A stretch of 64,000 bases of DNA from the NCBI RefSeq assembly GCF_002210435.1, contig NZ_MZMV01000023.1, forward strand, positions 1-64,000, read 5' to 3'. Of the stretch, positions 1 to 64,000 are shown one piece after another. Origin of the DNA: Micromonospora wenchangensis. GTDB lineage: Bacteria; Actinomycetota; Actinomycetes; Mycobacteriales; Micromonosporaceae. The position numbers and the translations under genes were made by a program. Below the pieces are notes generated by a model that was not told where the DNA came from, ran no database searches, and saw only the letters and a program-made list of their open reading frames with translations. The stretch's first letter is position 1; each line of letters begins with the position of its first letter.

Positions 1-283
1 ATGATGATGGACATCCTCCCGGAGACCCCAGGTCCCCTGATCTCGGATGTCCGTCAAAACGGGGCAGGCCCACCAGTGCCTCGATATCCGGTACCGATCC
101 CGCGTCACTGCGTACGGCCATTGCGTTCTCGCCGAGCTGATCACGGGCGGCGTCCAGGGTCGCGTGGTCGCGCCCGGTGATCAGGACGCGTGCTCCTGCG
201 TCCACCAGCAGCCGCGCGGTGGCCAGGCCGATTCCGCTGCCGCCTCCCGTGATCACCACGGTCTTGCCCTCGTACGTGCTCAT
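1..283 (-). CDS. SDR-family oxidoreductase, N-terminal part, cut by the window edge (possibly broken)
   Basis: The protein starts MSTYEGKTVVITGGGSGIG, the Rossmann TGxxxGIG motif of short-chain dehydrogenases, followed by an NADP-type loop (ITGRDHATLDAAR) and ALVG near residue 72. A strong AAGGAGAAGG ribosome site precedes the ATG. After residue 72 the frame (LPRFDGHPRSGDLG) no longer resembles an SDR: the expected NAG motif is absent, and the other two frames do not restore it. It may therefore be a rearranged or frameshifted copy, but the rest lies outside the window. Its substrate cannot be told. Confidence 0.7.
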   Translation of the reverse strand, partial: MSTYEGKTVVITGGGSGIGLATARLLVDAGARVLITGRDHATLDAARDQLGENAMAVRSDAGSVPDIEALVGLPRFDGHPRSGDLGSPGGCPSS

Positions 284-317
284 CGTTGACACCTTCTCCT
301 TCGGGAATGGGCGGCGG

Positions 318-1967
318 TCACGGTCCTGCTACCGGCTGAGCGACGGGAAGGATGACGCGGGACCGACCGTGGTGGACCGTGTGGGTGCACGGGGCCAGCC
401 GGACGCCGGTGCCTGGCTGTGCGCCGGTGCCTTCGTTGCGCAGGTAGTGCGGGAACGAGCCGCCGGAGACCTGCAACCTCAGCCGGTGTCCGGGGGCGAG
501 CCGGTGCGCGCAGGGGTCGAGTTCCAGCCGGACCGGCCCGTTCTCGGTCGGTTCCAGGCGGAGAAACGCCTCGGTGAAGTTGTGCGAGCGGCCCTTCGGA
601 TCGACGTCGCAGAGCCGGACGAACAGGTCGGCATGCGGGTTGTCCGTGACGTGGTCGAGTTCGACGACCGGCGTGCCGATGATCTCCAGTTCGTCGACGA
701 TCGGCGCAGTGGTGAAGGTCAGTACGTCTGCGCGTTGTTCCAGGCTGCGGTTGTCGTGTACACCGGCGCTGCGGTCGAGCAGTGGCCCGCCGACGGTCGG
801 CGTCGGGTCGCCGGGGTCATAGACGAAGGAGGAGTCGCCCTGCGGGACCTGGCGTTCGGTGAGCAGGCCACCAGGGTGCAGGAAGTGCACCTGCTCGGTG
901 CCCGGAGGTGGCCAGGCCGCGTGTTCACGCCATTCGCCAGTGCCGGTGACCTGGATACGGACCGCCTGACGTCGGCGTGTCACCGGCGCACCGGCGAGAT
1001 GCTCGGCGAGCCAGTCAAGATTCTCCCCGGCCAGTTCGCCGTTGCCGCCGACGACGGTCACCTGGTGGATCCAGGGACCGACGGTGAGCGACACGTCGAG
1101 CCCGCGTTCACGCAGCACCGCGTACTGGCGCATGGTCTGCGGAAGCATCACGTCCTGCCAGCCGGCAACCAGCCGAACCGGCACCTGCACCTTCTCCAGC
1201 GCTGCGCAGGCGTTGTAGGGCTCCCAGAACGGGTCAGACAGGTCCGGGTGGGACAGCATCTCCCCGAACCACGGCGCCCGGTTCCTGAGCGAGCGCTCGG
1301 CTGCCGCGGCGAACGGCAGCCCCGCCAGGGTCGGCGCGTTGAGCCTGGCGGCGAGGGAGAAGACCGTCAGGACCCCCAGCACCCCGAATCGCTCCTGGAC
1401 GCCGATCGCCCTGGCCCAGGTCAGGAGGTCGTAGACCCGCATCGCACCCGCCGGCCAGGCGAATCGGCCCACGTCGTGCATCCCGGCGATGATGATCGAC
1501 GTACGCAACTCCGGCGGCGGATCCATCAGCAGGGCCCACTGCGTCCAGCCGACGGCGGAAGCGCCGTAGGTGGCCAGTCGCCCGTCGAACCAGCGCTGCC
1601 GGCGCAACCACGCCACGGCGTCCTGCCCGTCATCCATCTCGTTGGCCAACCCCATGAACCGGCCGCCGGAGCCGAACGTGCCCCGGCAGCTCTGCACGAC
1701 CACGTGGTAGCCCTGCCCCGCGAACAGCCGCGCATCGGCGTTGATCGGCAGGCCACGTCCGTACGGCGTGCGAATCAGCACCGTTCCCCGGCCCTGTTGC
1801 CCGACCGGGAGGTAGTGGTCCGTCACCAACGTGACCCCGTCCCGCGCCGGGACCGCGAGGCCGTGTTCCACGCGGATGTCGCAGCGTGCCTTGGGCAGGC
1901 GCTGCTGCCGGGCCGTCGCCCGGTCGTACAGCCGGGCGGCCAGGCCGGGTCGCTTCGCCACTGTCAT
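318..1967 (-). CDS. CocE/NonD (peptidase S15) family hydrolase
   Basis: A 549-aa alpha/beta-hydrolase of the CocE/X-Pro dipeptidyl-peptidase type, expected to cleave esters or acyl-peptide bonds. Visible elements are the N-terminal ARDGVTLVTDHYLP strand, the oxyanion region RTPYGRG, the nucleophile elbow YGASAVGWTQW (Ser about residue 137), the acid AGWQDV, and the His in GPWIHQ. The C-terminal half is the jelly-roll S15 C-terminal domain. No signal peptide is seen, so it is probably cytoplasmic. GAAGG lies 7 nt before the ATG. It diverges from a LysR gene with a LysR-type box between them, so LysR control is likely. The elbow has Ala-Val where many family members have Tyr-Gly; the natural substrate is unknown. 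Confidence 0.88.
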   Translation of the reverse strand: MTVAKRPGLAARLYDRATARQQRLPKARCDIRVEHGLAVPARDGVTLVTDHYLPVGQQGRGTVLIRTPYGRGLPINADARLFAGQGYHVVVQSCRGTFGSGGRFMGLANEMDDGQDAVAWLRRQRWFDGRLATYGASAVGWTQWALLMDPPPELRTSIIIAGMHDVGRFAWPAGAMRVYDLLTWARAIGVQERFGVLGVLTVFSLAARLNAPTLAGLPFAAAAERSLRNRAPWFGEMLSHPDLSDPFWEPYNACAALEKVQVPVRLVAGWQDVMLPQTMRQYAVLRERGLDVSLTVGPWIHQVTVVGGNGELAGENLDWLAEHLAGAPVTRRRQAVRIQVTGTGEWREHAAWPPPGTEQVHFLHPGGLLTERQVPQGDSSFVYDPGDPTPTVGGPLLDRSAGVHDNRSLEQRADVLTFTTAPIVDELEIIGTPVVELDHVTDNPHADLFVRLCDVDPKGRSHNFTEAFLRLEPTENGPVRLELDPCAHRLAPGHRLRLQVSGGSFPHYLRNEGTGAQPGTGVRLAPCTHTVHHGRSRVILPVAQPVAGP

Positions 1968-2052
1968 TTACTCAACCTTCCGTCACCAACGAACACGTCA
2001 CGAGTGTTCGGGCCGGATCGGTTTGGCGTCCAATGAGAAGCTTGCAAGGCGT

Positions 2053-2069
2053 AATACGGTTAACGTATT
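2053..2069. promoter_or_regulatory. LysR box (ATAC-N7-GTAT) between the hydrolase and LysR genes
   Basis: The 6-bp arms AATACG and CGTATT are separated by GTTAA. The core is an exact ATAC-N7-GTAT, the consensus LysR-type site, and also fits T-N11-A. It lies 87 bp before the hydrolase start and 62 bp before the LysR start, as expected for a divergently autoregulated pair. Binding by the adjacent regulator is inference. Confidence 0.65.
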
Positions 2070-2130
2070 CATGCAGGTCAAGGCACTGTTCGCCGGTAAT
2101 GCCGTGGCTGGGTGGGGTTACGTTTGGCGT

Positions 2131-3090
2131 ATGGCTGAGCCGTCACAGCATTCCGTCGACCTCGACCTGAGGCTGGTGTGGGCCTTCACGGTCGTCGCCG
2201 AGCATCGGCACTTCGGCCGCGCAGCTGAAGTGCTGCGCACCACCCAACCGTCGCTGAGTCGGCAGATCCGCAGCCTTGAACGTCAGCTCGGCGCACGCCT
2301 GCTCGACCGTGGCCCGCAAGGCAGCCGGCTCACTGAGGCAGGCGAGGTCTTCCTACCGCTGGGGAAGAAGGTGCTGCGCTCCGCGAGCCAGGCGATCACC
2401 ACGACACAGGCCGCGGCCCAGCCAACCCGTATCACCATCGGCTACCTGTCCGGCCTGATCGTCACCTCCGCCGTCCGCGAGTTACGCCGGCACCACCCGG
2501 ACGCCGACGTCCGCGTCCAGCACGTCGGCTGGGACGACCCGCGGACCATTCTGTTCGAACACCGGGCGGACGCGGTGGTCACCAGGCTGCCGTTCCCGAC
2601 CGACGGCCTGCGGGTGACCATCCTCTACGACGAACCTCGCGCGCTGCTCCTGCCGCGAGGGCACCGGCTGTCCGGCAGACCGTCTGTCACCCTGGCCGAC
2701 CTCGACGGCGAACCCATGCTGCGCGTCAAGGACTTCGCGGCCGAGTGGCACGCCTTCTGGCGCGTCGAGCCCCGCCCCGACGGACATCCCGTCCCCGACG
2801 GTGCCCACGTCGAGAACATCGAGGACAAGTTCGAGGCTGTCGCGTCCGGGCAGGCAGTCGCCATCGTCCCCGCGGGCATCGGTGGTTTCCGGCCCGATCT
2901 CATCCTCATGCCGATCGTCGGCATCGAGCCGAGCAGAGTCGTGCTCGCCACCCGCGCGAACGACACCAACCGGCTGCTCGTGGCCTTCACCAAACTCGCG
3001 CAGACACACGTCACGGAACCAGCACCGCGCCCTCGCGCAGCCCTGACCGGACCCATGGCGCCGGCGCGCACCGGTGGAGGCGCCACCTGA
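2131..3090 (+). CDS. LysR-family transcriptional regulator
   Basis: A 319-aa LysR regulator. The N-terminal winged HTH is clear (LRLVWAFTVVAEHRHFGRAA, then TTQPSLSRQIRSLERQLGARLLDR), followed by a periplasmic-binding-like effector domain to about residue 300. The open frame extends upstream to 1831, but the ATG at 2131 puts the HTH 15 residues in, as usual in the family; the longer start would run into the hydrolase promoter. It is divergent from the CocE-like hydrolase and probably controls it through the ATAC-N7-GTAT box. The effector is unknown. Confidence 0.9.
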   Translation: MAEPSQHSVDLDLRLVWAFTVVAEHRHFGRAAEVLRTTQPSLSRQIRSLERQLGARLLDRGPQGSRLTEAGEVFLPLGKKVLRSASQAITTTQAAAQPTRITIGYLSGLIVTSAVRELRRHHPDADVRVQHVGWDDPRTILFEHRADAVVTRLPFPTDGLRVTILYDEPRALLLPRGHRLSGRPSVTLADLDGEPMLRVKDFAAEWHAFWRVEPRPDGHPVPDGAHVENIEDKFEAVASGQAVAIVPAGIGGFRPDLILMPIVGIEPSRVVLATRANDTNRLLVAFTKLAQTHVTEPAPRPRAALTGPMAPARTGGGAT

Positions 3091-3213
3091 GGGTGAGAGG
3101 ACGGGGCAGGAGTGCCGGCTGGTCTCGTAGCGGTGTGCATCCCCTGGTGAGCGGCGTGGTCTGCCGGCCCGGCGGGTAGGCTGACCGTTCGTCATCGGAC
3201 GGGGGAGGCCGGC

Positions 3214-3654
3214 GTGGGCTATGGCGACAAGCTGTTCTGGCTCTCGGTGGTGATCCAACGCAAGTACGCGCAGATCTGCGCCGAGTTCGACCTGACCCCC
3301 GCCCAGGCCACCCTGCTCTGCGCAGTCCGGAACGAGCCGCGGCAGATGGCTGACCTCGCCGCGTCGTTGGGGATGACCAAGAACGCGTTGAGCCAGTTGG
3401 TCGACCGCACCGCGCGGCGCGAGTTGGTCGGCCGGGCGAGTTCGGCGCAGGACCGACGGGTCGTCATGCTCGGCGCGACGCCCACGGGGAAGGTGCTCGC
3501 CGAGGCCTTCTACACCCAGGTGGTCGAGCGTCTGCCCGAGATCGCGAGGAACCTCGACGCCGACGACCAGCGCGACTTCGAGCGCGTGGCCACCGCCGTC
3601 GTGGACACTGCGGACCTCTCTGCGCCCGTCGCGGACCCACCAGCCACACCGTGA
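3214..3654 (+). CDS. MarR-family transcriptional regulator
   Basis: A 146-aa winged-helix regulator of normal MarR length. The HTH is FDLTPAQATLLCAV...MADLAASLGMTKNALSQLVDRTARRELV, and the wing is SSAQDRRVVMLGATPTGK. The GTG start has GGGGGAGG about 6 nt upstream. It is 85 bp upstream of and co-directional with an NmrA-like gene whose promoter carries two palindromic sites suited to a MarR dimer. I infer that it senses a small phenolic or electrophilic ligand and represses the downstream gene; the ligand cannot be read from the sequence. Confidence 0.88.
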   Translation: MGYGDKLFWLSVVIQRKYAQICAEFDLTPAQATLLCAVRNEPRQMADLAASLGMTKNALSQLVDRTARRELVGRASSAQDRRVVMLGATPTGKVLAEAFYTQVVERLPEIARNLDADDQRDFERVATAVVDTADLSAPVADPPATP

Positions 3655-3674
3655 GGTCCTGTCACACCGACACC

Positions 3675-3722
3675 TTGACGTTGTTCATGCCGTGAACTAG
3701 TTTCGTTCATGGCATGAACTAG
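3675..3722 (+). promoter_or_regulatory. Promoter overlapped by two tandem palindromic operators
   Basis: TTGACG (3675-3680) and TAGTTT (3698-3703) form a -35/-10 pair with a 17-bp spacer. Two near-identical 18-mers overlap it: GTTCATGCCGTGAACTAG at 3683-3700 and GTTCATGGCATGAACTAG at 3705-3722. Each contains TTCATG-N-CATGAA-like dyad symmetry, perfect in the second. The 22-bp spacing is about two helical turns, so two dimers would sit on one face. The first site fills the -35/-10 spacer, which is a repressor arrangement. Confidence 0.7.
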
Positions 3723-3739
3723 TGAGGGGTGGCAGAGCG

Positions 3740-4630
3740 ATGAGCGCACAGGCGACCGGCACGATCGCAGTCTTCGGCGCGACGGGGCAACAGGGCGGGG
3801 CGGTGGTCGACGCGCTGCTGGACCACAGGGCGCAGGTGCGGGCCCTGGTCCGCAACCCGCAGTCCGACCGGGCTCAGGCGCTGGCCGCCCGCGGCGTCGA
3901 ACTGGCTGCCACCCGGGCCGACGACCCGGCGTCGCTGGCCGCCGCGCTGGCGACGGTCGAGGGGTTCTACTTCATGACCCCGGAGGCGAACAGCCTCGAA
4001 GAGGTCGAGGCGGAGGTCCGCATCGGCAAGGCGCTCGTCGACGCGGCGGTCGAGGCGGGCGTCCCGCACGTCGTGTTCAACTCGGTCTTCGGAGCGGACC
4101 GGGAGTCGGGCGTGCCGCACCACGACTCGAAGCACCGGATCGAGGAGCACCTGAGAACCTCCGGCCTGCGGGCCTCGATGGTTCGCCCGACCGCCTTCAT
4201 GGAGAACTTCGCGAGCGTGATGGCACCGAGCCTGGAGCACGGGGAGATCGTGCTGAGGATGCCGCTGTCCGAGGACGTCGCCCTGAAGATGATCTCGATC
4301 AGGGACATCGGCCGGGTCGCCGCCGCGCTCCTGCTCGACACCGCGCAGGCACCCGGCGGAGCCGTCGAACTCGTCGGCGACGAGCTGACGGGCCCCCGGA
4401 TCGCCGCGGCGTTCGGCGCGCACGCCGGGCTCCCGGCACGGTACGAGGCCCTCCCGTTGAGCGTGCTCCCCAACGAACTCGACCAGGCGATGTTCCGCCA
4501 GTTCGCGGAGGCGGCGGCACACCCTTCGGACCTCGCGGTGGTGCGCTCGATCGAGCCGACCGCCCTGGACCTGGTCGAGTGGATCCGAGCCACCGGCTGG
4601 ACCGCGCCTGCGAACGCGGCGGGTTCCTGA
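3740..4630 (+). CDS. NmrA/NAD(P)-binding atypical SDR-family protein
   Basis: A 296-aa protein with an N-terminal NAD(P)-binding Rossmann motif IAVFGATGQQGGAVVDALL and then the NmrA/HSCARG-like pattern (RNPQSDRAQALAARGVELAATRADD, PHVVFNSVFGADR, RPTAFMENF). NmrA-like proteins are redox sensors or quinone/NADPH-dependent reductases acting on small electrophiles. I chose the ATG at 3740, inside a longer frame opening at 3722, because it is preceded by GAGGGGTGG. The two palindromes in its promoter and the MarR gene upstream point to inducible expression. Confidence 0.87.
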   Translation: MSAQATGTIAVFGATGQQGGAVVDALLDHRAQVRALVRNPQSDRAQALAARGVELAATRADDPASLAAALATVEGFYFMTPEANSLEEVEAEVRIGKALVDAAVEAGVPHVVFNSVFGADRESGVPHHDSKHRIEEHLRTSGLRASMVRPTAFMENFASVMAPSLEHGEIVLRMPLSEDVALKMISIRDIGRVAAALLLDTAQAPGGAVELVGDELTGPRIAAAFGAHAGLPARYEALPLSVLPNELDQAMFRQFAEAAAHPSDLAVVRSIEPTALDLVEWIRATGWTAPANAAGS

Positions 4631-4868
4631 GCCCCCCGGCCCCACAGCCGAGAACCTGCCGCCCCAGCCCAAGCAGACCTGCGCGCGGCTGGACCAGGCA
4701 ACCAGTGGGCCGCCGACCGGGACACGATGACGCATGGCGGCGCTGCCGACGTACCCGCCACGGCTGGTCGACCGGGTCAGGCGTCTGCCGCTGTCTCTGG
4801 TGGCCCCGGGGTGTCTTCGGTAGCGTCAGGTGCACGGTTCGCCGTCATCGATTGGGGACGTCACCCAC

Positions 4869-5396
4869 GTGTCACACATTGAGAAGATCACCGGTGAGCT
4901 CAAGGCCCTGATGGCGGGCGTCGAGCGGGCGCAGGGGCTGACCACCGCCGCCGACCGGCAGGCGCAGGAGGTGGCGTTGCGTGCCGCGAGCGCCGGCTTC
5001 CTCGCTGTCGCGGCGGGCGTGGCCCGGCTGCGGAGCGCCCTCACCGACGTGCAGGGCGGCCTGGGGCGGCTCGGTGGGTCGATCGGTGAGGCGACGAAGG
5101 CCGTCGCCGCCGTACCCCAGCAGGCCACCCCGCAGGAGACGATCGCCGCGCTGACGCCCGTGCAGAGCGCCGTCGGCGGCGCCCGCGACGCGGCCGGCGG
5201 TGCCATCACCCGGATCGGTGAGACCCAGCAGCTCGTCACCACGATCCTCCAGGGCGGACAACCCGGACCACTGCTACAGGCCCTGGACGGCATCAAACAG
5301 GTGCTGATGCAGGTCGTCGCCCGCACGGGCGGCGCACGGCAGGCCGTCGAGGCGGCGATCGCCGAAGCACAGCGGGTGGGATCAGCGGGAAACTGA
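4869..5396 (+). CDS. Small DUF6244-like protein, function unknown
   Basis: A 175-aa, Ala/Gln-rich, mostly helical protein starting at GTG 4869 (MSHIEKITGELKALMAGVERAQ) with GGGGA upstream. It resembles the DUF6244 proteins I know from Micromonosporaceae (central GEATKAVAAVPQQATPQETIAAL, then LQGGQPGPLLQALDGIKQVL). It has no membrane segment or catalytic motif and looks like a WXG100-style or coiled-coil helical bundle. An upstream in-frame ATG at 4830 exists but has no ribosome site. Its last 15 bp overlap the end of the convergent WD40 gene. The function is not known. Confidence 0.7.
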   Translation: MSHIEKITGELKALMAGVERAQGLTTAADRQAQEVALRAASAGFLAVAAGVARLRSALTDVQGGLGRLGGSIGEATKAVAAVPQQATPQETIAALTPVQSAVGGARDAAGGAITRIGETQQLVTTILQGGQPGPLLQALDGIKQVLMQVVARTGGARQAVEAAIAEAQRVGSAGN

Positions 5397-8300
5397 CCGG
5401 GGCCGGAGGTCGGGGTAGGTGGATGCGGGCGCGGTCGGGTCGGCTCCCTGGCCGGAGGGTAGCTCGGGGCAGAGACGCCGGTAGGGCTCCGACCCGACGT
5501 GGTACGCCCATTCGTCGTCGGTCAGGTTCCGTCCCGCCCGGCGGCAGAGCTCGGCGGGCCAGGTGTCCGGGGTGGGGGTGAGGCGGGCGGTGTGGTCCCA
5601 GGAGGTGGTGGCGAGCGTCCTGCCGTCCGGGCTGAAGGCCACCGCCGTGACCCAGCCGACGTGACCGGTGAGACCGACGATCGTCCGGCCACGGTCGCGG
5701 TCCCACAGGCGGGTGGTGCCGTCCCGACTGCTGGTGGCGACGGTCCTTCCGTCCGGGCTGAACGCGACCGCGTTCACCTCCGCGGTGTGCCCGGTCAGGA
5801 CGGAGGCCACCCGACGGGCGGCGATGTCCCACAGCAGGGCGGTGCCGTCGGCGGGGGCGATGGCGAGGGTCCGGCCGTCCGGGCTGAACGCCACCGCGTT
5901 CAGGTGGCCGGTCCCGGGCGCCAGGGTGACGATGCTGCTGCCGGCGTCGGAGTCCCAGAGCCGGACCGTGCCGTCGGTCGAGGCGGTCGAGGCGGTGCTG
6001 CCGTCGGGGCTGAAGTCCACGGCGTCCACCCAGCCGGTGTGGCCGGTCAGCACGGCGGACGCACGTCGGGTGGCCAGGTCCCACAACCGGGCCGTTCCGT
6101 CGGTGGACGCGCTGGCCAGGAGCTGACCGTCGGGGCTGAAGGCGACCGAGGCGACGCCGTCGGTGTGCCCGGTGAGGGTGGCCTTGCGTCGGCGGGTGCC
6201 GGTGTCCCAGAGTCGGATCCGGCCGTCCTTGTGCCCGGTGGCAAGGGTCGTACCGTCCGGGCTGAACGCCACGGTGAAGACGAAGCCGGCCCGGGCGTCG
6301 AGGACGGCGAGCTGACCCTGCTGGGCGGTGTCCCACAGGCGGACGGTGCCGTCCCTGCTTCCCGTGGCGACGGTTCGGCCGTCCGGGCTGAACGCCACCG
6401 CGTCGACGTAGCCGGTGTGGCCCCCGAGCGTGGCGACGGAACTGCTCGTCCTCGTGTCCCACGTGCGGGCGGTGCCGTCCCGGCTGCCGGTCACGACGGT
6501 CGTACCGTCGGGACTCGTCCCCACGGCGAGCACCTCGTCGGTGTGGCCGGTGAGGGTGGCCAGGGGCTGGTGCGTGATGGTGTCCCAGATCCGCGCGGTG
6601 CCGTCCCAGCTTCCGGTCACCACGGTGCGGCCGTCGGCTCCGAACGCCACGGCCCGCACGACGCGGGTGTGCCCGACGAGACTGGCCCGGGACTCGTGGG
6701 TCGTGACGTCCCAGATCCGCGCGGTGCCGTCGGCGGAACCCGTGACGAGGGTCGTGCCGTCCGGGCTCAACGCGACCGCGAAGACCTCGCCCGTGTGCCC
6801 GGAGAGGACCGTCGTGTGACGGGTCGCCGTGTTCCACAGCCGGGCGGTGTTGTCGTCCCCGCCGGTGGCCAGGATCAGCCCGGTGCGGTCGAAGGTCACC
6901 GCGTTCACCGGGCCGTCGTGGCCGACCGGCACGGGCCGGGAAAGGCCGGTGCGGGTGTCCCAGAGCCGGACGGCACCGTCGGCGTGCCCGGTCGCGATGG
7001 TCGTACCGTCCGGATGGAAGGCCACCGTGTCGACTGCGGCGCGAGCCGTCAACGTGCCGAGGGGTCGGTGGGTGGTCGCGTCCCACAGTCGCACGGTGCC
7101 GTCGACTCCCCCGGTCGCCAGCAGACGTCCGTCCCGGGTGAAGGCGATCGCCGTCACGGCACTGCCCTGGGTGAGCGCGGCGGTCGGGCCGGCGGTCCAC
7201 AGCCGGATGGTGCCGTCGTCGCCGCCGGTGGCGACGGTGCCGCCGTCGGGGCTGTACGCGGCGGCGGTCACCGCGCCGGAGTGACCGATCAGTGGCCGCG
7301 CGACGTGCATCGGGACCGAGAGTGCCGCCTGCGCGCTGGCCACGGTCTGCGCCGTCACGGAGTGGCCGAGCCCGGCCAGCGCCAGCAGGTTCGCCAGGTC
7401 GGGCTGGGTCGCCAGCGCCGCACGCGACCGGGCGGCCAGGCTGTCGGCGACGGCGAGGTCACGTTGGGCGTTCGCCGCGACGGTCTGCACCACGGCGAGG
7501 ACGGCCAGCAGGCTGACCGTGACCAGGCCCGCGACCAGGCTGCCGATGGTGACCCGCATCCGCCGCCGGCGGCGGGCGTGCTCGCGGGTCTGCCGGGCCA
7601 GGCTGGCGGCGAGGAAATCGCGTTCGGTCCCGTTGAGGGCTTCGGTGTCCCGGTCGGCCCAGCCCGCGAGCAGGCTGCCCCGGTACAGGAACGCGTCGTC
7701 CCCGCCGTGCGTCGCCCAGTCGGTGGCGGCACCGGTGAGGCGGCGGTGGGCGCGTAACGACTCGCGGTCGGCGGCGAGCCAGTCCCGAAGCGTCGGCCAG
7801 CCCCGGATGAGCGCCTCGTGGGCGATCTCCACGGTCTCCTCGCCGATCGTCACCAACCGGGCCGCCGCGAGTCGTTCCAGGACGTACGCGGTGACGGCGT
7901 CGTCGCCGAGCTCCGCGCGGGCGACCCGCCGGCGGGTGTCCTCGGTGCCGTCGCCCAGCGCGGTCAGCCGCAACAGGATCCGTCGGACCGCCAGGCGGTG
8001 CTCCTCGTCCAGCTCCCCGAACACCCGATCGGCCGACTGCGCGAGCGCGCCGTCCAGGCCGCCGGCCGCCTCGTAGCCGGCCAGGAACAGCCCGGCGCCG
8101 CGCCGCCGCCGCCAGGTCTCCCACAGGGCGTGGGAGACGAACGGCAACACCGCCGGCCGGGACGCCGCCTCGGCGATGATCGTGGCGACGAGGGTCTTCT
8201 CCACCATCAGCCCGGTCCGGGCCGCCGGTTCGGTGACGGCGACCGACAGCTCCTCGGGCGTCATCGGGCCGACCAGTAGCTGCGCGTCCTGCAGCGCCGC

Positions 8301-9062
8301 CACCAGCTCGGGCACCCGGGTGCAGTGCGCGTAGAAATCGGCCCGCAACCCGATCACCACCCGGGTGCGGCCGCCCGCCTCGCCCGCCACCGCGAGCAAC
8401 GCGCGGATGAAGGTCTCCCGCTCGGACTCGTCCGCGCAGAGGGAGAACACCTCCTCGAACTGGTCGACGATCAGCAGACCGTCGGTTCCCGCCACCGGGT
8501 TGTCCGCCAGCTCCCGCACCGGGTGGGCACCGGGGGTGATCACCACGGTCCGCAGCTCCTCGTTCGCGCGCCAGGCCGGCAGCAGACCGGCCCGCAGCAG
8601 GGACGACTTGCCCGAGCCCGACGGCCCGACCACCGCGACGAACCGGTGCCGGGCCAGCCGGTCCGTGAGGTCGGCGACGAGGCGGTCCCGACCGCAGAAC
8701 AGGTCCGCGTCGTCGGGTCCGTAGGCGGCCAGGCCCAGGTAGGGCGGCCGGTCCCCGACCGGATCGGAGGCACCGGTCGTCGGTGGCGTCGCGGCGTCCA
8801 GTTCCGCGACCGCACTCCGCCAGCGGGCCGTCCACTCGTCGGGGTCGCCGTCGCAGGCGCGGGCGTACGCCACCGCCACCGCCAGGGTCGGCAGCCGGTC
8901 ACCCGCAGCGGCCTGCGCCAGCGCGGTTGCCGAGTAGTGCGCCCGCTTGGCCAACACGCGGTACGTCGGATTGCCCGCCGACTGCCGCAGCTCCCGTAGG
9001 GCGACGGCGAACCGCTGCGCCGGCCCCTCGCCCGGATCCACCGGACGCTCCGGACGCGGCAT
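5382..9062 (-). CDS. XRE-nSTAND1-transmembrane-WD40 (14 repeats) protein
   Basis: A 1226-aa multidomain protein. Residues about 12-75 are an XRE-like HTH (FAVALRELRQSAGNPTYRVLAKRAHYS). Then comes an nSTAND1/NACHT-like NTPase opening YLGLAAYGPDDADLFCGRD, with Walker A GPSGSGKSSLL and Walker B GLLIVDQFEEVF. One membrane helix follows (TIGSLVAGLVTVSLLAVLAVV). The C-terminal half is 14 WD40 repeats ending in variants of DGTARLWD, enough for two seven-bladed propellers. ATG 9062 follows GGTGGGA; a longer frame to 9236 has no such site. By family knowledge it is a STAND signal-transduction switch: the propellers sense a ligand and the NTPase oligomerises. Its trigger and output are unknown. Confidence 0.9.
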   Translation of the reverse strand: MPRPERPVDPGEGPAQRFAVALRELRQSAGNPTYRVLAKRAHYSATALAQAAAGDRLPTLAVAVAYARACDGDPDEWTARWRSAVAELDAATPPTTGASDPVGDRPPYLGLAAYGPDDADLFCGRDRLVADLTDRLARHRFVAVVGPSGSGKSSLLRAGLLPAWRANEELRTVVITPGAHPVRELADNPVAGTDGLLIVDQFEEVFSLCADESERETFIRALLAVAGEAGGRTRVVIGLRADFYAHCTRVPELVAALQDAQLLVGPMTPEELSVAVTEPAARTGLMVEKTLVATIIAEAASRPAVLPFVSHALWETWRRRRGAGLFLAGYEAAGGLDGALAQSADRVFGELDEEHRLAVRRILLRLTALGDGTEDTRRRVARAELGDDAVTAYVLERLAAARLVTIGEETVEIAHEALIRGWPTLRDWLAADRESLRAHRRLTGAATDWATHGGDDAFLYRGSLLAGWADRDTEALNGTERDFLAASLARQTREHARRRRRMRVTIGSLVAGLVTVSLLAVLAVVQTVAANAQRDLAVADSLAARSRAALATQPDLANLLALAGLGHSVTAQTVASAQAALSVPMHVARPLIGHSGAVTAAAYSPDGGTVATGGDDGTIRLWTAGPTAALTQGSAVTAIAFTRDGRLLATGGVDGTVRLWDATTHRPLGTLTARAAVDTVAFHPDGTTIATGHADGAVRLWDTRTGLSRPVPVGHDGPVNAVTFDRTGLILATGGDDNTARLWNTATRHTTVLSGHTGEVFAVALSPDGTTLVTGSADGTARIWDVTTHESRASLVGHTRVVRAVAFGADGRTVVTGSWDGTARIWDTITHQPLATLTGHTDEVLAVGTSPDGTTVVTGSRDGTARTWDTRTSSSVATLGGHTGYVDAVAFSPDGRTVATGSRDGTVRLWDTAQQGQLAVLDARAGFVFTVAFSPDGTTLATGHKDGRIRLWDTGTRRRKATLTGHTDGVASVAFSPDGQLLASASTDGTARLWDLATRRASAVLTGHTGWVDAVDFSPDGSTASTASTDGTVRLWDSDAGSSIVTLAPGTGHLNAVAFSPDGRTLAIAPADGTALLWDIAARRVASVLTGHTAEVNAVAFSPDGRTVATSSRDGTTRLWDRDRGRTIVGLTGHVGWVTAVAFSPDGRTLATTSWDHTARLTPTPDTWPAELCRRAGRNLTDDEWAYHVGSEPYRRLCPELPSGQGADPTAPASTYPDLRPRSVSR
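5580..7290 (-). repeat. Fourteen tandem WD40-coding repeats
   Basis: Units of about 120-126 bp each encode roughly GHT-x-x-V-x-A-V-A-F-SPDG-R-T-x-A-T-G-S-x-DGT-x-R-L-WD. Repeats 1-4 are the most degenerate and lack parts of the GH; repeats 5-14 are close to one another, which suggests recent amplification of the distal propeller. The periodicity also creates long antisense open frames with no coding support. Confidence 0.85.
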
Positions 9063-9149
9063 TTCCCACCCCCAATGACAGATGCGAATGCTATCAGCGG
9101 CCGTCGTCGAATCGCCTGGTCGGCGGTTGTTCAGTTCCCACCCCCGGAA

Positions 9150-9233
9150 ACCGGACAACGTCGAACCACGGAAACGGTCGAGTCGGTTGTCCACTGTTGT
9201 TTGTCCATACCGCACTGCCGAAGCCGGACAACC
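9150..9233. promoter_or_regulatory. Alternating GGACAAC motifs between divergent genes
   Basis: The 227-bp spacer between the WD40 protein and the DUF4173-like gene carries CCGGACAAC at 9151, its inverse GGTTGTCC at 9185-9192, and CCGGACAACC again at 9224-9233. Such alternating copies could be sites for the XRE domain of the adjacent protein. No clear -35/-10 pair was found, so this is a weak call. Confidence 0.3.
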
Positions 9234-9289
9234 CACCGCCCGCTAGACACAGATCCGTAAGCCGCGTCACCGCGTCCAAAGGGGATCTG

Positions 9290-10864
9290 ATGTCGTTGCC
9301 CGTCACGAGCGCCACGCCACCACCGGGCGAGCCGCCCGAGCCGTCGTCCTCGACCGGGCCTTCGTCGCCCGGGTCCGGGCCGCCCGGAGCCACGCCCGCG
9401 CCACGGCCCCGGGCGGCGATCACCGCCACCGCGGGCGCCGCGATCGTGGCGGCCGTCGCGCTGTCGTGGGACCGGCCGGGCATCGGGTGGCTGTTGACCG
9501 CGCTCGCCGTCGCCACCGCGACAGTGGTCTCGGCCGGCCGCGGTTCTGCGTGGTCCGGTCGTACTGCGGTCCGGGCCGGTGAGGCGGTAGCCGTGGTGGT
9601 GCTGATCGCCGTGGGCGCGGTGCGCGCGGCGGAGTGGCTGTTCGTGCTGTGCGTGCTTGCCGCCGGGGTGGTCGGCTGCGTGGCCCTGACCGATCGCTGG
9701 TCGGCCGGCAGCCTGGTGGCCGCCCCGCTGCGGGTGGCCGGTTCGGTGCCGGCAGCGCTGCGGTGGCTGCTCAGGGGCGCGATCAGGATCCACGTTCAGG
9801 ATCGGGGCGCGGCCCGGCGGACCACCGTCGCCGGGCTGGTGGCGGTGGCGTTGCTGGCCGTGTTCGGGTTCCTGCTGGCCGAGGCGGACGCGGCGTTCGC
9901 CGAGATGCTGTCCGTGCTGATCCCGTCGGTCGACGGCGGCACCCTGGTGCGGTGGCTGGGGTCGGCGGTCGCCGCCGTCGTGGTGACGGCGGTCGCGGCT
10001 CACGGTCTGCTGACCGGCACGCCCGTGCCCGAACCGGGGTCGCGGCCGGGGCTGGTCCGGCGGGTCGAGTGGGCCCTTCCGGTCGGCGGACTGGTCGCAC
10101 TGTTCGCGGGCTTCGTCGCGGTCCAGGCGACGGTCCTGTTCGGCGGCGGTGAGCACGTGGCGAAGACCGCCGGGCTGACGTACGCCGAGTACGCCAGGGC
10201 CGGCTTCTGGCAGCTACTGGTGGTCACCGGGCTCACCGTGATCGTGGTGGGCGTGGCGGCCCAGATCGCGCCCCGGGCCACGGTGTCCGACCGGGTGCTG
10301 TTGCGCACGCTGCTGGGACTGCTGTCGGTCCTGACCCTGGTCATCGTCGCCTCGGCCCTGTCCCGGATGGCGGCCTACGAGCAGGCGTACGGGTTCACCA
10401 GGCAACGGTTGCTGGTGACCGTCGGCGAACTGTGGCTGGGGGTGCTCTTCCTGCTCACCCTGGTGGCCGGGATCAAGCTGCGGGGACGATGGGTGCCCCG
10501 GGCCGCCCTCGCCGCGGCCGTCGGCGCGCTGATCGGCCTGGCCGTGCTCAATCCCGACGCGTTCATCGCCCGACAGAACGTGAACCGGGCCGAGAAGCAC
10601 GGGATCGACTTGTACTACCTCAGCACCCTGTCCGCAGATGCCGTTCCGGCGCTGCGGAAGCTGCCGGAGCCGTACCGCTCCTGTGCGTTGGCCGTAATCG
10701 CCGACGAACTGAACGGCGGCTCGGCACCCTCGTCGGGGTCCGACCGGCGCGACGCGTGGCAGGAGTGGAACCTGGGCCGCGCCACCGCCCGGGCCCACCT
10801 CGACGATGACGCCCTGCGTCCGTGTTCGGCGGCGTACGGGCAGTACTTGCCTGACGCTGACTGA
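9290..10864 (+). CDS. DUF4173/DUF4153-type integral membrane protein
   Basis: A 524-aa protein: a Pro/Ser-rich cytoplasmic N-terminus of about 45 residues, then around ten hydrophobic segments, then a hydrophilic tail of about 120 residues. The marks of the DUF4173/DUF4153 family are visible: YAEYARAGFWQLLVV, the segment around AYEQAYGFTRQRLLV, and ARQNVNRAEKHGIDLYYLSTLS. ATG 9290 is preceded by AAAGGGGA. The function of this family is unknown. It diverges from the STAND protein, so the two may share regulatory DNA. Confidence 0.8.
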   Translation: MSLPVTSATPPPGEPPEPSSSTGPSSPGSGPPGATPAPRPRAAITATAGAAIVAAVALSWDRPGIGWLLTALAVATATVVSAGRGSAWSGRTAVRAGEAVAVVVLIAVGAVRAAEWLFVLCVLAAGVVGCVALTDRWSAGSLVAAPLRVAGSVPAALRWLLRGAIRIHVQDRGAARRTTVAGLVAVALLAVFGFLLAEADAAFAEMLSVLIPSVDGGTLVRWLGSAVAAVVVTAVAAHGLLTGTPVPEPGSRPGLVRRVEWALPVGGLVALFAGFVAVQATVLFGGGEHVAKTAGLTYAEYARAGFWQLLVVTGLTVIVVGVAAQIAPRATVSDRVLLRTLLGLLSVLTLVIVASALSRMAAYEQAYGFTRQRLLVTVGELWLGVLFLLTLVAGIKLRGRWVPRAALAAAVGALIGLAVLNPDAFIARQNVNRAEKHGIDLYYLSTLSADAVPALRKLPEPYRSCALAVIADELNGGSAPSSGSDRRDAWQEWNLGRATARAHLDDDALRPCSAAYGQYLPDAD

Positions 10865-10970
10865 GCTCCCGGCCTGACGACGGTCGGCGGGCAGGTCGCG
10901 GGCCTCGTCGTGGGGTTCCCGGATGATGGCGGGCTGGACGGGGCCGGCCCCGGTTGCACGCCGACGGCGG

Positions 10971-11621
10971 TCATTCCGCGTGTCGGTCGCCGCGTAGGTA
11001 CCGGGTCACCATGTTCGCCAGTTCGCGCTCGAATCGTTCGACCGGGATCGGTCGGGGGTCGGCCATCAGCTTGTGCGTGTTGATCTCCACCGTGAACACG
11101 ATGAGTTCGGCTGCCGTGTCGAGGTCGGTCACGCGGACGTCCGGGTGCAGGGCGAGCAGGTCACGGATCTGGGCGACGCGTTGCCTGCCGTGCCGGTCGA
11201 TGGTGTCGAGCAGCTCCTGCGACAGCGGCGCTTCCTCGATCATGATGCGCAGCAGTTGCGGGTCCTCGCTGTGGTTGTCGATCGCGTCGCGGACCAGGGC
11301 CCGGACCGTCGCCGCCAGGGTGCCCGGTGACAGGTCGAGTTCGTCGGCCCGGGTCCAGGTGCCGCGATCGATGTGCCGCACCAGCAGCGCGGCGAGGATC
11401 GCGTCCTTGTTCGGAAAGTACTGGTACAGCGATCCGATGGAGACCCGGGCCCGTTCGGCGATGCGGTTCGTGGTGCCGGCGGCGTAGCCGTACTCGCTGA
11501 AAACGTGAGCAGCGGCGGCCAGGATGCGCTCCCGGGTGAGTTCGGCCCGCACCTGGCGGGGCTCGCGACGAGGCTGGAGACGACGGTCGGCTGACGGCAT
11601 CCGAGGGTCCTTCCGGGGCAC
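10971..11621 (-). CDS. TetR/AcrR-family regulator
   Basis: A 216-aa regulator whose HTH is canonical: ILAAAAHVFSEYGYAAGTTNRIAERARVSIGSLYQYFPNKDAILAALL. The C-terminal ligand domain is helical and unassigned. The first ATG (11621) gives a basic N-terminal tail; an internal ATG seven codons on is an alternative. It diverges from a PNPOx-like/siderophore-interacting pair, with an inverted repeat between, so repression of that pair is a reasonable inference. Confidence 0.88.
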   Translation of the reverse strand: MPRKDPRMPSADRRLQPRREPRQVRAELTRERILAAAAHVFSEYGYAAGTTNRIAERARVSIGSLYQYFPNKDAILAALLVRHIDRGTWTRADELDLSPGTLAATVRALVRDAIDNHSEDPQLLRIMIEEAPLSQELLDTIDRHGRQRVAQIRDLLALHPDVRVTDLDTAAELIVFTVEINTHKLMADPRPIPVERFERELANMVTRYLRGDRHAE

Positions 11622-11643
11622 GGAAAGCGAGTAGGCAAAGAGC

Positions 11644-11657
11644 TGAGCTATTGCTCA
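11644..11657. promoter_or_regulatory. Candidate TetR operator
   Basis: TGAGC and GCTCA are exact 5-bp arms around TATT. The site lies 23 bp before the TetR start in the AT-rich strip of an otherwise GC-rich spacer. A TAATAG sequence beside it (11658-11663) could be a -10 box. Binding is inferred from position and symmetry. Confidence 0.45.
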
Positions 11658-11769
11658 TAATAGAGCTCTGAGCTGCCGAAACAAGGTGTCACCGATTCGG
11701 TGCATCGACAGCCGACGGCACCTTCGCCGGCTACCCGGCCCACCCCGCCCCCGGCCGAGAGGAACCGTG

Positions 11770-12261
11770 GTGTTGCATCGACTCACGACCGTGGACGAGG
11801 TCGAGGCGCTCGTCGGCCGCCCACCGGCCGCGGTCATGCTCAAACAGGTCGGTGCCCTCGACGCGGGCTGCCGCACCGTCCTGGCCCACAGCCCGGTCGC
11901 GGCGTTCGGCTACCGCGACACCGGCGGCACGAGCCGGACGACGTTCGTCGGCGGCGTCACCGGGTTCGCCCGCGTCCACTCCCCCACGCGGCTCTCGTTC
12001 GCCCTCCCCGCTGCCGACGCCGCCCCCGGGCCGGCGTCGATGTTCTTCCTGCTGCCAGGCGTCGGTGAGGTCCTGCGCGTCAACGGCACGGTCACCTCCC
12101 GGCAGGGAGCACGGACCACGGTGGCGATCAGGCAGGCGTACGTGCACTGCGCGCAGGCCCCGCAGCAGCGGGCCGCCGGCTACACCCTGACGTGTGTCGG
12201 CCAACCCCTGTCCGAGGTGACCATCGACCTCGCCGAGCCCCCTCCACCGCGAATTCCCTGA
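11770..12261 (+). CDS. Pyridoxamine 5'-phosphate oxidase-like (split-barrel flavin-binding) protein
   Basis: A 163-aa protein with the split-barrel FMN-binding pattern seen in PNPOx-like proteins paired with siderophore-interacting proteins: RTTFVGGVTGFARVHSPTRLSFALP, then SMFFLLPGVGEVLRVNGTV, and AIRQAYVHCAQA. There are two adjacent GTG codons (11767 and 11770); GAGAGG spacing favours 11770. Twenty-four bp separate it from the downstream SIP-type gene, so the two are likely co-transcribed. I infer a flavin-linked redox role, not vitamin B6 synthesis. Confidence 0.75.
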   Translation: MLHRLTTVDEVEALVGRPPAAVMLKQVGALDAGCRTVLAHSPVAAFGYRDTGGTSRTTFVGGVTGFARVHSPTRLSFALPAADAAPGPASMFFLLPGVGEVLRVNGTVTSRQGARTTVAIRQAYVHCAQAPQQRAAGYTLTCVGQPLSEVTIDLAEPPPPRIP

Positions 12262-12285
12262 GCCCCTCGGTAAGGAGACACCCTC

Positions 12286-12990
12286 ATGCCCACAGCACCG
12301 GCCCTCGTCGGCAGACTCGCCGAAACCTTCCTCGGACGTCGAGCGCGCGTGCTGCGTGCTGCGCAGATCGCGCCTCACTTCCTGGAAGTCGAGTTCCACG
12401 CCCAACCGCCGGCGGGCGGGTGGCGGCCCGGCCACGAGGTGCAGGTTCGCGCCACTGCGACAGAGGGACGCCGCTACACCGTCCGCACTGTCGAAGCAGC
12501 CGACCGCATCACCGTTCTCGCCGTCCTGCACGGCGACGGACCGGGTGCGCGATGGCTGCAGAACCTGCGCCCAGGGACGGAAACCACGCTGTTGGCCGGT
12601 CGCCACGTCCCGTTGAGGGTGACTGGCACTCGGCGGCTGCTCATCGGCGACGGCTCCGCGCTCGGCACCCTCGATGCCGTCGCCAGCGCCGACCCCCACG
12701 CGCCGACCGTTCTGGTCGAGGCTCCGTCCGACGCGGTCGACCAGCTCCGCGAGCGATGGCCGCGTTACCGGTTCCTCGCCGCGCTCGCCGACGATCCGGG
12801 GGCCACGATCCGCTCGTGGCTCGACGAGTCGATTCGCCGCGAGGAGCTCACCGGTATCGACGGCGTGCTCCTGCTCGGGCATGCCCAGTCCATCCAATGC
12901 CAACGAGAGGCACTCGTCGGCGCGGGCCTCCTCGACCGACGCGCGATCACCACGCGGCCCTACTGGGCCACGGGCAAGGTCGGACTGTAG
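12286..12990 (+). CDS. Siderophore-interacting protein (SIP) family FAD-binding reductase
   Basis: A 234-aa protein of the SIP/ViuB family, which reduces ferric siderophores with FAD and NAD(P)H. The FAD-binding barrel contains the family RRYTVRTVE motif (R-x-Y-T-x-R), followed by HGDGPGARWLQNL and the NAD(P)-binding half LLIGDGSALGTLDAV. The C-terminus ITTRPYWATGKVG matches the family ending (YWxxGK). It is somewhat shorter than many members (about 270 aa). TAAGGAGA lies just before the ATG. It sits in an operon with the PNPOx-like gene and under a divergent TetR regulator; an iron link is likely, but no iron box was seen. Confidence 0.85.
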   Translation: MPTAPALVGRLAETFLGRRARVLRAAQIAPHFLEVEFHAQPPAGGWRPGHEVQVRATATEGRRYTVRTVEAADRITVLAVLHGDGPGARWLQNLRPGTETTLLAGRHVPLRVTGTRRLLIGDGSALGTLDAVASADPHAPTVLVEAPSDAVDQLRERWPRYRFLAALADDPGATIRSWLDESIRREELTGIDGVLLLGHAQSIQCQREALVGAGLLDRRAITTRPYWATGKVGL

Positions 12991-13001
12991 CCGGAAACGA
13001 G

Positions 13002-13016
13002 CAAGCGTGTCGCTTG
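13002..13016. terminator. Small hairpin between convergent genes
   Basis: CAAGCG and CGCTTG pair around TGT between the convergent SIP and membrane-protein genes. The stem is only 6 bp and has no T-run, so it is a weak terminator candidate. Confidence 0.3.
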
Positions 13017-13030
13017 TGGCGGTTGATGCG

Positions 13031-13726
13031 CTAGCCAGTGGTACTCGTGCTTTCCGTCGCGTCGCCGGAATTCCCGGTGCGGGTGACGGTGGCGAGAGAG
13101 ACGCCCCACGCGGCGACCAGCGCCGGTACCAGTGAGTTCCACCAGTTCGGTGTCAACCAGGGGAAGGAGCCCGCGACGAATGCGGCTGCGGCAACGATGC
13201 CGACAGCTCGCCCGATCAGTCCGGCGCGGGTCGACCAGCTGAGCGTGACCGCGGCAACGGCGAGACCCAGGAACGCCACGTGCAGGGCGCCGAACGTCGA
13301 GCTGACGAGCAGGGCTACGACCTCGGTTGACAGGTCGATCTCAAACACCGGGTAGACCAGACGCCCCACCGCGAGCAGCACGACGACGAGCGCGACGAGG
13401 GCGACAGTGAGAGCGGTCCCTCCCGCGTCGATCCGCGCCGACGGGCCGGCCCGGCCCGTGCTGAGGAGGCCGCGCGCACCGGCTCCCCAGCAGATGACCG
13501 CGAAGAACAGCAGTTCGTTGCTCCACAGTAGTAACGAGTGGCCGCGTTCGACCCACGCCGTGATCGCGGTCGCCTCGGCAGGCGGGTCAGGAAGAAGCGA
13601 CAACAGCAGGAGGGCCACGGCGGTGAGGAGTGCCCCCACGATCATCAGCCAGCGGTGCACCCGTACGTCGGCCGACTGGCGCGGCGTCATGTCTCGTACC
13701 ATCGGACCGCCCGCGGTGGCAGTCAT
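13031..13726 (-). CDS. Multi-pass membrane protein, unrecognised family
   Basis: A 231-aa protein with about six hydrophobic helices (for example WLMIVGALLTAVALLLLSLL, LLFFAVICWGAGARGLL, LTVALVALVVVLLAVGRLV) and a Thr/Ser-rich tail. It resembles small uncharacterised actinobacterial membrane proteins, perhaps DUF4386-like; I cannot assign it firmly. GGAG lies directly before ATG 13726, and in-frame ATGs farther upstream (13774) are possible starts. Its promoter would lie next to the HxlR gene. No function is inferred. Confidence 0.6.
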   Translation of the reverse strand: MTATAGGPMVRDMTPRQSADVRVHRWLMIVGALLTAVALLLLSLLPDPPAEATAITAWVERGHSLLLWSNELLFFAVICWGAGARGLLSTGRAGPSARIDAGGTALTVALVALVVVLLAVGRLVYPVFEIDLSTEVVALLVSSTFGALHVAFLGLAVAAVTLSWSTRAGLIGRAVGIVAAAAFVAGSFPWLTPNWWNSLVPALVAAWGVSLATVTRTGNSGDATESTSTTG

Positions 13727-13797
13727 CTCTCCACCGTGCCCTGCATACTGCGCCTCCCGTGAATGATGAGCCATGATGCCGGACGGTCGCCGCCGGA

Positions 13798-14079
13798 TCA
13801 GGAGTCGCGCCTGCCCCAGTTGCCGAGTGCGACGATCGCCTCGCGCAGGGCGAACCCGCGATCGGTCAGCGCGTAGGCCCGGGTGTTGTGTCGAAGGGGC
13901 AGGCGGATCAGCACTCCAGCCGCTTCGAGTTCGCGTAGGCGTGTCGCGAGCATGTTGGTCGGCACGCCGAGGTCGCGCTGCAGATCGCCGTAGCGTTGTG
14001 GCCCGTCGAGCAGCCGTTCCACGATGAGTAGGGCCCACCGCGCTCCGACGATGTCGAGGGCCGCGGCGAGGTCGCTCAC
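13798..14079 (-). CDS. HxlR-family transcriptional regulator
   Basis: A 93-aa single-domain winged HTH: AALDIVGARWALLIVERLLDGPQRYGDLQRDLGVPTNMLATRLRELEAAGVLIR, then TRAYALTDRGFALREAIVAL. This is the HxlR/MarR-like pattern, though near the short end for the family. The start overlaps the stop of the upstream VOC gene by 4 bp, so the two are translationally coupled. HxlR proteins often sense aldehydes, quinones or other electrophiles, which fits the glyoxalase-fold partner. Confidence 0.86.
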   Translation of the reverse strand: MSDLAAALDIVGARWALLIVERLLDGPQRYGDLQRDLGVPTNMLATRLRELEAAGVLIRLPLRHNTRAYALTDRGFALREAIVALGNWGRRDS

Positions 14080-14489
14080 GCGGTCGGGTCGGCGTCCGCT
14101 TTCATCCAGAACGGCGAGTAGTGGTAGCCGTCAGGGTCGTCGAACTGACGCTGGTACATGAAGGGGTAGTCGTCGGTGTCACCGATCCGCCCGCCAGCGG
14201 CGCCGGCGCGGTCGACGAGCTCGTCGACCGCCTCCCGGCTGCCCAGGTCGAACGAGACCGTGACCTTCGAGGGCGTCTGCGGTCCGCCGATCAGCTCTTC
14301 GACTCCGCCGACGCTCGCGTACATCTCGCGGCTGCCGAGCATGACGTACTGCTCGGGGGCGATCGCGAAGCACGACACGTTGTGGTCGGACATCTCGGCG
14401 TTGAGGGTCCAGCCGAGGGCGGTGTAGAAGGCGGTGGCGCGCTCGACGCTCTCGACCGGGCAGGTGATGAAGATGCTCATGCGGGCCAT
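14076..14489 (-). CDS. VOC/glyoxalase-fold protein
   Basis: A 137-aa vicinal-oxygen-chelate protein: MARMSIFITCPVESVERATAFYTALGW at the start and QFDDPDGYHYSPFWM at the end. It is of the PhnB/bleomycin-resistance-like type and may bind or detoxify a small electrophile or antibiotic. Two starts are possible, ATG 14489 and ATG 14480. Neither has a ribosome site and a 15-bp palindrome ends two bases before the first, so leaderless translation is plausible. Cotranscribed with the HxlR regulator. Confidence 0.8.
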   Translation of the reverse strand: MARMSIFITCPVESVERATAFYTALGWTLNAEMSDHNVSCFAIAPEQYVMLGSREMYASVGGVEELIGGPQTPSKVTVSFDLGSREAVDELVDRAGAAGGRIGDTDDYPFMYQRQFDDPDGYHYSPFWMKADADPTA

Positions 14490-14490
14490 G

Positions 14491-14505
14491 CTTGCAAAAT
14501 GCAAG
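14491..14505. promoter_or_regulatory. Palindromic operator abutting the VOC start codon
   Basis: CTTGCA and TGCAAG are perfect 6-bp arms around AAA, ending two bases before ATG 14489. The position would block transcription start or a leaderless message. The HxlR regulator in the same operon is the obvious candidate binder. Confidence 0.55.
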
Positions 14506-14798
14506 TGAACCGTCAAGCGGTGCCCGCCCCGCACGAGGATCGGCTGCTGCCTGCGTCGACCTGCCACGAGCCGGGTTCGTCCGGAAGGTCCCCCGTCTGG
14601 CCAACCGGCGACCGCGCCGGGAAACCCGGCGGAGCGCTGCGCTGACCGGGCGACGAACGGATCACGGCACGAACGGCAGGGGTGGCGCTGTCGGGAGTAC
14701 CTGCGTTGTGCAGCCGCGGATTCGGGGCTGGCATCATCTCCTGTCGGCGGTCCCGGGTCGCCGGTCGCGCTTGGCGACACCTGCTGGAAGGAGACGGC

Positions 14799-15596
14799 GT
14801 GTCCCACTGGGACGACCTGCTCGGTCACGCGTTCGGCCTGCTGCTCGGCCGGCCGCTGGCGGAGTTCGACACGGCGGGCACGTACGCGGTGTTCCACTAC
14901 GACGACGAGACCGCTGGCGAGGCGATCGAGGACCTCGATCCCGGAGAACTCGTGGCCGACGTCAACGGCAGGTCAGGCGACCTCGGCGGTGACTGGCTCC
15001 ATCCGGACCGCTGGGTGCCGGACCTGGCCAGGTCGGCGTTCGTCGCCACGCAGGTGCGGCCCGCCGCGCTCCAGCCGCTGATCACCGCCACGACCGACGA
15101 CGACCGGGCCGTGGTGTGGGGCAGGGACATCGGCCGGGCGCTGAAGGCCGGCTCGCTGAGTCTCGACGAGCTCACCCCCGACGGCTACCGGCGGTACCCC
15201 CATCTGCTCCTGCGGCCACGGACGGACGGCTCGCTGCTGGACGCGATGCGCGCGGCGACGTGGACGATGAGCGCTCCGGACGGCCTGAGCGACATCGGCG
15301 ACAGTCTGGTGCGGCACGGGTACGTCGAGCCCGGGGTGAGTGTGGTCGACCCCCGTTGGGAATCGACCCTGGACCAGATCGGCGACGACGCACTCCGGCG
15401 GCACCTGCGCGGGCTGTGCCTCGACGCCCGGTGGGCACGGATGACCGGCGCGTACTACCTCGGCCCCGGTGACTGCCCAGGCGACCTGCAGCCGATCGCC
15501 GACCTGCCGGGCAGCAGCGTGATCGCCAGCTGGGAGTTCGGTGAGGGCCAGGGTGCCACGGCTGTCGTGCTCCTGAGCGAGCCTTCCGCCGGGTAG
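14799..15596 (+). CDS. Hypothetical protein
   Basis: A 265-aa acidic protein starting MSHWDDLLGHAFGLLLGRPLAEFDTAGTY. The GTG start has AAGGAG 5 nt before it; the longer frame from 14682 lacks such a site and its extra residues look non-coding. There is no signal peptide, membrane helix or recognised motif. The composition (many Asp, Trp and Arg; YLGPGDCPGDL near the end) is that of a soluble cytoplasmic protein. I do not recognise the family. Confidence 0.65.
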   Translation: MSHWDDLLGHAFGLLLGRPLAEFDTAGTYAVFHYDDETAGEAIEDLDPGELVADVNGRSGDLGGDWLHPDRWVPDLARSAFVATQVRPAALQPLITATTDDDRAVVWGRDIGRALKAGSLSLDELTPDGYRRYPHLLLRPRTDGSLLDAMRAATWTMSAPDGLSDIGDSLVRHGYVEPGVSVVDPRWESTLDQIGDDALRRHLRGLCLDARWARMTGAYYLGPGDCPGDLQPIADLPGSSVIASWEFGEGQGATAVVLLSEPSAG

Positions 15597-15992
15597 ACCC
15601 GGCGTGAGGGTGAGGTCGCCCCGGTGATGGCGGACGTCGCCGGGCCGAGGTGCCCCCTGCACGGCGCGGGCCAGGCGCGGCGCGGCGGCGGGGTCGCCCC
15701 GGGTACGGCCGGGTGGGTGGTCATGACGTCGGAGGGGAAGGTCGTCACCGCCTGCCCCGGGGTGACCCCGGAAAACCATCTCTGACCCGACCGCACCGGC
15801 TTATTCTCGACCCGTAGGCACCGGGTCCGGAGGATCTCGCGGGGCCGGTCCGCTGACCCGTCACACCCGACGGCACGTCCTGACGACCACCGGGGGGCCT
15901 GCCGGTGGTGCGCGGACGCCGCGACGGCCACGTCGGTGGCGGTGGATGACCCCGCGGGAGCGGTCCCGGGAACTCACGACGACGGGAGCACC
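15597..15992. other. Non-coding gap
   Basis: No frame here has convincing codon bias or a ribosome site. The only structure seen is a GC-rich dyad, ACCACCGG at 15886-15893 and CCGGTGGT at 15902-15909 around an 8-base loop. It may be a terminator of the upstream gene or part of the lipase leader, but it has no T-run. Confidence 0.4.
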
Positions 15993-17318
15993 ATGATCAG
16001 TTGCCCCATCGGATCACGCGGACGGCGTGGTCGGGTCCGGCGCGGACTTCCGGTCGTCGTGTTGCTGGTGGGGTTGTTGATCCCCGTCGCCCCGGCGTGG
16101 GGTGCCGATGGTGGCCCGACCGGTGCCGTCGAGATGGCCGCCGACGGGGACGTGGTCGGCACACCCACGCCGCTGCGTAACGTGCCGTCGGTGATCGCCG
16201 ACGTGGCCGACGGCCAACTCGTCGTCTACCGCATGCCCGGCATCCGGGGCGGCCAGATCAACGCCACCGCCATGCTGTTCCTGCCCGCGCAGGCACCACC
16301 GGCCGGTGGTTGGCCGCTCGTGGTGTGGGGGCACGGCACCGTCGGGTGGGCCCCGGAATGCGCGCCGAGCGTGCAACTCCAGGAACACGGCCGGTGGGCC
16401 GACGGGCCGAACGCTCCCCTGCTGGCGTCCATCCTGAAGATGAACATCGCCGTGGTCGCCCCCGACTACGAGGGACTCGGCCCGGTGGCCGACGGCGTCC
16501 CGGAGGGGCACGGCTACTACGAGCTGTCCAGCGAGGGAAACTCGATGGTCTTCGCCGCGGTGGCCGCGCAGCGGCTCCTCGGTGACCAACTGTCGGGTCA
16601 GTGGGTGCCGGCCGGCTGGTCGGAAGGTGGCTTCGCCGCCCTGGCCGCCGCGTACTACTCCGACCGGGCCACCATCGCCGACCCCGACCTGGAGTACCGC
16701 GGCACCATCACCCTCGCCCCGGTCCCGGACGTGCCCGCCATGAACCGGGTCCTGTGGAACGACATCGCGGCGGCCTCGCGGTCCGGGCTCCCGCCGACGG
16801 AACACCAGATCGAGCAACTCGTCTTCGCCAACGCGGAGACCATCTACTTCACCAGGACCGAACGGTACGCGGGCTACGACATCGACCCCGCCACGATCTA
16901 CGGCCCCACCATGCTGAGGTTCTACCGCGACAACTGGCGTACCTGCCTGGACGACCTCAACGCCCTGGTCAAACGGGACATCCAGCACTACCTGAACGCG
17001 TCGCCGGCGAACCGGCTGACCACCTACCCCGGCATTCGCGGCGACACCCCGAACGCCCTGCCCGAGAACAAGCGGTTCTACGCGGAGAACCAGGGCAGGC
17101 TGGAGAACTCGACGCTGCCGGGCTCGATTCTCTGGCTGTACGGCACCGACGACATCACCAGCCCGGCCACGGTCACCTACGACACCGTCAACAAGATGCT
17201 GATCAACGACAACGACATCAACCTCGCCGTCCTCGAAGGAGCCGGCCACTACGACGTGTCCGCCGCCGGCCAACCCCTGATCGAGGCCCGGCTGAGGCAA
17301 CTGTTCGACATCACGTAG
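15993..17318 (+). CDS. Secreted lipase / alpha-beta hydrolase (LIP-type)
   Basis: A 441-aa exported hydrolase. The signal peptide is clear: an Arg-rich N-terminus (RGRRGRVRRG), the hydrophobic LPVVVLLVGLLIPVAP, and an Ala-Trp-Gly-Ala cleavage region. Mature-domain marks are the oxyanion region VVWGHGTVGWAPECAPS, the nucleophile elbow GWSEGG (Ser about 210), and the late His in EGAGHYDV. This order fits the secretory-lipase (LIP) family. The twin Arg pairs could suit Tat export, but Sec is equally possible. ATG 15993 has GGGAG upstream. It stands alone; the substrate is probably acyl esters. Confidence 0.82.
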   Translation: MISCPIGSRGRRGRVRRGLPVVVLLVGLLIPVAPAWGADGGPTGAVEMAADGDVVGTPTPLRNVPSVIADVADGQLVVYRMPGIRGGQINATAMLFLPAQAPPAGGWPLVVWGHGTVGWAPECAPSVQLQEHGRWADGPNAPLLASILKMNIAVVAPDYEGLGPVADGVPEGHGYYELSSEGNSMVFAAVAAQRLLGDQLSGQWVPAGWSEGGFAALAAAYYSDRATIADPDLEYRGTITLAPVPDVPAMNRVLWNDIAAASRSGLPPTEHQIEQLVFANAETIYFTRTERYAGYDIDPATIYGPTMLRFYRDNWRTCLDDLNALVKRDIQHYLNASPANRLTTYPGIRGDTPNALPENKRFYAENQGRLENSTLPGSILWLYGTDDITSPATVTYDTVNKMLINDNDINLAVLEGAGHYDVSAAGQPLIEARLRQLFDIT

Positions 17319-17380
17319 CGCCGCCTCGCCGGTGCGGCGTACCGGTTGCGGCTGTCCGTCACCGACGGCCCGCACCGCAT

Positions 17381-17512
17381 CTACCAGTTGCCGAGGACGA
17401 GGCGGCCGGCGACGTTGTCGAGGTTGAACGACCCGCTGCTGTACCAGACACGGGCTGCGTAGTTGCCGTTGCGCCAGACGTAGTAGGAGAACGTGCCGTC
17501 GGACCTGCGCTG
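17381..17512 (-). pseudogene. 3' fragment of an unrecognised gene
   Basis: Directly after the TetR stop an open frame of about 43 codons runs to TAG: it contains DGTFSYYVWRNGNYAARV, then WYSSGSFNLDNVAGRLVLGNW. The Tyr/Trp/Asn-rich beta-strand pattern looks like the C-terminus of a secreted or carbohydrate-binding-like protein, not like noise. The frame upstream of it is the TetR gene read out of frame, so no start exists. I read it as a leftover from a deletion that joined two loci. Confidence 0.45.
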
Positions 17513-17513
17513 G

Positions 17514-18146
17514 CTACGGGTCGGCGAAAGCGCCCGCGCGGGCGGCGGTGGTCGCGCTGCGGGCGACACGGTCGGGAAGGTCCGCGTCCGTCGCCGCCCG
17601 CAGGAGTACGAGCTCGTGGTACAGCGGGGCGGTGGTGGCGATGAGCAGTCGGCGCGCATCGGTGCCCGCCGGGACCTCACCGCGGTCGACGGCGCGGCGG
17701 GTGATGTCCGCGCAGCGGTCGTACCGGCCGGCCCAGAAGGCGCTCAAGGCCCGGGCGGCCCGCTCCGACCGGAAGGACGCGGCGATCAGCGCGACGGTCA
17801 CCGGGTCGGTGGTCAGGGCGGTGTAGACCTCGCGGTTGACCGCGACCAGGTCACCTTCGAGCGATCCCGTGTCGGGGGGACGCCAGGCGTCGGCACCCGC
17901 TTCGTTGAGGACGTCGGCGAGCAGGCCACCGACGTCCCGCCAACGCCGGTAGACCGTCGTGCGGTGGACACCCGAGCGCTCGGCGACCACCTCGATGCTC
18001 AGGGAGTCGTAGCCGTGCTGCACCAACTGGGCGAGCGCGGCGTCGAGGACGCGGCGGCGGACCGCCGCGCTGCGCCCGCCGGGTCGACGCGTGGGAGCGG
18101 TCACCAGCTCGTCGGGGTGATCGCTTGTCGGTCGTGGCGACGCCAT
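17514..18146 (-). CDS. TetR-family regulator of the Vat/Vgb-like pair
   Basis: A 210-aa TetR protein. Its HTH, VLDAALAQLVQHGYDSLSIEVVAERSGVHRTTVYRRW, begins after about 30 residues of Pro/Arg-rich tail, and the C-terminus is an AcrR-type helical domain. It diverges from the acetyltransferase/lyase operon across 48 bp holding a nested inverted repeat. By analogy with antibiotic-responsive TetR repressors (family knowledge), it probably releases the operon when a ligand binds; a streptogramin or related macrolactone is the inferred ligand. Confidence 0.85.
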   Translation of the reverse strand: MASPRPTSDHPDELVTAPTRRPGGRSAAVRRRVLDAALAQLVQHGYDSLSIEVVAERSGVHRTTVYRRWRDVGGLLADVLNEAGADAWRPPDTGSLEGDLVAVNREVYTALTTDPVTVALIAASFRSERAARALSAFWAGRYDRCADITRRAVDRGEVPAGTDARRLLIATTAPLYHELVLLRAATDADLPDRVARSATTAARAGAFADP

Positions 18147-18158
18147 GCCAGGATGCTA

Positions 18159-18182
18159 TCGCTACAGCCGTAGCCTTAGCGA
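18159..18182. promoter_or_regulatory. Nested inverted repeat, candidate TetR operator
   Basis: The outer arms TCGCTA and TAGCGA enclose inner arms GCTAC and GTAGC (18161-18165 and 18170-18174). The site fills the short gap between the TetR and acetyltransferase starts, so one dimer could control both genes. Confidence 0.55.
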
Positions 18183-18194
18183 GCGAGGTTCCCC

Positions 18195-18851
18195 GTGACG
18201 CCCGACCCGACAGCCCTTCACCCGGTGGCGACGCATCCGCGTGTGGTGTTCCTCAAGCCGCTGGTCACCTCGCCCAGGATCGTCGTCGGGGACTACACGT
18301 ACTACGACGATCCCGACGACGCGACCGGCTTCGAGCAGCGCAACGTGCTCTACCACTTCGGGCCGGAACGGCTGGTCATCGGCAGGTTCTGCGCGATCGC
18401 GGCAGGAACCCGGTTCCTGATGGCCGGCGGCGACCACCCGGTCGCCGGCCCGTCCACCTTCCCGTTCACCCTCTTCGGCGGCGACTGGGCCGAACGGACC
18501 CTCGACGTCGTGACCGCCATGCCCAGCCGCGGCGACACCGTCGTCGGCAACGACGTGTGGTTCGGCTACCGCGCCACGGTCATGCCGGGCGTACGCATCG
18601 GCGACGGGGCGATCATCGCGGCCGGTGCGGTGGTCACCACCGACGTCGCGGCCTACACGATCGTCGGCGGGAATCCGGCCCGACCGATCCGGCAACGCTT
18701 CGGCGACGACGACATCGACCGGCTGCGACGGGCCGCGTGGTGGGACTGGCCCGCCGACCTGGTCACCCGGCACTGCCGCACCCTGATGGCCGGCACACCC
18801 GCCGAGATCGAACGCATCGCCGTCGCCAACGGACTGGAGCGGACCCCGTGA
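18195..18851 (+). CDS. Vat-like xenobiotic O-acetyltransferase (hexapeptide repeat)
   Basis: A 218-aa left-handed beta-helix acetyltransferase of the Vat/CatB type. The family marks are present: YTYYDDPDDATGFEQRNVLYHFG near the N-terminus, IGRFCAIAAGTRFLMAGGDHPV (the catalytic His region is usually MNGANH or GGDH), and the hexapeptide repeats TVVGNDVWFGYRATVMPGVRIGDGAIIAAGAVVTTDV ending in IVGGNPARPIRQRF, here read in pieces. Vat enzymes acetylate group A streptogramins with acetyl-CoA. The GTG start lies 13 bp past the operator. It overlaps the Vgb-like gene by 4 bp, which strongly supports a streptogramin A/B resistance role, although related enzymes use other substrates. Confidence 0.82.
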   Translation: MTPDPTALHPVATHPRVVFLKPLVTSPRIVVGDYTYYDDPDDATGFEQRNVLYHFGPERLVIGRFCAIAAGTRFLMAGGDHPVAGPSTFPFTLFGGDWAERTLDVVTAMPSRGDTVVGNDVWFGYRATVMPGVRIGDGAIIAAGAVVTTDVAAYTIVGGNPARPIRQRFGDDDIDRLRRAAWWDWPADLVTRHCRTLMAGTPAEIERIAVANGLERTP

Positions 18852-19765
18852 CCGTCGTCATCCAGGAACACCCGGTGACCGACGCCGGTAGCGGCCTGTA
18901 CGGCGTCACCACCGGACCCGACGGCGCACTGTGGTTCACGCTCGCCCACAGCGGCCAGGTCGGACGTGTGGTCCCGGGCGAGGCACCCACCACCTACCCC
19001 GTCGACCCCGCCGGACAGCCCACGATCATCGTTCCCGGCCCCGACGGCGCGCTGTGGTTCACCGAGTCCCGGGCCCACCGCGTCGGGAGGATCACCACCG
19101 ACGGCGAGACCACCCGGTTCCGCGTACCCGGCCGCGACGGCGGGCCGTACGGCATCGCGCCCGGGCCCGACGCCGCCCTGTGGTTCACCGAGATGAACGC
19201 CGACCGCGTCGGCCGGATCACCACCGACGGTGAGGTCACCGAGTTCCCGCTCCCGGTCACCGGCGCCTACCCGTCGGCCATCACGGCCGGCCCCGACGGC
19301 GCCATGTGGTTCACCATGAACCAGGCGAACGCGATCGGCCGGATCGACACCACCGACGGCACCGTCACCGTGCACCCGCTACCGACGGAAGCCGCCGCCC
19401 CGGTGGGGATCACCGCCGGCCCCGACGCGGCCGTCTGGTTCGTCGAGATCGCCGCCGGCCAGATCGGGCGGATCACCCCCGACGGCACGATCGACGAGTT
19501 TGCGCTACCCGACCGCGCCGGCCGCCCGCACGCCATCACTACCAGCGGCAGCGGCGACCTGTGGTTCACCGAGTGGGCGGGTAACCGGGTCGGCTCCATC
19601 ACCACCGACGGGACGATCGCGGTCCACGACCTGCCCACCCCGCGCTCCGAGCCGCACGGCATCACCGTCGGACCCGACGACGCCCTGTGGACGGCCCTGG
19701 AGAACGGCACCCTGGCCCGCATCTGGTCGACCGACGGGCGGCCGCGTGCCGTAACCGGTGGTTGA
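18848..19765 (+). CDS. vgb: Virginiamycin B lyase-like protein (Vgb)
   Basis: A 305-aa seven-bladed propeller, close to the size of known Vgb (about 295-300 aa). Repeats of the form GPDGALWFTE-x-x-x-x-x-VGRITTDG recur through the protein. Late blades carry RPHAITT with LWFTEWAGNRVG and EPHGITVGPDDALWTALENG, matching the positions of the catalytic His and Glu residues of Vgb. Vgb linearises group B streptogramins by eliminating the ester bond, with a metal ion. The GTG start overlaps the acetyltransferase stop (GTGA), so the two are translated together. Confidence 0.83.
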   Translation: MTVVIQEHPVTDAGSGLYGVTTGPDGALWFTLAHSGQVGRVVPGEAPTTYPVDPAGQPTIIVPGPDGALWFTESRAHRVGRITTDGETTRFRVPGRDGGPYGIAPGPDAALWFTEMNADRVGRITTDGEVTEFPLPVTGAYPSAITAGPDGAMWFTMNQANAIGRIDTTDGTVTVHPLPTEAAAPVGITAGPDAAVWFVEIAAGQIGRITPDGTIDEFALPDRAGRPHAITTSGSGDLWFTEWAGNRVGSITTDGTIAVHDLPTPRSEPHGITVGPDDALWTALENGTLARIWSTDGRPRAVTGG

Positions 19766-19820
19766 CGCAACAGGCGCGGTCGTGACGACACGGTCGTCCG
19801 ATGTGTGCCAGGATTCTGCC

Positions 19821-20333
19821 GTGGTGACCATCGAGGTGGTGCTGGGCGACATCACGCGGGAGGACGTGGACGTCATCGTCACGGCCGCGAACGAGTCGCT
19901 GCTGGGTGGCGGTGGTGTCGACGGGGCGGTCCACCGCGCCGCCGGTCCCCGGCTGGCCCGGGCCGGGGGCGCGATCGGCCCCTGCCCGCCGGGTGACGCG
20001 ATGCCGACGCCGGCGTTCGACCTCGACCCGCCGGTGCGGCACGTCATCCACACCGTCGGGCCGGTCTGGGAGGGCGGCGGACACGGCGAGGACAAGATCC
20101 TGGCCTCCTGCTACCGCAGGAGCCTGCAGGTCGCCGACGAGCTCGACGCCCGGACCGTGGCCTTCCCCGCGATCGCCACCGGTGTGTACGGCTTCCCCGC
20201 CGAGCGGGCCGCGCGGATCGCCGTGGCGACGCTCAGGTCCACCCCGACGAACGTGCACCGGGTACGACTCGTCGCCTTCGACGACGACACCCGGGACCAC
20301 CTGCACGCCGCGCTGACCGCCTCGGCCGGCTGA
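19821..20333 (+). CDS. Macrodomain protein (ADP-ribose / O-acetyl-ADP-ribose binding)
   Basis: A 170-aa single macrodomain. Signature segments are IEVVLGDITREDVDVIVTAANE, LLGGGGVDGAVHRAAG and VAFPAIATGVYGFPAERAA, which match the MacroD/YmdB-type ADP-ribose pocket. Such enzymes hydrolyse O-acetyl-ADP-ribose or remove ADP-ribose from proteins. GTG 19821 with AGGA upstream is preferred; a longer frame from 19758 overlaps the Vgb stop and would add about 21 unlikely residues. It follows the resistance pair at 55 bp and may be read with it, but a functional link is not shown. Confidence 0.86.
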   Translation: MVTIEVVLGDITREDVDVIVTAANESLLGGGGVDGAVHRAAGPRLARAGGAIGPCPPGDAMPTPAFDLDPPVRHVIHTVGPVWEGGGHGEDKILASCYRRSLQVADELDARTVAFPAIATGVYGFPAERAARIAVATLRSTPTNVHRVRLVAFDDDTRDHLHAALTASAG

Positions 20334-20490
20334 CCGGCCGGGACGAGGCGGTTCGCCATCCGGTGGTCGAGCGGTCCACCCGACTCCAGGACCGGCGTGT
20401 CGCTCCAGGCATCGACGGGGTCGTCGTACCGGTAGTCACGATGTCGCTGAGCACAGGCTCGCACCGGCACGGCCGAAGCGTCGTACCGGC

Positions 20491-20802
20491 TCACTCGTCT
20501 TCGATGTATCCGGTGCCGGGGTCGACGGTGTCCAGGAAGTCGCGGATGTTCCTGGTGTGCTCGTCAGGCGACAGGTTCGTCGTCGGGCTGACGCCGAAGC
20601 CGTAGCCGGGGTTCGGCCCGCTGACCCAGGCGTAGTCGGTGCCGCCGAAAGCGTTCGGCCTGAGCACGAAGGTCTCCCCATCGACCTCGATAGTGCGGGA
20701 CGTGGCGTCGGCCGAACCCGCGGGTTCGGGGCGCAGACCGGGCACCGCCCCGGGGTTCGCCTTCCGGTCTCCACCGCCGTCGTCAGGGTAGATCGCCTTC
20801 AC
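20491..20802 (-). CDS. Small hypothetical protein
   Basis: A 103-aa acidic protein starting at GTG 20802 (MKAIYPDDGGGDRKANPG). It has a Gly-rich middle (NAFGGTDYAWVSGPNPGYGFG) and the acidic end FLDTVDPGTGYIEDE. The codon bias is coding-like, but the ribosome site is weak and longer frames upstream overlap the next gene's promoter. No homology is recognised, and it has no signal peptide or membrane segment. Confidence 0.55.
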   Translation of the reverse strand: MKAIYPDDGGGDRKANPGAVPGLRPEPAGSADATSRTIEVDGETFVLRPNAFGGTDYAWVSGPNPGYGFGVSPTTNLSPDEHTRNIRDFLDTVDPGTGYIEDE

Positions 20803-21016
20803 GCCACCATCATCGCGTGCCCATCCCCTCGGCGTACGCGTCCGGCCCCGGTCCGCTCGTGACGTCGACGGTGCCGGGGTGGGTGCCGAAGCGGATGCGG
20901 TCAAGCTGCCCGCAGGGGCAACCCGGACTGCCCGCAGGACCGGCCGGCGACCGGGGCACGGGCCGGCAGATCCGGCGCATGCTCGTGCCGACCAGCCCAC
21001 CGACCGGGAGACAGGC

Positions 21017-22414
21017 GTGCATCCGCATCAGGACGTCCAGCCGGCGCCATGGCAACACACGTTCGCCACGACCTTCGCCTGGCTCGCCGAGCACGAGCCG
21101 GCGTACTTCCAGCGCCTCACCTGGGCCGAGACCCAGCAGAACGGCACCTGCCTGGCGATGTTCCATGCCTGGGCCGACGAGCAGGCCGCCCACACCGGCG
21201 TCGACCAGCTGCGCCGTAGCCTGGCCACGATCACGCTGCTCCAGCAGCACGCCAGCGGGCAACTGGACCGGGACCACCTCGTCGTCGCGCTGGTGGACAC
21301 CGTCCGGCCGCCGTGGGTCGACCACCCCCTGGCGGTGGCGTTCCGGGAGGTCGATCCGACGCTCGTCGCGGAGTTCGCACAGATCGACGACATGTACGCG
21401 CTGGTCGCCCGGTTGGCGCAGGTGTTCGAGGTAGACACCGGGTTCACGTTCGCCCTCTGGTCGGTCGCCGCCGAGGCCCTCGCCGGCGAGGTCGCCGAGG
21501 CGTACCTGCCGTACTTCGCCGCGGCCTGCGACGAGCACCTGCAGCAGTGGTATCTGACCGCCACCGTCGCGCAGCCGGACCTGCCCGGTCAGCCCGGCGG
21601 CCCGGCACCTGACGGCGGCGACCAGCCGGCGCCCCGATGGCTGGACTACCTGGAACCGGCCCAGTTCCCGCAGGCGCTGGCGGACTGCCCGGACCTCGCC
21701 ACCGACATCGCCGACTACAACACGCAGGCGTACGCGTTCAACCTCGCCGGGCCGTACCAGGAGGAGTACCGGTCGTCGGTGCACGATGCCATCGCCCGCG
21801 TCCTGGCCTGGTACGCCCACCGCCAACCGATGATCCTGGGTCGCCTCCAGGCGTTCGGCGGGCCGCAGGGGCAGCCCGACGATCCGGCGACCGCCCACCT
21901 GCTGGCCCTCGCCCCCGAGTGGGAGCAGCTCCGCCAGGCCTGCGGGCACCTCACCGCCGCCCTCGAACCCGGCTTCACCGGATATCCGCCGGCCCAACCG
22001 ATACCGGTTCGGGAACAGATCGCGGCGGCGGCACGGGCCCGACTGTCGGCCAGGGAGAACCGGCAGGACGCGGCGGAACCGCCGAAACCTGTCGAAGCGC
22101 CGAGGGTCGTCGAGGCTCCGCGCCCACCATCACGCCGGCCCGAACGGGGCGAGCAGCACGGACGGTCACCTATGGGCGGCATCACCGACGAGCAGTGGCG
22201 GCAGGTCGCGGCGGTCCTGCCGGGCGGCAACTCGCAGCGGAGCCGGCTGTACGACCTCCGGCTGATCGTGGAAGCGATCTACCACCGCAAACGCACCGGC
22301 TGCACCTGGTCGAACATGCCGGCGCACTATCCACCCGGCCCGAGAGTCTCCAACTACCAGTCGACCTGGGAGCGTGACGGCACCATGCGCCTGATCGAGG
22401 CGATCCTGGGCTAG
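21017..22414 (+). CDS. Uncharacterised protein fused to an IS5-type transposase N-terminal (DUF4096-like) domain
   Basis: A 465-aa protein. Residues 1 to about 335 are soluble, mainly helical, acidic and Trp-rich (for example FATTFAWLAEHEPAYFQRLTWAE), and I do not recognise them. A Pro/Arg linker follows (about 345-385). Residues 386-465 match the N-terminal domain of IS5-family transposases: ITDEQWRQVAAVLP, LYDLRLIVEAIYHRKRTGCTW and PGPRVSNYQSTWERDGTM. The protein stops there, and no DDE catalytic domain follows in any frame. The GTG start has GGGAGA upstream. I infer a domesticated DNA-binding domain; the reading frame is intact, so this is not simple decay. Confidence 0.7.
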   Translation: MHPHQDVQPAPWQHTFATTFAWLAEHEPAYFQRLTWAETQQNGTCLAMFHAWADEQAAHTGVDQLRRSLATITLLQQHASGQLDRDHLVVALVDTVRPPWVDHPLAVAFREVDPTLVAEFAQIDDMYALVARLAQVFEVDTGFTFALWSVAAEALAGEVAEAYLPYFAAACDEHLQQWYLTATVAQPDLPGQPGGPAPDGGDQPAPRWLDYLEPAQFPQALADCPDLATDIADYNTQAYAFNLAGPYQEEYRSSVHDAIARVLAWYAHRQPMILGRLQAFGGPQGQPDDPATAHLLALAPEWEQLRQACGHLTAALEPGFTGYPPAQPIPVREQIAAAARARLSARENRQDAAEPPKPVEAPRVVEAPRPPSRRPERGEQHGRSPMGGITDEQWRQVAAVLPGGNSQRSRLYDLRLIVEAIYHRKRTGCTWSNMPAHYPPGPRVSNYQSTWERDGTMRLIEAILG

Positions 22415-22529
22415 GCTGCCCCGGCCAGATTCTCCGGACCGGCTCGCCGGGCGACGATCGACAGGTCTGGCCGTCAGCGCCACGGTAGGTGTCGCTCAGC
22501 GTGGTTACCGGACGTCTCCGTCGACGGGC

Positions 22530-23471
22530 CTACCTGAGCAGGGCCGCTGCCGCGGCCAGGGTGGCCAGCGACAGTGTCGTGGTCAGCAGCACCGCGCGGC
22601 TGGTCACCGCCTCGCCTACGCCGTACTCCTGGCCGAAGATGAACGTGTTCTGCGCCGTCGGCAGGCCCGCGCACACCACCACGGCGAGCAACTGCGGCGC
22701 GGGCAGGTGCAGGGCCAGCCCTGCCGCGTACGCGACGGCCGGCTGCGCGACGAGCTTCAGCGCGGTGATCACGGCCAGCTCGGCCGGCGCGGCCCGACCA
22801 GCCGGCGCGGCCCGACCGTCGCGCGACGACGTCGGGTGGTGCAGCGACGCGCCGAGCGCGACCAGGGCGGCCGGAGCTGCGGCGCCCGACAGCAGGGTGA
22901 GTGTCGCGTCAACCGCCGACGGCAGCCGCAGGCCGGCAGCCGAGCAGGCGACACCGAGCAGGGACGCCAGGATCACCGGGTTGCGTACCGGCAGGGAGGC
23001 GATCCGGCGGACCCGTACCCGCCCGGCGGGGTCACCGTGCCGGTCCAGGGCGACCAGGATCACGGGTGCCACCACCAGTACCTGTAGCAGCACCACCTGC
23101 GCCAGGAACGCCACGTCGCCCAGTACCTGGGTGGCGATGGGGATGCCGAGGTTCGCCGAGTTGACGTACCCGGCGGCCATGCCCCAGATGGGCCGCTCGC
23201 CTGGTTCGCGGCCGAACAGCCGGCTCGCACCGAACCACCCGAACCCGACCACCGCGGCGGTGCTCGCCGCGAAGGCGAGCAGCGGGCGGCCGGCGAACCC
23301 GGACAGCGGCATCCCGGACAGCGCCAGGAACAGGGCGGCCGGCATCGCCAACTGGAACACGAACCGGCCGAGCACCGCGGCCCCCGCCTCGCCCAGCAGA
23401 CCCCACCGGCACGCCGCGTAGCCGACGACGGTGAGAATCCAGATCGGCACGAACGCCGACACCAGACTCAT
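22530..23471 (-). CDS. AEC-family (auxin-efflux-carrier type) transporter
   Basis: A 313-aa membrane protein with about ten helices: SAFVPIWILTVVGYAACRWGLL at the start, a central GYVNSANLGIPIATQVLG (the AEC family N-x-x-x-LGIP motif), and a second half with PTAQNTFIFGQEYG. AEC carriers export or import small organic acids. The start is uncertain: ATG 23471 fits the family length, but farther ATGs at 23522 and 23537 are in frame. Two copies of an 18-bp repeat near 22785-22820 encode GRAAPA twice in a cytoplasmic loop. Confidence 0.82.
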   Translation of the reverse strand: MSLVSAFVPIWILTVVGYAACRWGLLGEAGAAVLGRFVFQLAMPAALFLALSGMPLSGFAGRPLLAFAASTAAVVGFGWFGASRLFGREPGERPIWGMAAGYVNSANLGIPIATQVLGDVAFLAQVVLLQVLVVAPVILVALDRHGDPAGRVRVRRIASLPVRNPVILASLLGVACSAAGLRLPSAVDATLTLLSGAAAPAALVALGASLHHPTSSRDGRAAPAGRAAPAELAVITALKLVAQPAVAYAAGLALHLPAPQLLAVVVCAGLPTAQNTFIFGQEYGVGEAVTSRAVLLTTTLSLATLAAAAALLR

Positions 23472-23693
23472 CCGGGTGTCACCGGCGGGCGGACGTCGCG
23501 CCGGCCCAGGGACGGCAGGCATCGGGGGGCGATCCACCGCAGTTGCGCCGACGGGCAGGGTAGGGATCGTCGCACCCGATGGCGGCCGTCCCCGTGTGCC
23601 CCGCCATCAGCATCGCCTCGATCCGTGCCACTCCCCCGACACGATCGCCACGGAGGCACCGACTCGTGTCTGCTCCCTCGCTACCCTACGGAC

Positions 23694-24140
23694 GTGGCGC
23701 GGGTACTGGTGACCGGCATGTCGGGCGCGGGCAAGACCACGGTCCTCGACGAGCTTCGCCGCCGGGGTTTCCGCACTGTCGACACGGACTACGGTGGCTG
23801 GGAACTGCCCGACGGGACCTGGGACGAGCCGCGGATGAGCCGATTGCTCGACCGGTACCACGATCTGGTCGTGTCCGGGACGGTGGAGAACCAGGTCCGC
23901 TTCTACCACCGCTTTCACCACATCGTTCTGCTCAGCGCACCGTTGGAGGTTCTGCTCCACCGGGTCACCCGCCGGACGAACCCCTATGGAAGAACCCCCG
24001 AACAGCAGGCGGAGATCGCCCATTACGTCCGGACCGTCGAACCACTGCTCAGACGTGGTGCCACCATCGAAATCGACGGGCGTCGGAGCGTTTCCGAACT
24101 GGCGGACACCATCGAGGTTCTGGTCCGGGAAGGGCGCTGA
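23694..24140 (+). CDS. P-loop AAA/shikimate-kinase-like small NTPase
   Basis: A 148-aa P-loop protein: the N-terminal VLVTGMSGAGKTTVLDELRRRG holds Walker A, and TVDTDYGGWELPDG and HHIVLLSAPLEVLLHRVTRRTNPYG follow the small nucleoside/shikimate kinase layout with a lid Arg. The likely role is phosphorylation of an unknown small molecule. GTG 23694 is chosen because it places the P-loop about 8 residues in; the frame runs upstream to 23625 without a ribosome site. Confidence 0.72.
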   Translation: MARVLVTGMSGAGKTTVLDELRRRGFRTVDTDYGGWELPDGTWDEPRMSRLLDRYHDLVVSGTVENQVRFYHRFHHIVLLSAPLEVLLHRVTRRTNPYGRTPEQQAEIAHYVRTVEPLLRRGATIEIDGRRSVSELADTIEVLVREGR

Positions 24141-24196
24141 CCGCGAATTGCCTGTCGCGCCCGGTCCGTGCGTCACCGGCGTTAGACTCGCCGGTC

Positions 24197-24754
24197 ATGG
24201 GACTGCTCACCTTCGGCCTGAACATCACTCTGGACGGTTGCGTCGACCACCAGGAGGGGATCGCCGACGACGAGACGCACGCCTTCTTCACCCGGCTCAT
24301 GGACGAGAGCGGGGCGATGCTGTGGGGTCGCGTCACCTACGAGATGATGGAGAGCGCCTGGCCGGCCGTCGCCCGCGGCGACCAGGAGGCACCGCCCGCC
24401 ATGCAGGAGTGGGCGGCCAAGCTGGAGGCCAAACCCAAGTACGTGGTGTCGACGACGCGCACGGACTTCCCGTGGACCAACAGCCACCACGTCACCGGCG
24501 ACCTGCGCGAGGGCGTGCAGAAGCTCAAGGACGCGACCCCGGCCGGGGTCCTCCTCGGCAGCGGCAACCTCGCGACCGAGCTGGACCGGCTGGACCTCAT
24601 CGACGAGTACCGGATGCTCCTCCAACCCCGGATCGCCGGTCACGGCCCGACGCTGTTCCAGGGCGGGCTGCCCGGCGCACGCCGGCTCGAACTGCTCTCG
24701 GCGAAGCCGATGCGCAATGGTGTGGTGGCGGTGCATTACCGCCGCGCGGACTGA
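24197..24754 (+). CDS. Dihydrofolate reductase-family (RibD C-terminal) protein
   Basis: A 185-aa protein of the RibD C-terminal/DHFR-like family: MGLLTFGLNITLDGCVDHQEG, MLWGRVTYEMME, KYVVSTTRTDF, GVLLGSGNLATELDRLDLIDEYRMLLQPRIAGHGPTLF, read in pieces. Members are NADPH-dependent reductases of pterin- or pyrimidine-like substrates, most of unknown physiology. It lies 57 bp after the small NTPase and is probably not coupled to it. It should not be read as the essential FolA. Confidence 0.83.
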   Translation: MGLLTFGLNITLDGCVDHQEGIADDETHAFFTRLMDESGAMLWGRVTYEMMESAWPAVARGDQEAPPAMQEWAAKLEAKPKYVVSTTRTDFPWTNSHHVTGDLREGVQKLKDATPAGVLLGSGNLATELDRLDLIDEYRMLLQPRIAGHGPTLFQGGLPGARRLELLSAKPMRNGVVAVHYRRAD

Positions 24755-24899
24755 CCACCGGAATCCCCGGGATCGTCCACCACCACCGGCGTGGCCGAGC
24801 GTGACGACCCGATAGAGTGGGGCCGGTTCGCTACCGAGCCTGGGGCCGCCGAATCCGCTACCGGGCGGTTCGGCACCGGGCGATTGGAAAGGACGGACG

Positions 24900-25271
24900 A
24901 TGGCCGGAGCTGCTGCGGCGGTGAAGCCGCAGATCACTTTTGGCAAGTTCCAGAATGTCGATCTGCGGGTGGCACGGGTCCTGTCGGCACCCATTGCCGA
25001 GAACACGCGCTTCCCGTGCCGGGTGATCGAGTTGGATCTCGGACCGTTGGGCAAACGCGTCTCGGTCGGCCAGTACGCGCTGATCGGCGAGGACGAGCTG
25101 GTCGGCGCGAACGTGGTGGCGTGCGTCAATCTCGGTGAGCGCGAAATGGGCCCGTACGTGTCGCAGGCGCTGGTGCTGGGGGCTCCGCATCCGGCGAGCC
25201 CCGAGGGGCAGGCCCAGGCGATCCCGCTCGTGGTCGCCGGTGACGCCGTCCCCGGGGACGCCATCTACTGA
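24900..25271 (+). CDS. Stand-alone tRNA-binding (CsaA/EMAP-II-like OB-fold) domain protein
   Basis: A 123-aa OB-fold protein: ITFGKFQNVDLRVARVLSAP is the family start, with VIELDLGPLGKRVSVGQYA and the end QAQAIPLVVAGDAVPGDAIY. CsaA-type proteins bind tRNA or act as export chaperones. GGAAAGG precedes the ATG. Its stop overlaps the convergent EamA gene by 7 bp. The typical N-terminal helix is replaced by a short Ala-rich stretch. Confidence 0.8.
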   Translation: MAGAAAAVKPQITFGKFQNVDLRVARVLSAPIAENTRFPCRVIELDLGPLGKRVSVGQYALIGEDELVGANVVACVNLGEREMGPYVSQALVLGAPHPASPEGQAQAIPLVVAGDAVPGDAIY

Positions 25272-26257
25272 CGTGTCGCCGGCTCCCCGGCGTCCGTGCC
25301 GGCGCGGCCGACCACCGCCAGTCCGGCGACGATGGCCGCCATCCCGGTGAGGGTCCAGGGGGTGGCCTCCTCGCCGAGGACGAAGATGCCGAGTGCGCTC
25401 GCCATCAACGGTTCGGCGAGGCCGATGGCGGTGGCCGACGACACCGCCGTGGTCCGGAGGCCACGGATCCACAGCAGGTACGGCACCGCCGTCGCGCCGA
25501 CGCCCAGCCACAGGGTGACACCGATCCCGTTCCACGCGGTCAGCCACGTGAAGTCGTCACCGGCGGAGAGCGCGACGATCGGCAGACAGGCGAAACCGAA
25601 GAAGGTGCCGACCACGACCCGCCCGTCGACCCCACGGGAGAGCAGCATCCGTCCGGCCACCGTGTACGTCGAGTACGCGGCGGCGGCGGCCAGCGCGTAC
25701 AGCACCCCGGAGAGCCGGACCAGCACCGCGCCGCCTGGAACGGAGAGCAGCGCCAGTCCGGCGACGGTCATCGCGGTCCCGAGCGCCCAGACGCGGGTGA
25801 GCCTTTCCTTGATCGCCAGGCCGAGCAGGCCCGTGATCAACGGCGCGCAGCCGATCGCGATCAGGGTCCCGGTGGTGACGCCCGTACTGCGCACGGCGGA
25901 GAAGAACAGCGCCTGGTAGGCGGCGACCGAACCGACCCCGACCACGGTGAGCGCCCAGGTGGAGCGGGTCCAACAGGCGGCCATCCCGACGGTCCCACGG
26001 GAGGCCAGGGCCCACGCCAGCAGGATCAGTCCGCCCGTGCAGAGTCGGGCGGTGGCTATGCCGAGCGCGGACGCCTCGGACGGCGCGAGCACCTGGGCGG
26101 CGCCGGTGGTGCCCCACAACACGGCGGCGACCAGTACCAGGAGGGCCCCCTGCCGATTGGCGTCGGGAATCGGGGTGATCTGCCCGTCCGGACCGGCGTG
26201 GAGGGATGCGGTTTGATGATCCATAGTTGTGCCTGCTGTCTCTTGTACCGGAGCCAT
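25265..26257 (-). CDS. EamA-family (DMT) transporter
   Basis: A 330-aa carrier with ten hydrophobic helices in two EamA repeats: LLVLVAAVLWGTTGAAQVLAP starts the first, and GVLYALAAAAAYSTYTVAGRMLL starts the second. The family includes RhtA-type exporters of homoserine, threonine and other amino acids. An alternative start is ATG 26224 (MDHQTAS). It diverges from a LysR gene that overlaps the NRPS gene, so it may belong to the NRPS/MTA locus as an exporter; that link is inference from position. Confidence 0.85.
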   Translation of the reverse strand: MAPVQETAGTTMDHQTASLHAGPDGQITPIPDANRQGALLVLVAAVLWGTTGAAQVLAPSEASALGIATARLCTGGLILLAWALASRGTVGMAACWTRSTWALTVVGVGSVAAYQALFFSAVRSTGVTTGTLIAIGCAPLITGLLGLAIKERLTRVWALGTAMTVAGLALLSVPGGAVLVRLSGVLYALAAAAAYSTYTVAGRMLLSRGVDGRVVVGTFFGFACLPIVALSAGDDFTWLTAWNGIGVTLWLGVGATAVPYLLWIRGLRTTAVSSATAIGLAEPLMASALGIFVLGEEATPWTLTGMAAIVAGLAVVGRAGTDAGEPATRQ

Positions 26258-26267
26258 TGAACGGATC

Positions 26268-26288
26268 TTGAACCTGTAGTACCTTCAA
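26268..26288. promoter_or_regulatory. LysR-type inverted repeat between EamA and LysR genes
   Basis: TTGAA and TTCAA are exact arms 11 bp apart, giving the T-N11-A pattern. The site lies 11 bp before the EamA start as called (44 bp before the alternative start at 26224) and 86 bp before the LysR start. Its position close to the EamA start suggests direct control of the transporter. Confidence 0.5.
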
Positions 26289-26374
26289 CACCGCCTCACT
26301 CTGAGTAGAGGCGAAAGACGCGGAAAGTAATCCCTCGGTGATGCACCTGGGCGCGACCGACAAGTCTGGAACCG

Positions 26375-27346
26375 ATGTTCGATCTGCGGCGACTCCGCCT
26401 GCTTTCCCATTTCGCCTCCCTGGGCACGGTCAGTGCGGTCGCAAAATCGGCGCAGCTGACTCCCTCTGCGGTGTCCCAGCAGCTTGCGACCCTGGAAAAG
26501 GAAATTGGCATGCCCTTGCTGGAGCGCAAGGGCCGTCAACTGACCCTGACTGAGGCCGGGCGGGTGCTGGTCAGCAGCGCCGAGCGCATCTTCGCCGAGG
26601 TGGAGCGGGCCAAGACCGAGCTCGCGCATCTGCGGGACGGCGTCGAAGGCGTCGTGCAGTTGGCGTCCTTTCCGAGCGTCTCCCGACTGGTGGTCCCGCA
26701 GGCCCTCGCGTTCTGCGTGAACAAGAAACGCCCGGTCGAGATCGGCCTGCACGAGATGGAGGCCCACGAGAGCCTGCCGGCGTTGCGCCGTGGAGAGATC
26801 GACCTGGCGCTGATCGACGAGTACGACCCGTTGCCGGCGCTGGTCGAGCCCGGGACCGAGTTCACCCCCTTGTTCAGCGAACAGATGTGTCTCGTCCTCC
26901 CGACGAAACACCCGCTCGCCCGGCCGGCGCTCCCCATGACCGCGTACGCGGCCGAGCCGTGGCTGACCTGCCAGGTGGGCACCCTGTGCCACGCGGCCAT
27001 GGTCAGCACCTGCGTCGACGCCGGGTTCACGCCCGAGATCGCGTACATGAGCAACGACTTCACCGTCATGCTGGCCATGATCGAGGCCGGTCTGGGCATC
27101 GGGTTCGTGCCGGCGATCACCATCGCCCAGAGCCGGTACGACGTGCGGTGCCTGGTGCTGGCCGAGCGCCCGTTACGCCGACGGATCTCGGTGGCGGTGC
27201 GCAGCGCCGCCCGCAGCCGGCCCACGCTGCGGCGGCTGATCAACGCGTTCACTGCGGTCACCGCCAATCTGGACGACACCATCAGGCTCGGCACTACCGT
27301 TGCGGGCCCGGCTGACGGTGGGCGGGGGACGGTGCTGCACCACTGA
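26375..27346 (+). CDS. LysR-family transcriptional regulator
   Basis: A 323-aa regulator. The HTH is MFDLRRLRLLSHFASLGTVSAVAKSAQLTPSAVSQQLATLEKEIGMPLLER, read in pieces, and the effector domain contains DLALIDEYDPLPALVEPGTEF and SEQMCLVLPTKHPL. It is divergent from the EamA exporter and convergent with the NRPS gene, overlapping its 3' end by 53 bp, so transcription of the two could interfere. I infer that it controls the exporter and possibly the NRPS locus. Confidence 0.9.
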   Translation: MFDLRRLRLLSHFASLGTVSAVAKSAQLTPSAVSQQLATLEKEIGMPLLERKGRQLTLTEAGRVLVSSAERIFAEVERAKTELAHLRDGVEGVVQLASFPSVSRLVVPQALAFCVNKKRPVEIGLHEMEAHESLPALRRGEIDLALIDEYDPLPALVEPGTEFTPLFSEQMCLVLPTKHPLARPALPMTAYAAEPWLTCQVGTLCHAAMVSTCVDAGFTPEIAYMSNDFTVMLAMIEAGLGIGFVPAITIAQSRYDVRCLVLAERPLRRRISVAVRSAARSRPTLRRLINAFTAVTANLDDTIRLGTTVAGPADGGRGTVLHH

Positions 27347-30300
27347 CCGCCCCGGCGGCGCAGGCAAGCGCCAGCTCGTCCAGTACGGTCCGTAGGTGCG
27401 TCCGGAGGCGACGCGCCGACGACTCGTCCAGCCCGTCGGCGGGCGAGGGGGCCCAGCTCAGCCACACGGCCAACTGGTCGTCGAGGACCACGGCCGACAC
27501 CTCCACCGGGTAGGGCCGCTCGGCACGTGGAGAGCGCGCCTCCCACGGCACGGGCGTGCCGTCGGTCCGGAACCGGTCGCCGGGCGGGCCGAGGTCACCC
27601 CGGCCCAGGTAGTTGAAGCAGACCAGAGCCGGCGGCGTCGCCCGAAGTGCCGCCGCCGTCCCCGCGTCGCCGGCGTGACGGCGCAGGACGCCGTAGCCGG
27701 TACCGCCGTGCGGCACCGCCGCCAACGCCGCCCGCGCGGGGGCCAACTCGGTGGCCAGGTCGGTCGACGGCGCGCTGGGCCAGGCAACCGGGAAGACGGC
27801 GGTGAACCACCCGACCACCCTGTCCAGTCGCGGCCACCGGTGCCGGCCGTGGGTTTCCAGGTCGAACGTCACGGCACCGTCCGGACGCCAGCGGGCGAGG
27901 GCGAGCCCGACGGCCGCCGCCATGACGTCGTGGACGCACATGCCGAGCCGGACCGGAGCCGGACCGAGCAACTGCCGGGTCGTCGCGGCCGGGACCCGGA
28001 ACGTCAGGAGTTCTCCGGCCTGCTCGGGCCGGGCCGCGCCGCGCGCCGCCAGGCCCGGTGCCGCCTGCCGCAGGCGTAGAACGGAGAGCCAGTAGGCCGC
28101 CTCGTCGAGGTCCGTGCCGAGTGGCGGCAGGGCTTCGACCCAGCCCTGGAAGGTCTCTGCCTGCGCCGGAAGCGAGGGTTCCTCACCGCGTTCGAGGGCG
28201 TCCAGCGCGACCACCAGGTCGTCGAGGAGCACGTGCCAGGAGACGATGTCGACGACGAGGTGGTGGATCGCGACGACGAGGTACATGGCGTCGCCCGCCC
28301 GGTCGTGGATCAGCAACGCCCTCAGGTGGTCGCCGGTGGACGGGTCGAGGGACCGGTGCAGCCGGTCGACGGCGGCGTCGCGCTCGGCGGTGCCGGTCAC
28401 GTCGAGGGTGCGTACCAGCCGGTCGGAGGTGATCCGGTCGTCGGGCACCATCCGCACCCCGGTCCCGTCGTCGACGAAGCGGGCGCGCAGGGCGGGGTGC
28501 GCTGCCAGGAGGTCCCGGAGCGCGGCCTCCAGGTGCGCCGGGGTGAGCGGCCGGAGCACGCGGAGCCGCACGAACATGTTCCAGTACGTCCGGTCCGTGC
28601 GGACCCGTTCGGTGAACCAGTCGTGGACCGGCGCCGTAGCCGTCGGGGCCGTGGCCGGGCGGGTGCCGCCGGACTCCGGCGGCACCGGTCGGGCCGGGGA
28701 GCTGCCCAGGTAGGCGACCAGGTCCGCCAGCACCGGGTGGGACAGGAACTCGGCCACGGAGATCGCCACGCCGGCCCGGCGTAGCCGGGCCACCACCCGC
28801 ATGGCGAGGAGGGAGTCGCCCCCCTCGTGCAGGAAGTGGCTGTCGTCCGTCGGTGGCGGGCCGCCCAGCGCCTCGGTGAAGCAGCGGCGGACCAGCTCCG
28901 CCACCGGGGTGTCCTGTCGCAGCGGGGTGACCGGCCGGCCCCCGGGCGACCGGGGGGTGGGGGCCGACGGGTGCAGCCGGGCCAGGGCCAGCCGGTCGGT
29001 CTTCCCGTTGGACAGCAGGGGGATGCTCGCCACCGGCACGAGACGGGCGGGGAGCATGCGTCCGGGCAACCACGCCGCGAGCGCGGTACGCAGGCCCGTG
29101 GTGGTGAGGTGACCCGTCGGGTCGAACTCCACGAAGGCCGACAGTTCGGGGGCCCCGTCGGGGTCCCGTTCCCGTACGGTGACCGCCACCGCGCGGACGC
29201 CCGGCACATCGAGGATGGCGGACTCAACCTCGCCGAGCTCGATCCGCTGTCCTGCGATCTTGATCTGGTCGTCGACCCGGCCCAGGTAGAGCAGGTCCCC
29301 ACCGGGCAGGCGGCGGACCAGGTCACCGGTGCGGTAGACCCGGTCGGTCCGCCCCTCACCGAGGTCGACGTGGTGGAACCGTTCCCGGGTGCGTTCGTCG
29401 TCGTCCAGGTAGCCGTCCGCCAGGCTCTCCCCGCCGATGTGCAGCTCGCCGGTCTGACCGTCGGGCACCGGCCGTCCGGCGTCGTCCAGGACGTAGCACC
29501 GGACGTTGTCCAGCGGCCGTCCGATCGGGACGGTGGCCTGCTCCGCCAGGGCGGCGGCGTTCTCGGGCACCGCCCGGTAGGCGGTCGCGTACGCGGTCTC
29601 GGTCGGGCCGTAGAAGTTGTAGAGCGGTTCCCGGCGGACGCTGTGGAAGGCCCGTTGCAGCGCGACCGGCAGCTTCTCGCCGGTGCTCATCACCGCCCGC
29701 AGGGACGTGTTCCGGACGAACGCCCCGGTCTCGGTCAACGCCCGGAGCTGCGCCGGGACGGTGTGCAGGACGGTGACCCGGTAGTCGTCGACGGTCGCTG
29801 CGAGCAGGTCGGGATCGCCCTCGGCACCGGGGGGCGCGACGACCAGACAGGCCCCGGCGGCCAGGGCGGAGAACATCTCGTACGCGCTCACGTCGAAGGT
29901 CAGCGGTGTCTTGAGCACGAGGGTGTCGTCGGGCCGTAGGCCGAAGGTGCGCACGCAGGCGCGGACGTTGTTCGCCACCGCACGCTGGCTGAGCCGCACG
30001 CCCTTCGGAGTTCCCGTGGAGCCCGAGGTGTAGAGGATGTGTGCGGTGCCGTCGGGGGTGGCGTCGCCCGACGACGGGGCGTCCGTCGTGGACGCCTCGG
30101 CCTCCACGAGCAGGTCGTCGAGGGCGACGTCCTGCCCGGGGCCGGGTGGTGCGGTGTGCCCACCTGCGGTGACCAGGAGGTGGACGCCGCTGTGCCGGCG
30201 GACGTATGCCAACCGCCTGACCGGGTGGCCGGGGTCCAGCGGGACGTAGGCCGCGCCCCGGCGCAGGACCGCGAGGACGAGCGCCACGCACTCGGCCGAC

Positions 30301-30506
30301 CGGGGCAGCAGCAGCCCGACCCGGGTGCCGGGGCCCACCCCGCGTTCGCGCAGCACGCCGGCCAACCGACGGACCCGCCGGTCCAGCTCGGTGTAGGTCC
30401 AGCTCCGTCCCGGGCCGCGCAGGGCGCAGCGGTCGGGATGGGCCTGCACGCTTCTGCGCAGCAGCGTGTCGACCGTCCCACCGGTGGGCGTCTCGTTGCC
30501 AGGCAC
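27294..30506 (-). CDS. Stand-alone NRPS module: adenylation-thiolation-epimerization
   Basis: A 1070-aa nonribosomal peptide synthetase. The A domain spans about 10-520, with A3 YTSGSTGTPKGV at 159-170, A5 NFYGPTETAY and A10 SNGKTDR. The T domain has HEGGDSLLAM with the phosphopantetheine Ser at 565. The C-terminal domain is an epimerase: IHHLVVDIVSW (748-757), ETHGR with VGWFT, and FNYLGRGD. No condensation, thioesterase or reductase domain is present. Aligned by eye to GrsA, the pocket residues are D205, V206, Y209, H248, M273, T275, F298, Y306, A307, K502; I do not recognise this code. GTG 30506 has AGGAGG 7 nt before it. It would load and epimerise one amino acid, then pass it on in trans. 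Confidence 0.9.
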   Translation of the reverse strand: MPGNETPTGGTVDTLLRRSVQAHPDRCALRGPGRSWTYTELDRRVRRLAGVLRERGVGPGTRVGLLLPRSAECVALVLAVLRRGAAYVPLDPGHPVRRLAYVRRHSGVHLLVTAGGHTAPPGPGQDVALDDLLVEAEASTTDAPSSGDATPDGTAHILYTSGSTGTPKGVRLSQRAVANNVRACVRTFGLRPDDTLVLKTPLTFDVSAYEMFSALAAGACLVVAPPGAEGDPDLLAATVDDYRVTVLHTVPAQLRALTETGAFVRNTSLRAVMSTGEKLPVALQRAFHSVRREPLYNFYGPTETAYATAYRAVPENAAALAEQATVPIGRPLDNVRCYVLDDAGRPVPDGQTGELHIGGESLADGYLDDDERTRERFHHVDLGEGRTDRVYRTGDLVRRLPGGDLLYLGRVDDQIKIAGQRIELGEVESAILDVPGVRAVAVTVRERDPDGAPELSAFVEFDPTGHLTTTGLRTALAAWLPGRMLPARLVPVASIPLLSNGKTDRLALARLHPSAPTPRSPGGRPVTPLRQDTPVAELVRRCFTEALGGPPPTDDSHFLHEGGDSLLAMRVVARLRRAGVAISVAEFLSHPVLADLVAYLGSSPARPVPPESGGTRPATAPTATAPVHDWFTERVRTDRTYWNMFVRLRVLRPLTPAHLEAALRDLLAAHPALRARFVDDGTGVRMVPDDRITSDRLVRTLDVTGTAERDAAVDRLHRSLDPSTGDHLRALLIHDRAGDAMYLVVAIHHLVVDIVSWHVLLDDLVVALDALERGEEPSLPAQAETFQGWVEALPPLGTDLDEAAYWLSVLRLRQAAPGLAARGAARPEQAGELLTFRVPAATTRQLLGPAPVRLGMCVHDVMAAAVGLALARWRPDGAVTFDLETHGRHRWPRLDRVVGWFTAVFPVAWPSAPSTDLATELAPARAALAAVPHGGTGYGVLRRHAGDAGTAAALRATPPALVCFNYLGRGDLGPPGDRFRTDGTPVPWEARSPRAERPYPVEVSAVVLDDQLAVWLSWAPSPADGLDESSARRLRTHLRTVLDELALACAAGAVSGAAPSPAHRQPGPQR

Positions 30507-30843
30507 GGCCCAACCTCCTGCATATCTGCGTGATTCGGCGCGATCATCATCCGTCGTTCGGCAATTGTAGGGGGACCGCCCTATTGGTGGGCCTGTCATT
30601 TGGCGCAGAATCACTACAAGCTCGATATAGAAAATCTTAATTGATTTACGCCATCGATGCAGATAGAAATACGGGAGTCGCCTGACGGTCAGTGTGCCCA
30701 GAATGACGGGGAGTAGGGGCAACGGCGGTGGTTCGGTTCCGCCAAGCCGAGCAGCGGGCACCTCGCAGCGCAGCGATCCGGTTGCTGGTTCTGCTCAGTC
30801 GGTTTGGTTCTGCTCGAACATTCGTTTCGGTTAGGGGAGATCC
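30507..30843. promoter_or_regulatory. Divergent promoter region between the NRPS and MTA-salvage operon
   Basis: A 337-bp spacer with no convincing gene. It contains the most AT-rich stretch in this part of the window (about 30610-30670, with AAAATCTTAATTGATTTA), suited to divergent promoters. TAGGG (30568-30572) and CCCTA (30579-30583) form a dyad 62 bp before the NRPS start, flanked by CAATTG and ATTG. GGGGAG at about 30834 is the ribosome site of the downstream gene. No SAM riboswitch was recognised. Confidence 0.5.
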
Positions 30844-31614
30844 ATGTCATCTACCGACCAGTTCGCCGACACGATTACCTATCGCTCGGACTGGTACCGC
30901 GAGTACCGCCATCTCCGAGGGGTCGACGAGGTCAAGAAGCGTCTGGAGCGCGACGCACTGTTCCACACGCTCGCCGCGCGCGGACAGCTCACCGGCCGGA
31001 TGCTCGACGTGGGCACCGCCACGGGCCGGTACCCGATGCTGTTCGCCCGCGCCGGATGGCGCAGCGTCGGCCTGGACGTCGCGGACGCGGCGGTCGCCAT
31101 GGCCCGGGAGGAACTACGCCGGTCCGACGTCACCGACCGGGTGGAGCTGGTCTGCGGGGACATCCGTACCGTCACGTTCCCGGAGCAGAGCTTCGATCTC
31201 GTGACCTTCATGATGGGCACGTTCGCCCACATCCCGGACGCCGACCGGATCGAAACGCTGGCCACCGTCCACGGCCTCCTCGCCCCCGGCGGATCTGTGG
31301 TGATCTCGAACTGGAACACCTCGTGGCCGGACGGACGGATGCTGTCGCTCTACGGGTCCGCCGACCGCGAGTGGCTGGTGCGGGCCACGCCGGCGCCCGA
31401 GGAGACCGCGGCGATGCTGACCGCCGCCGGTTTCGGCACGGTCGACGTGCAGCACTTCTGCCCGTTCACCGACGCGCAGATCGACCACTGGATCGGGTCG
31501 CACGAGGACTCGCCCGACCGCATCCAGGCATACATGCTGAACAACAACATCTCGACCCCAGGCCAGATGTACCTCGTCGCGGGGGCCAGCAACGCCGCGG
31601 GGGCCGGGCAATGA
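30844..31614 (+). CDS. SAM-binding methyltransferase-fold enzyme, candidate MTA-releasing SAM cyclase/transferase
   Basis: A 256-aa class I SAM enzyme. Motif I is MLDVGTATGRYP (53-64), followed by the acidic GLDVADAA and VCGDIRTVTFP. About 50 residues before motif I (DQFADTITYRSDWYREYRHLRGVDEVKKRL) form a likely lid, and NWNTSW/ML-NNNI segments lie later. It is first in an operon that holds the whole MTA-to-methionine pathway, with 4-bp coupling to mtnA. Ordinary methyl transfer yields SAH, which these enzymes do not recycle. I therefore infer that it uses the aminobutyryl group of SAM, as AzeJ and VioH do when making azetidine-2-carboxylate, and releases MTA. A plain N- or O-methyltransferase remains possible. 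Confidence 0.7.
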   Translation: MSSTDQFADTITYRSDWYREYRHLRGVDEVKKRLERDALFHTLAARGQLTGRMLDVGTATGRYPMLFARAGWRSVGLDVADAAVAMAREELRRSDVTDRVELVCGDIRTVTFPEQSFDLVTFMMGTFAHIPDADRIETLATVHGLLAPGGSVVISNWNTSWPDGRMLSLYGSADREWLVRATPAPEETAAMLTAAGFGTVDVQHFCPFTDAQIDHWIGSHEDSPDRIQAYMLNNNISTPGQMYLVAGASNAAGAGQ

Positions 31615-33131
31615 GCGCCGGACCGACCCTGGCGTGGGACGACGGCGCCATCGTCACGGTGGACCAGACCGCACTGCCGCACCGTCACAACGTCCTGCGC
31701 ATCACCACGGTGGACGAACTGGTCGACGCGATCGCACGACTCGCGATCCGGGGAGCCCCGGCGCTGGGGATCGCGGGCGCCCTGGGCGTCGCGTTGTCCG
31801 CCTACCGGCACGGGGCGGACGAGCCGGTACGGCGGGACGCCGCGCGCCTGGCCGCGGCCCGGCCGACGGCGGTCAACCTGGCCTGGGGGGTCGACCGTGC
31901 CCTGAGCCGGCTGGCCGAGGGCGCCGACGCGGTGCTCGCCGAGGCCACCGCACTCGCCGCGGAGGACGAGCGGGTCAACCGGGCCGCGTCGTCCCGGGCC
32001 GCGGATCTCCTGCGGGGACTCTGCCGCCGGCCACGGCTGCGGATCCTGACCCACTGCCACACCGGGCGGCTGGCCACCGGCGGGGTGGGTACCGCGCTGG
32101 GCGCCGTACACCACCTCGCGGGGCAGGGCCAGGTCGAGATGGTCTTCGCCACCGAGACCCGACCGCTGCTGCAGGGGGCCCGCCTGACCGTGTGGGAGTT
32201 GCGCGACGCCGCCATACCCCATCGACTCCTGGTGGACTCGGCGGCGGCGAGCGCGCTGGCCGCCGGCCTGGTGGACTGCGTCGTGGTCGGTGCCGACCGG
32301 ATCGCCGCCAACGGCGACGTCGCCAACAAGATCGGAACGTACCCGTTGGCTGTCGCGGCGGCCCGCCACCGCGTGCCGTTCGTGGTCGTCGCGCCGGAGT
32401 CGACAATCGACGGGGCAACGCCCGACGGGGCCGCGATCTCGATCGAGCAACGGCCGAGCGACGAGGTGACCTCCGTCGCCGGCGTCGACACCACCTGCGC
32501 CGGCACCCAGGCGTTCAACCCGGCCTTCGACGTCACACCGGGGGATCTGGTCACCGCGATCGTGACCGAGGACCGCGTCTGGTACCCCGCCGACCCGGGC
32601 ACCGGTGACCTGGCGGACCGGATCGACCGGCTCGCCACGATGGTCGAGGACTTCCCCCGGCCCGGGGTGCGGTTCCGTGACCTGGCCGGTGTCTACGCGC
32701 AGCCGGCGACGTTCGGGGCGGCGGCCCACGCCCTCGCCGCCGCGTACCGGGACGCGTTCAGCCACGTCGTCGCGGTCGAGGCACGCGGCTTCACGCTGGG
32801 CACCGCGGTCGCGCTGGCCGCGGGGAAGCCGCTGGTCCTGGTCCGCAAGGCCGGCAAGCTGCCCGGCCCGTTGCGGTCGGTGAAGTACGACCTGGAGTAC
32901 GGCGAGGACGTGCTGGAGATGCAGGAGTCCGCGGTGCCACCGGACGGCCGGGTGCTGATCGTGGACGACGTGCTGGCCACCGGCGGCACCCTGGCCGCGG
33001 TGGCGAAGCTGGTCACCGAGGGCGGCGCCGGGGTGGCCGGGTTCGGCGTGCTGCTGGAGCTGGCCGGGCTGGGCGGAGTCCGTCGACTGCACCCCCACCG
33101 GTTGGTCGCGCTCCGGACCGACCGGTCATGA
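31611..33131 (+). CDS. mtnA: MtnA-APRT fusion: methylthioribose-1-phosphate isomerase plus adenine phosphoribosyltransferase
   Basis: A 506-aa two-domain protein. Residues 1 to about 330 are MtnA: IRGAPALGIAGALG, the catalytic Cys in THCHTG (149), the Asp in VVGADRIAANGDVANKIGTY (229), and GTQAFNPAFDVTP. Residues about 334-506 are an adenine phosphoribosyltransferase: FPRPGVRFRDLAGVY, VAVEARGFTLGTAVAL, VRKAGKLPGP and the PRPP motif VLIVDDVLATGGT (448-460). MtnP splits MTA into adenine and methylthioribose-1-P; this protein isomerises the sugar and converts the adenine to AMP. The ATG overlaps the previous stop (ATGA). MtnA is normally about 340 aa and APRT about 175 aa as separate proteins. 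Confidence 0.92.
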   Translation: MSAGPTLAWDDGAIVTVDQTALPHRHNVLRITTVDELVDAIARLAIRGAPALGIAGALGVALSAYRHGADEPVRRDAARLAAARPTAVNLAWGVDRALSRLAEGADAVLAEATALAAEDERVNRAASSRAADLLRGLCRRPRLRILTHCHTGRLATGGVGTALGAVHHLAGQGQVEMVFATETRPLLQGARLTVWELRDAAIPHRLLVDSAAASALAAGLVDCVVVGADRIAANGDVANKIGTYPLAVAAARHRVPFVVVAPESTIDGATPDGAAISIEQRPSDEVTSVAGVDTTCAGTQAFNPAFDVTPGDLVTAIVTEDRVWYPADPGTGDLADRIDRLATMVEDFPRPGVRFRDLAGVYAQPATFGAAAHALAAAYRDAFSHVVAVEARGFTLGTAVALAAGKPLVLVRKAGKLPGPLRSVKYDLEYGEDVLEMQESAVPPDGRVLIVDDVLATGGTLAAVAKLVTEGGAGVAGFGVLLELAGLGGVRRLHPHRLVALRTDRS

Positions 33132-33796
33132 CGGCGCACCCCGTGGACGTCGTCTCCACCGCCCCGTACGGCGCCGCCGCGGACCCGTACGACGCCGCCG
33201 GATGGCTGAGCGCGACGGCGCGGACCCTCTACGAGCGGGGCTGGATGCCGGGCACCTCGGGCAACGTCTCGGTCCGGTCCGGAGCCGACGCGGTCCTGAT
33301 CACCGCCAGTGGGCTGGGCAAGGGGCGGCTCACCTCCGCCGACACGGTGCTCGTCCGGGCCGACACCGGTGCGCCGGTACGACCCGGCTCGCCCCGACCC
33401 TCCGCCGAGACCTGCATCCACCTGGCCGTCTACCGGGCCTTCCCGATGGTCGGGGCGGTGGTGCACGCCCATCCGCCGTACGCGACCGCGCTGGCGAGCC
33501 GCAGGTACCGGGCCGGAGGCGGGCCGGTGCGCTTCACCGACCTGGAGTTGATCAAGGGGATGGGCCGGGCGTACCTGGACAGCGTCGAGATCCCCCTGTT
33601 CGCCAACTGGCGCGAGGTGCCCCGGATCGCGGCGGAGGTCGGTGACCACTTCGCCCACCCGGCGACCGACCCCGCACCCGCGCTGCTCATCACCCACCAC
33701 GGCGCGACCACCTGGGGAGCCGACCTGGCCGAGGCGAGCGACCGCCTCGAGTGCCTCGAAGCGCTCTGCCAGCTCGCCCTCCTCATCGGCGACTGA
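33128..33796 (+). CDS. mtnB: Methylthioribulose-1-phosphate dehydratase
   Basis: A 222-aa class II aldolase-fold enzyme: WMPGTSGNVSVRSG, VVHAHPPYATALA (two metal His) and LLITHHGATTWG (third His) are the zinc-binding and substrate signatures of MtnB. It dehydrates methylthioribulose-1-P to the diketone in the methionine salvage pathway. The ATG overlaps the MtnA-APRT stop by 4 bp. L-fuculose-phosphate aldolase has the same fold, but the neighbours settle the assignment. Confidence 0.92.
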   Translation: MTAHPVDVVSTAPYGAAADPYDAAGWLSATARTLYERGWMPGTSGNVSVRSGADAVLITASGLGKGRLTSADTVLVRADTGAPVRPGSPRPSAETCIHLAVYRAFPMVGAVVHAHPPYATALASRRYRAGGGPVRFTDLELIKGMGRAYLDSVEIPLFANWREVPRIAAEVGDHFAHPATDPAPALLITHHGATTWGADLAEASDRLECLEALCQLALLIGD

Positions 33797-33839
33797 CAGA
33801 CACCCATCGGACGCCAGCGACCCAGTGAGGGAGGACACC

Positions 33840-34424
33840 ATGACACTGCTGCAGATCATGCCCGACGACGACGCCCGGACGGTGCTGGAGCGCACCGACC
33901 GGCCCGACGAGATCCGTGAGGCCCTCAGCCCGCTCAACGTGGACTTCGAGCAGTGGGAACTCGATCGGAAGGTGGCCCCGGACGCCTCGCCCGACCACGT
34001 TCTCGCCGCCTACCGGGCGGAGGTGGACCGGATCTGCGACCAGGGCGGGTTCCGGCTCGTCGACGTCGTACGGATGAAGCCCGACGAGACCGACCCGCAG
34101 TGGCCGGACAAGGCCCGTGCGGCGCGGACGAAGTTCCTCTCGGAACACACCCACGACGAGGACGAGGTGCGGTTCTTCGTCGAAGGGTCCGGCTGCTTCT
34201 ACCTGCACGTGGGCGCGAAGGTGTACGCGGTGGTGTGCGAGGCGGGCGACCTGCTCTGGGTGCCGCGGGGCACGTCACACTGGTTCGACATGGGTGACCG
34301 CCCGGAGTTCACCGCCATCCGGTTCTTCGAGGAGGAGGACGGCTGGATCGGCAACTTCTCGCCGGACAGCATCGCCAGCGGGTTCCCCAGCCTCGACGAG
34401 CTGCGCACGGCCCGGCTGCCATGA
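33840..34424 (+). CDS. mtnD: Acireductone dioxygenase (ARD)
   Basis: A 194-aa cupin. The metal site is FLSEHTHDEDEVRFFVEGSG (H-x-H-x4-E) with the fourth ligand in GTSHWFDMG. ARD oxidises the acireductone to 2-keto-4-methylthiobutyrate and formate when iron is bound. GGGAGGA lies before the ATG. It is the only mtn gene here with a gap (43 bp) before it. It ends in a 4-bp overlap with mtnC. Confidence 0.93.
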   Translation: MTLLQIMPDDDARTVLERTDRPDEIREALSPLNVDFEQWELDRKVAPDASPDHVLAAYRAEVDRICDQGGFRLVDVVRMKPDETDPQWPDKARAARTKFLSEHTHDEDEVRFFVEGSGCFYLHVGAKVYAVVCEAGDLLWVPRGTSHWFDMGDRPEFTAIRFFEEEDGWIGNFSPDSIASGFPSLDELRTARLP

Positions 34425-35155
34425 GCCGCGCCGTCGTCCTCGACGTGGAGGGCACCACCAGCTCGATCGGCTACGTGCACGACCAGTTGTTCCCGTACGC
34501 GTCACGGGTGTTGGGGTCCTGGGTGGCGACCCACGGCGGCGAGCCGGCGGTCGCCGACGCGCTGCGGTCCGCGGCCAGGATCGCCGACCGGCCGGATGCC
34601 GGCCGGGACGAGATCGTCGACATCCTGCGGGACTGGATCCGGCGGGACGCCAAGGTCGCGCCCCTGAAGACCATCCAGGGGCTGATCTGGCAGGACGCCC
34701 TCGCTGGCGGCGCGCTCGTGTCACACGTGTACGACGACGTGCCACGGGCGCTGCGGGCGTGGACGGCGCGGGGGTGGACCGTGCACATCTTCTCGTCCGG
34801 GTCGGTGGCCGCGCAGCGGGCGTGGTTCCGGCACAGCCCGCACGGTGACCTGCTGCCGTACCTCACCGGGTTCTTCGACCTGGACAACGGCGGCGCCAAG
34901 CGGGAACCGGACTCGTACCGTTCGATCGCCCGGTCGATCGGCACCGACCCGGCCTCGATCGTGTTCCTGTCCGACGTGGCCGCCGAGCTGGACGCGGCCC
35001 GGACGGCGGGCTGGCACACCGTCGCGGTCCAGCGGGACGACACGCCGCCGGTGGGCGGCGACCACGCGGTCGTCACCACCTTCGACCAGCTTGACCTGCG
35101 GGACGACCTGACCGGCGGGCCCGCCGCGCGGTCGGTTGCCGGGGGGCCGCGATGA
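34421..35155 (+). CDS. mtnC: 2,3-diketo-5-methylthiopentyl-1-phosphate enolase-phosphatase (E1)
   Basis: A 244-aa HAD-superfamily enzyme: the N-terminal VVLDVEGTTSSIGYVHDQLFPYA is the MtnC/MasA form of motif I (DxEGT), with HIFSSGSVAAQ (motif II) and FFDLDNGGAKREPDSY (motif III Lys). It enolises and dephosphorylates the diketone product of MtnB. It lies between mtnD and the aminotransferase with ATGA overlaps at both ends. Confidence 0.93.
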   Translation: MSRAVVLDVEGTTSSIGYVHDQLFPYASRVLGSWVATHGGEPAVADALRSAARIADRPDAGRDEIVDILRDWIRRDAKVAPLKTIQGLIWQDALAGGALVSHVYDDVPRALRAWTARGWTVHIFSSGSVAAQRAWFRHSPHGDLLPYLTGFFDLDNGGAKREPDSYRSIARSIGTDPASIVFLSDVAAELDAARTAGWHTVAVQRDDTPPVGGDHAVVTTFDQLDLRDDLTGGPAARSVAGGPR

Positions 35156-36351
35156 TCCGGCCACCCGCCTGCCCGACCGACACCGGCAGCGGCTCGGGCA
35201 CGACGATCTTCACCGAGATGACCGCCCTGGCCCAGCGGACCGGGGCGGTCAACCTCGGGCAGGGCTTCCCGGACACCGACGGCCCGCCGGCCATGCTGGA
35301 GGCGGCCCGGACCGCCATCGCGGCGGGCGCGAACCAGTACCCGCCGCTGGCCGGGCTCCCCGAACTGCGGGAGGCGATCGTCGCCCAGCGGGCCCTGCGC
35401 TACGGCACCCACTACGACCCGGACACCGAGGTCCTGGTGACGACGGGAGCGACCGAGGCCCTGGCGGCGGCCCTGCTGGCACACTGCGCGCCGGACGACG
35501 AGGTAATCGTCTTCGAGCCGTACTACGACTCGTATGCCGCCAGCATCGCCCTGGCGCGGGGTCGGCGACGGGTCGTACCGATGCGTCCCGACGCCACCGG
35601 CCGGTTCGGGTTCGACCCCGACGACCTGTCGGCCGCGGTCTCGCGCCGCTCCCGGGTACTGCTGCTGAACAGTCCGCACAACCCCACCGGCACGATATTC
35701 AACGCCGAGGAGCTGGCCGCCATCGCCACCTGCTGCCGGCGCAACGACCTGGTCGCCGTCACCGACGAGGTCTACGAGTATCTGACCTACGACGGTGCCG
35801 TGCACACCCCGCTCGCCACCCTGCCGGGGATGCGGGAACGGACGCTGTCCGTCTCGTCGGCGGGCAAGACGTTCAGCGCCACCGGGTGGAAGGTCGGCTG
35901 GGTGTGCGGTCCAGCCCATCTGGTCGAGCCGGTCCGGCGGGTCAAGCAGTACCTGACCTTCGCCTCGGGCACCGCCTTCCAGGTCGCGGTGGCGCAGGCG
36001 CTCGCAACCCAGCAGCCCTGGGTGCGGGCCCAGGCGGCGCGGTTGCAGGCCAACCGGGACCGGTTGCGGACCGGTCTGGTGGCCACCGGTCTGACCCCGT
36101 ACGTATGCCAGGGAACGTACTTCCTCCAGGCCGACATCCGACCCCTCGGTGTGGCGGACGGCATCCGCTTCTGCCGGGAGCTGCCGCACCGGGTCGGGGT
36201 CGCCGCGATCCCCAGCGCCGTGTTCTACGACGACCCCGCCGACGGGCTGCCGATCGTCCGCTTCGTGTTCTGCAAGGAGCCGCAGGTGTTGGACGAGGCG
36301 GCGCGCAGACTGGCCGACCTCACAACGCCGTACCACCAGGAGGCATTATGA
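35152..36351 (+). CDS. PLP aminotransferase, MtnE-like (KMTB to methionine)
   Basis: A 399-aa fold-type I aminotransferase of the YbdL/kynurenine-aminotransferase subgroup: VNLGQGFPDTDGPPAM, LVTTGATEALAAALL, NSPHNPTGTIFNAEEL, VTDEVYEYLTYDG and the PLP Lys in VSSAGKTFSATGWKVGW. YbdL-type enzymes prefer methionine, which suits the last salvage step, amination of 2-keto-4-methylthiobutyrate. ACC synthases share the fold, but nothing marks this protein as one. ATGA overlaps join it to mtnC and mtnP. Confidence 0.87.
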   Translation: MIRPPACPTDTGSGSGTTIFTEMTALAQRTGAVNLGQGFPDTDGPPAMLEAARTAIAAGANQYPPLAGLPELREAIVAQRALRYGTHYDPDTEVLVTTGATEALAAALLAHCAPDDEVIVFEPYYDSYAASIALARGRRRVVPMRPDATGRFGFDPDDLSAAVSRRSRVLLLNSPHNPTGTIFNAEELAAIATCCRRNDLVAVTDEVYEYLTYDGAVHTPLATLPGMRERTLSVSSAGKTFSATGWKVGWVCGPAHLVEPVRRVKQYLTFASGTAFQVAVAQALATQQPWVRAQAARLQANRDRLRTGLVATGLTPYVCQGTYFLQADIRPLGVADGIRFCRELPHRVGVAAIPSAVFYDDPADGLPIVRFVFCKEPQVLDEAARRLADLTTPYHQEAL

Positions 36352-37157
36352 CCACGCAGGCACGGCCCGACGTCGGGATCGTCGGCGGCACCGGGTTCTA
36401 CGCGCTGCTCGCGGAGAGCGAACAGATAACGGTCGACACCCCGTTCGGCCCACCGAGCGGTCCGGTGACGGTGGGCGACGTGGGCGGCAGGACGGTCGCC
36501 TTCCTCGCCCGGCACGGCGCCGACCACCGGTTCCCCCCACACAGGATCAACTATCGTGCCAACATCTGGGCGCTGCGCGCCGTCGGGGTACGTCAGGTCC
36601 TCGCGCCCTGTGCCGTCGGCTCGCTCCTGCCCGAACTCGGGCCGGGCAGCCTGGTGGTGCCGGACCAGATCGTGGACCGTACCTCCGGACGGCAGCGGAC
36701 CTACTACGACTCGGGCGCGGTGCACGTCTCGTTCGCCGATCCGTACTGCCCCGTCGGTCGGGAGACCGTGCTGAAGACCGCCCACGAGCACGGCAGCCCG
36801 GTGACCGACGGAGGGACCACCGTGGTGATCGACGGGCCGCGCTTCTCCAGCCGGGCCGAATCGCGGTGGTACGCCGGGCAGGGATGGTCGCTGGTCAACA
36901 TGACCGGCCAACCCGAGGCGGGCCTGGCCCGGGAACTCGCCCTGTGCTACACCTCCATCGCCCTGGTGACCGACCTGGACGCCGGCCTCACCCCCGGCGA
37001 CGAGGTCCAGCAGCAGGACGTCTTCCAGGTCTTCGCCGAGAACGTCGAACGGTTGCGGGCCCTCCTGCTCCGGGTGGTCGCCGCGCTGCCCCGGAAGCCC
37101 GCCTGCCGGTGCGGTGCGACGCTGGAGGGCATCGATCTACCGTCCGAGCCGGCATGA
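36348..37157 (+). CDS. mtnP: S-methyl-5'-thioadenosine phosphorylase
   Basis: A 269-aa nucleoside phosphorylase: VGIVGGTGFYALL, FLARHGADHRFPPHRINYRANIWALRAVG, GPRFSSRAESRWYAGQGWSLVNMTGQPEA and VTDLDAGLTPGDEV, read in pieces. The NMTGQPEA region is the purine-nucleoside phosphorylase site. It converts MTA to adenine and methylthioribose-1-P, the entry reaction for the operon. Bacterial PNP-family members may also use inosine; context favours MTA. AGGAGGC lies before the ATG. Confidence 0.91.
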   Translation: MTTQARPDVGIVGGTGFYALLAESEQITVDTPFGPPSGPVTVGDVGGRTVAFLARHGADHRFPPHRINYRANIWALRAVGVRQVLAPCAVGSLLPELGPGSLVVPDQIVDRTSGRQRTYYDSGAVHVSFADPYCPVGRETVLKTAHEHGSPVTDGGTTVVIDGPRFSSRAESRWYAGQGWSLVNMTGQPEAGLARELALCYTSIALVTDLDAGLTPGDEVQQQDVFQVFAENVERLRALLLRVVAALPRKPACRCGATLEGIDLPSEPA

Positions 37158-38665
37158 GCGGACAACCGGGGTCCGACCTGCTGGCCCGTCTGGAACGGCT
37201 GCCGCTCTCCCGCCCACACCTGACCCTGCTCGCCATGGGTGGCCTCGGGCTCACCTTCGACGGCCTCGACGTCGCCACAGTCGCCTTCGTCCTGCCCTCG
37301 GTCACCGAGGAGTGGCAGCTCAGCAGCGGCCAGACCGGTCTGGTCGGAAGTTCCACGCTCATCGGTTTCTTCTTCGGTGCCCTCGGTGCCGGCATCATCG
37401 CCGACCGGATCGGCAGGCGTCGGGTGATGATGTGGGCGCTGGCCGTGTTCTGCCTGGCCACCCTGGTCGCGGCGGTCTCTCCCAGCTGGGAGTTCTTCTT
37501 CCTGGCCCGGTTGGTCGCCGGCATCGGCACCGGGGCCGAGTCGGCGATCATCCCGGCGTTCCTCTCCGAGTTCGTCCCCGGACGGCTCCGTGGCCGGTTC
37601 ATCGGTGCGCTCGCCGGCTTCTTCTCCTTCGGGTACGTCGGTGCCGCTCTGCTGGCCCGGTGGATCGTCCCGATGGGGCCGGAGGGATGGCGGGTGCTCC
37701 ACGTGGTCGCGACCGTGCCCATCGTCCTGTTGCTGTGGTGGCGTCGGTCCGTGCCGGAGTCACCCCGGTTCCTGCTCGCCCGGGGGCGGACCGACGAGGC
37801 CCGCGCCGTGGTCGAGACGATCGAACGGCAGGCAGCGCGGTCGGCCGCCACCCGGCCGCCCTCCCCCGCCGCCCCGTCACCCACCGTCACCCCGGCCGAC
37901 CCCGCACCGGGTACCGCACCGCCCCCGCGGGTCGGCATCGGCGGACTGTGGCGACGGGACCTGGCCGGCCGGACCGCCGTCCTGTGGGTCCTCTGGGTGG
38001 TGATCACGTTCTCGTTCTACGGCTTCTTCACCTTCATACCGACCCTGCTGTACGCGGACGGGCTCACCATCGCGAAGAGCTTCACCTACTCGATCGTGAT
38101 CTACCTGGCCCAGATCCCCGGCTACTACTCCGCCGCCGCGCTCAACGACCTGCTGGACCGCAAGTGGACGATCGCGCTGTACCTCGGCGGCGGTTCGGTG
38201 GCCGCGTACCTGCTGTCCGGGTCGGACATCTCCGCGCAGGTGATGATCTTCGGCGGACTGCTCTCCTTCTTCATGAACGGGGTCTACGCCGCGATCTACG
38301 CGTACACCCCCGAGCTGTACCCGACCGCGGTCCGGGCGCGGGGCATGGGCACCGCGTCGGCGGTCGGCCGCATCGGCGGGATCTCCGCGCCGATCCTGAT
38401 CGGGACGACCTATCCGGTCATCGGTTTCGACGGTGTCTTCCTGGTCACCACGGGAGTGCTCGCCGTCGGTGTGGTGGTGGTCCTGGCCTTCGGGGTGTCC
38501 ACCAGCGGGCGGGCGCTGGAGGAGATCAGCGACAGCGGGTCGGCGACCGTACCCGCGCCGGACGGGCCGGCACCGGTGGTCCCCGGCAACCGGACCGTGA
38601 CCGGTGCACGCGGCCCCGTCGCTGTCGGCAGAGAGGGAAGGAGTCCCCGTGTCGACCCGAGCTGA
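37154..38665 (+). CDS. MFS transporter
   Basis: A 503-aa major-facilitator protein with twelve helices. GFFFGALGAGIIADRIGRRRVMMWAL is the loop 2-3 motif, and the central cytoplasmic loop is long and Pro-rich (about 230-270). The layout (PESPRFLLARG, YTPELYPTAVRARGMGTASAVGRIGG) is that of the aromatic-acid/sugar symporter (AAHS/SV2-like) subgroup. It is coupled to mtnP by ATGA, so it should import a precursor or export a product of the pathway. The substrate is unknown. Confidence 0.86.
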   Translation: MSGQPGSDLLARLERLPLSRPHLTLLAMGGLGLTFDGLDVATVAFVLPSVTEEWQLSSGQTGLVGSSTLIGFFFGALGAGIIADRIGRRRVMMWALAVFCLATLVAAVSPSWEFFFLARLVAGIGTGAESAIIPAFLSEFVPGRLRGRFIGALAGFFSFGYVGAALLARWIVPMGPEGWRVLHVVATVPIVLLLWWRRSVPESPRFLLARGRTDEARAVVETIERQAARSAATRPPSPAAPSPTVTPADPAPGTAPPPRVGIGGLWRRDLAGRTAVLWVLWVVITFSFYGFFTFIPTLLYADGLTIAKSFTYSIVIYLAQIPGYYSAAALNDLLDRKWTIALYLGGGSVAAYLLSGSDISAQVMIFGGLLSFFMNGVYAAIYAYTPELYPTAVRARGMGTASAVGRIGGISAPILIGTTYPVIGFDGVFLVTTGVLAVGVVVVLAFGVSTSGRALEEISDSGSATVPAPDGPAPVVPGNRTVTGARGPVAVGREGRSPRVDPS

Positions 38666-39899
38666 CCGGAGGACCTGGCTGCTGGTCAACGCGACCGTGC
38701 TGGACCCGGTCGCCGGCACCCTGACGCCGGACCGTCATGTCCTGGTCGTCGACGGGCTGATCGCCGAGGTGGGCGGTGCCGAGGTGCGGCACGGGCAGGC
38801 GCCGGTGGTGGACCTGGAGGGGGCCACCCTGATGCCCGGACTCATCGACGGCCACGTGCACGTCACGGCGGCCACGGCCGACCTGTCCGCGCTGCCGGAC
38901 CTGTCGCACTACTACGTGGGGGCCCACGCGTCCCGGGCGCTGCACGACATGCTGACGCGCGGCTTCACGACGGTCCGCGACTGCGGCGGCGCGGACCACG
39001 GCCTCGCCGACGCCATCGCCGATGGCCTCGTCACCGGGCCCCGGCTGTTCTTCGCCGGCAAGGCGCTCTCCCAGACCGGGGGCCACGGCGACGTACGACG
39101 TCCCGGCCGCAACGTCAGGACCGTCCCGTACTGCTGCCCCGACTTCGGCCGGGTGTGCGACGGCGTCGCGGAGTGCCGCCGCGCGGCCCGCGACGAACTT
39201 CGCAAGGGGGCGCACCACATCAAGATCATGCTGGGTGGCGGGGTCACCTCGCCGACCGACCGGATCGACGCCACCCAGTTCGCACTGGACGAGATCACCG
39301 CCATCGTGGCCGAGGCCCGCGCGGCGGGGCGGTACGTCGCCGGCCACGCGTACACGGCGGAGGCGATCAACCGAGGGCTGCAGTGCGGGGTACGGAGCAT
39401 CGAACACGGCAACCTGCTCGACGACAGCAGCGTCGCACTGTTCCGTGCCACCGGGGCCTATCTGGTCCCCACCCTGGTCACCTACCAGGCCATCGCCCGG
39501 GACGGCCGGGCCGCCGGCATACCGGAGCACGTCCACCGCAAGGTGTACGACGTGCTCGACGCGGGCCTGGGAGCGTTGGAGACCGCGCACCGGGGCGGCG
39601 TCAACATCGTCTTCGGCACCGACCTGCTGGGTGGGATGCAGCGCCACCAGCTCGACGAGTTCCAGTTGCGGCGGGAGGTGTTGAGCCCGCTCGACATCAT
39701 CCGCTCGGCCACCTCCACCGCCGCCGCGATGCTCGGTGCGGAGGGCACCCTGGGGGTGATCGCGCCGGGTGCGCACGCCGACCTGATCGCGACGGACGGC
39801 AATCCGCTGGAGCGCCTGGGGGTGCTCGCCGAGCCGGCCAAGTACCGCCGGTTGCTCATGCTGGCGGGGCGGTTGCTGGCCGGACCACAGGCCGGCTGA
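38649..39899 (+). CDS. Amidohydrolase-superfamily protein (Xaa-Pro dipeptidase/imidazolonepropionase-like)
   Basis: A 416-aa metal-dependent amidohydrolase: MPGLIDGHVHVTAA (metal HxH), AHHIKIMLGGGVTSPTDRI (carboxylated Lys), AGHAYTAEAI (His), SIEHGNLLDD (His) and VFGTDLLGG (Asp). This ligand set matches the binuclear subgroup whose characterised members cleave L-Xaa-Pro dipeptides or N-acyl amino acids. GTG 38649 follows GGGAAGGAG; it overlaps the MFS gene by 17 bp. As the last operon gene it may process or degrade a product with a small cyclic amino acid; this is inference. Confidence 0.82.
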   Translation: MSTRADRRTWLLVNATVLDPVAGTLTPDRHVLVVDGLIAEVGGAEVRHGQAPVVDLEGATLMPGLIDGHVHVTAATADLSALPDLSHYYVGAHASRALHDMLTRGFTTVRDCGGADHGLADAIADGLVTGPRLFFAGKALSQTGGHGDVRRPGRNVRTVPYCCPDFGRVCDGVAECRRAARDELRKGAHHIKIMLGGGVTSPTDRIDATQFALDEITAIVAEARAAGRYVAGHAYTAEAINRGLQCGVRSIEHGNLLDDSSVALFRATGAYLVPTLVTYQAIARDGRAAGIPEHVHRKVYDVLDAGLGALETAHRGGVNIVFGTDLLGGMQRHQLDEFQLRREVLSPLDIIRSATSTAAAMLGAEGTLGVIAPGAHADLIATDGNPLERLGVLAEPAKYRRLLMLAGRLLAGPQAG

Positions 39900-40051
39900 G
39901 CAGGGCGGAACCTGCCAGGGGCCGGTGGATCCGGAGGTGGCGTGCAGGCGCTCGGCCGGGTCGGCGGGGAGCCGGCGCGGCACCGGCCTGGTGCCGCGGG
40001 CGAAGGGACGGCGCAACGTCACCGGCCAGCCGCAACCCGATCGCCAGGGGC

Positions 40052-41230
40052 CTACGCCCGGTCGGCGTTCCGGGGCGTGGTGGCTTCGGCGGCAGCGAGT
40101 TGGCGGACCCGGGCCACCTGCGGCGAGCTGGTGAACTGCCGGGCCACCTGGGCCAGCCAGGCGCTCTCCGAGGCCAGCGAGGCGTCCACGTCCTGGAACG
40201 GGTGCTCGGCACGGTAGTCCCGGCCGTGCGCGTGACCGACGAGGGCGGCGGCGATCACCGCCGCTTCCACGGTGGCCGGGTCCGCCGCCGGGTCGACCCA
40301 GCGGGGCACGTCCGGATGGGCGTAGGGACGCAGCGTCAACTGCGCGTCGCGGATCTCGATCACCCGCCGGTAGAGCGCGAACTCCGCGCCGGGCAACGGC
40401 CGGCCGCCGCTGGTGTTGAGGGCGATCTGCGGCAGCGCGGCCCGCAGCGCCCGCCAGAGCGGGTCGATCCGGCGCAGCCGGCGTAGCGCACGCAGCCACC
40501 GCAGTGGCGCGGTGATCCGGTCGCCCCAGGCGGTCAGGGTCGCCCCGATCAGCCAGAGCAGCATGCAGACCGAGCCCAGGGTGGCGCCGACCGGCAGCGT
40601 GGTGGCCAGGGACCGGCCGGTGAGGAGGGTGACCACCGGCCGGACCCCGGACCAGGCCGCCCAGACGATGCCCAGCGCGGTGCCGGTGACCACGAAGCTG
40701 AGCCCGGTCCGCAGTACGCCGGCCGCCACGTGCCGCAGGTAGCCGCCCACGCTGGTGATGAAGGTGACCAGGCAGACCGCGATGTAGCTGAAGAAGACCA
40801 CGAGGTAGCCGACGACGACCGGATCCCGTGAGTACGCGTTGACGAAGTTCAGGGTGAAGGTGGTGTCGGCGTTCGCCAGCAGCACCGCCATCACCAGGAC
40901 CGCGCCGACCAGCAGGGCACCGTGCCGGCGCAGCCAGCGCCGGGTGCCGGCCGGGCGGGCGATGCTCTGACCGAGCGCGCCGAGGAAGTACGCGGCGAGC
41001 ATCTCCAGGCCGTTGCCGAGCAGCCGGCTGAGGTTCGGCACCGGCTCGACGTGGCTGAGCGCGATCAGGACCGGGTGGGCCATCACCGCCAGGCCGAGGC
41101 CGATGCAGAGGAAGAAGGCGGAGAGGTAGCGGGTACCGGCGGCACGTCGACGGCCGGGCACCGGGAGGAGTTTGTAGGCGGCGACCACGACGGCGAGCGC
41201 CAGGGCGGTGAAGTTGAGCCAGGTCAGCAT
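40052..41230 (-). CDS. MAB_1171c-like membrane protein
   Basis: A 392-aa protein with about eight N-terminal hydrophobic helices (WLNFTALALAVVVAAYKLLP at the start) and a cytoplasmic tail of about 160 residues with Arg-rich helices. It fits the MAB_1171c family of putative transporters that sits beside XRE and ImmA/IrrE genes in actinomycetes. It lies 15 bp after the ImmA-like gene in one operon. The transported substrate is unknown. Confidence 0.72.
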   Translation of the reverse strand: MLTWLNFTALALAVVVAAYKLLPVPGRRRAAGTRYLSAFFLCIGLGLAVMAHPVLIALSHVEPVPNLSRLLGNGLEMLAAYFLGALGQSIARPAGTRRWLRRHGALLVGAVLVMAVLLANADTTFTLNFVNAYSRDPVVVGYLVVFFSYIAVCLVTFITSVGGYLRHVAAGVLRTGLSFVVTGTALGIVWAAWSGVRPVVTLLTGRSLATTLPVGATLGSVCMLLWLIGATLTAWGDRITAPLRWLRALRRLRRIDPLWRALRAALPQIALNTSGGRPLPGAEFALYRRVIEIRDAQLTLRPYAHPDVPRWVDPAADPATVEAAVIAAALVGHAHGRDYRAEHPFQDVDASLASESAWLAQVARQFTSSPQVARVRQLAAAEATTPRNADRA

Positions 41231-41245
41231 GGTGCCCGGCCCTGG

Positions 41246-41758
41246 TCAGCCGGTGTCGAAGATCGAGCCGAGTCGGGCCAGCCCGTCGGCGACCTCGGGG
41301 GTGACCGGGCCGGCGTCGCCGGTCGGGCCCCGGCGGGCGCGGTGGGCGATCATCGAGGCGACCAGTTCGGCCTCCTGCTCCTGGGCGGCCGAGTAGTCGG
41401 AACGGCCGAGTACCCGGCGGACCAGGTCGGTGGAGAGGTTCGGCAGCAGCAGGGCGGGCAGGTCGGCCAGCGAGCGGTCGTCGACGTGGCCGCAGAGCAG
41501 GTGCCCGACCTCGTGCAGCAGGATGTGCTCCTGGTGCAGCCGGGTGGTGCTGGTGGCGTAGAAGAGGTAGTCGGCCTGGTCGGTGGCGACCAGTGCACCG
41601 CACTGGCTGGCTCCACCGGGCATCGGCACCAGCTCGACCGGTCGGCCCCGCTGGTGGGCCAACGCGTCGACGAACCGGGTCGGCTCGAACGGCGTCGGGA
41701 TCGACAGCGCGTCGACGATCCGCTGGCACCGACGCCACATGCCCCGATCAACCGCCAT
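41246..41758 (-). CDS. ImmA/IrrE-like metallopeptidase domain protein
   Basis: A 170-aa protein with a zinc-peptidase motif LLHEVGHLLCGHV (HExxH-type) and a later acidic helix QEQEAELVASMIA carrying the third ligand, as in ImmA/IrrE. Family members cleave partner XRE repressors in response to DNA damage or mobile-element signals. Its start overlaps the XRE gene by 11 bp. I infer that it acts on that XRE protein. Confidence 0.82.
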   Translation of the reverse strand: MAVDRGMWRRCQRIVDALSIPTPFEPTRFVDALAHQRGRPVELVPMPGGASQCGALVATDQADYLFYATSTTRLHQEHILLHEVGHLLCGHVDDRSLADLPALLLPNLSTDLVRRVLGRSDYSAAQEQEAELVASMIAHRARRGPTGDAGPVTPEVADGLARLGSIFDTG

Positions 41759-42224
41759 CGTGCCCCACCTGCCCGCCGGTGCCGGGCTCGGGCAGTGGCG
41801 CGCCGGTCGACCCGGCGCGGCGTGCCTCCCGCCGCCCGATGGCTTCGATCATGTCGCTGATGGTGTCCAGCCCCTCCGGGGAGAGGGTGACCGCACGCAG
41901 CGCGATCTGCCGGACGGCGCTGTCGCGCAGCGCGCCGAGCAGCTCCAGTTCCTCGACGATCCGCGCGCTCTGCTCGTCGTCGAAGAAGTACGCCGCCGGC
42001 ACCTGGAAGAACTGGGCGAGGGCCTCCAGGTGCCGCTTGGTGGGGTTGGTCCGCCGGCCGTTGCGCAACTGCCAGAGGTACGTGGTGGAGAAGCTCTCCC
42101 CGGTGGCCGCGCGGCAGGCGGTGGCCACCTCCTCGTTGCGGTACTGCTCCCGGTCGGGGCGGCGGACCACCTCGAAGAGTCGGTTGATCTTCTCGGCGAG
42201 GGTGCCCGTGCCCGGGTGGTCCAT
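41748..42224 (-). CDS. XRE-family transcriptional regulator
   Basis: A 158-aa protein with an N-terminal HTH (NEEVATACRAATGESFSTTYLWQLRNGRRTNPTKRHLEALAQFFQVPAAYFFDDE, read in pieces) of the EspR/SinR-like XRE type and a helical C-terminal oligomerisation region. The leader GGGGAGGGG precedes ATG 42224. It is transcribed away from the two-peptide cluster across 161 bp and is the likely regulator of that cluster. Confidence 0.85.
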   Translation of the reverse strand: MDHPGTGTLAEKINRLFEVVRRPDREQYRNEEVATACRAATGESFSTTYLWQLRNGRRTNPTKRHLEALAQFFQVPAAYFFDDEQSARIVEELELLGALRDSAVRQIALRAVTLSPEGLDTISDMIEAIGRREARRAGSTGAPLPEPGTGGQVGHDGG

Positions 42225-42385
42225 GTGGTGCCCCTCCCCTCGTCGGATCGGGTGGACCCCGTTTCCCGTGGTTGACGGCGGCGACCCCCTCGGACATCCT
42301 AGCGATTCAAGATTTTTAGCTGAGATGAACGGCGCGCGCGCTGCCTTTCACACTGGCTGAGAGCTTTCCGAAGGAGGTGAACCAG
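42225..42385. promoter_or_regulatory. Divergent promoter region of the peptide cluster
   Basis: A short AT-rich strip (about 42304-42328, containing CAAGATTTTTAGCTGAGATG) lies in the middle of the GC-rich spacer between the XRE gene and the first peptide. TTCA and TGAA flank it in inverted order. The peptide leader has the strong ribosome site AAGGAGGTGA at 42371-42380. Confidence 0.4.
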
Positions 42386-42610
42386 ATGACCGCACTCGTC
42401 GACCACACCAACGACATCTCCCTGGAGATGTTCGGTGAGCTCACCGAGGCCGACCGGAACGCCCACGGGCTGGCCGGACTCACCCCGGTGCTCGCCACCC
42501 CGACGGCGGTGGCGCTCGGCGTCGCCGTCGGCGCCGTGGCGTTCCACGCCGGCTACATGGTGGGCATCGCCCGCAACATGGCCGAGGGCACCAGGCCACT
42601 GCCGAAGTAG
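42386..42610 (+). CDS. Small hydrophobic peptide 1, candidate toxin/RiPP precursor
   Basis: A 74-aa peptide. Residues 1-30 are polar and acidic (LEMFGELTEADRNAHG), then TPVLATP, then the hydrophobic helix VALGVAVGAVAFHAGYMVG with Gly/Ala zipper spacing, and the tail AEGTRPLPK. AAGGAGGTGA lies 5 nt before the ATG, an unusually strong site. Peptide 2 shares PVLATP, AGY-x-x-G and GTRP-x-PK, so the two are paralogues. The layout suggests a leader plus membrane-active core, as in class IIb bacteriocins. Whether it is cleaved or modified is unknown. Confidence 0.7.
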   Translation: MTALVDHTNDISLEMFGELTEADRNAHGLAGLTPVLATPTAVALGVAVGAVAFHAGYMVGIARNMAEGTRPLPK

Positions 42611-42643
42611 TCGCCCGACAACCCGTACCCCAGGAGGTGATCC

Positions 42644-42874
42644 ATGTCCGTTCTCGCCAACCGGGTGAACGCGGACCCCGCCCTCGCCACCATCCCGATC
42701 CACAGCGACGAGGCGCGCAACCATGTCGGCGGGATGCCGGTGCTGGCCACCCCGGCGACCATCGTCAGCGTGGCGGCCGGCGTCGGCCTGGTCGGCTCGG
42801 TGGCGGCGCTCTTCGGCGCCGGCTACGTCGCCGGGCGCAACCTCGGCGGGACCAGGCCGCCGGCCCCGAAGTGA
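42644..42874 (+). CDS. Small hydrophobic peptide 2, candidate toxin/RiPP precursor
   Basis: A 76-aa paralogue of peptide 1. The polar N-terminus (NADPALATIPIHSDEARNHVGG) is followed by MPVLATP, the Gly-rich helix AAGVGLVGSVAALFGAGYVAG with overlapping GxxxG motifs, and GGTRPPAPK. AGGAGGTGAT precedes the ATG. GxxxG motifs in two adjacent peptides are the mark of two-peptide bacteriocins that pair in membranes; here this is inference. It lies 33 bp after peptide 1 and 105 bp before the HTTM-hydrolase gene. Confidence 0.7.
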   Translation: MSVLANRVNADPALATIPIHSDEARNHVGGMPVLATPATIVSVAAGVGLVGSVAALFGAGYVAGRNLGGTRPPAPK

Positions 42875-42979
42875 CGACGCGATCGCGGTAGCAGCACCAG
42901 GGCCGGTGGACCGCCGCGGCGGTCCACCGGCCCACCGTCCCGCCCCGGTCCACCCCGCACCATCAGGAAGCGCTGACCC

Positions 42980-44869
42980 ATGCAGAGAGCACCCTGGCAC
43001 CGCCGGCTCCGGCCGCCGGCCACGTTCGACCGCTCCGCCGTGCTGAGCTGGACCGAGCGGATCAGCTCGGTGACCCACCTCTTCGCCAGCCTGGAGTACC
43101 TCACCCGCAGCCGGGACCGGCAGCGGGGCGGGGCGAACAACTGGGCGGTCAACCGGCGTACCTTCCACGAGCACGCCCCCCGCCTGACCCGGGCGCTGGA
43201 CCTGGCCGCCAACGACCGGGTGGCCACCGCGCTGCACGTCAGCCGGGCCGTCGCGGCGGCCGCGCTCTGGCTGCCGCTGGGCCGGCGGCAGCGGGTCGCC
43301 GCGAACGCGGTGCTCACCGGCAGCCAGGCCGCGCTGCACGCCCAGCACCTCTACGGCAGCGACGGCGCCGACCAGGTCTCCTTCCTGGTCCAGGCGCTCA
43401 CCACCGCCGCCCGCGCCGGCCAACGCCGGCCCGCCGTGGTCGACGCCTGCCTCTGGTTCGTCGCCCTGCAGTCGGTGCTGTCGTACACGGTCTCCGGCTG
43501 GGCGAAGCTGCCCAGCGAGACCTGGCGCAGCGGACGCGCCCTGCCCGGCATCACCCGGACCCTCACCTACGGCGACCCGCAGGTCTGGCAGCTGATGCGC
43601 CGCTACCCCCGGCTGACGAAACTCGCCGCCCACGGGGTGCTGGCGATGGAGTGCGCGTTCCCGCTGGCCTACGCCGCGAAGGGCCGCCCCGCGCCGTACC
43701 TGCTCGCCACCGCCGGGGCGTTTCACCTGGTCAACGCCCGGGTGATGGGGCTCGGCCGGTTCTTCTGGGCGTTCACCTCCACCTATCCGGCGGTCGCCTA
43801 CACCACCCGGCCCCGGGAACGCACCGGCGACGCGGCCGGCGTACGGCGCGACGACACCCTGCCCGCCGTGGCGGCGACCGCCGGTCTGGTGCTCTTCACC
43901 GCCGGCCAGGTCGCCCGGATCCGGCGACGTCGGCTGATCGAACGGGGACGCGGCGACGAGCGCACCTACACCACCGCCGCCGGCAACGTCCTGTCCTACC
44001 GGTACGCCGGCAACCCGCCACCCGACCGGACCGCCGGTGCCGGCGGGCGGTCCGGCGGGGCTGCCGGTGACGGGCCGGTGGTGGTGCTGGAGAGCGGGAT
44101 GGCCGCCACCGCCGAGCACTGGGAGCGGATCGCCGGTCCGCTCGGTGACCGGTTCACCACCGTCACCTACCAGCGGGCCGGCTACGGTGCCAGCCGCTAC
44201 CGGGGCACCGGGGAGTACCGGTTCGAGACCATGGTCGACGACCTGGTCGAGCTGACCCGGCACGTGGCCGGCGACCGCCCGGTGGTCCTGGTCGGCCACT
44301 CACTCGGCGGCTACCTGGCCCTGCTCGCCGCCGAACGACTCGGCGGGCAGGTACGCGGGGTGGCCCTGGTCGACTCCAGCCACCCCGCCGAACTCCGCCG
44401 TTCGCTGCGGCAGGCCGAGGGCGGCCGGGCGCTCACCAGCACCCTGGCCATCATGCCCGGTTCGCTGCGGGCCGGGTTCGGTTCGCTGCTGCCCCGGGCC
44501 CCCTGGATCGACCGGCTGCCCGAGTCCGTCCGCCCGCTGGCCCTGGCCCAGTACCGCGACCCGGAACTCTGGGCCGCTGCCCGGCGGGAGTGGCGGGTGG
44601 TGCAGGAACGCTTCGGAGACGAGAGCACCGGGCTGCCCCGGATCGACGTACCGCTGGTGGTGGTGACGGCCGGGCGGACCGCGCGTGCCGACGCCGTCCA
44701 GGCCGACCTGCACGACGAGTTCGCCGCCGCGGCACCCCGGGCGCAGCGGCACCTGATCGCCGACGCCGACCACGACGAGATCCTCACCGACGCCGACCGG
44801 GCCGCCGAGGTCGTCACGATCCTCACCGCGTTCGTCGACGACGTCACCGCGCCGGAGGTCCGGCGATGA
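42980..44869 (+). CDS. HTTM (SdpB/VKGC-like) membrane domain fused to an alpha/beta hydrolase
   Basis: A 629-aa fusion. Residues 1 to about 330 are a multi-helix membrane domain with HTTM-type marks: LQSVLSYTVSGWAKLPSETWRSGRALPG, MECAFPLAYAAKGR and MGLGRFFWAFTSTYPA, read in pieces. HTTM proteins include SdpB, which matures the SDP toxin, and gamma-carboxylase-like proteins. Residues about 360-629 are a cytoplasmic alpha/beta hydrolase: VLESGMAATAEHWERIAG, nucleophile VLVGHSLGG, and the late His in DADHDEIL. It is coupled to the next gene by ATGA. The hydrolase could cleave, acylate or deacylate the peptides. Confidence 0.8.
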   Translation: MQRAPWHRRLRPPATFDRSAVLSWTERISSVTHLFASLEYLTRSRDRQRGGANNWAVNRRTFHEHAPRLTRALDLAANDRVATALHVSRAVAAAALWLPLGRRQRVAANAVLTGSQAALHAQHLYGSDGADQVSFLVQALTTAARAGQRRPAVVDACLWFVALQSVLSYTVSGWAKLPSETWRSGRALPGITRTLTYGDPQVWQLMRRYPRLTKLAAHGVLAMECAFPLAYAAKGRPAPYLLATAGAFHLVNARVMGLGRFFWAFTSTYPAVAYTTRPRERTGDAAGVRRDDTLPAVAATAGLVLFTAGQVARIRRRRLIERGRGDERTYTTAAGNVLSYRYAGNPPPDRTAGAGGRSGGAAGDGPVVVLESGMAATAEHWERIAGPLGDRFTTVTYQRAGYGASRYRGTGEYRFETMVDDLVELTRHVAGDRPVVLVGHSLGGYLALLAAERLGGQVRGVALVDSSHPAELRRSLRQAEGGRALTSTLAIMPGSLRAGFGSLLPRAPWIDRLPESVRPLALAQYRDPELWAAARREWRVVQERFGDESTGLPRIDVPLVVVTAGRTARADAVQADLHDEFAAAAPRAQRHLIADADHDEILTDADRAAEVVTILTAFVDDVTAPEVRR

Positions 44870-45432
44870 GCCGCCGGGTCGGCTCCGACCTGCGCCCACT
44901 GACCACGGCGATCACCGCCGGCCTGGTCGGCTGGTTCGGGGTGACCGTGCTCAGCCAGCACCCGCAACAGGTCTTCGACAGGTTCCGCCGCTACGACGTA
45001 CCCGGGTTGCTCATCGGCAACTGGCGCTTCTTCGCCCCCGAACCGGCACAGCACGACTTCCACGTCCTGCACCGGGTGCTCACCGCCGACGGCGCGCAGA
45101 CCCGCTGGGTGGAGACCACCCACATCCCACGCCGGCAGTGGCGGCAGGTGCTCTGGTTCCCGGAACGCCGGCAGGACAAGGCGATCTTCGACATCTGCGC
45201 CGACCTGATCGTGCACCTGGGCACCCCCGGCGTCGAGATCACCGCCACCCCGCCGTACGAGGTGCTGCGGGACTTCGTCGCGCACGCCGTACGCCGGCAG
45301 TACGCCGGGGCGGACGTACCCCGGGGATTCCAGTTCGTGATCGCCCGCAGCGCCGGCTACGACGAATCCCACCAGCCGGACTACCTGCTGGTCTCCCCGT
45401 TCGAACCGTTGCCGGAGGGCACCCCGAGATGA
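44866..45432 (+). CDS. Small single-TM protein, SdpA/DUF5819-like
   Basis: A 188-aa protein with one N-terminal membrane helix (LTTAITAGLVGWFGVTVLS) and a soluble domain with GNWRFFAPEPAQHDFHVLHRVL, the (W-x)FF-x-P-x-P pattern seen in SdpA-like and DUF5819 proteins that accompany HTTM partners. SdpA works with SdpB to mature the SDP toxin in Bacillus. The assignment rests on this pattern and on the HTTM neighbour, not on close similarity. ATGA overlaps join it at both ends. Confidence 0.6.
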   Translation: MSRRVGSDLRPLTTAITAGLVGWFGVTVLSQHPQQVFDRFRRYDVPGLLIGNWRFFAPEPAQHDFHVLHRVLTADGAQTRWVETTHIPRRQWRQVLWFPERRQDKAIFDICADLIVHLGTPGVEITATPPYEVLRDFVAHAVRRQYAGADVPRGFQFVIARSAGYDESHQPDYLLVSPFEPLPEGTPR

Positions 45433-46199
45433 CTGAGATCGCCGACAGCGGCTACGGACGCCAGTTCGTCGACTTCTACGACCAGCTGTTCCCCGGCGGG
45501 GCGGCGGCGGAGCCGGCCGTCGCGTACCTCGCCGGCCTGCACCCGGGCGGCGGAGCACCCACCCTGGAACTCGGCGTCGGCACCGGCCGGATCGCCCTGC
45601 CGCTGGCCGACCGGGTCGGCGAGATCGTCGGGGTGGACTCGTCGCCGGAGATGCTCGACGCGCTGCGGGCCGCCCTCGCCGAACGGCCCCGCCCGGTCAC
45701 GCCGGTGCACGGCGACATCCGCCACTGGTCCGACGAGCGCCGGTACGGGCTGGTCTACTGCATCTGCGGCACCCTGTCGATGCTGCTGGACCCGCAGGAG
45801 CAGCAACGGGTGGTGCAGGCCGCCGCCGCCCGGCTGGCCCCCGGCGGGCTCCTCGTGGTGGAGACCCACAACCCGCAGTTCGCGCTGGCCGTGCTCAACC
45901 AGGGCCGGGCCCGGGACTCCTTCTTCGTGCCCTACCCCGGCCAGGACACCGGGCTGCTGTCGTACTCCACCATCGACGTGGCGAACGGGATCTGGCACCT
46001 GGCGCACATCTGGATCTCCGAGGGCCGGTCCCGGATCGCCTCGGAACTGAGCCGGCTCACCACCCCCGACGAGGTCGACGGGTACGCCGAACACGCCGGA
46101 CTGGTCCGGGTGGCCCGGCACAGCGACTGGGCCGGCAACGAGTTCACCGGCGCGGAACCGATGTACGTCACCGTCTACCGCGCCCCGGGTGACCGGTGA
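45429..46199 (+). CDS. Class I SAM-dependent methyltransferase
   Basis: A 256-aa enzyme: motif I LELGVGTGRIALPLADRVGEIVGVDSSPEML, read in pieces, then VHGDIRHWSDERRYGLVYCICGTLSMLL and the post-motif LLVVETHNPQF. It is a normal-length small-molecule or peptide methyltransferase, probably cytoplasmic. ATGA overlap with the SdpA-like gene and GTGA overlap with the ABC gene put it firmly in the peptide operon. I infer N- or O-methylation of the peptide; ACC-type use of SAM is not suggested here. Confidence 0.85.
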   Translation: MTEIADSGYGRQFVDFYDQLFPGGAAAEPAVAYLAGLHPGGGAPTLELGVGTGRIALPLADRVGEIVGVDSSPEMLDALRAALAERPRPVTPVHGDIRHWSDERRYGLVYCICGTLSMLLDPQEQQRVVQAAAARLAPGGLLVVETHNPQFALAVLNQGRARDSFFVPYPGQDTGLLSYSTIDVANGIWHLAHIWISEGRSRIASELSRLTTPDEVDGYAEHAGLVRVARHSDWAGNEFTGAEPMYVTVYRAPGDR

Positions 46200-48013
46200 G
46201 CGCCCCGGCCGCCGGTGAGCGGCACTGGCTGCGCATGATCGCCGGATACGTCCGGCCACACCGGGGCCCGTTCGTGGCCGCCGCCGTGCTGCTGCTCGCC
46301 TCCAGCCTGCTCGGGCTGGCCCAGCCGCTGGCCGCCAAGGCACTGATCGACGGCCTCACCGCCGGTCAGGGGGTGGGTCGGGCGCTGGTCGTGCTGACCG
46401 GGCTGGTGATCGTCGCCGCCGTACTGCTCGGGGTCGGCAACTACCTGATCCTGCGCACCGCCGAAGCGGTCGCCCTGGACGGGCGGCGCGGCCTGGTCCG
46501 GCACCTGCTGCGGCTCACCGTGCCGGCGTTGCAGCGGCAGGCCCCCGGCGACCTGCTGGCCCGGGTCGCCGGGGACACCATGCTGCTGCGGCAGATCGCC
46601 AGCCAGTCCCTGATCGACATCTTCACCGGCGGCGTCATGCTGCTCGGCGCGGTGGTCCTGATGGCGGTGGTCGACCTGACCCTGCTCGGGGTGACGGCGG
46701 TCGTGGTGGTGCTGCTGGTGGTCATCATGGGGTTGCTGATGCCCCGGATCCGTGCCGCCGCGCTGCGCTCGCAGGAGTCGGTGGGCGACATGGGTGCCGC
46801 CCTGGAACGGGCGCTGGGCGCGTTCACCACCATGAAGGCCTCCGGCACCGAGGCCACCGAGGCGGCCCGGATCGACGCGGCGGCGCTGACCGCGTACCGG
46901 CAGGGGGTGAGCCTGGCCCGCTGGGGCTCGGTCGCCGGCACCAGCGCCGGCCTGGCAATCCAGGTCGCGTTCCTGGTCGTGCTCGGGGTCGGCGGCGCGC
47001 GGGTGGCCAGCGGCGCGATGCCGGTCTCGGCGCTGGTGGCCTTCCTGCTCTACGTGGCCTACCTGAGCCACCCGGTGATGCAGCTCGTCGGTGCCGGCAC
47101 CTACCTGCAGATCGGGCGGGCGGCGCTGACCCGGATCGCCGAGATCGACGCCCTGCCCACCGAACCGATCGACCTGCCCACCGCGCCGCCGGTCAGGGCC
47201 GCCACCGCAACCGGTGTCCCGGCCGGGCCGGCGCGAGTCGGCGGGCCGACCACCGCGACCGGGGCGGGGTCGGCCCCCGGGCCGGCGGAGGTGGTGTTCG
47301 AACAGGTCAGCTTCCGGTACCCGGACCGGGACGAACCGGCCCTGCGCGACCTCACCCTGACCGTGCCGGCGGGCGGGCTCACCGCCCTGGTCGGGCCCTC
47401 CGGCTCCGGCAAGACCACGGTGCTCGCCCTGATCGAACGCTTCGCCGAACCGCACCAGGGCCGGATCCTCGTCGACGGCCGGCCGCTGGCCGACTGGCCG
47501 CTGGCCGAGCTGCGCGCCACCATCGGGTACGTCGAGCAGGACGTCGCGGTGCTCGCCGGGACACTGCGGGAGAACGTCGCGTACGCCACCCCCGGCGCCA
47601 CCGACGAGGAGATCCGGGCGGTGCTGCGGACCACCCGGCTCGGCACCCTGCTGGACCGCCTCGGCGACGACCTGGACGCCCCGGTCCGGCACCGGGGGCT
47701 CTCCCTGTCCGGCGGCGAGCGGCAACGGATCGCGCTGGCCCGCGCCCTGCTGCGCCGTCCCCGGCTGCTGCTGCTCGACGAGGTGACCTCGCAACTGGAC
47801 GCCGCCAACGAGGCCGCCCTGCGCGAGGTGATCCAGGAGATCTCCCGCCGGACCACCGTGGTCGTGGTCGCGCACCGGCTCTCCACGGTCCTCGCCGCCG
47901 ACAAGATCGTCGTACTGGAGAATGGCACGGCCCGTTCCGTGGGTTCGCATCCGGAACTGGTCCGCACCGATGCGCTCTACGCCAGCCTGGCTGCGGAACA
48001 GGCGTTGGTCTGA
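46196..48013 (+). CDS. ABC transporter, fused permease-ATPase (exporter)
   Basis: A 605-aa half-transporter. Six membrane helices span about 1-310, and an NBD follows, with Walker A VGPSGSGKTTVLALIERF, signature LSGGERQRIALARALLRRP, Walker B LLLLDEVTS and the H-loop VVAHRL. This is the peptide/lipid/drug exporter type, and it would act as a dimer. No C39 peptidase domain is at the N-terminus, so any leader removal needs another protease. Its place after the peptide and methyltransferase genes implies export of the product or self-immunity. Confidence 0.9.
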   Translation: MSAPAAGERHWLRMIAGYVRPHRGPFVAAAVLLLASSLLGLAQPLAAKALIDGLTAGQGVGRALVVLTGLVIVAAVLLGVGNYLILRTAEAVALDGRRGLVRHLLRLTVPALQRQAPGDLLARVAGDTMLLRQIASQSLIDIFTGGVMLLGAVVLMAVVDLTLLGVTAVVVVLLVVIMGLLMPRIRAAALRSQESVGDMGAALERALGAFTTMKASGTEATEAARIDAAALTAYRQGVSLARWGSVAGTSAGLAIQVAFLVVLGVGGARVASGAMPVSALVAFLLYVAYLSHPVMQLVGAGTYLQIGRAALTRIAEIDALPTEPIDLPTAPPVRAATATGVPAGPARVGGPTTATGAGSAPGPAEVVFEQVSFRYPDRDEPALRDLTLTVPAGGLTALVGPSGSGKTTVLALIERFAEPHQGRILVDGRPLADWPLAELRATIGYVEQDVAVLAGTLRENVAYATPGATDEEIRAVLRTTRLGTLLDRLGDDLDAPVRHRGLSLSGGERQRIALARALLRRPRLLLLDEVTSQLDAANEAALREVIQEISRRTTVVVVAHRLSTVLAADKIVVLENGTARSVGSHPELVRTDALYASLAAEQALV

Positions 48014-48029
48014 GGCGGGAGGACACACC

Positions 48030-49511
48030 ATGGGAACGCAGACGGCAGCCGGCGGACTCGACGCGGTGGTGGTCGGCTCCGGCCCGAACGGGCTGGCCGC
48101 CGCACTGGTGCTCGCCTCGGCAGGGCTGAGCGTCCAGGTTCACGAGGCCGCCGGGACCACCGGCGGCGGCACCCGGACCGAGGAGCTGACCCTGCCCGGG
48201 TTCCTCCACGACGTCTGCTCGGCGGTGCACCCGATGGCCCTCGCCTCACCCTTCTTCCGCGCCTTCGACCTGGCCGCGCACGGCGTACGGCTGTTGCAGC
48301 CGGAGATCCCGTACGCCCATCCGCTCGACGGGGGACGGGCGGCGCTGGCCTGGCGGGACCTGGACCGCACCGCCGAGGGTCTGGGCCCGGACGGGGCGGC
48401 CTGGCGGTCCCTGCTCGGGCCGCTGGTCCGACGCTGGTCGGGAGTGGTCGACACGGCCATGTCCGACCTGCGCCGGGTGCCCCGCGACCCGCTCGCCGCG
48501 CTGCTGCTCGGAATCCGCACCCTGGAACAGGGCACCCCGGCCGCGGCGGCCCGGTTCCGCACCGGGGAGGCCGCCGCACTGCTGGCCGGGGTCGCGGCGC
48601 ACGCGATCGCCCCACCGCGCCGGCTCGCCCCGGCCGGGGCCGGCCTGCTGCTGGCCACGCTCGGACACGCGGTCGGCTGGCCGGTCCCCGCAGGTGGCAG
48701 CCGGGCGATCACCGACGCCATGGTGAACCGGCTCCGGCAACTCGGCGGCCGGGTGGTCACCGGCGACCGCATCGACGACCTGGCCCAACTACCGCCGGCC
48801 CGCACGGTCCTGCTCGACGTCTCCCCCGCCGGCCTGCTGCGCATCGCCGGCGACCGGCTCCCCGCCGGCTACGTGCGCAGTCTGCGTTCCTTCCGGTACG
48901 GCGGGGCCGCCTGCAAGGTCGACTTCGCGCTCTCCGGGCCGGTGCCGTGGACGGATCCGGACTGCGCCCGCGCCGGCACCCTGCACCTGGTCGGCTCGGC
49001 CACCGAGGCCCGGATCGCCGAAACCGCGGTGGTACGCGGCCGGCACCCGCAACGCCCGTACGTGCTCGCGGTCCAGCCCGGCGTCGTCGACCCGACCCGC
49101 GCACCCGCCGGCAGGCAGGTGCTCTGGACGTACGCGCACGTACCGAACGGCTCCCCACGGGACGTCAGCGACCAGATCGTCGCCCAGGTGGAACGCTTCG
49201 CGCCAGGCTTCCGCGACCTGATCCTGGCCACCCACGTGGTGCCGGCGGCGCAGGCCGGCACGCACAACCCGAACTACGTCGGCGGGGACATCTCCGGCGG
49301 CGCGGTCACACCGTGGCAGCTGGTGATGCGGCCGGCGGCCCGCTGGGACCCGTACCGGACCCCGCTGCCCGGCGTGTACCTCTGCTCGGCCTCCACCCCA
49401 CCCGGGCCGGCCGTGCACGGCATGTCCGGGCTGCACGCCGCCGGCCGCGCCCTGCGGCAGCACTTCGGCATCCGCACCGCCCCCCTCGACCTGGTCCGCG
49501 GCGGACGCTGA
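48030..49511 (+). CDS. FAD-dependent oxidoreductase, CrtI/phytoene-desaturase-like
   Basis: A 493-aa flavoprotein: the dinucleotide motif VVGSGPNGLAAALVLASAGLSVQVHE, the flavin-contact stretch TTGGGTRTEEL, and the C-terminal FAD motif around GVYLCSASTPPGPAVHGMSG. This is the CrtI-like NAD(P)/FAD oxidoreductase family, which oxidises or isomerises C-C bonds of lipids and isoprenoids. GGGAGGA lies before the ATG, 16 bp after the ABC gene. In a peptide operon it could desaturate or oxidise side chains, but no precedent is asserted. Confidence 0.83.
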   Translation: MGTQTAAGGLDAVVVGSGPNGLAAALVLASAGLSVQVHEAAGTTGGGTRTEELTLPGFLHDVCSAVHPMALASPFFRAFDLAAHGVRLLQPEIPYAHPLDGGRAALAWRDLDRTAEGLGPDGAAWRSLLGPLVRRWSGVVDTAMSDLRRVPRDPLAALLLGIRTLEQGTPAAAARFRTGEAAALLAGVAAHAIAPPRRLAPAGAGLLLATLGHAVGWPVPAGGSRAITDAMVNRLRQLGGRVVTGDRIDDLAQLPPARTVLLDVSPAGLLRIAGDRLPAGYVRSLRSFRYGGAACKVDFALSGPVPWTDPDCARAGTLHLVGSATEARIAETAVVRGRHPQRPYVLAVQPGVVDPTRAPAGRQVLWTYAHVPNGSPRDVSDQIVAQVERFAPGFRDLILATHVVPAAQAGTHNPNYVGGDISGGAVTPWQLVMRPAARWDPYRTPLPGVYLCSASTPPGPAVHGMSGLHAAGRALRQHFGIRTAPLDLVRGGR

Positions 49512-49667
49512 CCGGTCCGCGCGGCGTCGACCGAGTCGGGCGGGCGTCGACCGGCCACCGCGACGACCCGGAGTTCGGGTGCCGGTTCCTGGTCGATGAA
49601 GCCCGCACCGCCGGACCGGCGATGTTCTGACAGACCCCGACAGCGTGGTCGTTGCGATGATGCAGGC

Positions 49668-50279
49668 ATGGATGTGCGCTGCGGTGAGGTATCGATTCGT
49701 CCCGGAGACGAACACGACGTGTCTGCGGTTGTCGGCTTGATGGACGGCGCAGTCGCATGGCTGGTCGCCGCAGGCCGCACCGGGCAGTGGGGGGTTGAGC
49801 CGTATTCCGCCAACCCGCGGTCCACGGCTGCCATTTCGAGCATGGCCGCCGGTGGGGAGTTGTACGTGGCGGTCAGCACGGACATCGTGGTCGGCGCAGT
49901 GGCCGTCGGCTCGGCGCCGGACCACGTGCCACCCGCGGCGGAACCCGAACTCTACGTTCGGCTACTGGTGACCGATCGGGCCTGTGCCGGGCGTGGGATC
50001 GGCCGCCGGCTGCTCGAACACGCTCGTACGGTCGCTGGGACCGCCGGCGTTGGCCTCTTACGGGTCGACTGCTACGCAGGCCCGGACCGGGCACTGATCC
50101 GCTACTACGAAGGAGCGGGTTTCACTGCGACCGAGGCATTCGAGGTTGCCCGACCATCCGGATCATGGCCGGGCCAGGTCCTGCAACAACGCCTGAGTCA
50201 GGCCCCAGGTCAACGCGTCGATGAGGCCGGGGGTGCGGGCGGCGGTCAGGTCGTGGGTCGACCCGGGCAGCGCGGCTGA
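49668..50279 (+). CDS. GNAT-family N-acetyltransferase with a C-terminal run into a transposase remnant
   Basis: A 203-aa protein. Residues 1 to about 165 are a GNAT domain: VSIRPGDEHDVSAVVGLMDG, LYVRLLVTDRACAGRGIGRRLLEHA (acetyl-CoA R/Q-x-x-G-x-G/A) and YYEGAGFTATE. After about residue 167 the frame reads in the opposite direction through an IS5 transposase fragment, giving an unnatural Gly/Gln-rich tail. The real C-terminus was probably replaced when the element was truncated. ATG 49668 has only a weak ribosome site. The substrate is unknown. Confidence 0.72.
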   Translation: MDVRCGEVSIRPGDEHDVSAVVGLMDGAVAWLVAAGRTGQWGVEPYSANPRSTAAISSMAAGGELYVAVSTDIVVGAVAVGSAPDHVPPAAEPELYVRLLVTDRACAGRGIGRRLLEHARTVAGTAGVGLLRVDCYAGPDRALIRYYEGAGFTATEAFEVARPSGSWPGQVLQQRLSQAPGQRVDEAGGAGGGQVVGRPGQRG

Positions 50280-50358
50280 GGCCCAGACGAGACGCCCGGC
50301 CGCGTCGGCAACGACCTGCACGTTCACCCCGCCGGGCCAGCGGCGGGCCCGGCGTCAT
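50165..50358 (-). pseudogene. IS5-family transposase remnant
   Basis: On the minus strand a frame reads RRWPGGVNVQVVADAAGRLV, then WASAALPGSTHDLTAARTPG, then LIDALTW. This is the HGVNVQV-x-AD...LPG-x-x-HD segment around the first/second DDE strands of IS5-like transposases. A TGA interrupts the frame just upstream, and nothing of the rest remains. It overlaps the tail of the GNAT gene. Confidence 0.7.
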
Positions 50359-50415
50359 CGAAGCCACTTCAGCCGGCTGTGCGTCGGGCGGCCTACTCGG
50401 CGACCGGCACCCCCG

Positions 50416-51276
50416 TCAGAGTGGATCCGACCCGGCCGATGCCGCATCGAGGGCCGCCCGGGTCCCGGCGTCGGCGGGGACCAGGATCCGCAGCCGGAGC
50501 CACGGGGCGTGGGCGGGGCGGGTCTGGGTGGACAGGAAGGCCAGGGGGCCGAGGGTCGGGTGTGGGATGAGCTTGCGGGTGGGCTCCAGGACCTGCACGT
50601 CGTGGTCGGCCCACCAGCCGCGAAACGCGGGGTTGGTCGTGGTGAGTTCCTCGACCAGGGCCACGAAGGCGGGGTCGCCCGAGTGGCGGTCGAACTCGCT
50701 GCGGAAGTCCAGCATGTTCGCGTGGGCGTTGCGGTGCCACGCGGGTGGGGCGGTGGGCCAGGTGACCGGGTCGAAGAGCCACAGCAGCAGATTGCGGTGG
50801 CTCGAGACCGGGGCGACCAGGCTGGCCATGATCAGCTCGGCGGCGCGGTTGTGCGCGACCACGTCGAAGCGGGGATCCAGGGCGAAGGCGATGTGCGGCA
50901 GCAGGGCGTCGATCAGCGCGGTGGTGTCGGCGTCGACCGGGGCGTCGCCGGGGGGTGGTGGGGGCAGGGCGGCGAGGTGGAAGAGGTGGTCGCGCTCCGA
51001 GGCGGTGAGGGCGAGGGCGCGGCTGAGGGCGAGGAGTACCTGCCCGGACGGAGTGACGGCGCGGCTCTGCTCCAGCCACGTGTACCAGGACAAACCCACA
51101 CCCGAGAGTTGGGCCACCTCCTCGCGGCGCAGGCCCGGGGTGCGGCGGCGGCCGGGACCCGGATCCAGGCCGACATCGGCCGGGCGCAGCGCCGCGCGGC
51201 GCGTGCGCAGGAAGTCCGCGAGGGCCGCACGGCGCGCCTGCGACGTCGGCGAGGAGGGTGTTGGTGTGGGTCCCAC
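50416..51276 (-). CDS. XRE regulator with MmyB-type ligand domain
   Basis: A 286-aa protein: HTH region ALADFLRTRRAALRPADVGLDPGPGRRRTPGLRREEVAQLSGVGLSWYTWLEQ, read in pieces, then the MmyB ligand-binding domain (DPRFDVVAHNRAAELIMASL, NLLLWLFDP, WHRNAHANMLDFRSEFDRH). GTG 51276 gives a 15-residue tail before the HTH; the frame continues upstream without a ribosome site. It is divergent from an alpha/beta hydrolase that it probably controls, a common MmyB arrangement. Confidence 0.88.
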   Translation of the reverse strand: MGPTPTPSSPTSQARRAALADFLRTRRAALRPADVGLDPGPGRRRTPGLRREEVAQLSGVGLSWYTWLEQSRAVTPSGQVLLALSRALALTASERDHLFHLAALPPPPPGDAPVDADTTALIDALLPHIAFALDPRFDVVAHNRAAELIMASLVAPVSSHRNLLLWLFDPVTWPTAPPAWHRNAHANMLDFRSEFDRHSGDPAFVALVEELTTTNPAFRGWWADHDVQVLEPTRKLIPHPTLGPLAFLSTQTRPAHAPWLRLRILVPADAGTRAALDAASAGSDPL

Positions 51277-51325
51277 GATGAACCATCCTCTCCCGGCGGC
51301 GGCCCCGGCGACGAATCCTGGGTGG

Positions 51326-52009
51326 GTGACCGATAACAGCTTTCTCCTGCTGCACGGCGGTGCCGGGCCGCACTCGATGGTGCCCTTCGGGGAGCTACTG
51401 CGGACCACGGTTCCCGGTGCGCGGGTGATCGTGCCGACGCACCCGGGGTTCGCGGGGACGCCCCCGCAGGCCGGCCTGGACAGCATCGCCGCGCTCGCCC
51501 GACACTACGACAGGCTGCTCGATCAGGAGCATCTCCATGGCGTCACGGTGATCGGGAACTCGATCGGCGGATGGGCCGCAGCCGAGATGGCGGCGCTGCG
51601 TAGCCCGCGGGTCGGCCGGGTGGTGCTGGTCGACGCCGTCGGGCTCGACGTTCCTGAGCAACCGCTCAGTGACGTGTCCGGGCTGACCCCGCAGCGACTT
51701 GCCGCGCTGTCCTTCCACGACCCGGCCCGGATCCCGGTGGACCCGGATCGTCCGGGGCCCGACCTGGTGGCGCTACGGACGTACACGGGGATGCGCATGA
51801 CCGATCCGACCCTGCGCGATCGGCTCGCCGGCGTCGACGTGCCGATCCACGTGGTCTGGGGGGCGTCCGACGGCATCGCGCCGGTCGCCTACGGCCGCGC
51901 GTACGCCGATGCCATCCCGGGCGCCCGGTTCACGCTGCTGCCGGACGCCGGTCATCTGCCGCAACTGGAGGCCCCGGAACGACTCCTCACCGCCGTACTG
52001 GCCCGGTAG
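51326..52009 (+). CDS. Alpha/beta hydrolase
   Basis: A 227-aa hydrolase: FLLLHGGAGPHSMVPF (oxyanion loop), VTVIGNSIGGWAAAEMA (nucleophile GNSIGG), VVWGASDGIAP (Asp) and PDAGHLPQLEAPERL (His). The GTG start at 51326 leaves 49 bp for the divergent promoter; an in-frame ATG at 51278 would leave one base from the regulator start and is unlikely. Small esterase or lactonase activity is probable. Confidence 0.82.
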   Translation: MTDNSFLLLHGGAGPHSMVPFGELLRTTVPGARVIVPTHPGFAGTPPQAGLDSIAALARHYDRLLDQEHLHGVTVIGNSIGGWAAAEMAALRSPRVGRVVLVDAVGLDVPEQPLSDVSGLTPQRLAALSFHDPARIPVDPDRPGPDLVALRTYTGMRMTDPTLRDRLAGVDVPIHVVWGASDGIAPVAYGRAYADAIPGARFTLLPDAGHLPQLEAPERLLTAVLAR

Positions 52010-52587
52010 CCGTTGCGAATGCCGGGGGCCACCGGCGCGAGCCCGGACAACCTGCGCCTCACCGACGGGCCGGCCACTTCGGCCGGGCCGTCGTGACCCG
52101 GCTGGAACTCCAGCCACGGTGCGGTGCCGGCACGGTGATCCCGCAGCGAACCCCCCGCGCCGGCCGGCACTGCCCGCCTCGACGGACCTCGGGTGGCACC
52201 TCGGGCGAGGCGCCACCCGATTCCGCAGTTAGGGCGACGGCCGCAGCAGGGTGGGTCAGCTGTGGCAGCCCCGGGGCGCGTGGGGGCACATGGCGACCAC
52301 GTCGCCGGACGGGGCGACGCCAGCGCCGCCCGGGCACCGGCGACGACGAATGCCAGGGCCGCAGCCGCGACGACCGCGCGAACCACTGTGGACATACCCG
52401 ACGGTGTGTGGACGGGGCGACGGACACTGCGGTCAACCGCGCCGGCCGGTCGGAATTCCGATGGAGGCGCATTGTTGGCGTACCGGTTCGTCGAGGCCAC
52501 AATGCAGGCAGCACTATGCCGCCACCACCACGAGTGGGCCAGCCGCACGCTTCATGCACCACCAGGGAATGGGGAGATGATCCCGGC
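52010..52587. other. Gap without a confident gene
   Basis: The largest gene-poor stretch. A minus-strand ATG at 52395 opens with a signal-peptide-like MSTVVRAVVAAAALAFVVAG but loses coding bias after about 35 codons; it may be a broken secreted-protein gene. The last 150 bp before 52588 are locally AT-richer, as for a promoter of the LuxR gene. Confidence 0.4.
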
Positions 52588-55164
52588 ATGACGATGATCG
52601 GCCGGGCCGGGGAGTTCAGCGCCGTCCTCGCTGCGGTGCACGATCCACAGGCGGACGTGGTCCTGGTCACCGGCGAGGCCGGCGTGGGCAAGACCCGGCT
52701 GCTCGACGCCGTGTCCACGGCTGTTCCCGCCGTCCGCGCCTGGGGGACGCGGGGCCTGTCACACGTCCCCCTGGCGGCCCTGGCGCATCTGGTCGACCCG
52801 GCGACGACGTCGCTTCCGGAGATGGTCGCCCAGGTGCTGCGGGCGATCCCCGCCGGCACGGTGCTCGCGGTCGACGACCTGGACGGCTGCGACGAGGTCT
52901 CCCTGGCCGTCGCGGTACGGGTCGCCCGCGACGCCGGCCGCACCCTGGTCGCCACGGTGCGGACCGCCGACGGTCGGGTGCCGCCCGCCGTGGCCGAACT
53001 CGCGGCGTCGTCGAACACCGTGCTCCTGCCGATCGCGCCGTTCGACCGCACGCGCACGGAGGAACTGGTCGACGCGCTGCTCGACGGGCCGGTCGACGCC
53101 GGAATCGTCGACGACGTGTGGCGGCGGACCGGCGGGAACGCCCTGTTCGTCACCCAACTGCTCGACGGCGCGCGGCGCAGCGGCGCATTGCACCGTTCGG
53201 CGGTCGGCTGGCACGCCGTCGGGCCGCTGCCGGTCCCCACCGGGCTGCGTAGTCTCCTGCCGGCCCGCCTGGCGGGGCTGCCCGACGACGCCGTCGCCGC
53301 CGCCCGTTTCCTGGCCGCCACCGGCCGGGCGCACGACGACGAGATCGCGCAGGCCGGGCACGTCGCCGGAACCGAGCACCTGGTCGCCCACGGGATCGCG
53401 GTGTGGGCGGCCGAGACCGTACGGTTCGTGCACCCGTTGTTCGCCGAGGTGCTGTGGGAGGGGCTGTCGCCGGCCCGTCGGCGGGCGGTGCTCCGCGAGC
53501 ACCTCGCGGTCGTCCGGAGTCTCGCGCCGCACGACCACGTGCGGTGCACCGTGTTGAGCCTCGACGCCGGAGAGGCCGCGCAGCCGGGGCCGTTGCTGGC
53601 CGCGGCGCGGGTCGCCGCCGCGGGTGGTGCGACGGACGTCGCGGTACGGCTGGCCCGGGCGTGCCTCGACCGGGTCCCCGAGGTGTGGACCGCCCACCCG
53701 GAGGTCGCCGTCGGTGCCGCCCTCGTCCTCGCGGTCAACCTGTGGGAGACCGGGCGTGCCGAGGAGGCCGTGGCCGTCCTGCGCGACGCGCTGGGCCGCA
53801 CCCCACCGGGCAGGGACGCCGCCCTGCTCGCCGTGACCCTGCACAAGGTGGTCCTCTGGGGCTGCCACGACCTGCCCGCCGCCCGGGACGTGCTGCGGCA
53901 GCAGTCCGCCCGTTATCCCGCGGGTGCACCGGTCGGGGCCCTGTTCGCCGTCGCCGAGGCCGACGCCCTGGCATACGCCGGGTTCCCGGACGAGGCGCTG
54001 GCACTCGCGTCCGGCGTCGGGGACGGCACCACGCTGCCGCTGCCGGTCCGGACCATGCTGGCGACGAGCCGCAGCAACGCCCTGGCCCACCTCGGACGGA
54101 CCGGCGAGGCCGTCGCCGTGGTCGAGGCACTGCTCGACCAGGTCACGGCCGCCGGGCCGGAGGCGACCGCCGGGACCCGCGACAAACTGCTCGTGTACGC
54201 GAGCCACGCCCTACGCGAGCACGGTCGGCTCGACGACGCCGCCCGCACCGCCGAACGTGCCTACCACGGTGCGCTGGCCGACGGTGTGGTCTTCGAGCGC
54301 GCCTGGGCCGCGGTGTGCGTCGGTGCGGCCCGGTTGCAGGCGGGGCACCTGGACGAGGCGACGCTCTGGGCGCGGCGGAGCCTGGTGACCTCGGTGGCCG
54401 CCGGGATGACCGACTGCACCCGGGTCAGCCTGTCCGTGCTGACCGTGGCCCACGGCTCACGCGGTCTCGCCCCGGAGCAGGCGTGGGTGACACACCTGCG
54501 CTCACCCGAGGCGGGCCTGGGGTTCCTGCGCCACACCGTACCGATCGCGCTGGGCTGGGCCGCGTACGCCGAGGGTCGTCACGCCCTGGCCTGCGACCTG
54601 CTGCGGCAGGGTCAGGCCAGGGCCGCGCGGGACCGGGCGGTGGCCGCCGAGTCCTGGATCCTGCACGAACGCCTGCGGATGCACGACACCACCGGGGTAC
54701 GCGTCCGGTTGGCGTCACTCGCCGTCGGGTCCCCGGTCGGGGCGGCGCGGCTGGCCCTGGCCACCGGGCTGGAACGCGCCTGCCCCGAGACCCTGCTGGC
54801 GGCCGCGGCGGCCTTCGAGGCCGCCGGTTCACCCCTGTACGCGGCGGAGGCCGCGGCGGCGGCGTCCCGGTGCGCGTCCGGCCGGGCCGCGGCGGCGGCC
54901 CGGCGACGGGCCGACGAGCTCGCGCACCAGGTGGGTGACCCGCCGACTCCCCTGCTGCGCCGGTCACCCGTGCCCGCCGACCCGTTGACCTCCCGTGAGC
55001 GCCTCGTCGCCGAACTCGCCGCGGGTGGGGCGTCGAACGCCGAGATCGCCGGGCGTCTGGTCCTGTCGGTACGGACGGTGGAGAACCACCTGTCCCGTGC
55101 CTACGCGAAGCTCGGGATCAGCTCGCGGGCTGATCTTGCCCGGTACGGGATCCCGCGCCGGTAG
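52588..55164 (+). CDS. LuxR-family regulator of the large ATP-binding (LAL) type
   Basis: An 858-aa protein. The N-terminal ATPase has Walker A VTGEAGVGKTRLLDAV and an acidic B strand VLAVDDLDGCDE. The middle is a long Ala-rich helical, TPR-like region. The C-terminal HTH is DPLTSRERLVAELAAGGASNAEIAGRLVLSVRTVENHLSRAYAKLGISSRADL, read in pieces (GerE type). GGGGAGA precedes ATG 52588. LAL regulators control secondary metabolism or catabolism. It converges on a secreted-protein gene whose promoter holds a palindrome, a possible target. Confidence 0.9.
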   Translation: MTMIGRAGEFSAVLAAVHDPQADVVLVTGEAGVGKTRLLDAVSTAVPAVRAWGTRGLSHVPLAALAHLVDPATTSLPEMVAQVLRAIPAGTVLAVDDLDGCDEVSLAVAVRVARDAGRTLVATVRTADGRVPPAVAELAASSNTVLLPIAPFDRTRTEELVDALLDGPVDAGIVDDVWRRTGGNALFVTQLLDGARRSGALHRSAVGWHAVGPLPVPTGLRSLLPARLAGLPDDAVAAARFLAATGRAHDDEIAQAGHVAGTEHLVAHGIAVWAAETVRFVHPLFAEVLWEGLSPARRRAVLREHLAVVRSLAPHDHVRCTVLSLDAGEAAQPGPLLAAARVAAAGGATDVAVRLARACLDRVPEVWTAHPEVAVGAALVLAVNLWETGRAEEAVAVLRDALGRTPPGRDAALLAVTLHKVVLWGCHDLPAARDVLRQQSARYPAGAPVGALFAVAEADALAYAGFPDEALALASGVGDGTTLPLPVRTMLATSRSNALAHLGRTGEAVAVVEALLDQVTAAGPEATAGTRDKLLVYASHALREHGRLDDAARTAERAYHGALADGVVFERAWAAVCVGAARLQAGHLDEATLWARRSLVTSVAAGMTDCTRVSLSVLTVAHGSRGLAPEQAWVTHLRSPEAGLGFLRHTVPIALGWAAYAEGRHALACDLLRQGQARAARDRAVAAESWILHERLRMHDTTGVRVRLASLAVGSPVGAARLALATGLERACPETLLAAAAAFEAAGSPLYAAEAAAAASRCASGRAAAAARRRADELAHQVGDPPTPLLRRSPVPADPLTSRERLVAELAAGGASNAEIAGRLVLSVRTVENHLSRAYAKLGISSRADLARYGIPRR

Positions 55165-55171
55165 TCGTGGT

Positions 55172-55224
55172 GTCCGACGGCGGCGCGGCGGGCGTCGGCG
55201 ACGACAGCCGCGCCGCCGTCGGAC
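55172..55224. terminator. Bidirectional stem-loop terminator
   Basis: An 18-bp perfect stem, GTCCGACGGCGGCGCGGC at 55172-55189 and its exact complement at 55207-55224, closes a 17-base loop. It begins 8 bp after the LuxR stop and ends 8 bp before the convergent gene's stop. There is no T-run, as is common in actinomycetes. Confidence 0.75.
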
Positions 55225-55231
55225 GGCGGTC

Positions 55232-56710
55232 TCAGCAGGTGCCGCCGCCGGAGGCGCAGCCCCCGGGGGCCCCGCCGCCGGTCGCCCCGTCGAGCGGGTT
55301 GGGCAGGTCGGGGCGGGTTTCGGGCGCGGCGGTGTTCCAGCCGGTCCCGAGGACCATCGCCCCGACGTGGGTGCTGGTGTCGTCACCCGAGAACAGGGAG
55401 ATCAGGTCCCTGCGGTGCATGGCCGCGGTGACGTCGTCGTCGGTCAGGACACCGATCACGGAGGGTGCGTCCTGGACCGGGGTGACCGTCGTGCCCTTCA
55501 TCGTGAACAGCTTGTCGAGCGCGGCGGCGGCCTCCTGGTGCGAGAGCCAGGCCGTGCCGGGCAGGGTCAGGCCGGTGCCCTCCTCGCCGGTGGTCATCGC
55601 ATCGGTGCAGTTCTCGCCCTTGGCGTCGCACTTCTGGGTCGTGGTGGTCGAGGAGGTCTCCTTGCCGTTCTTGTCGACCGTCCGCTCGGTGTGGGTCTTC
55701 GTCGTCCCGGTGGTCTTGCCGTTCTCGTCGCGCTCGTACTCGGTGGTGTCCTTCGTGATCGTCGTGCCGCCGTCCTTGTTCTTCGTGTGGACGGTCTCCG
55801 TCTCCTTGACGACGTTCCCGTTCTCGTCGCGTTGCTTCCGCTCGGTGTGGTACCTGCCGCTCAGGTCGTAGTACGCCTCGTCGGTCGACGAGCCCACCGT
55901 GTTCAGGCCCGGGTCGTAGTACTCGGTCCGGCTGCTCGACGTGCAGATCAGCTCGCACCCTGCGGTGCCGGGAGTGGTCCTCGACGAGGACCCGTCGCCG
56001 TACTCGGTGACCTTCGTGCCGTTGTCGGGGTTCGTGTTCTTCTCGCCGCCGTGGCTGGCCGCCCACCAGGCGGTCACCCCGTCGTACGCGCCGTACCAGC
56101 TGCCGTTGAACCGGCCGAGGTCGATCCCCATCGTCTTGCCGCCGCTGTCGAGGGTCAGGCCGAAGGTCAGGCCGGTCTTCCACGGCGCTTCGACACCGAG
56201 GCCCTTGAGCAGCCCGTCGTCGATCCCGGCGAGCGCGAGGCTGCCCCTGCGGGTGGGGATCCCGAAGACCTCCGACGGCAGGCCCGACTCGACACCACCG
56301 GGCAGTTCCTGCAGGTTGAGCCACTTCTTTTCCAGGCCCTTGACGAACTCCTCCGGGAACACGGCCCACGTGCCGTACCCGAGTTCGTAGGTCGGCAGTT
56401 TCCCGTCGATCGTCGCGTCCAGGACGAGGGACAGCGGCGGGGTGCTCGCCGGGTCGAGCGGGTCGTAGCCGAGGGCGGTCTCGTCGGCGTCGGCCACGCC
56501 GTCACCGTCGGAGTCCACCACCCCCACCGCCAGGTAGCAGGCGGACAGGTCGCACACCCGCAGGTCGGCGAGCCTGTCGCCGCGTCGGCCGTCGGCGGCG
56601 TGGGCCGAGGAGGCGAGGGTCGTGGGGAGCAGAAGGGCGCCGCAGGCCAGGGTCGTCAGTGCGCGCCGGAACCAGGTAGGTGCGGAAGTGGCAATGGGAA
56701 GGGACATCAT
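55232..56710 (-). CDS. Secreted protein with a thrombospondin type-3 calcium repeat
   Basis: A 492-aa exported protein. The signal peptide is FRRALTTLACGALLLPTTLASSAHA. VVDSDGDGVADADETALGYDPLDPAS is a TSP3/EF-like calcium loop. A long Thr/Lys/Asp/Glu-rich, repeat-like middle follows (about 260-390), and the end is Cys/Gly-rich (GGGAPGGCASGGGTC). No catalytic motif is seen. The start (ATG 56710 or 56707) has no ribosome site; upstream in-frame ATGs exist. It is likely a cell-surface or matrix protein. Confidence 0.75.
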   Translation of the reverse strand: MMSLPIATSAPTWFRRALTTLACGALLLPTTLASSAHAADGRRGDRLADLRVCDLSACYLAVGVVDSDGDGVADADETALGYDPLDPASTPPLSLVLDATIDGKLPTYELGYGTWAVFPEEFVKGLEKKWLNLQELPGGVESGLPSEVFGIPTRRGSLALAGIDDGLLKGLGVEAPWKTGLTFGLTLDSGGKTMGIDLGRFNGSWYGAYDGVTAWWAASHGGEKNTNPDNGTKVTEYGDGSSSRTTPGTAGCELICTSSSRTEYYDPGLNTVGSSTDEAYYDLSGRYHTERKQRDENGNVVKETETVHTKNKDGGTTITKDTTEYERDENGKTTGTTKTHTERTVDKNGKETSSTTTTQKCDAKGENCTDAMTTGEEGTGLTLPGTAWLSHQEAAAALDKLFTMKGTTVTPVQDAPSVIGVLTDDDVTAAMHRRDLISLFSGDDTSTHVGAMVLGTGWNTAAPETRPDLPNPLDGATGGGAPGGCASGGGTC

Positions 56711-56745
56711 GGGGGCGAACCTAGGTATCCGCCGCAGGCATGTCC

Positions 56746-56762
56746 TGAGTAGTGCGTACTCA
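56746..56762. promoter_or_regulatory. 17-bp palindrome before the secreted-protein gene
   Basis: TGAGTA and TACTCA are perfect arms around GTGCG, located 36 bp before the start. The size and centre-spaced dyad fit a dimeric HTH protein; the convergent LAL regulator is one candidate binder. Confidence 0.5.
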
Positions 56763-56870
56763 ACCGTGCGCCGCGCCTGGACGGCGCGGCGCGACGCCGG
56801 GTCCGCCACCGGGTGTTGATCACGGCTCCGTGTCCGGTTGATGCCGGGTGCCGTCCGTGGTCACCCTGCT

Positions 56871-57308
56871 TCAGAGCTTGACCAGGGCCAGCGTCCACTG
56901 GCCGTGAGCGTCTTCCCAGAGGGTGACGATCTCGCCGACCGGGACCGAGTTGTACCCGTGCCGCTCGTCTTCCTCGTAGTAGTCGCCATCCTCCTCGGCC
57001 GCCGCGACGATGCGCAGGGCGTCCTCGCGGGTGCCGTCGGTGGCCGCGCGGATGCGGGAGACCCGCCACGTGACACCGCTGAGGTCGCGGCCGACGAGCT
57101 CACTGCCGGGCACGAGGTTCTCGTCGTCGTCGTCGATCGCGAAGAGCGTGCCGGGACCGTCGACCGGTAGCGTGTCGGTGTCGCCGATCATCAGGCCGTC
57201 GTCGACGATCTGTCGTTCGCCGCGGAGCACCGCCGGGTCGAGCCAGGCCGGCCGCCGGTCGAGTCCGACCTCGCTGATGAAGTTTCCCCAGGCGTAGAGC
57301 GCATACAT
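56871..57308 (-). CDS. Acidic hypothetical protein
   Basis: A 145-aa soluble acidic protein starting MYALYAWGNFISEVGLDRRP, with the middle acidic run AIDDDDENLVPGSEL and the end VTLWEDAHGQWTLALVKL. Coding bias is good. It does not match a family I know; the composition suggests a compact SMI1/KNR4-like or immunity-like protein, but that is a guess. It stands alone between the secreted protein and the MFS pump. Confidence 0.65.
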   Translation of the reverse strand: MYALYAWGNFISEVGLDRRPAWLDPAVLRGERQIVDDGLMIGDTDTLPVDGPGTLFAIDDDDENLVPGSELVGRDLSGVTWRVSRIRAATDGTREDALRIVAAAEEDGDYYEEDERHGYNSVPVGEIVTLWEDAHGQWTLALVKL

Positions 57309-57344
57309 GCGCGCATGCTACCGAGCGGCAAGATCCTCGCCTCC

Positions 57345-58526
57345 TCAGGCGGATCGCCCCGATGAGCCTCGATCCTGCCGGTACGCAGCTCGACAGGTGG
57401 ACCAGACGCCGACGGCGAGAACCGCCAGCACGCAGCTGACGACGACCGGGCCACGCACGCCGAGCGCTCCGATGGTGAGACCACCGGCGATGGGTCCGGT
57501 GACCGCGCCGATGTTCAACGCGACGGTCGCGAAGGAACCACCAATCGTCGGCGCGTCGCGTGTGGCGGCGACGATCCGGGCGATGAACGTGCTGCCCAAC
57601 GCGAAGGACAACGCGCCCTGGGTCAGGGCGAGAGACCACAGTGCCACGGGGCGGGCAACGGTGAACGCCAGCAGCGCCCAGCCCGCCATGAGCAGCGGCC
57701 CGGTGACGGTGATCAGCGGTCGCCAGTGCCGGTCACCGAACCGCCCGGCCACGGTGACACCGAGGAACGCCCCGATCCCGAAGACAGCGAGCAGCAACGG
57801 TACGGTGCGGTCGGTGAACCCGGCCGGCCCGGTGGCGATCGCCGCCAGGTAGGTGAAGGTGCAAAACGTCGCGGCGTTGACCAGCACGGCCAGCACGATG
57901 CTCACCTGCGCCGGACGCCGACGCAGACTCGCCAGCTCGCGGCCGATGGCGCTCCCGGCCCCCGCTCCGGCGTCCTGCCCCGGGCGGGTCGGCGTGGCCG
58001 CCAGAACCGCGACGAGCGCAGGCAGACACAGCAGCGCGATCGCCCACAGGGTGGCGCGCCAGCCCAGCACGTCGCCGACGAAGGCACCGGCGGGCACTCC
58101 GGCGATCAGCGCGAGGGTGGTGCCACCGAGGATGACTGCCAGCGCGCGGGTGTGCCGCTCGGCCGGCACGATGCGCGTCACGGTCGAGAGGGCGACGGCG
58201 AGGAACCCGGCATTCGCCAACGCGGCCCCGATCCGTGCGGCCACCAGCATGGCGAAGCTGTCGGTGACCGCGCCGATGACGTGCGCGGCGATGAACAGGG
58301 TCAGGAACCCGGTCAGGGTCCAGCGGGGTGGGAGCCGGCGGGCAGCGGCGGCCATCGCCGGCGCGCCGACGACCATTCCCAGGGCGAAGCCGGAGGTGAG
58401 AACCCCGGCCCGGCCGAGCGAGACCTTCAGGTCGGTGGCGATGCCGGGAAGGATGCCGGCGAGGACGAACTCCGAGGTTCCCTGGGCGAAGACCGCGACG
58501 GCGAGCAGGTAGAGGAGGACGGGCAT
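57345..58526 (-). CDS. MFS drug-efflux transporter, Cmx/CmlR-like
   Basis: A 393-aa DHA1 pump with twelve helices. The first helix VLLYLLAVAVFAQGTSEFVLAGILPGIA is close to the start of Cmx/CmlR chloramphenicol exporters, and AAAARRLPPRWTLTG, RIGAALANAGFLAVALSTVTR and GGTTLALIAGVPAGAFVGDVLGWRATLWAIAL, read in pieces, follow the family. GGAAGG precedes ATG 58526. Chloramphenicol is one possible substrate, but arabinose-type exporters share these motifs. Confidence 0.85.
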   Translation of the reverse strand: MPVLLYLLAVAVFAQGTSEFVLAGILPGIATDLKVSLGRAGVLTSGFALGMVVGAPAMAAAARRLPPRWTLTGFLTLFIAAHVIGAVTDSFAMLVAARIGAALANAGFLAVALSTVTRIVPAERHTRALAVILGGTTLALIAGVPAGAFVGDVLGWRATLWAIALLCLPALVAVLAATPTRPGQDAGAGAGSAIGRELASLRRRPAQVSIVLAVLVNAATFCTFTYLAAIATGPAGFTDRTVPLLLAVFGIGAFLGVTVAGRFGDRHWRPLITVTGPLLMAGWALLAFTVARPVALWSLALTQGALSFALGSTFIARIVAATRDAPTIGGSFATVALNIGAVTGPIAGGLTIGALGVRGPVVVSCVLAVLAVGVWSTCRAAYRQDRGSSGRSA

Positions 58527-58787
58527 GAGGGTGCCTTCCGAAGCAGGAACGTGATGGGTGGCAGGCGGGTGGCACTGCCGGTGCTTCGGATGCGCAGGAA
58601 CTCGAACGACCTCGCCGCCGACCGGATCGGCGCGGATCGTCAGAGGAGGGACTGGGGCATCTGGGGCTACCGGGAGGCCGGCAGCCCTGACCAGTCCGCT
58701 TGGGGAGAACTCACCCCACGAGGCTACCAAACGGGCCCGTCGTCGCTGATGGGCGCGCGCATCGGCAACAGTCGCCGACAGCTTCCG
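58527..58787. other. Gap without a confident gene
   Basis: No frame has coding bias. This segment separates the MFS pump from the terminator of the next gene and must hold the pump promoter; no clean -35/-10 pair was found. Confidence 0.4.
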
Positions 58788-58818
58788 GGTGGGTTGGTGG
58801 CGACGCCACCAACCCACC
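58788..58818 (-). terminator. Perfect 31-bp palindrome, terminator of the epoxide hydrolase-like gene
   Basis: GGTGGGTTGGTGGCG at 58788-58802 and its exact complement CGCCACCAACCCACC at 58804-58818 flank a single A. It is 70 bp past the stop of the minus-strand hydrolase gene. In RNA it would fold with a small loop from the central bases; no T-run follows. Confidence 0.6.
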
Positions 58819-58888
58819 ACGCCTGGGACGTCACCAGCAGCGAGCACACGCGATCCGTCAGGTCGTGAAACGCGTGTCCGACGAGGTG

Positions 58889-59827
58889 CTAGGCGGTCCC
58901 CCGCCGGCCCAGCCACGTCAGGATCGCCTCGGTCGTCTCCTGCGGCTTCTCCTGCTGGATCCAGTGACCGCAGTCCAGGCTGACCACCTCCACGTTCGGC
59001 ACGAACTCCGTCAGTCTCTCCGCCTTCGCGACCGGGTCGCGGTCGCCGTAGATCATGAGGGTGGGCCGGCGGACGACCGGGTCCACGTCGGCCAGCAGGT
59101 GCCAGTTGCGGTCCAGGTTGCGGTACCAGTTGATGCCGCCGGTGAATCCTGTCGAGGCGAAGGCCGAGATGAAGACGGCCAGGTCGCTGTCACTCATGAG
59201 GGGTTCACCGGGTGGGGTTTCCGCCCTGGCCAGGTTGATCAGCGCATTGCCCGGCTCAGGCGTCAGCGGGGGCAGGTTCTTGCGGTACAGATTCCGCAGG
59301 AACCGGGAGGTATCCTCCTCGAACACGGCGTCCGCGACGCCCGGCTGCCGGTTGAAGTGCACGAAGTAGAAGTCGCCACCGAGCGCGGCCGCCATGGCCT
59401 CGACCCAGGGCGTCTCGCCGCGCTCCTGGTAGGGCACGCTCAGCGCCACCACGCCGTTGACCCGGTCCGGGTGCAGCAGGGTCAGGCCCCAGACGACGAA
59501 TGCGCCCCAGTCGTGGCCGACGAAGGTGGCGTCGGCGTAGCCGTAATGGTCGAGAAGGGCGACGAGGTCACCCGACAGGTGGGCGAGGTCGTAGTCCGTC
59601 ACGTCGGCGGGCCGGGACGAGGTGCCGTAGCCCCGCTGGTTCGGGACGATGACGTGGTAGCCCGCCGCAGCCAGGGCCGGCACCTGGTAGCGCCAGGAGT
59701 AGGCGAGTTCCGGCCAGCCGTGGCAGAGCACGACGGGGTTCCCCGCGTTCTGCCGGCCGGCTTCGAAGACTTCGAGGTGCACGCCGTTGACCGGAATGTG
59801 GGTGGGCTCGGGAAAGTCGATGGTCAT
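58889..59827 (-). CDS. Epoxide-hydrolase-like alpha/beta hydrolase
   Basis: A 312-aa hydrolase: VVLCHGWPELAYSWRYQV (HGxP oxyanion motif), FVGHDWGAFVVWGL (nucleophile Asp, typical of epoxide hydrolases and haloalkane dehalogenases), MIYGDRDPVAKAE (Asp) and LDCGHWIQQEKP (His). The Asp nucleophile and HGWP favour soluble epoxide hydrolase. It diverges from a WYL regulator with a long palindrome between, so it is probably induced by its substrate or product. Confidence 0.87.
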   Translation of the reverse strand: MTIDFPEPTHIPVNGVHLEVFEAGRQNAGNPVVLCHGWPELAYSWRYQVPALAAAGYHVIVPNQRGYGTSSRPADVTDYDLAHLSGDLVALLDHYGYADATFVGHDWGAFVVWGLTLLHPDRVNGVVALSVPYQERGETPWVEAMAAALGGDFYFVHFNRQPGVADAVFEEDTSRFLRNLYRKNLPPLTPEPGNALINLARAETPPGEPLMSDSDLAVFISAFASTGFTGGINWYRNLDRNWHLLADVDPVVRRPTLMIYGDRDPVAKAERLTEFVPNVEVVSLDCGHWIQQEKPQETTEAILTWLGRRGTA

Positions 59828-59846
59828 GCCGGCATCCTGCGGACCG

Positions 59847-59871
59847 AAACCGGTCACCTCCTGACCGGTTT
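59847..59871. promoter_or_regulatory. Long perfect inverted repeat between hydrolase and WYL regulator
   Basis: The arms AAACCGGTCA and TGACCGGTTT are perfect over 10 bp with a 5-bp spacer CCTCC. It lies 19 bp before the hydrolase start and 20 bp before the regulator start, so one bound dimer could repress both. The obvious binder is the adjacent WYL protein. Confidence 0.65.
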
Positions 59872-59891
59872 TCCGTGGCAGTGTCGTCCGG

Positions 59892-60872
59892 GTGCGCGCC
59901 GACCGGTTGATGGCCCTCGTCCTGCTGCTACAACAGCGCGGGCAGGTGACCGCGGCGGAGGTCGCCCGGGAGTTGGAGGTCTCCGAGCGCACCGCCCGCC
60001 GCGACCTCGACGCCCTGGGCATGGCCGGCGTGCCGGTGTACTCCGTGCAGGGCCGGGGCGGCGGCTGGCGGCTCGTGGGTGGTGCCCGTACCGACCTGTC
60101 CGGGTTGACCGCGGGTGAGGCCCGCGCCCTGTTCCTGGTAGCCGGCCCGGCCTCGACCGTCACGCCCGCCGTGAAAGCGGCGCTGCGCAAGCTCGTCCAC
60201 GCCCTGCCGGAGCCGTTCCGGGCGCAGGCCGAAGCGGCGGCGTCGGCGCTCGTGACGGACCCGCAGCGGTGGGGGTCGAGCCGGGTCGAGCCCCGCCCGC
60301 CCCGCTTCCTCGACGAACTCCAGGACGCGGTGATCCGCGGCGTCCAGGTCCGGCTCGGCTACGTCGACCGCGACGGCACCGCCACCGGGCGAACGGTCCA
60401 CCCGCTGGGCGTCGTCGCCAAGGGCCCGGCGTGGTATCTCGTCGCCGGCACCGAGGCCGGCCGGCGGACCTTCCGGATCGACCGGGTGTCGTCCGTCGAC
60501 CCGACCGCCGATCCCGTGCACCGGCCGGAGGACTTCGACCTTGCCGGGAGCTGGCGCGAGATCGCCGACGAGGTCGAACGCAGGCGGATGCCCGTCGAGG
60601 CGCACGCGCTGTGCGCGCCCCACGGGATCGGCGTGCTCCGGATGGGGTTCGGCGCCCGGCTCGACGTGGGAGGTGCCACGACCGACGGCCGCGTCGAGGT
60701 CGTGATCCGCGGCAACGACGCACACAAACTCGCCGGTGAGCTTGCCGGATTGGTCGATTACCTGGAGGTGACCGGCCCTGCGGGGCTGCTGGACCACCTG
60801 GCCGCGATCGGCACCGTGCTCGTCGAGCGATACGGCCCGGAGCGGCGGGGAACCCGTACGGCGGAACGGTGA
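59892..60872 (+). CDS. YafY/WYL-domain transcriptional regulator
   Basis: A 326-aa regulator: the N-terminal HTH-11 RLMALVLLLQQRGQVTAAEVARELEVSERTARRDLDALGMAGVPVYS, read in pieces, then a WYL domain with a PxxLGLV-like stretch (VHPLGVVAKGPAWYLVAGTEAGRRTFRIDRV) and a WCX-type C-terminus. WYL domains bind ligands or nucleic-acid ends. GTG 59892 gives MRADRL, the common family start, though the ribosome site is weak. Control of the divergent hydrolase is inferred. Confidence 0.88.
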   Translation: MRADRLMALVLLLQQRGQVTAAEVARELEVSERTARRDLDALGMAGVPVYSVQGRGGGWRLVGGARTDLSGLTAGEARALFLVAGPASTVTPAVKAALRKLVHALPEPFRAQAEAAASALVTDPQRWGSSRVEPRPPRFLDELQDAVIRGVQVRLGYVDRDGTATGRTVHPLGVVAKGPAWYLVAGTEAGRRTFRIDRVSSVDPTADPVHRPEDFDLAGSWREIADEVERRRMPVEAHALCAPHGIGVLRMGFGARLDVGGATTDGRVEVVIRGNDAHKLAGELAGLVDYLEVTGPAGLLDHLAAIGTVLVERYGPERRGTRTAER

Positions 60873-60938
60873 CCGGGGGCGGCGCTGGCGCTGCACGGTC
60901 CGGGTGCCGCTGCCGCGACGGCGAATTTTGTCAAGCCA

Positions 60939-60968
60939 TTGAACTAATACGGTTGTTGGACGTAGGGT
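60939..60968 (+). promoter_or_regulatory. Possible promoter of the xylulokinase gene
   Basis: TTGAAC (60939-60944) and TAGGGT (60963-60968) are 18 bp apart in the AT-rich part of the spacer, 31 bp before the ATG. The match is only moderate. Confidence 0.35.
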
Positions 60969-60998
60969 CGGGTCCCGCCGAGCTACGGAGGCACCGCC

Positions 60999-62396
60999 AT
61001 GGGTGGCGCGAGAACCCTCGTCGCCGGGGTCGACTCGTCGACCCAGTCGACCAAGGTCGTGGTCTGCGACGCCGACACCGGCGAGGTGCTCCGCGAAGGC
61101 CGCGCCCCGCACCCCGACGGCACCGAGGTCGACCCACGGTCGTGGTGGGCCGCGTACCAGCAGGCCAGCGCCGGCCTGCTGGACGGTGTGGCCGCGATCG
61201 GCGTCGCCGGCCAGCAGCAGGGCATGATCTGCCTCGACGAGGCCGGCGAGGTGCTGCGTCCCGCCATCCTCTGGAACGACACCCGCTCGGCCCGCGCCGC
61301 CGTCGACCTGACCGCCGAGTTCGGCGGCCCGAAGGCGTGGGCCGACGCCGTCGGGCTGGTACCGGTGGCCAGCTTCACCGTCACCAAACTGCGCTGGTTC
61401 GCCCGCGCTGAACCCGAACTCGCGGACCGCACCGCCACGGTGCTGCTGCCGCACGACTGGCTCACCCACCGGCTGCGCGCGGACGGCGGCGCGCCGACCA
61501 CCGACCGGGGTGAGGCGTCCGGCACCGGCTACTGGTCACCGGCCGCCGGCGCGTACCGGGACGACCTGGTACGGCTGGCCTTCGGCCGGGACGTGGCACT
61601 CCCCCGGGTCGCCGGCCCGGCCGAGGTGGTCGGGGAGACCGCCTCCGGCGCGCTGCTCTCGGCGGGCACCGGCGACACGATGGGCGGGGCGCTCGGCGTC
61701 GGCCTGCGGCCGGGTGACGTGGTGGTCTCGCTGGGCACCTCGGGGTGTGTGTACGGCCTCGGTGACGTACCGACCGCCGACGCGAGCGGCCTGGTGGCCG
61801 GATACGCCGACGCGACCGGCCGGTTCCTGCCGCTGGTGTGCACGCTCAACGCGGCCCGGGTGCTCGTCACGGTCGCCGACCTGCTCGGCCGGTCACTGAC
61901 CGAGCTGGACGACCTGGCGCTCTCGGCACGACCCGGCGCGGGCGGGTTGACGCTGCTGCCGTACCTGGACGGGGAACGCACCCCCGACCTGCCCGACGCA
62001 CGCGGTCTGCTCGCCGGCCTGACCCGGGCGAACGCGTCGGCGGCGAACCTGGCGCGGGCCGCGGTGGAGGGCATGCTCGGCGGCATCGCCGACGCTCTGC
62101 ACGCGCTGCGCGCCCAGGACGTCCCGGTCGACCGGGTGTTGCTGATCGGCGGCGCGGCCAGGTCCCGCGCGGTGCGGGCGGTCGCGCCGGCCCTGTTCGG
62201 CGCGCCGGTGAGCGTGCCGCGCCCGGCCGAGTACGTGGCGCTCGGCGCGGCGCGGCAGGCGGCCTGGGCGCTGTCCGGCGACGCCGAGCCGCCGCCGTGG
62301 CCGGTCGAGGCGGAGGAGGTCACCGCCGCCGGCACCCCCGGGGTGTACGAACGCTACGTCGACGTCCGCCAGCGGGCGCTGCCGCTGCTGACGTGA
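60999..62396 (+). CDS. xylB: Xylulokinase
   Basis: A 465-aa FGGY-family kinase: [20 protein letters not shown] (ATP site 1), [23 protein letters not shown] (substrate loop), [44 protein letters not shown] and [19 protein letters not shown]. These and the length fit XylB, which phosphorylates D-xylulose with ATP. GGAGG precedes the ATG. No xylA lies beside it in the window, so isomerase and transport must be elsewhere. Nearby pectate lyase suggests plant-polymer use. Confidence 0.9.
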
Positions 62397-62511
62397 CACC
62401 GGCAGCGCCCGGTTCCGTTCCTGCTGGTGGACGTCGGAGGGGTCGCGTCCCGCCCGACGCGACGCGGTGGGGCGCCCGCCCGGCGGCGGGTGCCCCACCC
62501 GTCCGGGGTGA

Positions 62512-63711
62512 CTACCGGAAGGTGACGTCACTCCTGTTGACCTTGCAGTTGGCGTCGTTCCAGCCCTCACCGAGGTAGCTGGGTTCGCTGCCCTTGGGCA
62601 CACCCTTGTACTTGCCGCAGATGGTGGCCGAACCGATCACGACCACGCGGGTGATCGTCGCGGTGTCGTTCCAGTTGCTGTTGATGCCGGCGAGCATGTC
62701 GATGTCGTCGACCAGGACGTTGTCGATGCGCACGTTGCGGGTGTACGAGGTGGTGCAGTTGCCGCAGGCGCGGTACAGCTTGCCGGACCCCTTCAGGTAG
62801 AAGCCGGAGATGTTGACCGTGCCGTTGCCGTTGTGCTGGAAGGTCTTGTCGCTGCCGCTGCGCGCGCCGCCACCGATGACGTACGAGGTGCCGCCGTTGG
62901 TCTGCTTGAAGGTGGCGGCGTCCTCACCGATGTCGTTCCACCACACGTTGCGCAGGGTGCAGGTGCCTTCGCAGTGCACGCCGTCGCCGGCGGGCGAACC
63001 GAGGATGACGTTCTGCAGCGTGCCGCCGTTGGCGATCTTGAACATCGGGTCCTGCGACTCGCTCTGCCCACCGTCGCCGATGCAGCAGTAGGTCTTCATC
63101 CCGCCGTCGAAGGTGCCGGAGACGTTGACCGTGCCGGAGATGTTGACCGAGCCGGTCGACGACGGCCACGCTCCGGTCGGCGTGCCCGGGTTGCTGGTCG
63201 GACTGGCCGTCGGACCGCTGGTGGGGCCGGTGGTGGGGTTCGACCCGCCGCTTGCGTACGTCTCGAACTCGGCGATCCGTGGGGTGCCGGACGCGCTGGT
63301 GATGACGAAGGAGACCTTCTTCAGCGACGTCGAGGAGAAGTTGATGGTGCTCGGGGCGCTGCCGCCGCTGGCCAGGACGGCGCCCGTGTCGTAGTTCTTG
63401 AGCTGCCAACCGCTGATCGAGCCGCCGCCCGAGGCCTGCACGATGACGGCCGAGGACACCGTGGTGGCGCTGTCCCACTTGACCGAGACCGTGCCGGTCG
63501 AGCCGCTCGGCGACCAGTAGGTGCTGGCGTTGCCGTCGACGACGTTGCCGTAGCTGGTGCCGCTGGCCTTGCTGGAGCCGTCGGCGCCGGCGCCGAGGCT
63601 GAGGTTGGTGGCGGCCGAGGCGCTGGGGATCTGCAGCGCCAGGGCGACGACGGTGCCTGCGACCACGGCGGCACCGCCGGCCAGCCACCGCGAGGCGACT
63701 TTGCGTCTCAT
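62512..63711 (-). CDS. Secreted pectate lyase (PL3) with an N-terminal carbohydrate-binding domain
   Basis: A 399-aa exported enzyme. The signal peptide is WLAGGAAVVAGTVVALALQIPSASA. Residues about 36-150 are a discoidin/F5-8C-like binding domain (NVVDGNASTYWSPSG), followed by a Thr/Pro/Gly/Ser linker (about 155-180). Residues about 190-399 are PL3: GGMKTYCCIGDGGQSESQDPMFKIANGGTLQNVILG, then GDGVHCEGTCTLRNVWWNDIGEDAATFK and SYVIGGGARSGSDKTFQHNGNGT, read in pieces. It cleaves polygalacturonate by beta-elimination with calcium. A LacI-type operator lies just upstream. Confidence 0.9.
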   Translation of the reverse strand: MRRKVASRWLAGGAAVVAGTVVALALQIPSASAATNLSLGAGADGSSKASGTSYGNVVDGNASTYWSPSGSTGTVSVKWDSATTVSSAVIVQASGGGSISGWQLKNYDTGAVLASGGSAPSTINFSSTSLKKVSFVITSASGTPRIAEFETYASGGSNPTTGPTSGPTASPTSNPGTPTGAWPSSTGSVNISGTVNVSGTFDGGMKTYCCIGDGGQSESQDPMFKIANGGTLQNVILGSPAGDGVHCEGTCTLRNVWWNDIGEDAATFKQTNGGTSYVIGGGARSGSDKTFQHNGNGTVNISGFYLKGSGKLYRACGNCTTSYTRNVRIDNVLVDDIDMLAGINSNWNDTATITRVVVIGSATICGKYKGVPKGSEPSYLGEGWNDANCKVNRSDVTFR

Positions 63712-63748
63712 CTGGTTTCACCCTTTCGAGCGTGAGCGCTTGGGACGG

Positions 63749-63762
63749 GGAAAGCGCTTTCC
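63749..63762. promoter_or_regulatory. LacI-type operator of the pectate lyase gene
   Basis: GGAAAGCGCTTTCC is a perfect 14-bp palindrome with the central GCGC (CG dyad) of LacI-family sugar regulators, 38 bp before the pectate lyase start. A half-like AGCGCT lies nearer the gene (63735-63740). No LacI gene is in the window, so the regulator is encoded elsewhere. Confidence 0.6.
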
Positions 63763-63798
63763 ATCAACCATAGGGACTGGTCGATGGTGAGGCAAGGG

Positions 63799-64000
63799 TC
63801 ACACCATCCTCGTCTGTGCTGTCTTCCGGAAGGGGCTGTCCCCGCGTTGTCCGGCGGTGAGCACCGTTGGCAACGGCTTGCGGCCCTGTCCACAGGCGAG
63901 GTGCGGCTTCGTGGTCAACCCGCCTCGGGGCCGTCCCAGGTCGTGACCATCGAGCTCGTCATCGACTCCGCCGGGCGGCTCGACCCGCAACTGCGAGCAG
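63799..64000 (-). pseudogene. IS5-family transposase fragment at the right edge
   Basis: The minus-strand frame reads LGRPRGGLTTKPHLACGQGR, then KPLPTVLTAGQRGDS, the S/GRSRGGLTTK-x-HL segment of IS5-type transposases, and then leaves the family (PFRKTAQTRMV) and stops. The N-terminal part would be outside the window. The early break shows a decayed 3' end. Confidence 0.68.

What the first reader, a model, noticed from the sequence alone, without database searches (positions are those of the whole stretch)
21017..22414. Host protein ending in a domesticated IS5 transposase N-terminal domain
The last 80 residues match the DNA-binding N-terminal domain of IS5-type transposases, but a 335-residue unrelated domain precedes them and no catalytic domain follows. 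The frame is open with good codon bias, so it looks maintained instead of decaying.
Basis: partly seen in the sequence, partly recalled or inferred. Interest (0 to 1): 0.6.

Follow-up and report, generated by a model that had tools for sequence, protein, structure and literature searches.

The report
Roaming gene with captured transposase DNA-binder
In three closely related Micromonospora species a gene of unknown function, sitting at a different chromosomal place in each, ends in the intact DNA-gripping part of an IS5 jumping-gene enzyme whose DNA-facing side is changing fast, which suggests a captured and retuned DNA-binding module.

Summary
Window 21017-22414 encodes a 465-residue protein whose residues 389-458 match the IS5 transposase N-terminal domain (PF13340, E 1.1e-16). 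No IS5 catalytic remnant follows, and residues 1-345 match no known family.

The fusion is not strain-specific. Full-length copies occur in the window species, in M. antibiotica and in a third Micromonospora species (83-89% protein identity). A fourth species has only the first ~155 residues. It occurs in 4 of 160 Micromonospora genomes, with no convincing homologue elsewhere.

First, "host gene" is doubtful. No neighbours are shared between the copies, and three relatives keep the M. antibiotica site empty, so the gene was inserted or relocated there. Second, the C-terminal domain is maintained but not conserved. ML omega is about 1.5, against 0.35 for the N-terminal part (p about 0.001). All seven variable positions of the predicted recognition helix lie on one face (p about 0.003, post hoc), while the helix core and most IS5 motif residues are kept.

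Best explanation: a solitary accessory DNA-binding regulator made by transposase-domain capture, with shifting DNA specificity. DNA binding and function are inferred. Known kind (transposase capture), rarely described in bacteria.

The parts
20905..21016 (+). Conserved non-coding leader carried with the gene; contains palindrome TGCCC-GCAG-GGGCA (20907-20920) and a second TGCCCGCAGG about 22 bp on; Shine-Dalgarno-like GGGAGA just before the GTG
   Evidence: Aligned in all four loci including G088; 6-9 differences in 112 bp among the three fusions with no third-position bias; one palindrome match in the window, 0.29 expected; no Rfam hit and no unusual RNA fold
21017..22414 (+). Fusion gene, 465 aa
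   Evidence: full-length relatives L008 (M. antibiotica) and L009 (G086)
21017..21481 (+). N-terminal module, residues 1-155, helical, no known family; also exists without the rest in G088
   Evidence: 55% identical to the G088 protein; low-confidence all-helical model
21482..22051 (+). Residues 156-345, helical, orphan; possible weak internal repeat of the first module (not significant in all copies)
   Evidence: omega 0.35-0.50 by counting; repeat test
22052..22174 (+). Variable proline-rich linker, residues 346-386, with PRAVEV repeats in M. antibiotica
22175..22411 (+). IS5 transposase N-terminal DNA-binding domain (DUF4096), residues 387-465; predicted recognition helix residues 441-454 (about 22337-22378)
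   Evidence: PF13340 E 1.1e-16; model pLDDT about 80-86 over most of the domain, loop 404-409 lower

Best explanation
A solitary accessory gene whose product is a sequence-specific DNA-binding regulator. An IS5 element contributed the N-terminal DNA-binding part of its transposase to the 3' end of an orphan helical-protein gene, and the catalytic part was lost. The helical part (unknown fold) would provide oligomerisation or an effector/partner surface, and the IS5 domain aims the protein at specific DNA, most likely repressing promoters or IS ends. SHOWN: the fusion, its presence in three species, absence of the catalytic domain, presence at unrelated places with an empty site in relatives, purifying selection on the N part, faster replacement in the C domain concentrated on one face of the predicted recognition helix. 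INFERRED: how the fusion arose, that it binds DNA, that the replacements change specificity, and that the effect is regulatory.
For: IS5 domain with motif residues kept: T390, D391, W394, LP401-402, R415, I421, RTG426-428, W431, P435, PP439-440, W451, G455. Three-species fusion. N part ML omega 0.35, excluding 1 (2 delta lnL about 18); C domain ML omega about 1.5, and fixing it at the N value costs 2 delta lnL about 10.7, p about 0.001. Helix 441-454: 442, 443, 445, 446, 449, 450, 453 vary; 441, 444, 447, 448, 451, 452, 454 do not; one-face clustering p about 0.003. Fusion-variable positions are also the ones that vary more among IS5 transposases (p 0.004). Empty site of the M. antibiotica copy.
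Against: C-domain omega is not significantly above 1, so relaxed constraint is not excluded. The helix-face test was done after seeing the data, on three sequences. Some IS5-conserved positions are altered (Y445 to S/A, F448 to Q), which could weaken binding. The N part has no known fold or function. G088 keeps the upstream palindrome but has no IS5 domain, so that palindrome is probably not this domain's operator. No target site is known.
Confidence: 0.5

Rival explanations
1. Transposon control: the protein binds the inverted repeats of IS5-family elements, competing with or silencing their transposases. Fast change of the recognition face would track changing IS ends.
For: The domain comes from IS5 transposases; IS5 copies are common in the genus (111 of 160 genomes gave a match, nearly all to the IS5 domain); replacements lie on one face of the predicted recognition helix.
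Against: No extant IS5 in these genomes has a closely related domain (about 40% identity at best); no link to IS load tested; the gene is rare in an IS-rich genus.
Confidence: 0.2
2. Decaying or neutral chimera: a transient fusion whose C domain is under relaxed constraint, in an accessory gene on its way out.
For: C-domain omega cannot be told from 1; restricted to four genomes; G088 copy is short.
Against: No stop or frameshift in any of the three fusions; motif residues and helix core kept, variable positions non-random; N part clearly under purifying selection.
Confidence: 0.2
3. The gene is the cargo or coding part of a mobile element, and the IS5 domain serves that element's own movement, for example by binding its ends for a transposase acting in trans.
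For: Homology block of gene plus leader at unrelated places; empty site; TAGCCG present on both sides of the M. antibiotica insert; weak IS982-like remnant (E 0.047) at its left edge.
Against: One copy per genome, no terminal inverted repeats recognised, left limits differ between copies, no catalytic domain. Movement could equally be horizontal transfer with illegitimate recombination.
Confidence: 0.1

Closest known systems
IS5-family transposases (PF13340 DUF4096 + DDE domain; NF033580)
   Same: The N-terminal DNA-binding domain with its motif residues
   Different: No catalytic domain, domain at the C-terminus of an unrelated protein, about 40% identity at best; every close DUF4096 match inspected was an ordinary IS5 transposase or a shortened IS5 fragment
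Eukaryotic host-transposase fusion genes and transposon-derived transcription factors (PMC10027918; F-box genes with captured Tc1/Mariner HTH, PMC12062965)
   Same: Capture of a transposase DNA-binding domain by another protein
   Different: Bacterial, different transposase superfamily, no shown function; gene is accessory and relocates
phrog_6657, phage protein family of unknown function with an IS5-type segment at profile positions about 306-439
   Same: An IS5 N-terminal segment joined to an unrelated N-terminal part
   Different: The segment there runs about 40 residues beyond DUF4096; the match to this protein covers only its C domain

Membership tests
IS5-family transposase | DUF4096-type N-terminal DNA-binding domain | tested here: met
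   PF13340 61.2 bits against cutoff 34.3
IS5-family transposase | DDE catalytic domain following it | tested here: not met
   NF033580 matched only at 5-78/258, 54.7 bits against cutoff 110; no catalytic fragment downstream by tblastn
IS5-family transposase | Flanking terminal inverted repeats and multicopy IS behaviour | tested here: inconclusive
   One copy per genome; aligned limits show no shared ends and left limits differ, but no dedicated inverted-repeat scan was run
Domesticated transposase-domain fusion (transposase capture) | Transposase domain in frame with unrelated protein, intact in several species | tested here: met
   Three species, 83-89% identity
Domesticated transposase-domain fusion (transposase capture) | Selective constraint on the captured domain | tested here: inconclusive
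   Omega about 1.5, not different from 1, but core positions kept
Domesticated transposase-domain fusion (transposase capture) | Stable host locus shared by descent | tested here: not met
   No synteny among four loci; empty site in three relatives
Domesticated transposase-domain fusion (transposase capture) | DNA binding and host function | not testable with these tools
   Needs experiment
Known anti-phage defence protein | Match to a described defence family | tested here: not met
   PADLOC no match up to E 10

The most novel reading that the evidence does not exclude
A bacterial counterpart of fast-evolving transposon-silencing DNA-binding proteins: a mobile accessory gene that turned an IS5 transposase DNA-binding domain into a repressor of IS elements, with its recognition helix under diversifying selection to follow changing IS ends.
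Probability: 0.12. Interest if true: 0.8.

Novelty: new variant of a known kind. Interest (0 to 1): 0.42.

Why it matters
Transposase-domain capture is well documented in eukaryotes, but I found no description of a bacterial fusion of this type in the literature searched here. If the captured domain binds DNA and its recognition face is being retuned, it would be a small, testable case of a new bacterial DNA-binding regulator being made from an insertion sequence, in a gene young enough that intermediate states may still exist among close species.

Tried and rejected
Wider homologues of the N part: none convincing in 355 Micromonosporaceae and 397 genomes of the order; the weak hits inspected were short or did not survive realignment, e.g. 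L043, where the hit overlaps an EAL-domain gene. Nothing in phages, viral contigs or PDB sequences. Structure models of the full protein and of residues 1-183 are low confidence for the N part (mean pLDDT about 45), so the fold comparison (best Z 6.0, helical bundles, mainly residues 244-458) tells nothing. Internal duplication in the N part: 0.006-0.25 by shuffling depending on copy, not claimed. Upstream region as a coding extension: rejected, substitutions show no codon-position bias. Upstream RNA element: no Rfam family, folding z-score +1. Empty site for the window and G086 copies: not found, those regions are not syntenic in relatives. Strong claim of positive selection: rejected, because ML omega for the C domain is not significantly above 1. 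Other C-terminal DUF4096 fusions among close domain matches: none; odd ones were shortened IS5 copies.

Full report
Observation. The ORF at 21017-22414 (+) begins with GTG after GGGAGA and encodes 465 residues. Residues 389-458 match PF13340 DUF4096, the N-terminal domain of IS4/5-type transposases, at E 1.1e-16, and positions 5-78 of the 258-position IS5 transposase model NF033580. Nothing of the catalytic domain is present in the gene or just downstream in the window, M. antibiotica or G086. Residues 1-345 match no known family.

Distribution. A full-length relative is in M. antibiotica MMS20-R2-23 (L008, 86% over 477 columns). No convincing N-part homologue occurs in 355 genomes of the family or 397 sampled from the order, nor in plasmids, phages or viral contigs. 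So the fusion is shared by species, not one strain. Whether the short G088 gene is the pre-fusion state or a truncation cannot be told.

Location. The four loci share no flanking genes; nucleotide homology between window and relatives around the gene is confined to about 20905-22427, the gene plus a 112-bp leader. For M. antibiotica the site is empty in relatives: the genes flanking it adjoin, with 38, 12 and 82 bp between the matches, in the window genome (contig C80), G086 and G060. In M. antibiotica about 1.8-1.9 kb lies between them, running from just after the upstream methyltransferase stop to about the fusion-gene stop, with TAGCCG at both edges; the short repeat may be a duplication or chance. 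A weak IS982-like fragment (E 0.047, far below cutoff) lies at the left edge. Those flanks are 86-97% identical among these genomes, so these are close species that hold the gene at different places. It is an accessory, relocating or transferred gene. No empty site could be shown for the other copies.

Selection. By counting, the C domain has 28 non-synonymous and 3 synonymous differences between the window and G086, against 40 and 25 in residues 1-345 (Fisher p 0.004; the other two pairs p 0.22 and 0.13). Codon ML with F3X4 frequencies gives omega about 0.35 for the N part, clearly below 1, and about 1.5 for the C domain, not distinguishable from 1 but different from 0.35 (2 delta lnL about 10.7). 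Replacements are not spread evenly: 9 of 12 positions in loop 403-414 and 12 of 24 in 430-453 vary, against 5 of 43 elsewhere. In the predicted recognition helix (441-454; pLDDT about 80-86 for most of the domain) the seven variable residues all fall on one face (p about 0.003, chosen after inspection). Positions variable among the fusions are also the more variable ones among IS5 transposases (p 0.004). Two IS5-conserved residues differ in the fusions (Y445 to S/A, F448 to Q). The pattern fits a kept scaffold with a changing DNA-facing surface; relaxed constraint remains possible. That helix 441-454 is the recognition helix is my inference from the predicted helix-turn-helix arrangement.

Leader. 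The 112 bp before the start are conserved in all four loci, including a palindrome TGCCC-N4-GGGCA, without codon-position bias, RNA family or unusual fold. Because G088 has the palindrome but no IS5 domain, it is probably bound by another factor, or is a promoter element.

Mechanism. The most likely reading is a DNA-binding regulator made by transposase-domain capture in a roaming accessory gene. The origin of the domain, the shared fusion and the unequal selection are shown; DNA binding, specificity change and regulatory effect are inferred. Rivals are control of IS5 elements, decay, and a role in the gene's own movement.

Known relatives. Capture of transposase DNA-binding domains is described in eukaryotes (PMC10027918, PMC12062965; abstracts seen). 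Full-text search for DUF4096 found two papers, neither about such a fusion by title and abstract, and the domestication searches listed no bacterial case of this type. It fails the definition of an IS5 transposase (no catalytic domain), meets the fusion criterion of transposase capture, and fails the criterion of a stable locus.

Noticed in passing
window 18195-19765 (+): Adjacent, overlapping genes resembling a Vat streptogramin A acetyltransferase (NF000311, E 1.6e-70, below cutoff) and a Vgb virginiamycin B lyase (PF24684, E 1.5e-138): a possible intrinsic two-gene streptogramin A/B inactivation pair.
   Followed up: partly
window 17514-18023 (-): Regulator with weak similarity to ScbR autoregulator-binding factors (E 3.7e-5), next to and divergent from the Vat/Vgb-like pair.
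   Followed up: no
window 20489-20818 (-): Small conserved gene of no Pfam family next to the fusion, with a second copy in the same genome (G000 contig C11:108554-108876) and relatives in several Micromonospora.
   Followed up: no
window 27294-30506 (-): 1070-residue protein with an amino acid adenylation region (TIGR01733, E 2.8e-121) at residues 37-442 followed by several hundred residues not identified here.
   Followed up: no
phrog_6657 profile positions 306-439: A phage protein family of unknown function seems to contain an IS5 N-terminal segment after about 300 other residues, perhaps another chimera made by IS insertion.
   Followed up: partly
L008 7616-7710: Possible IS982 transposase scrap (LRLHLVRTPSGLPITCALATPKVAERQ, E 0.047) at the left edge of the M. 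antibiotica insertion.
   Followed up: partly
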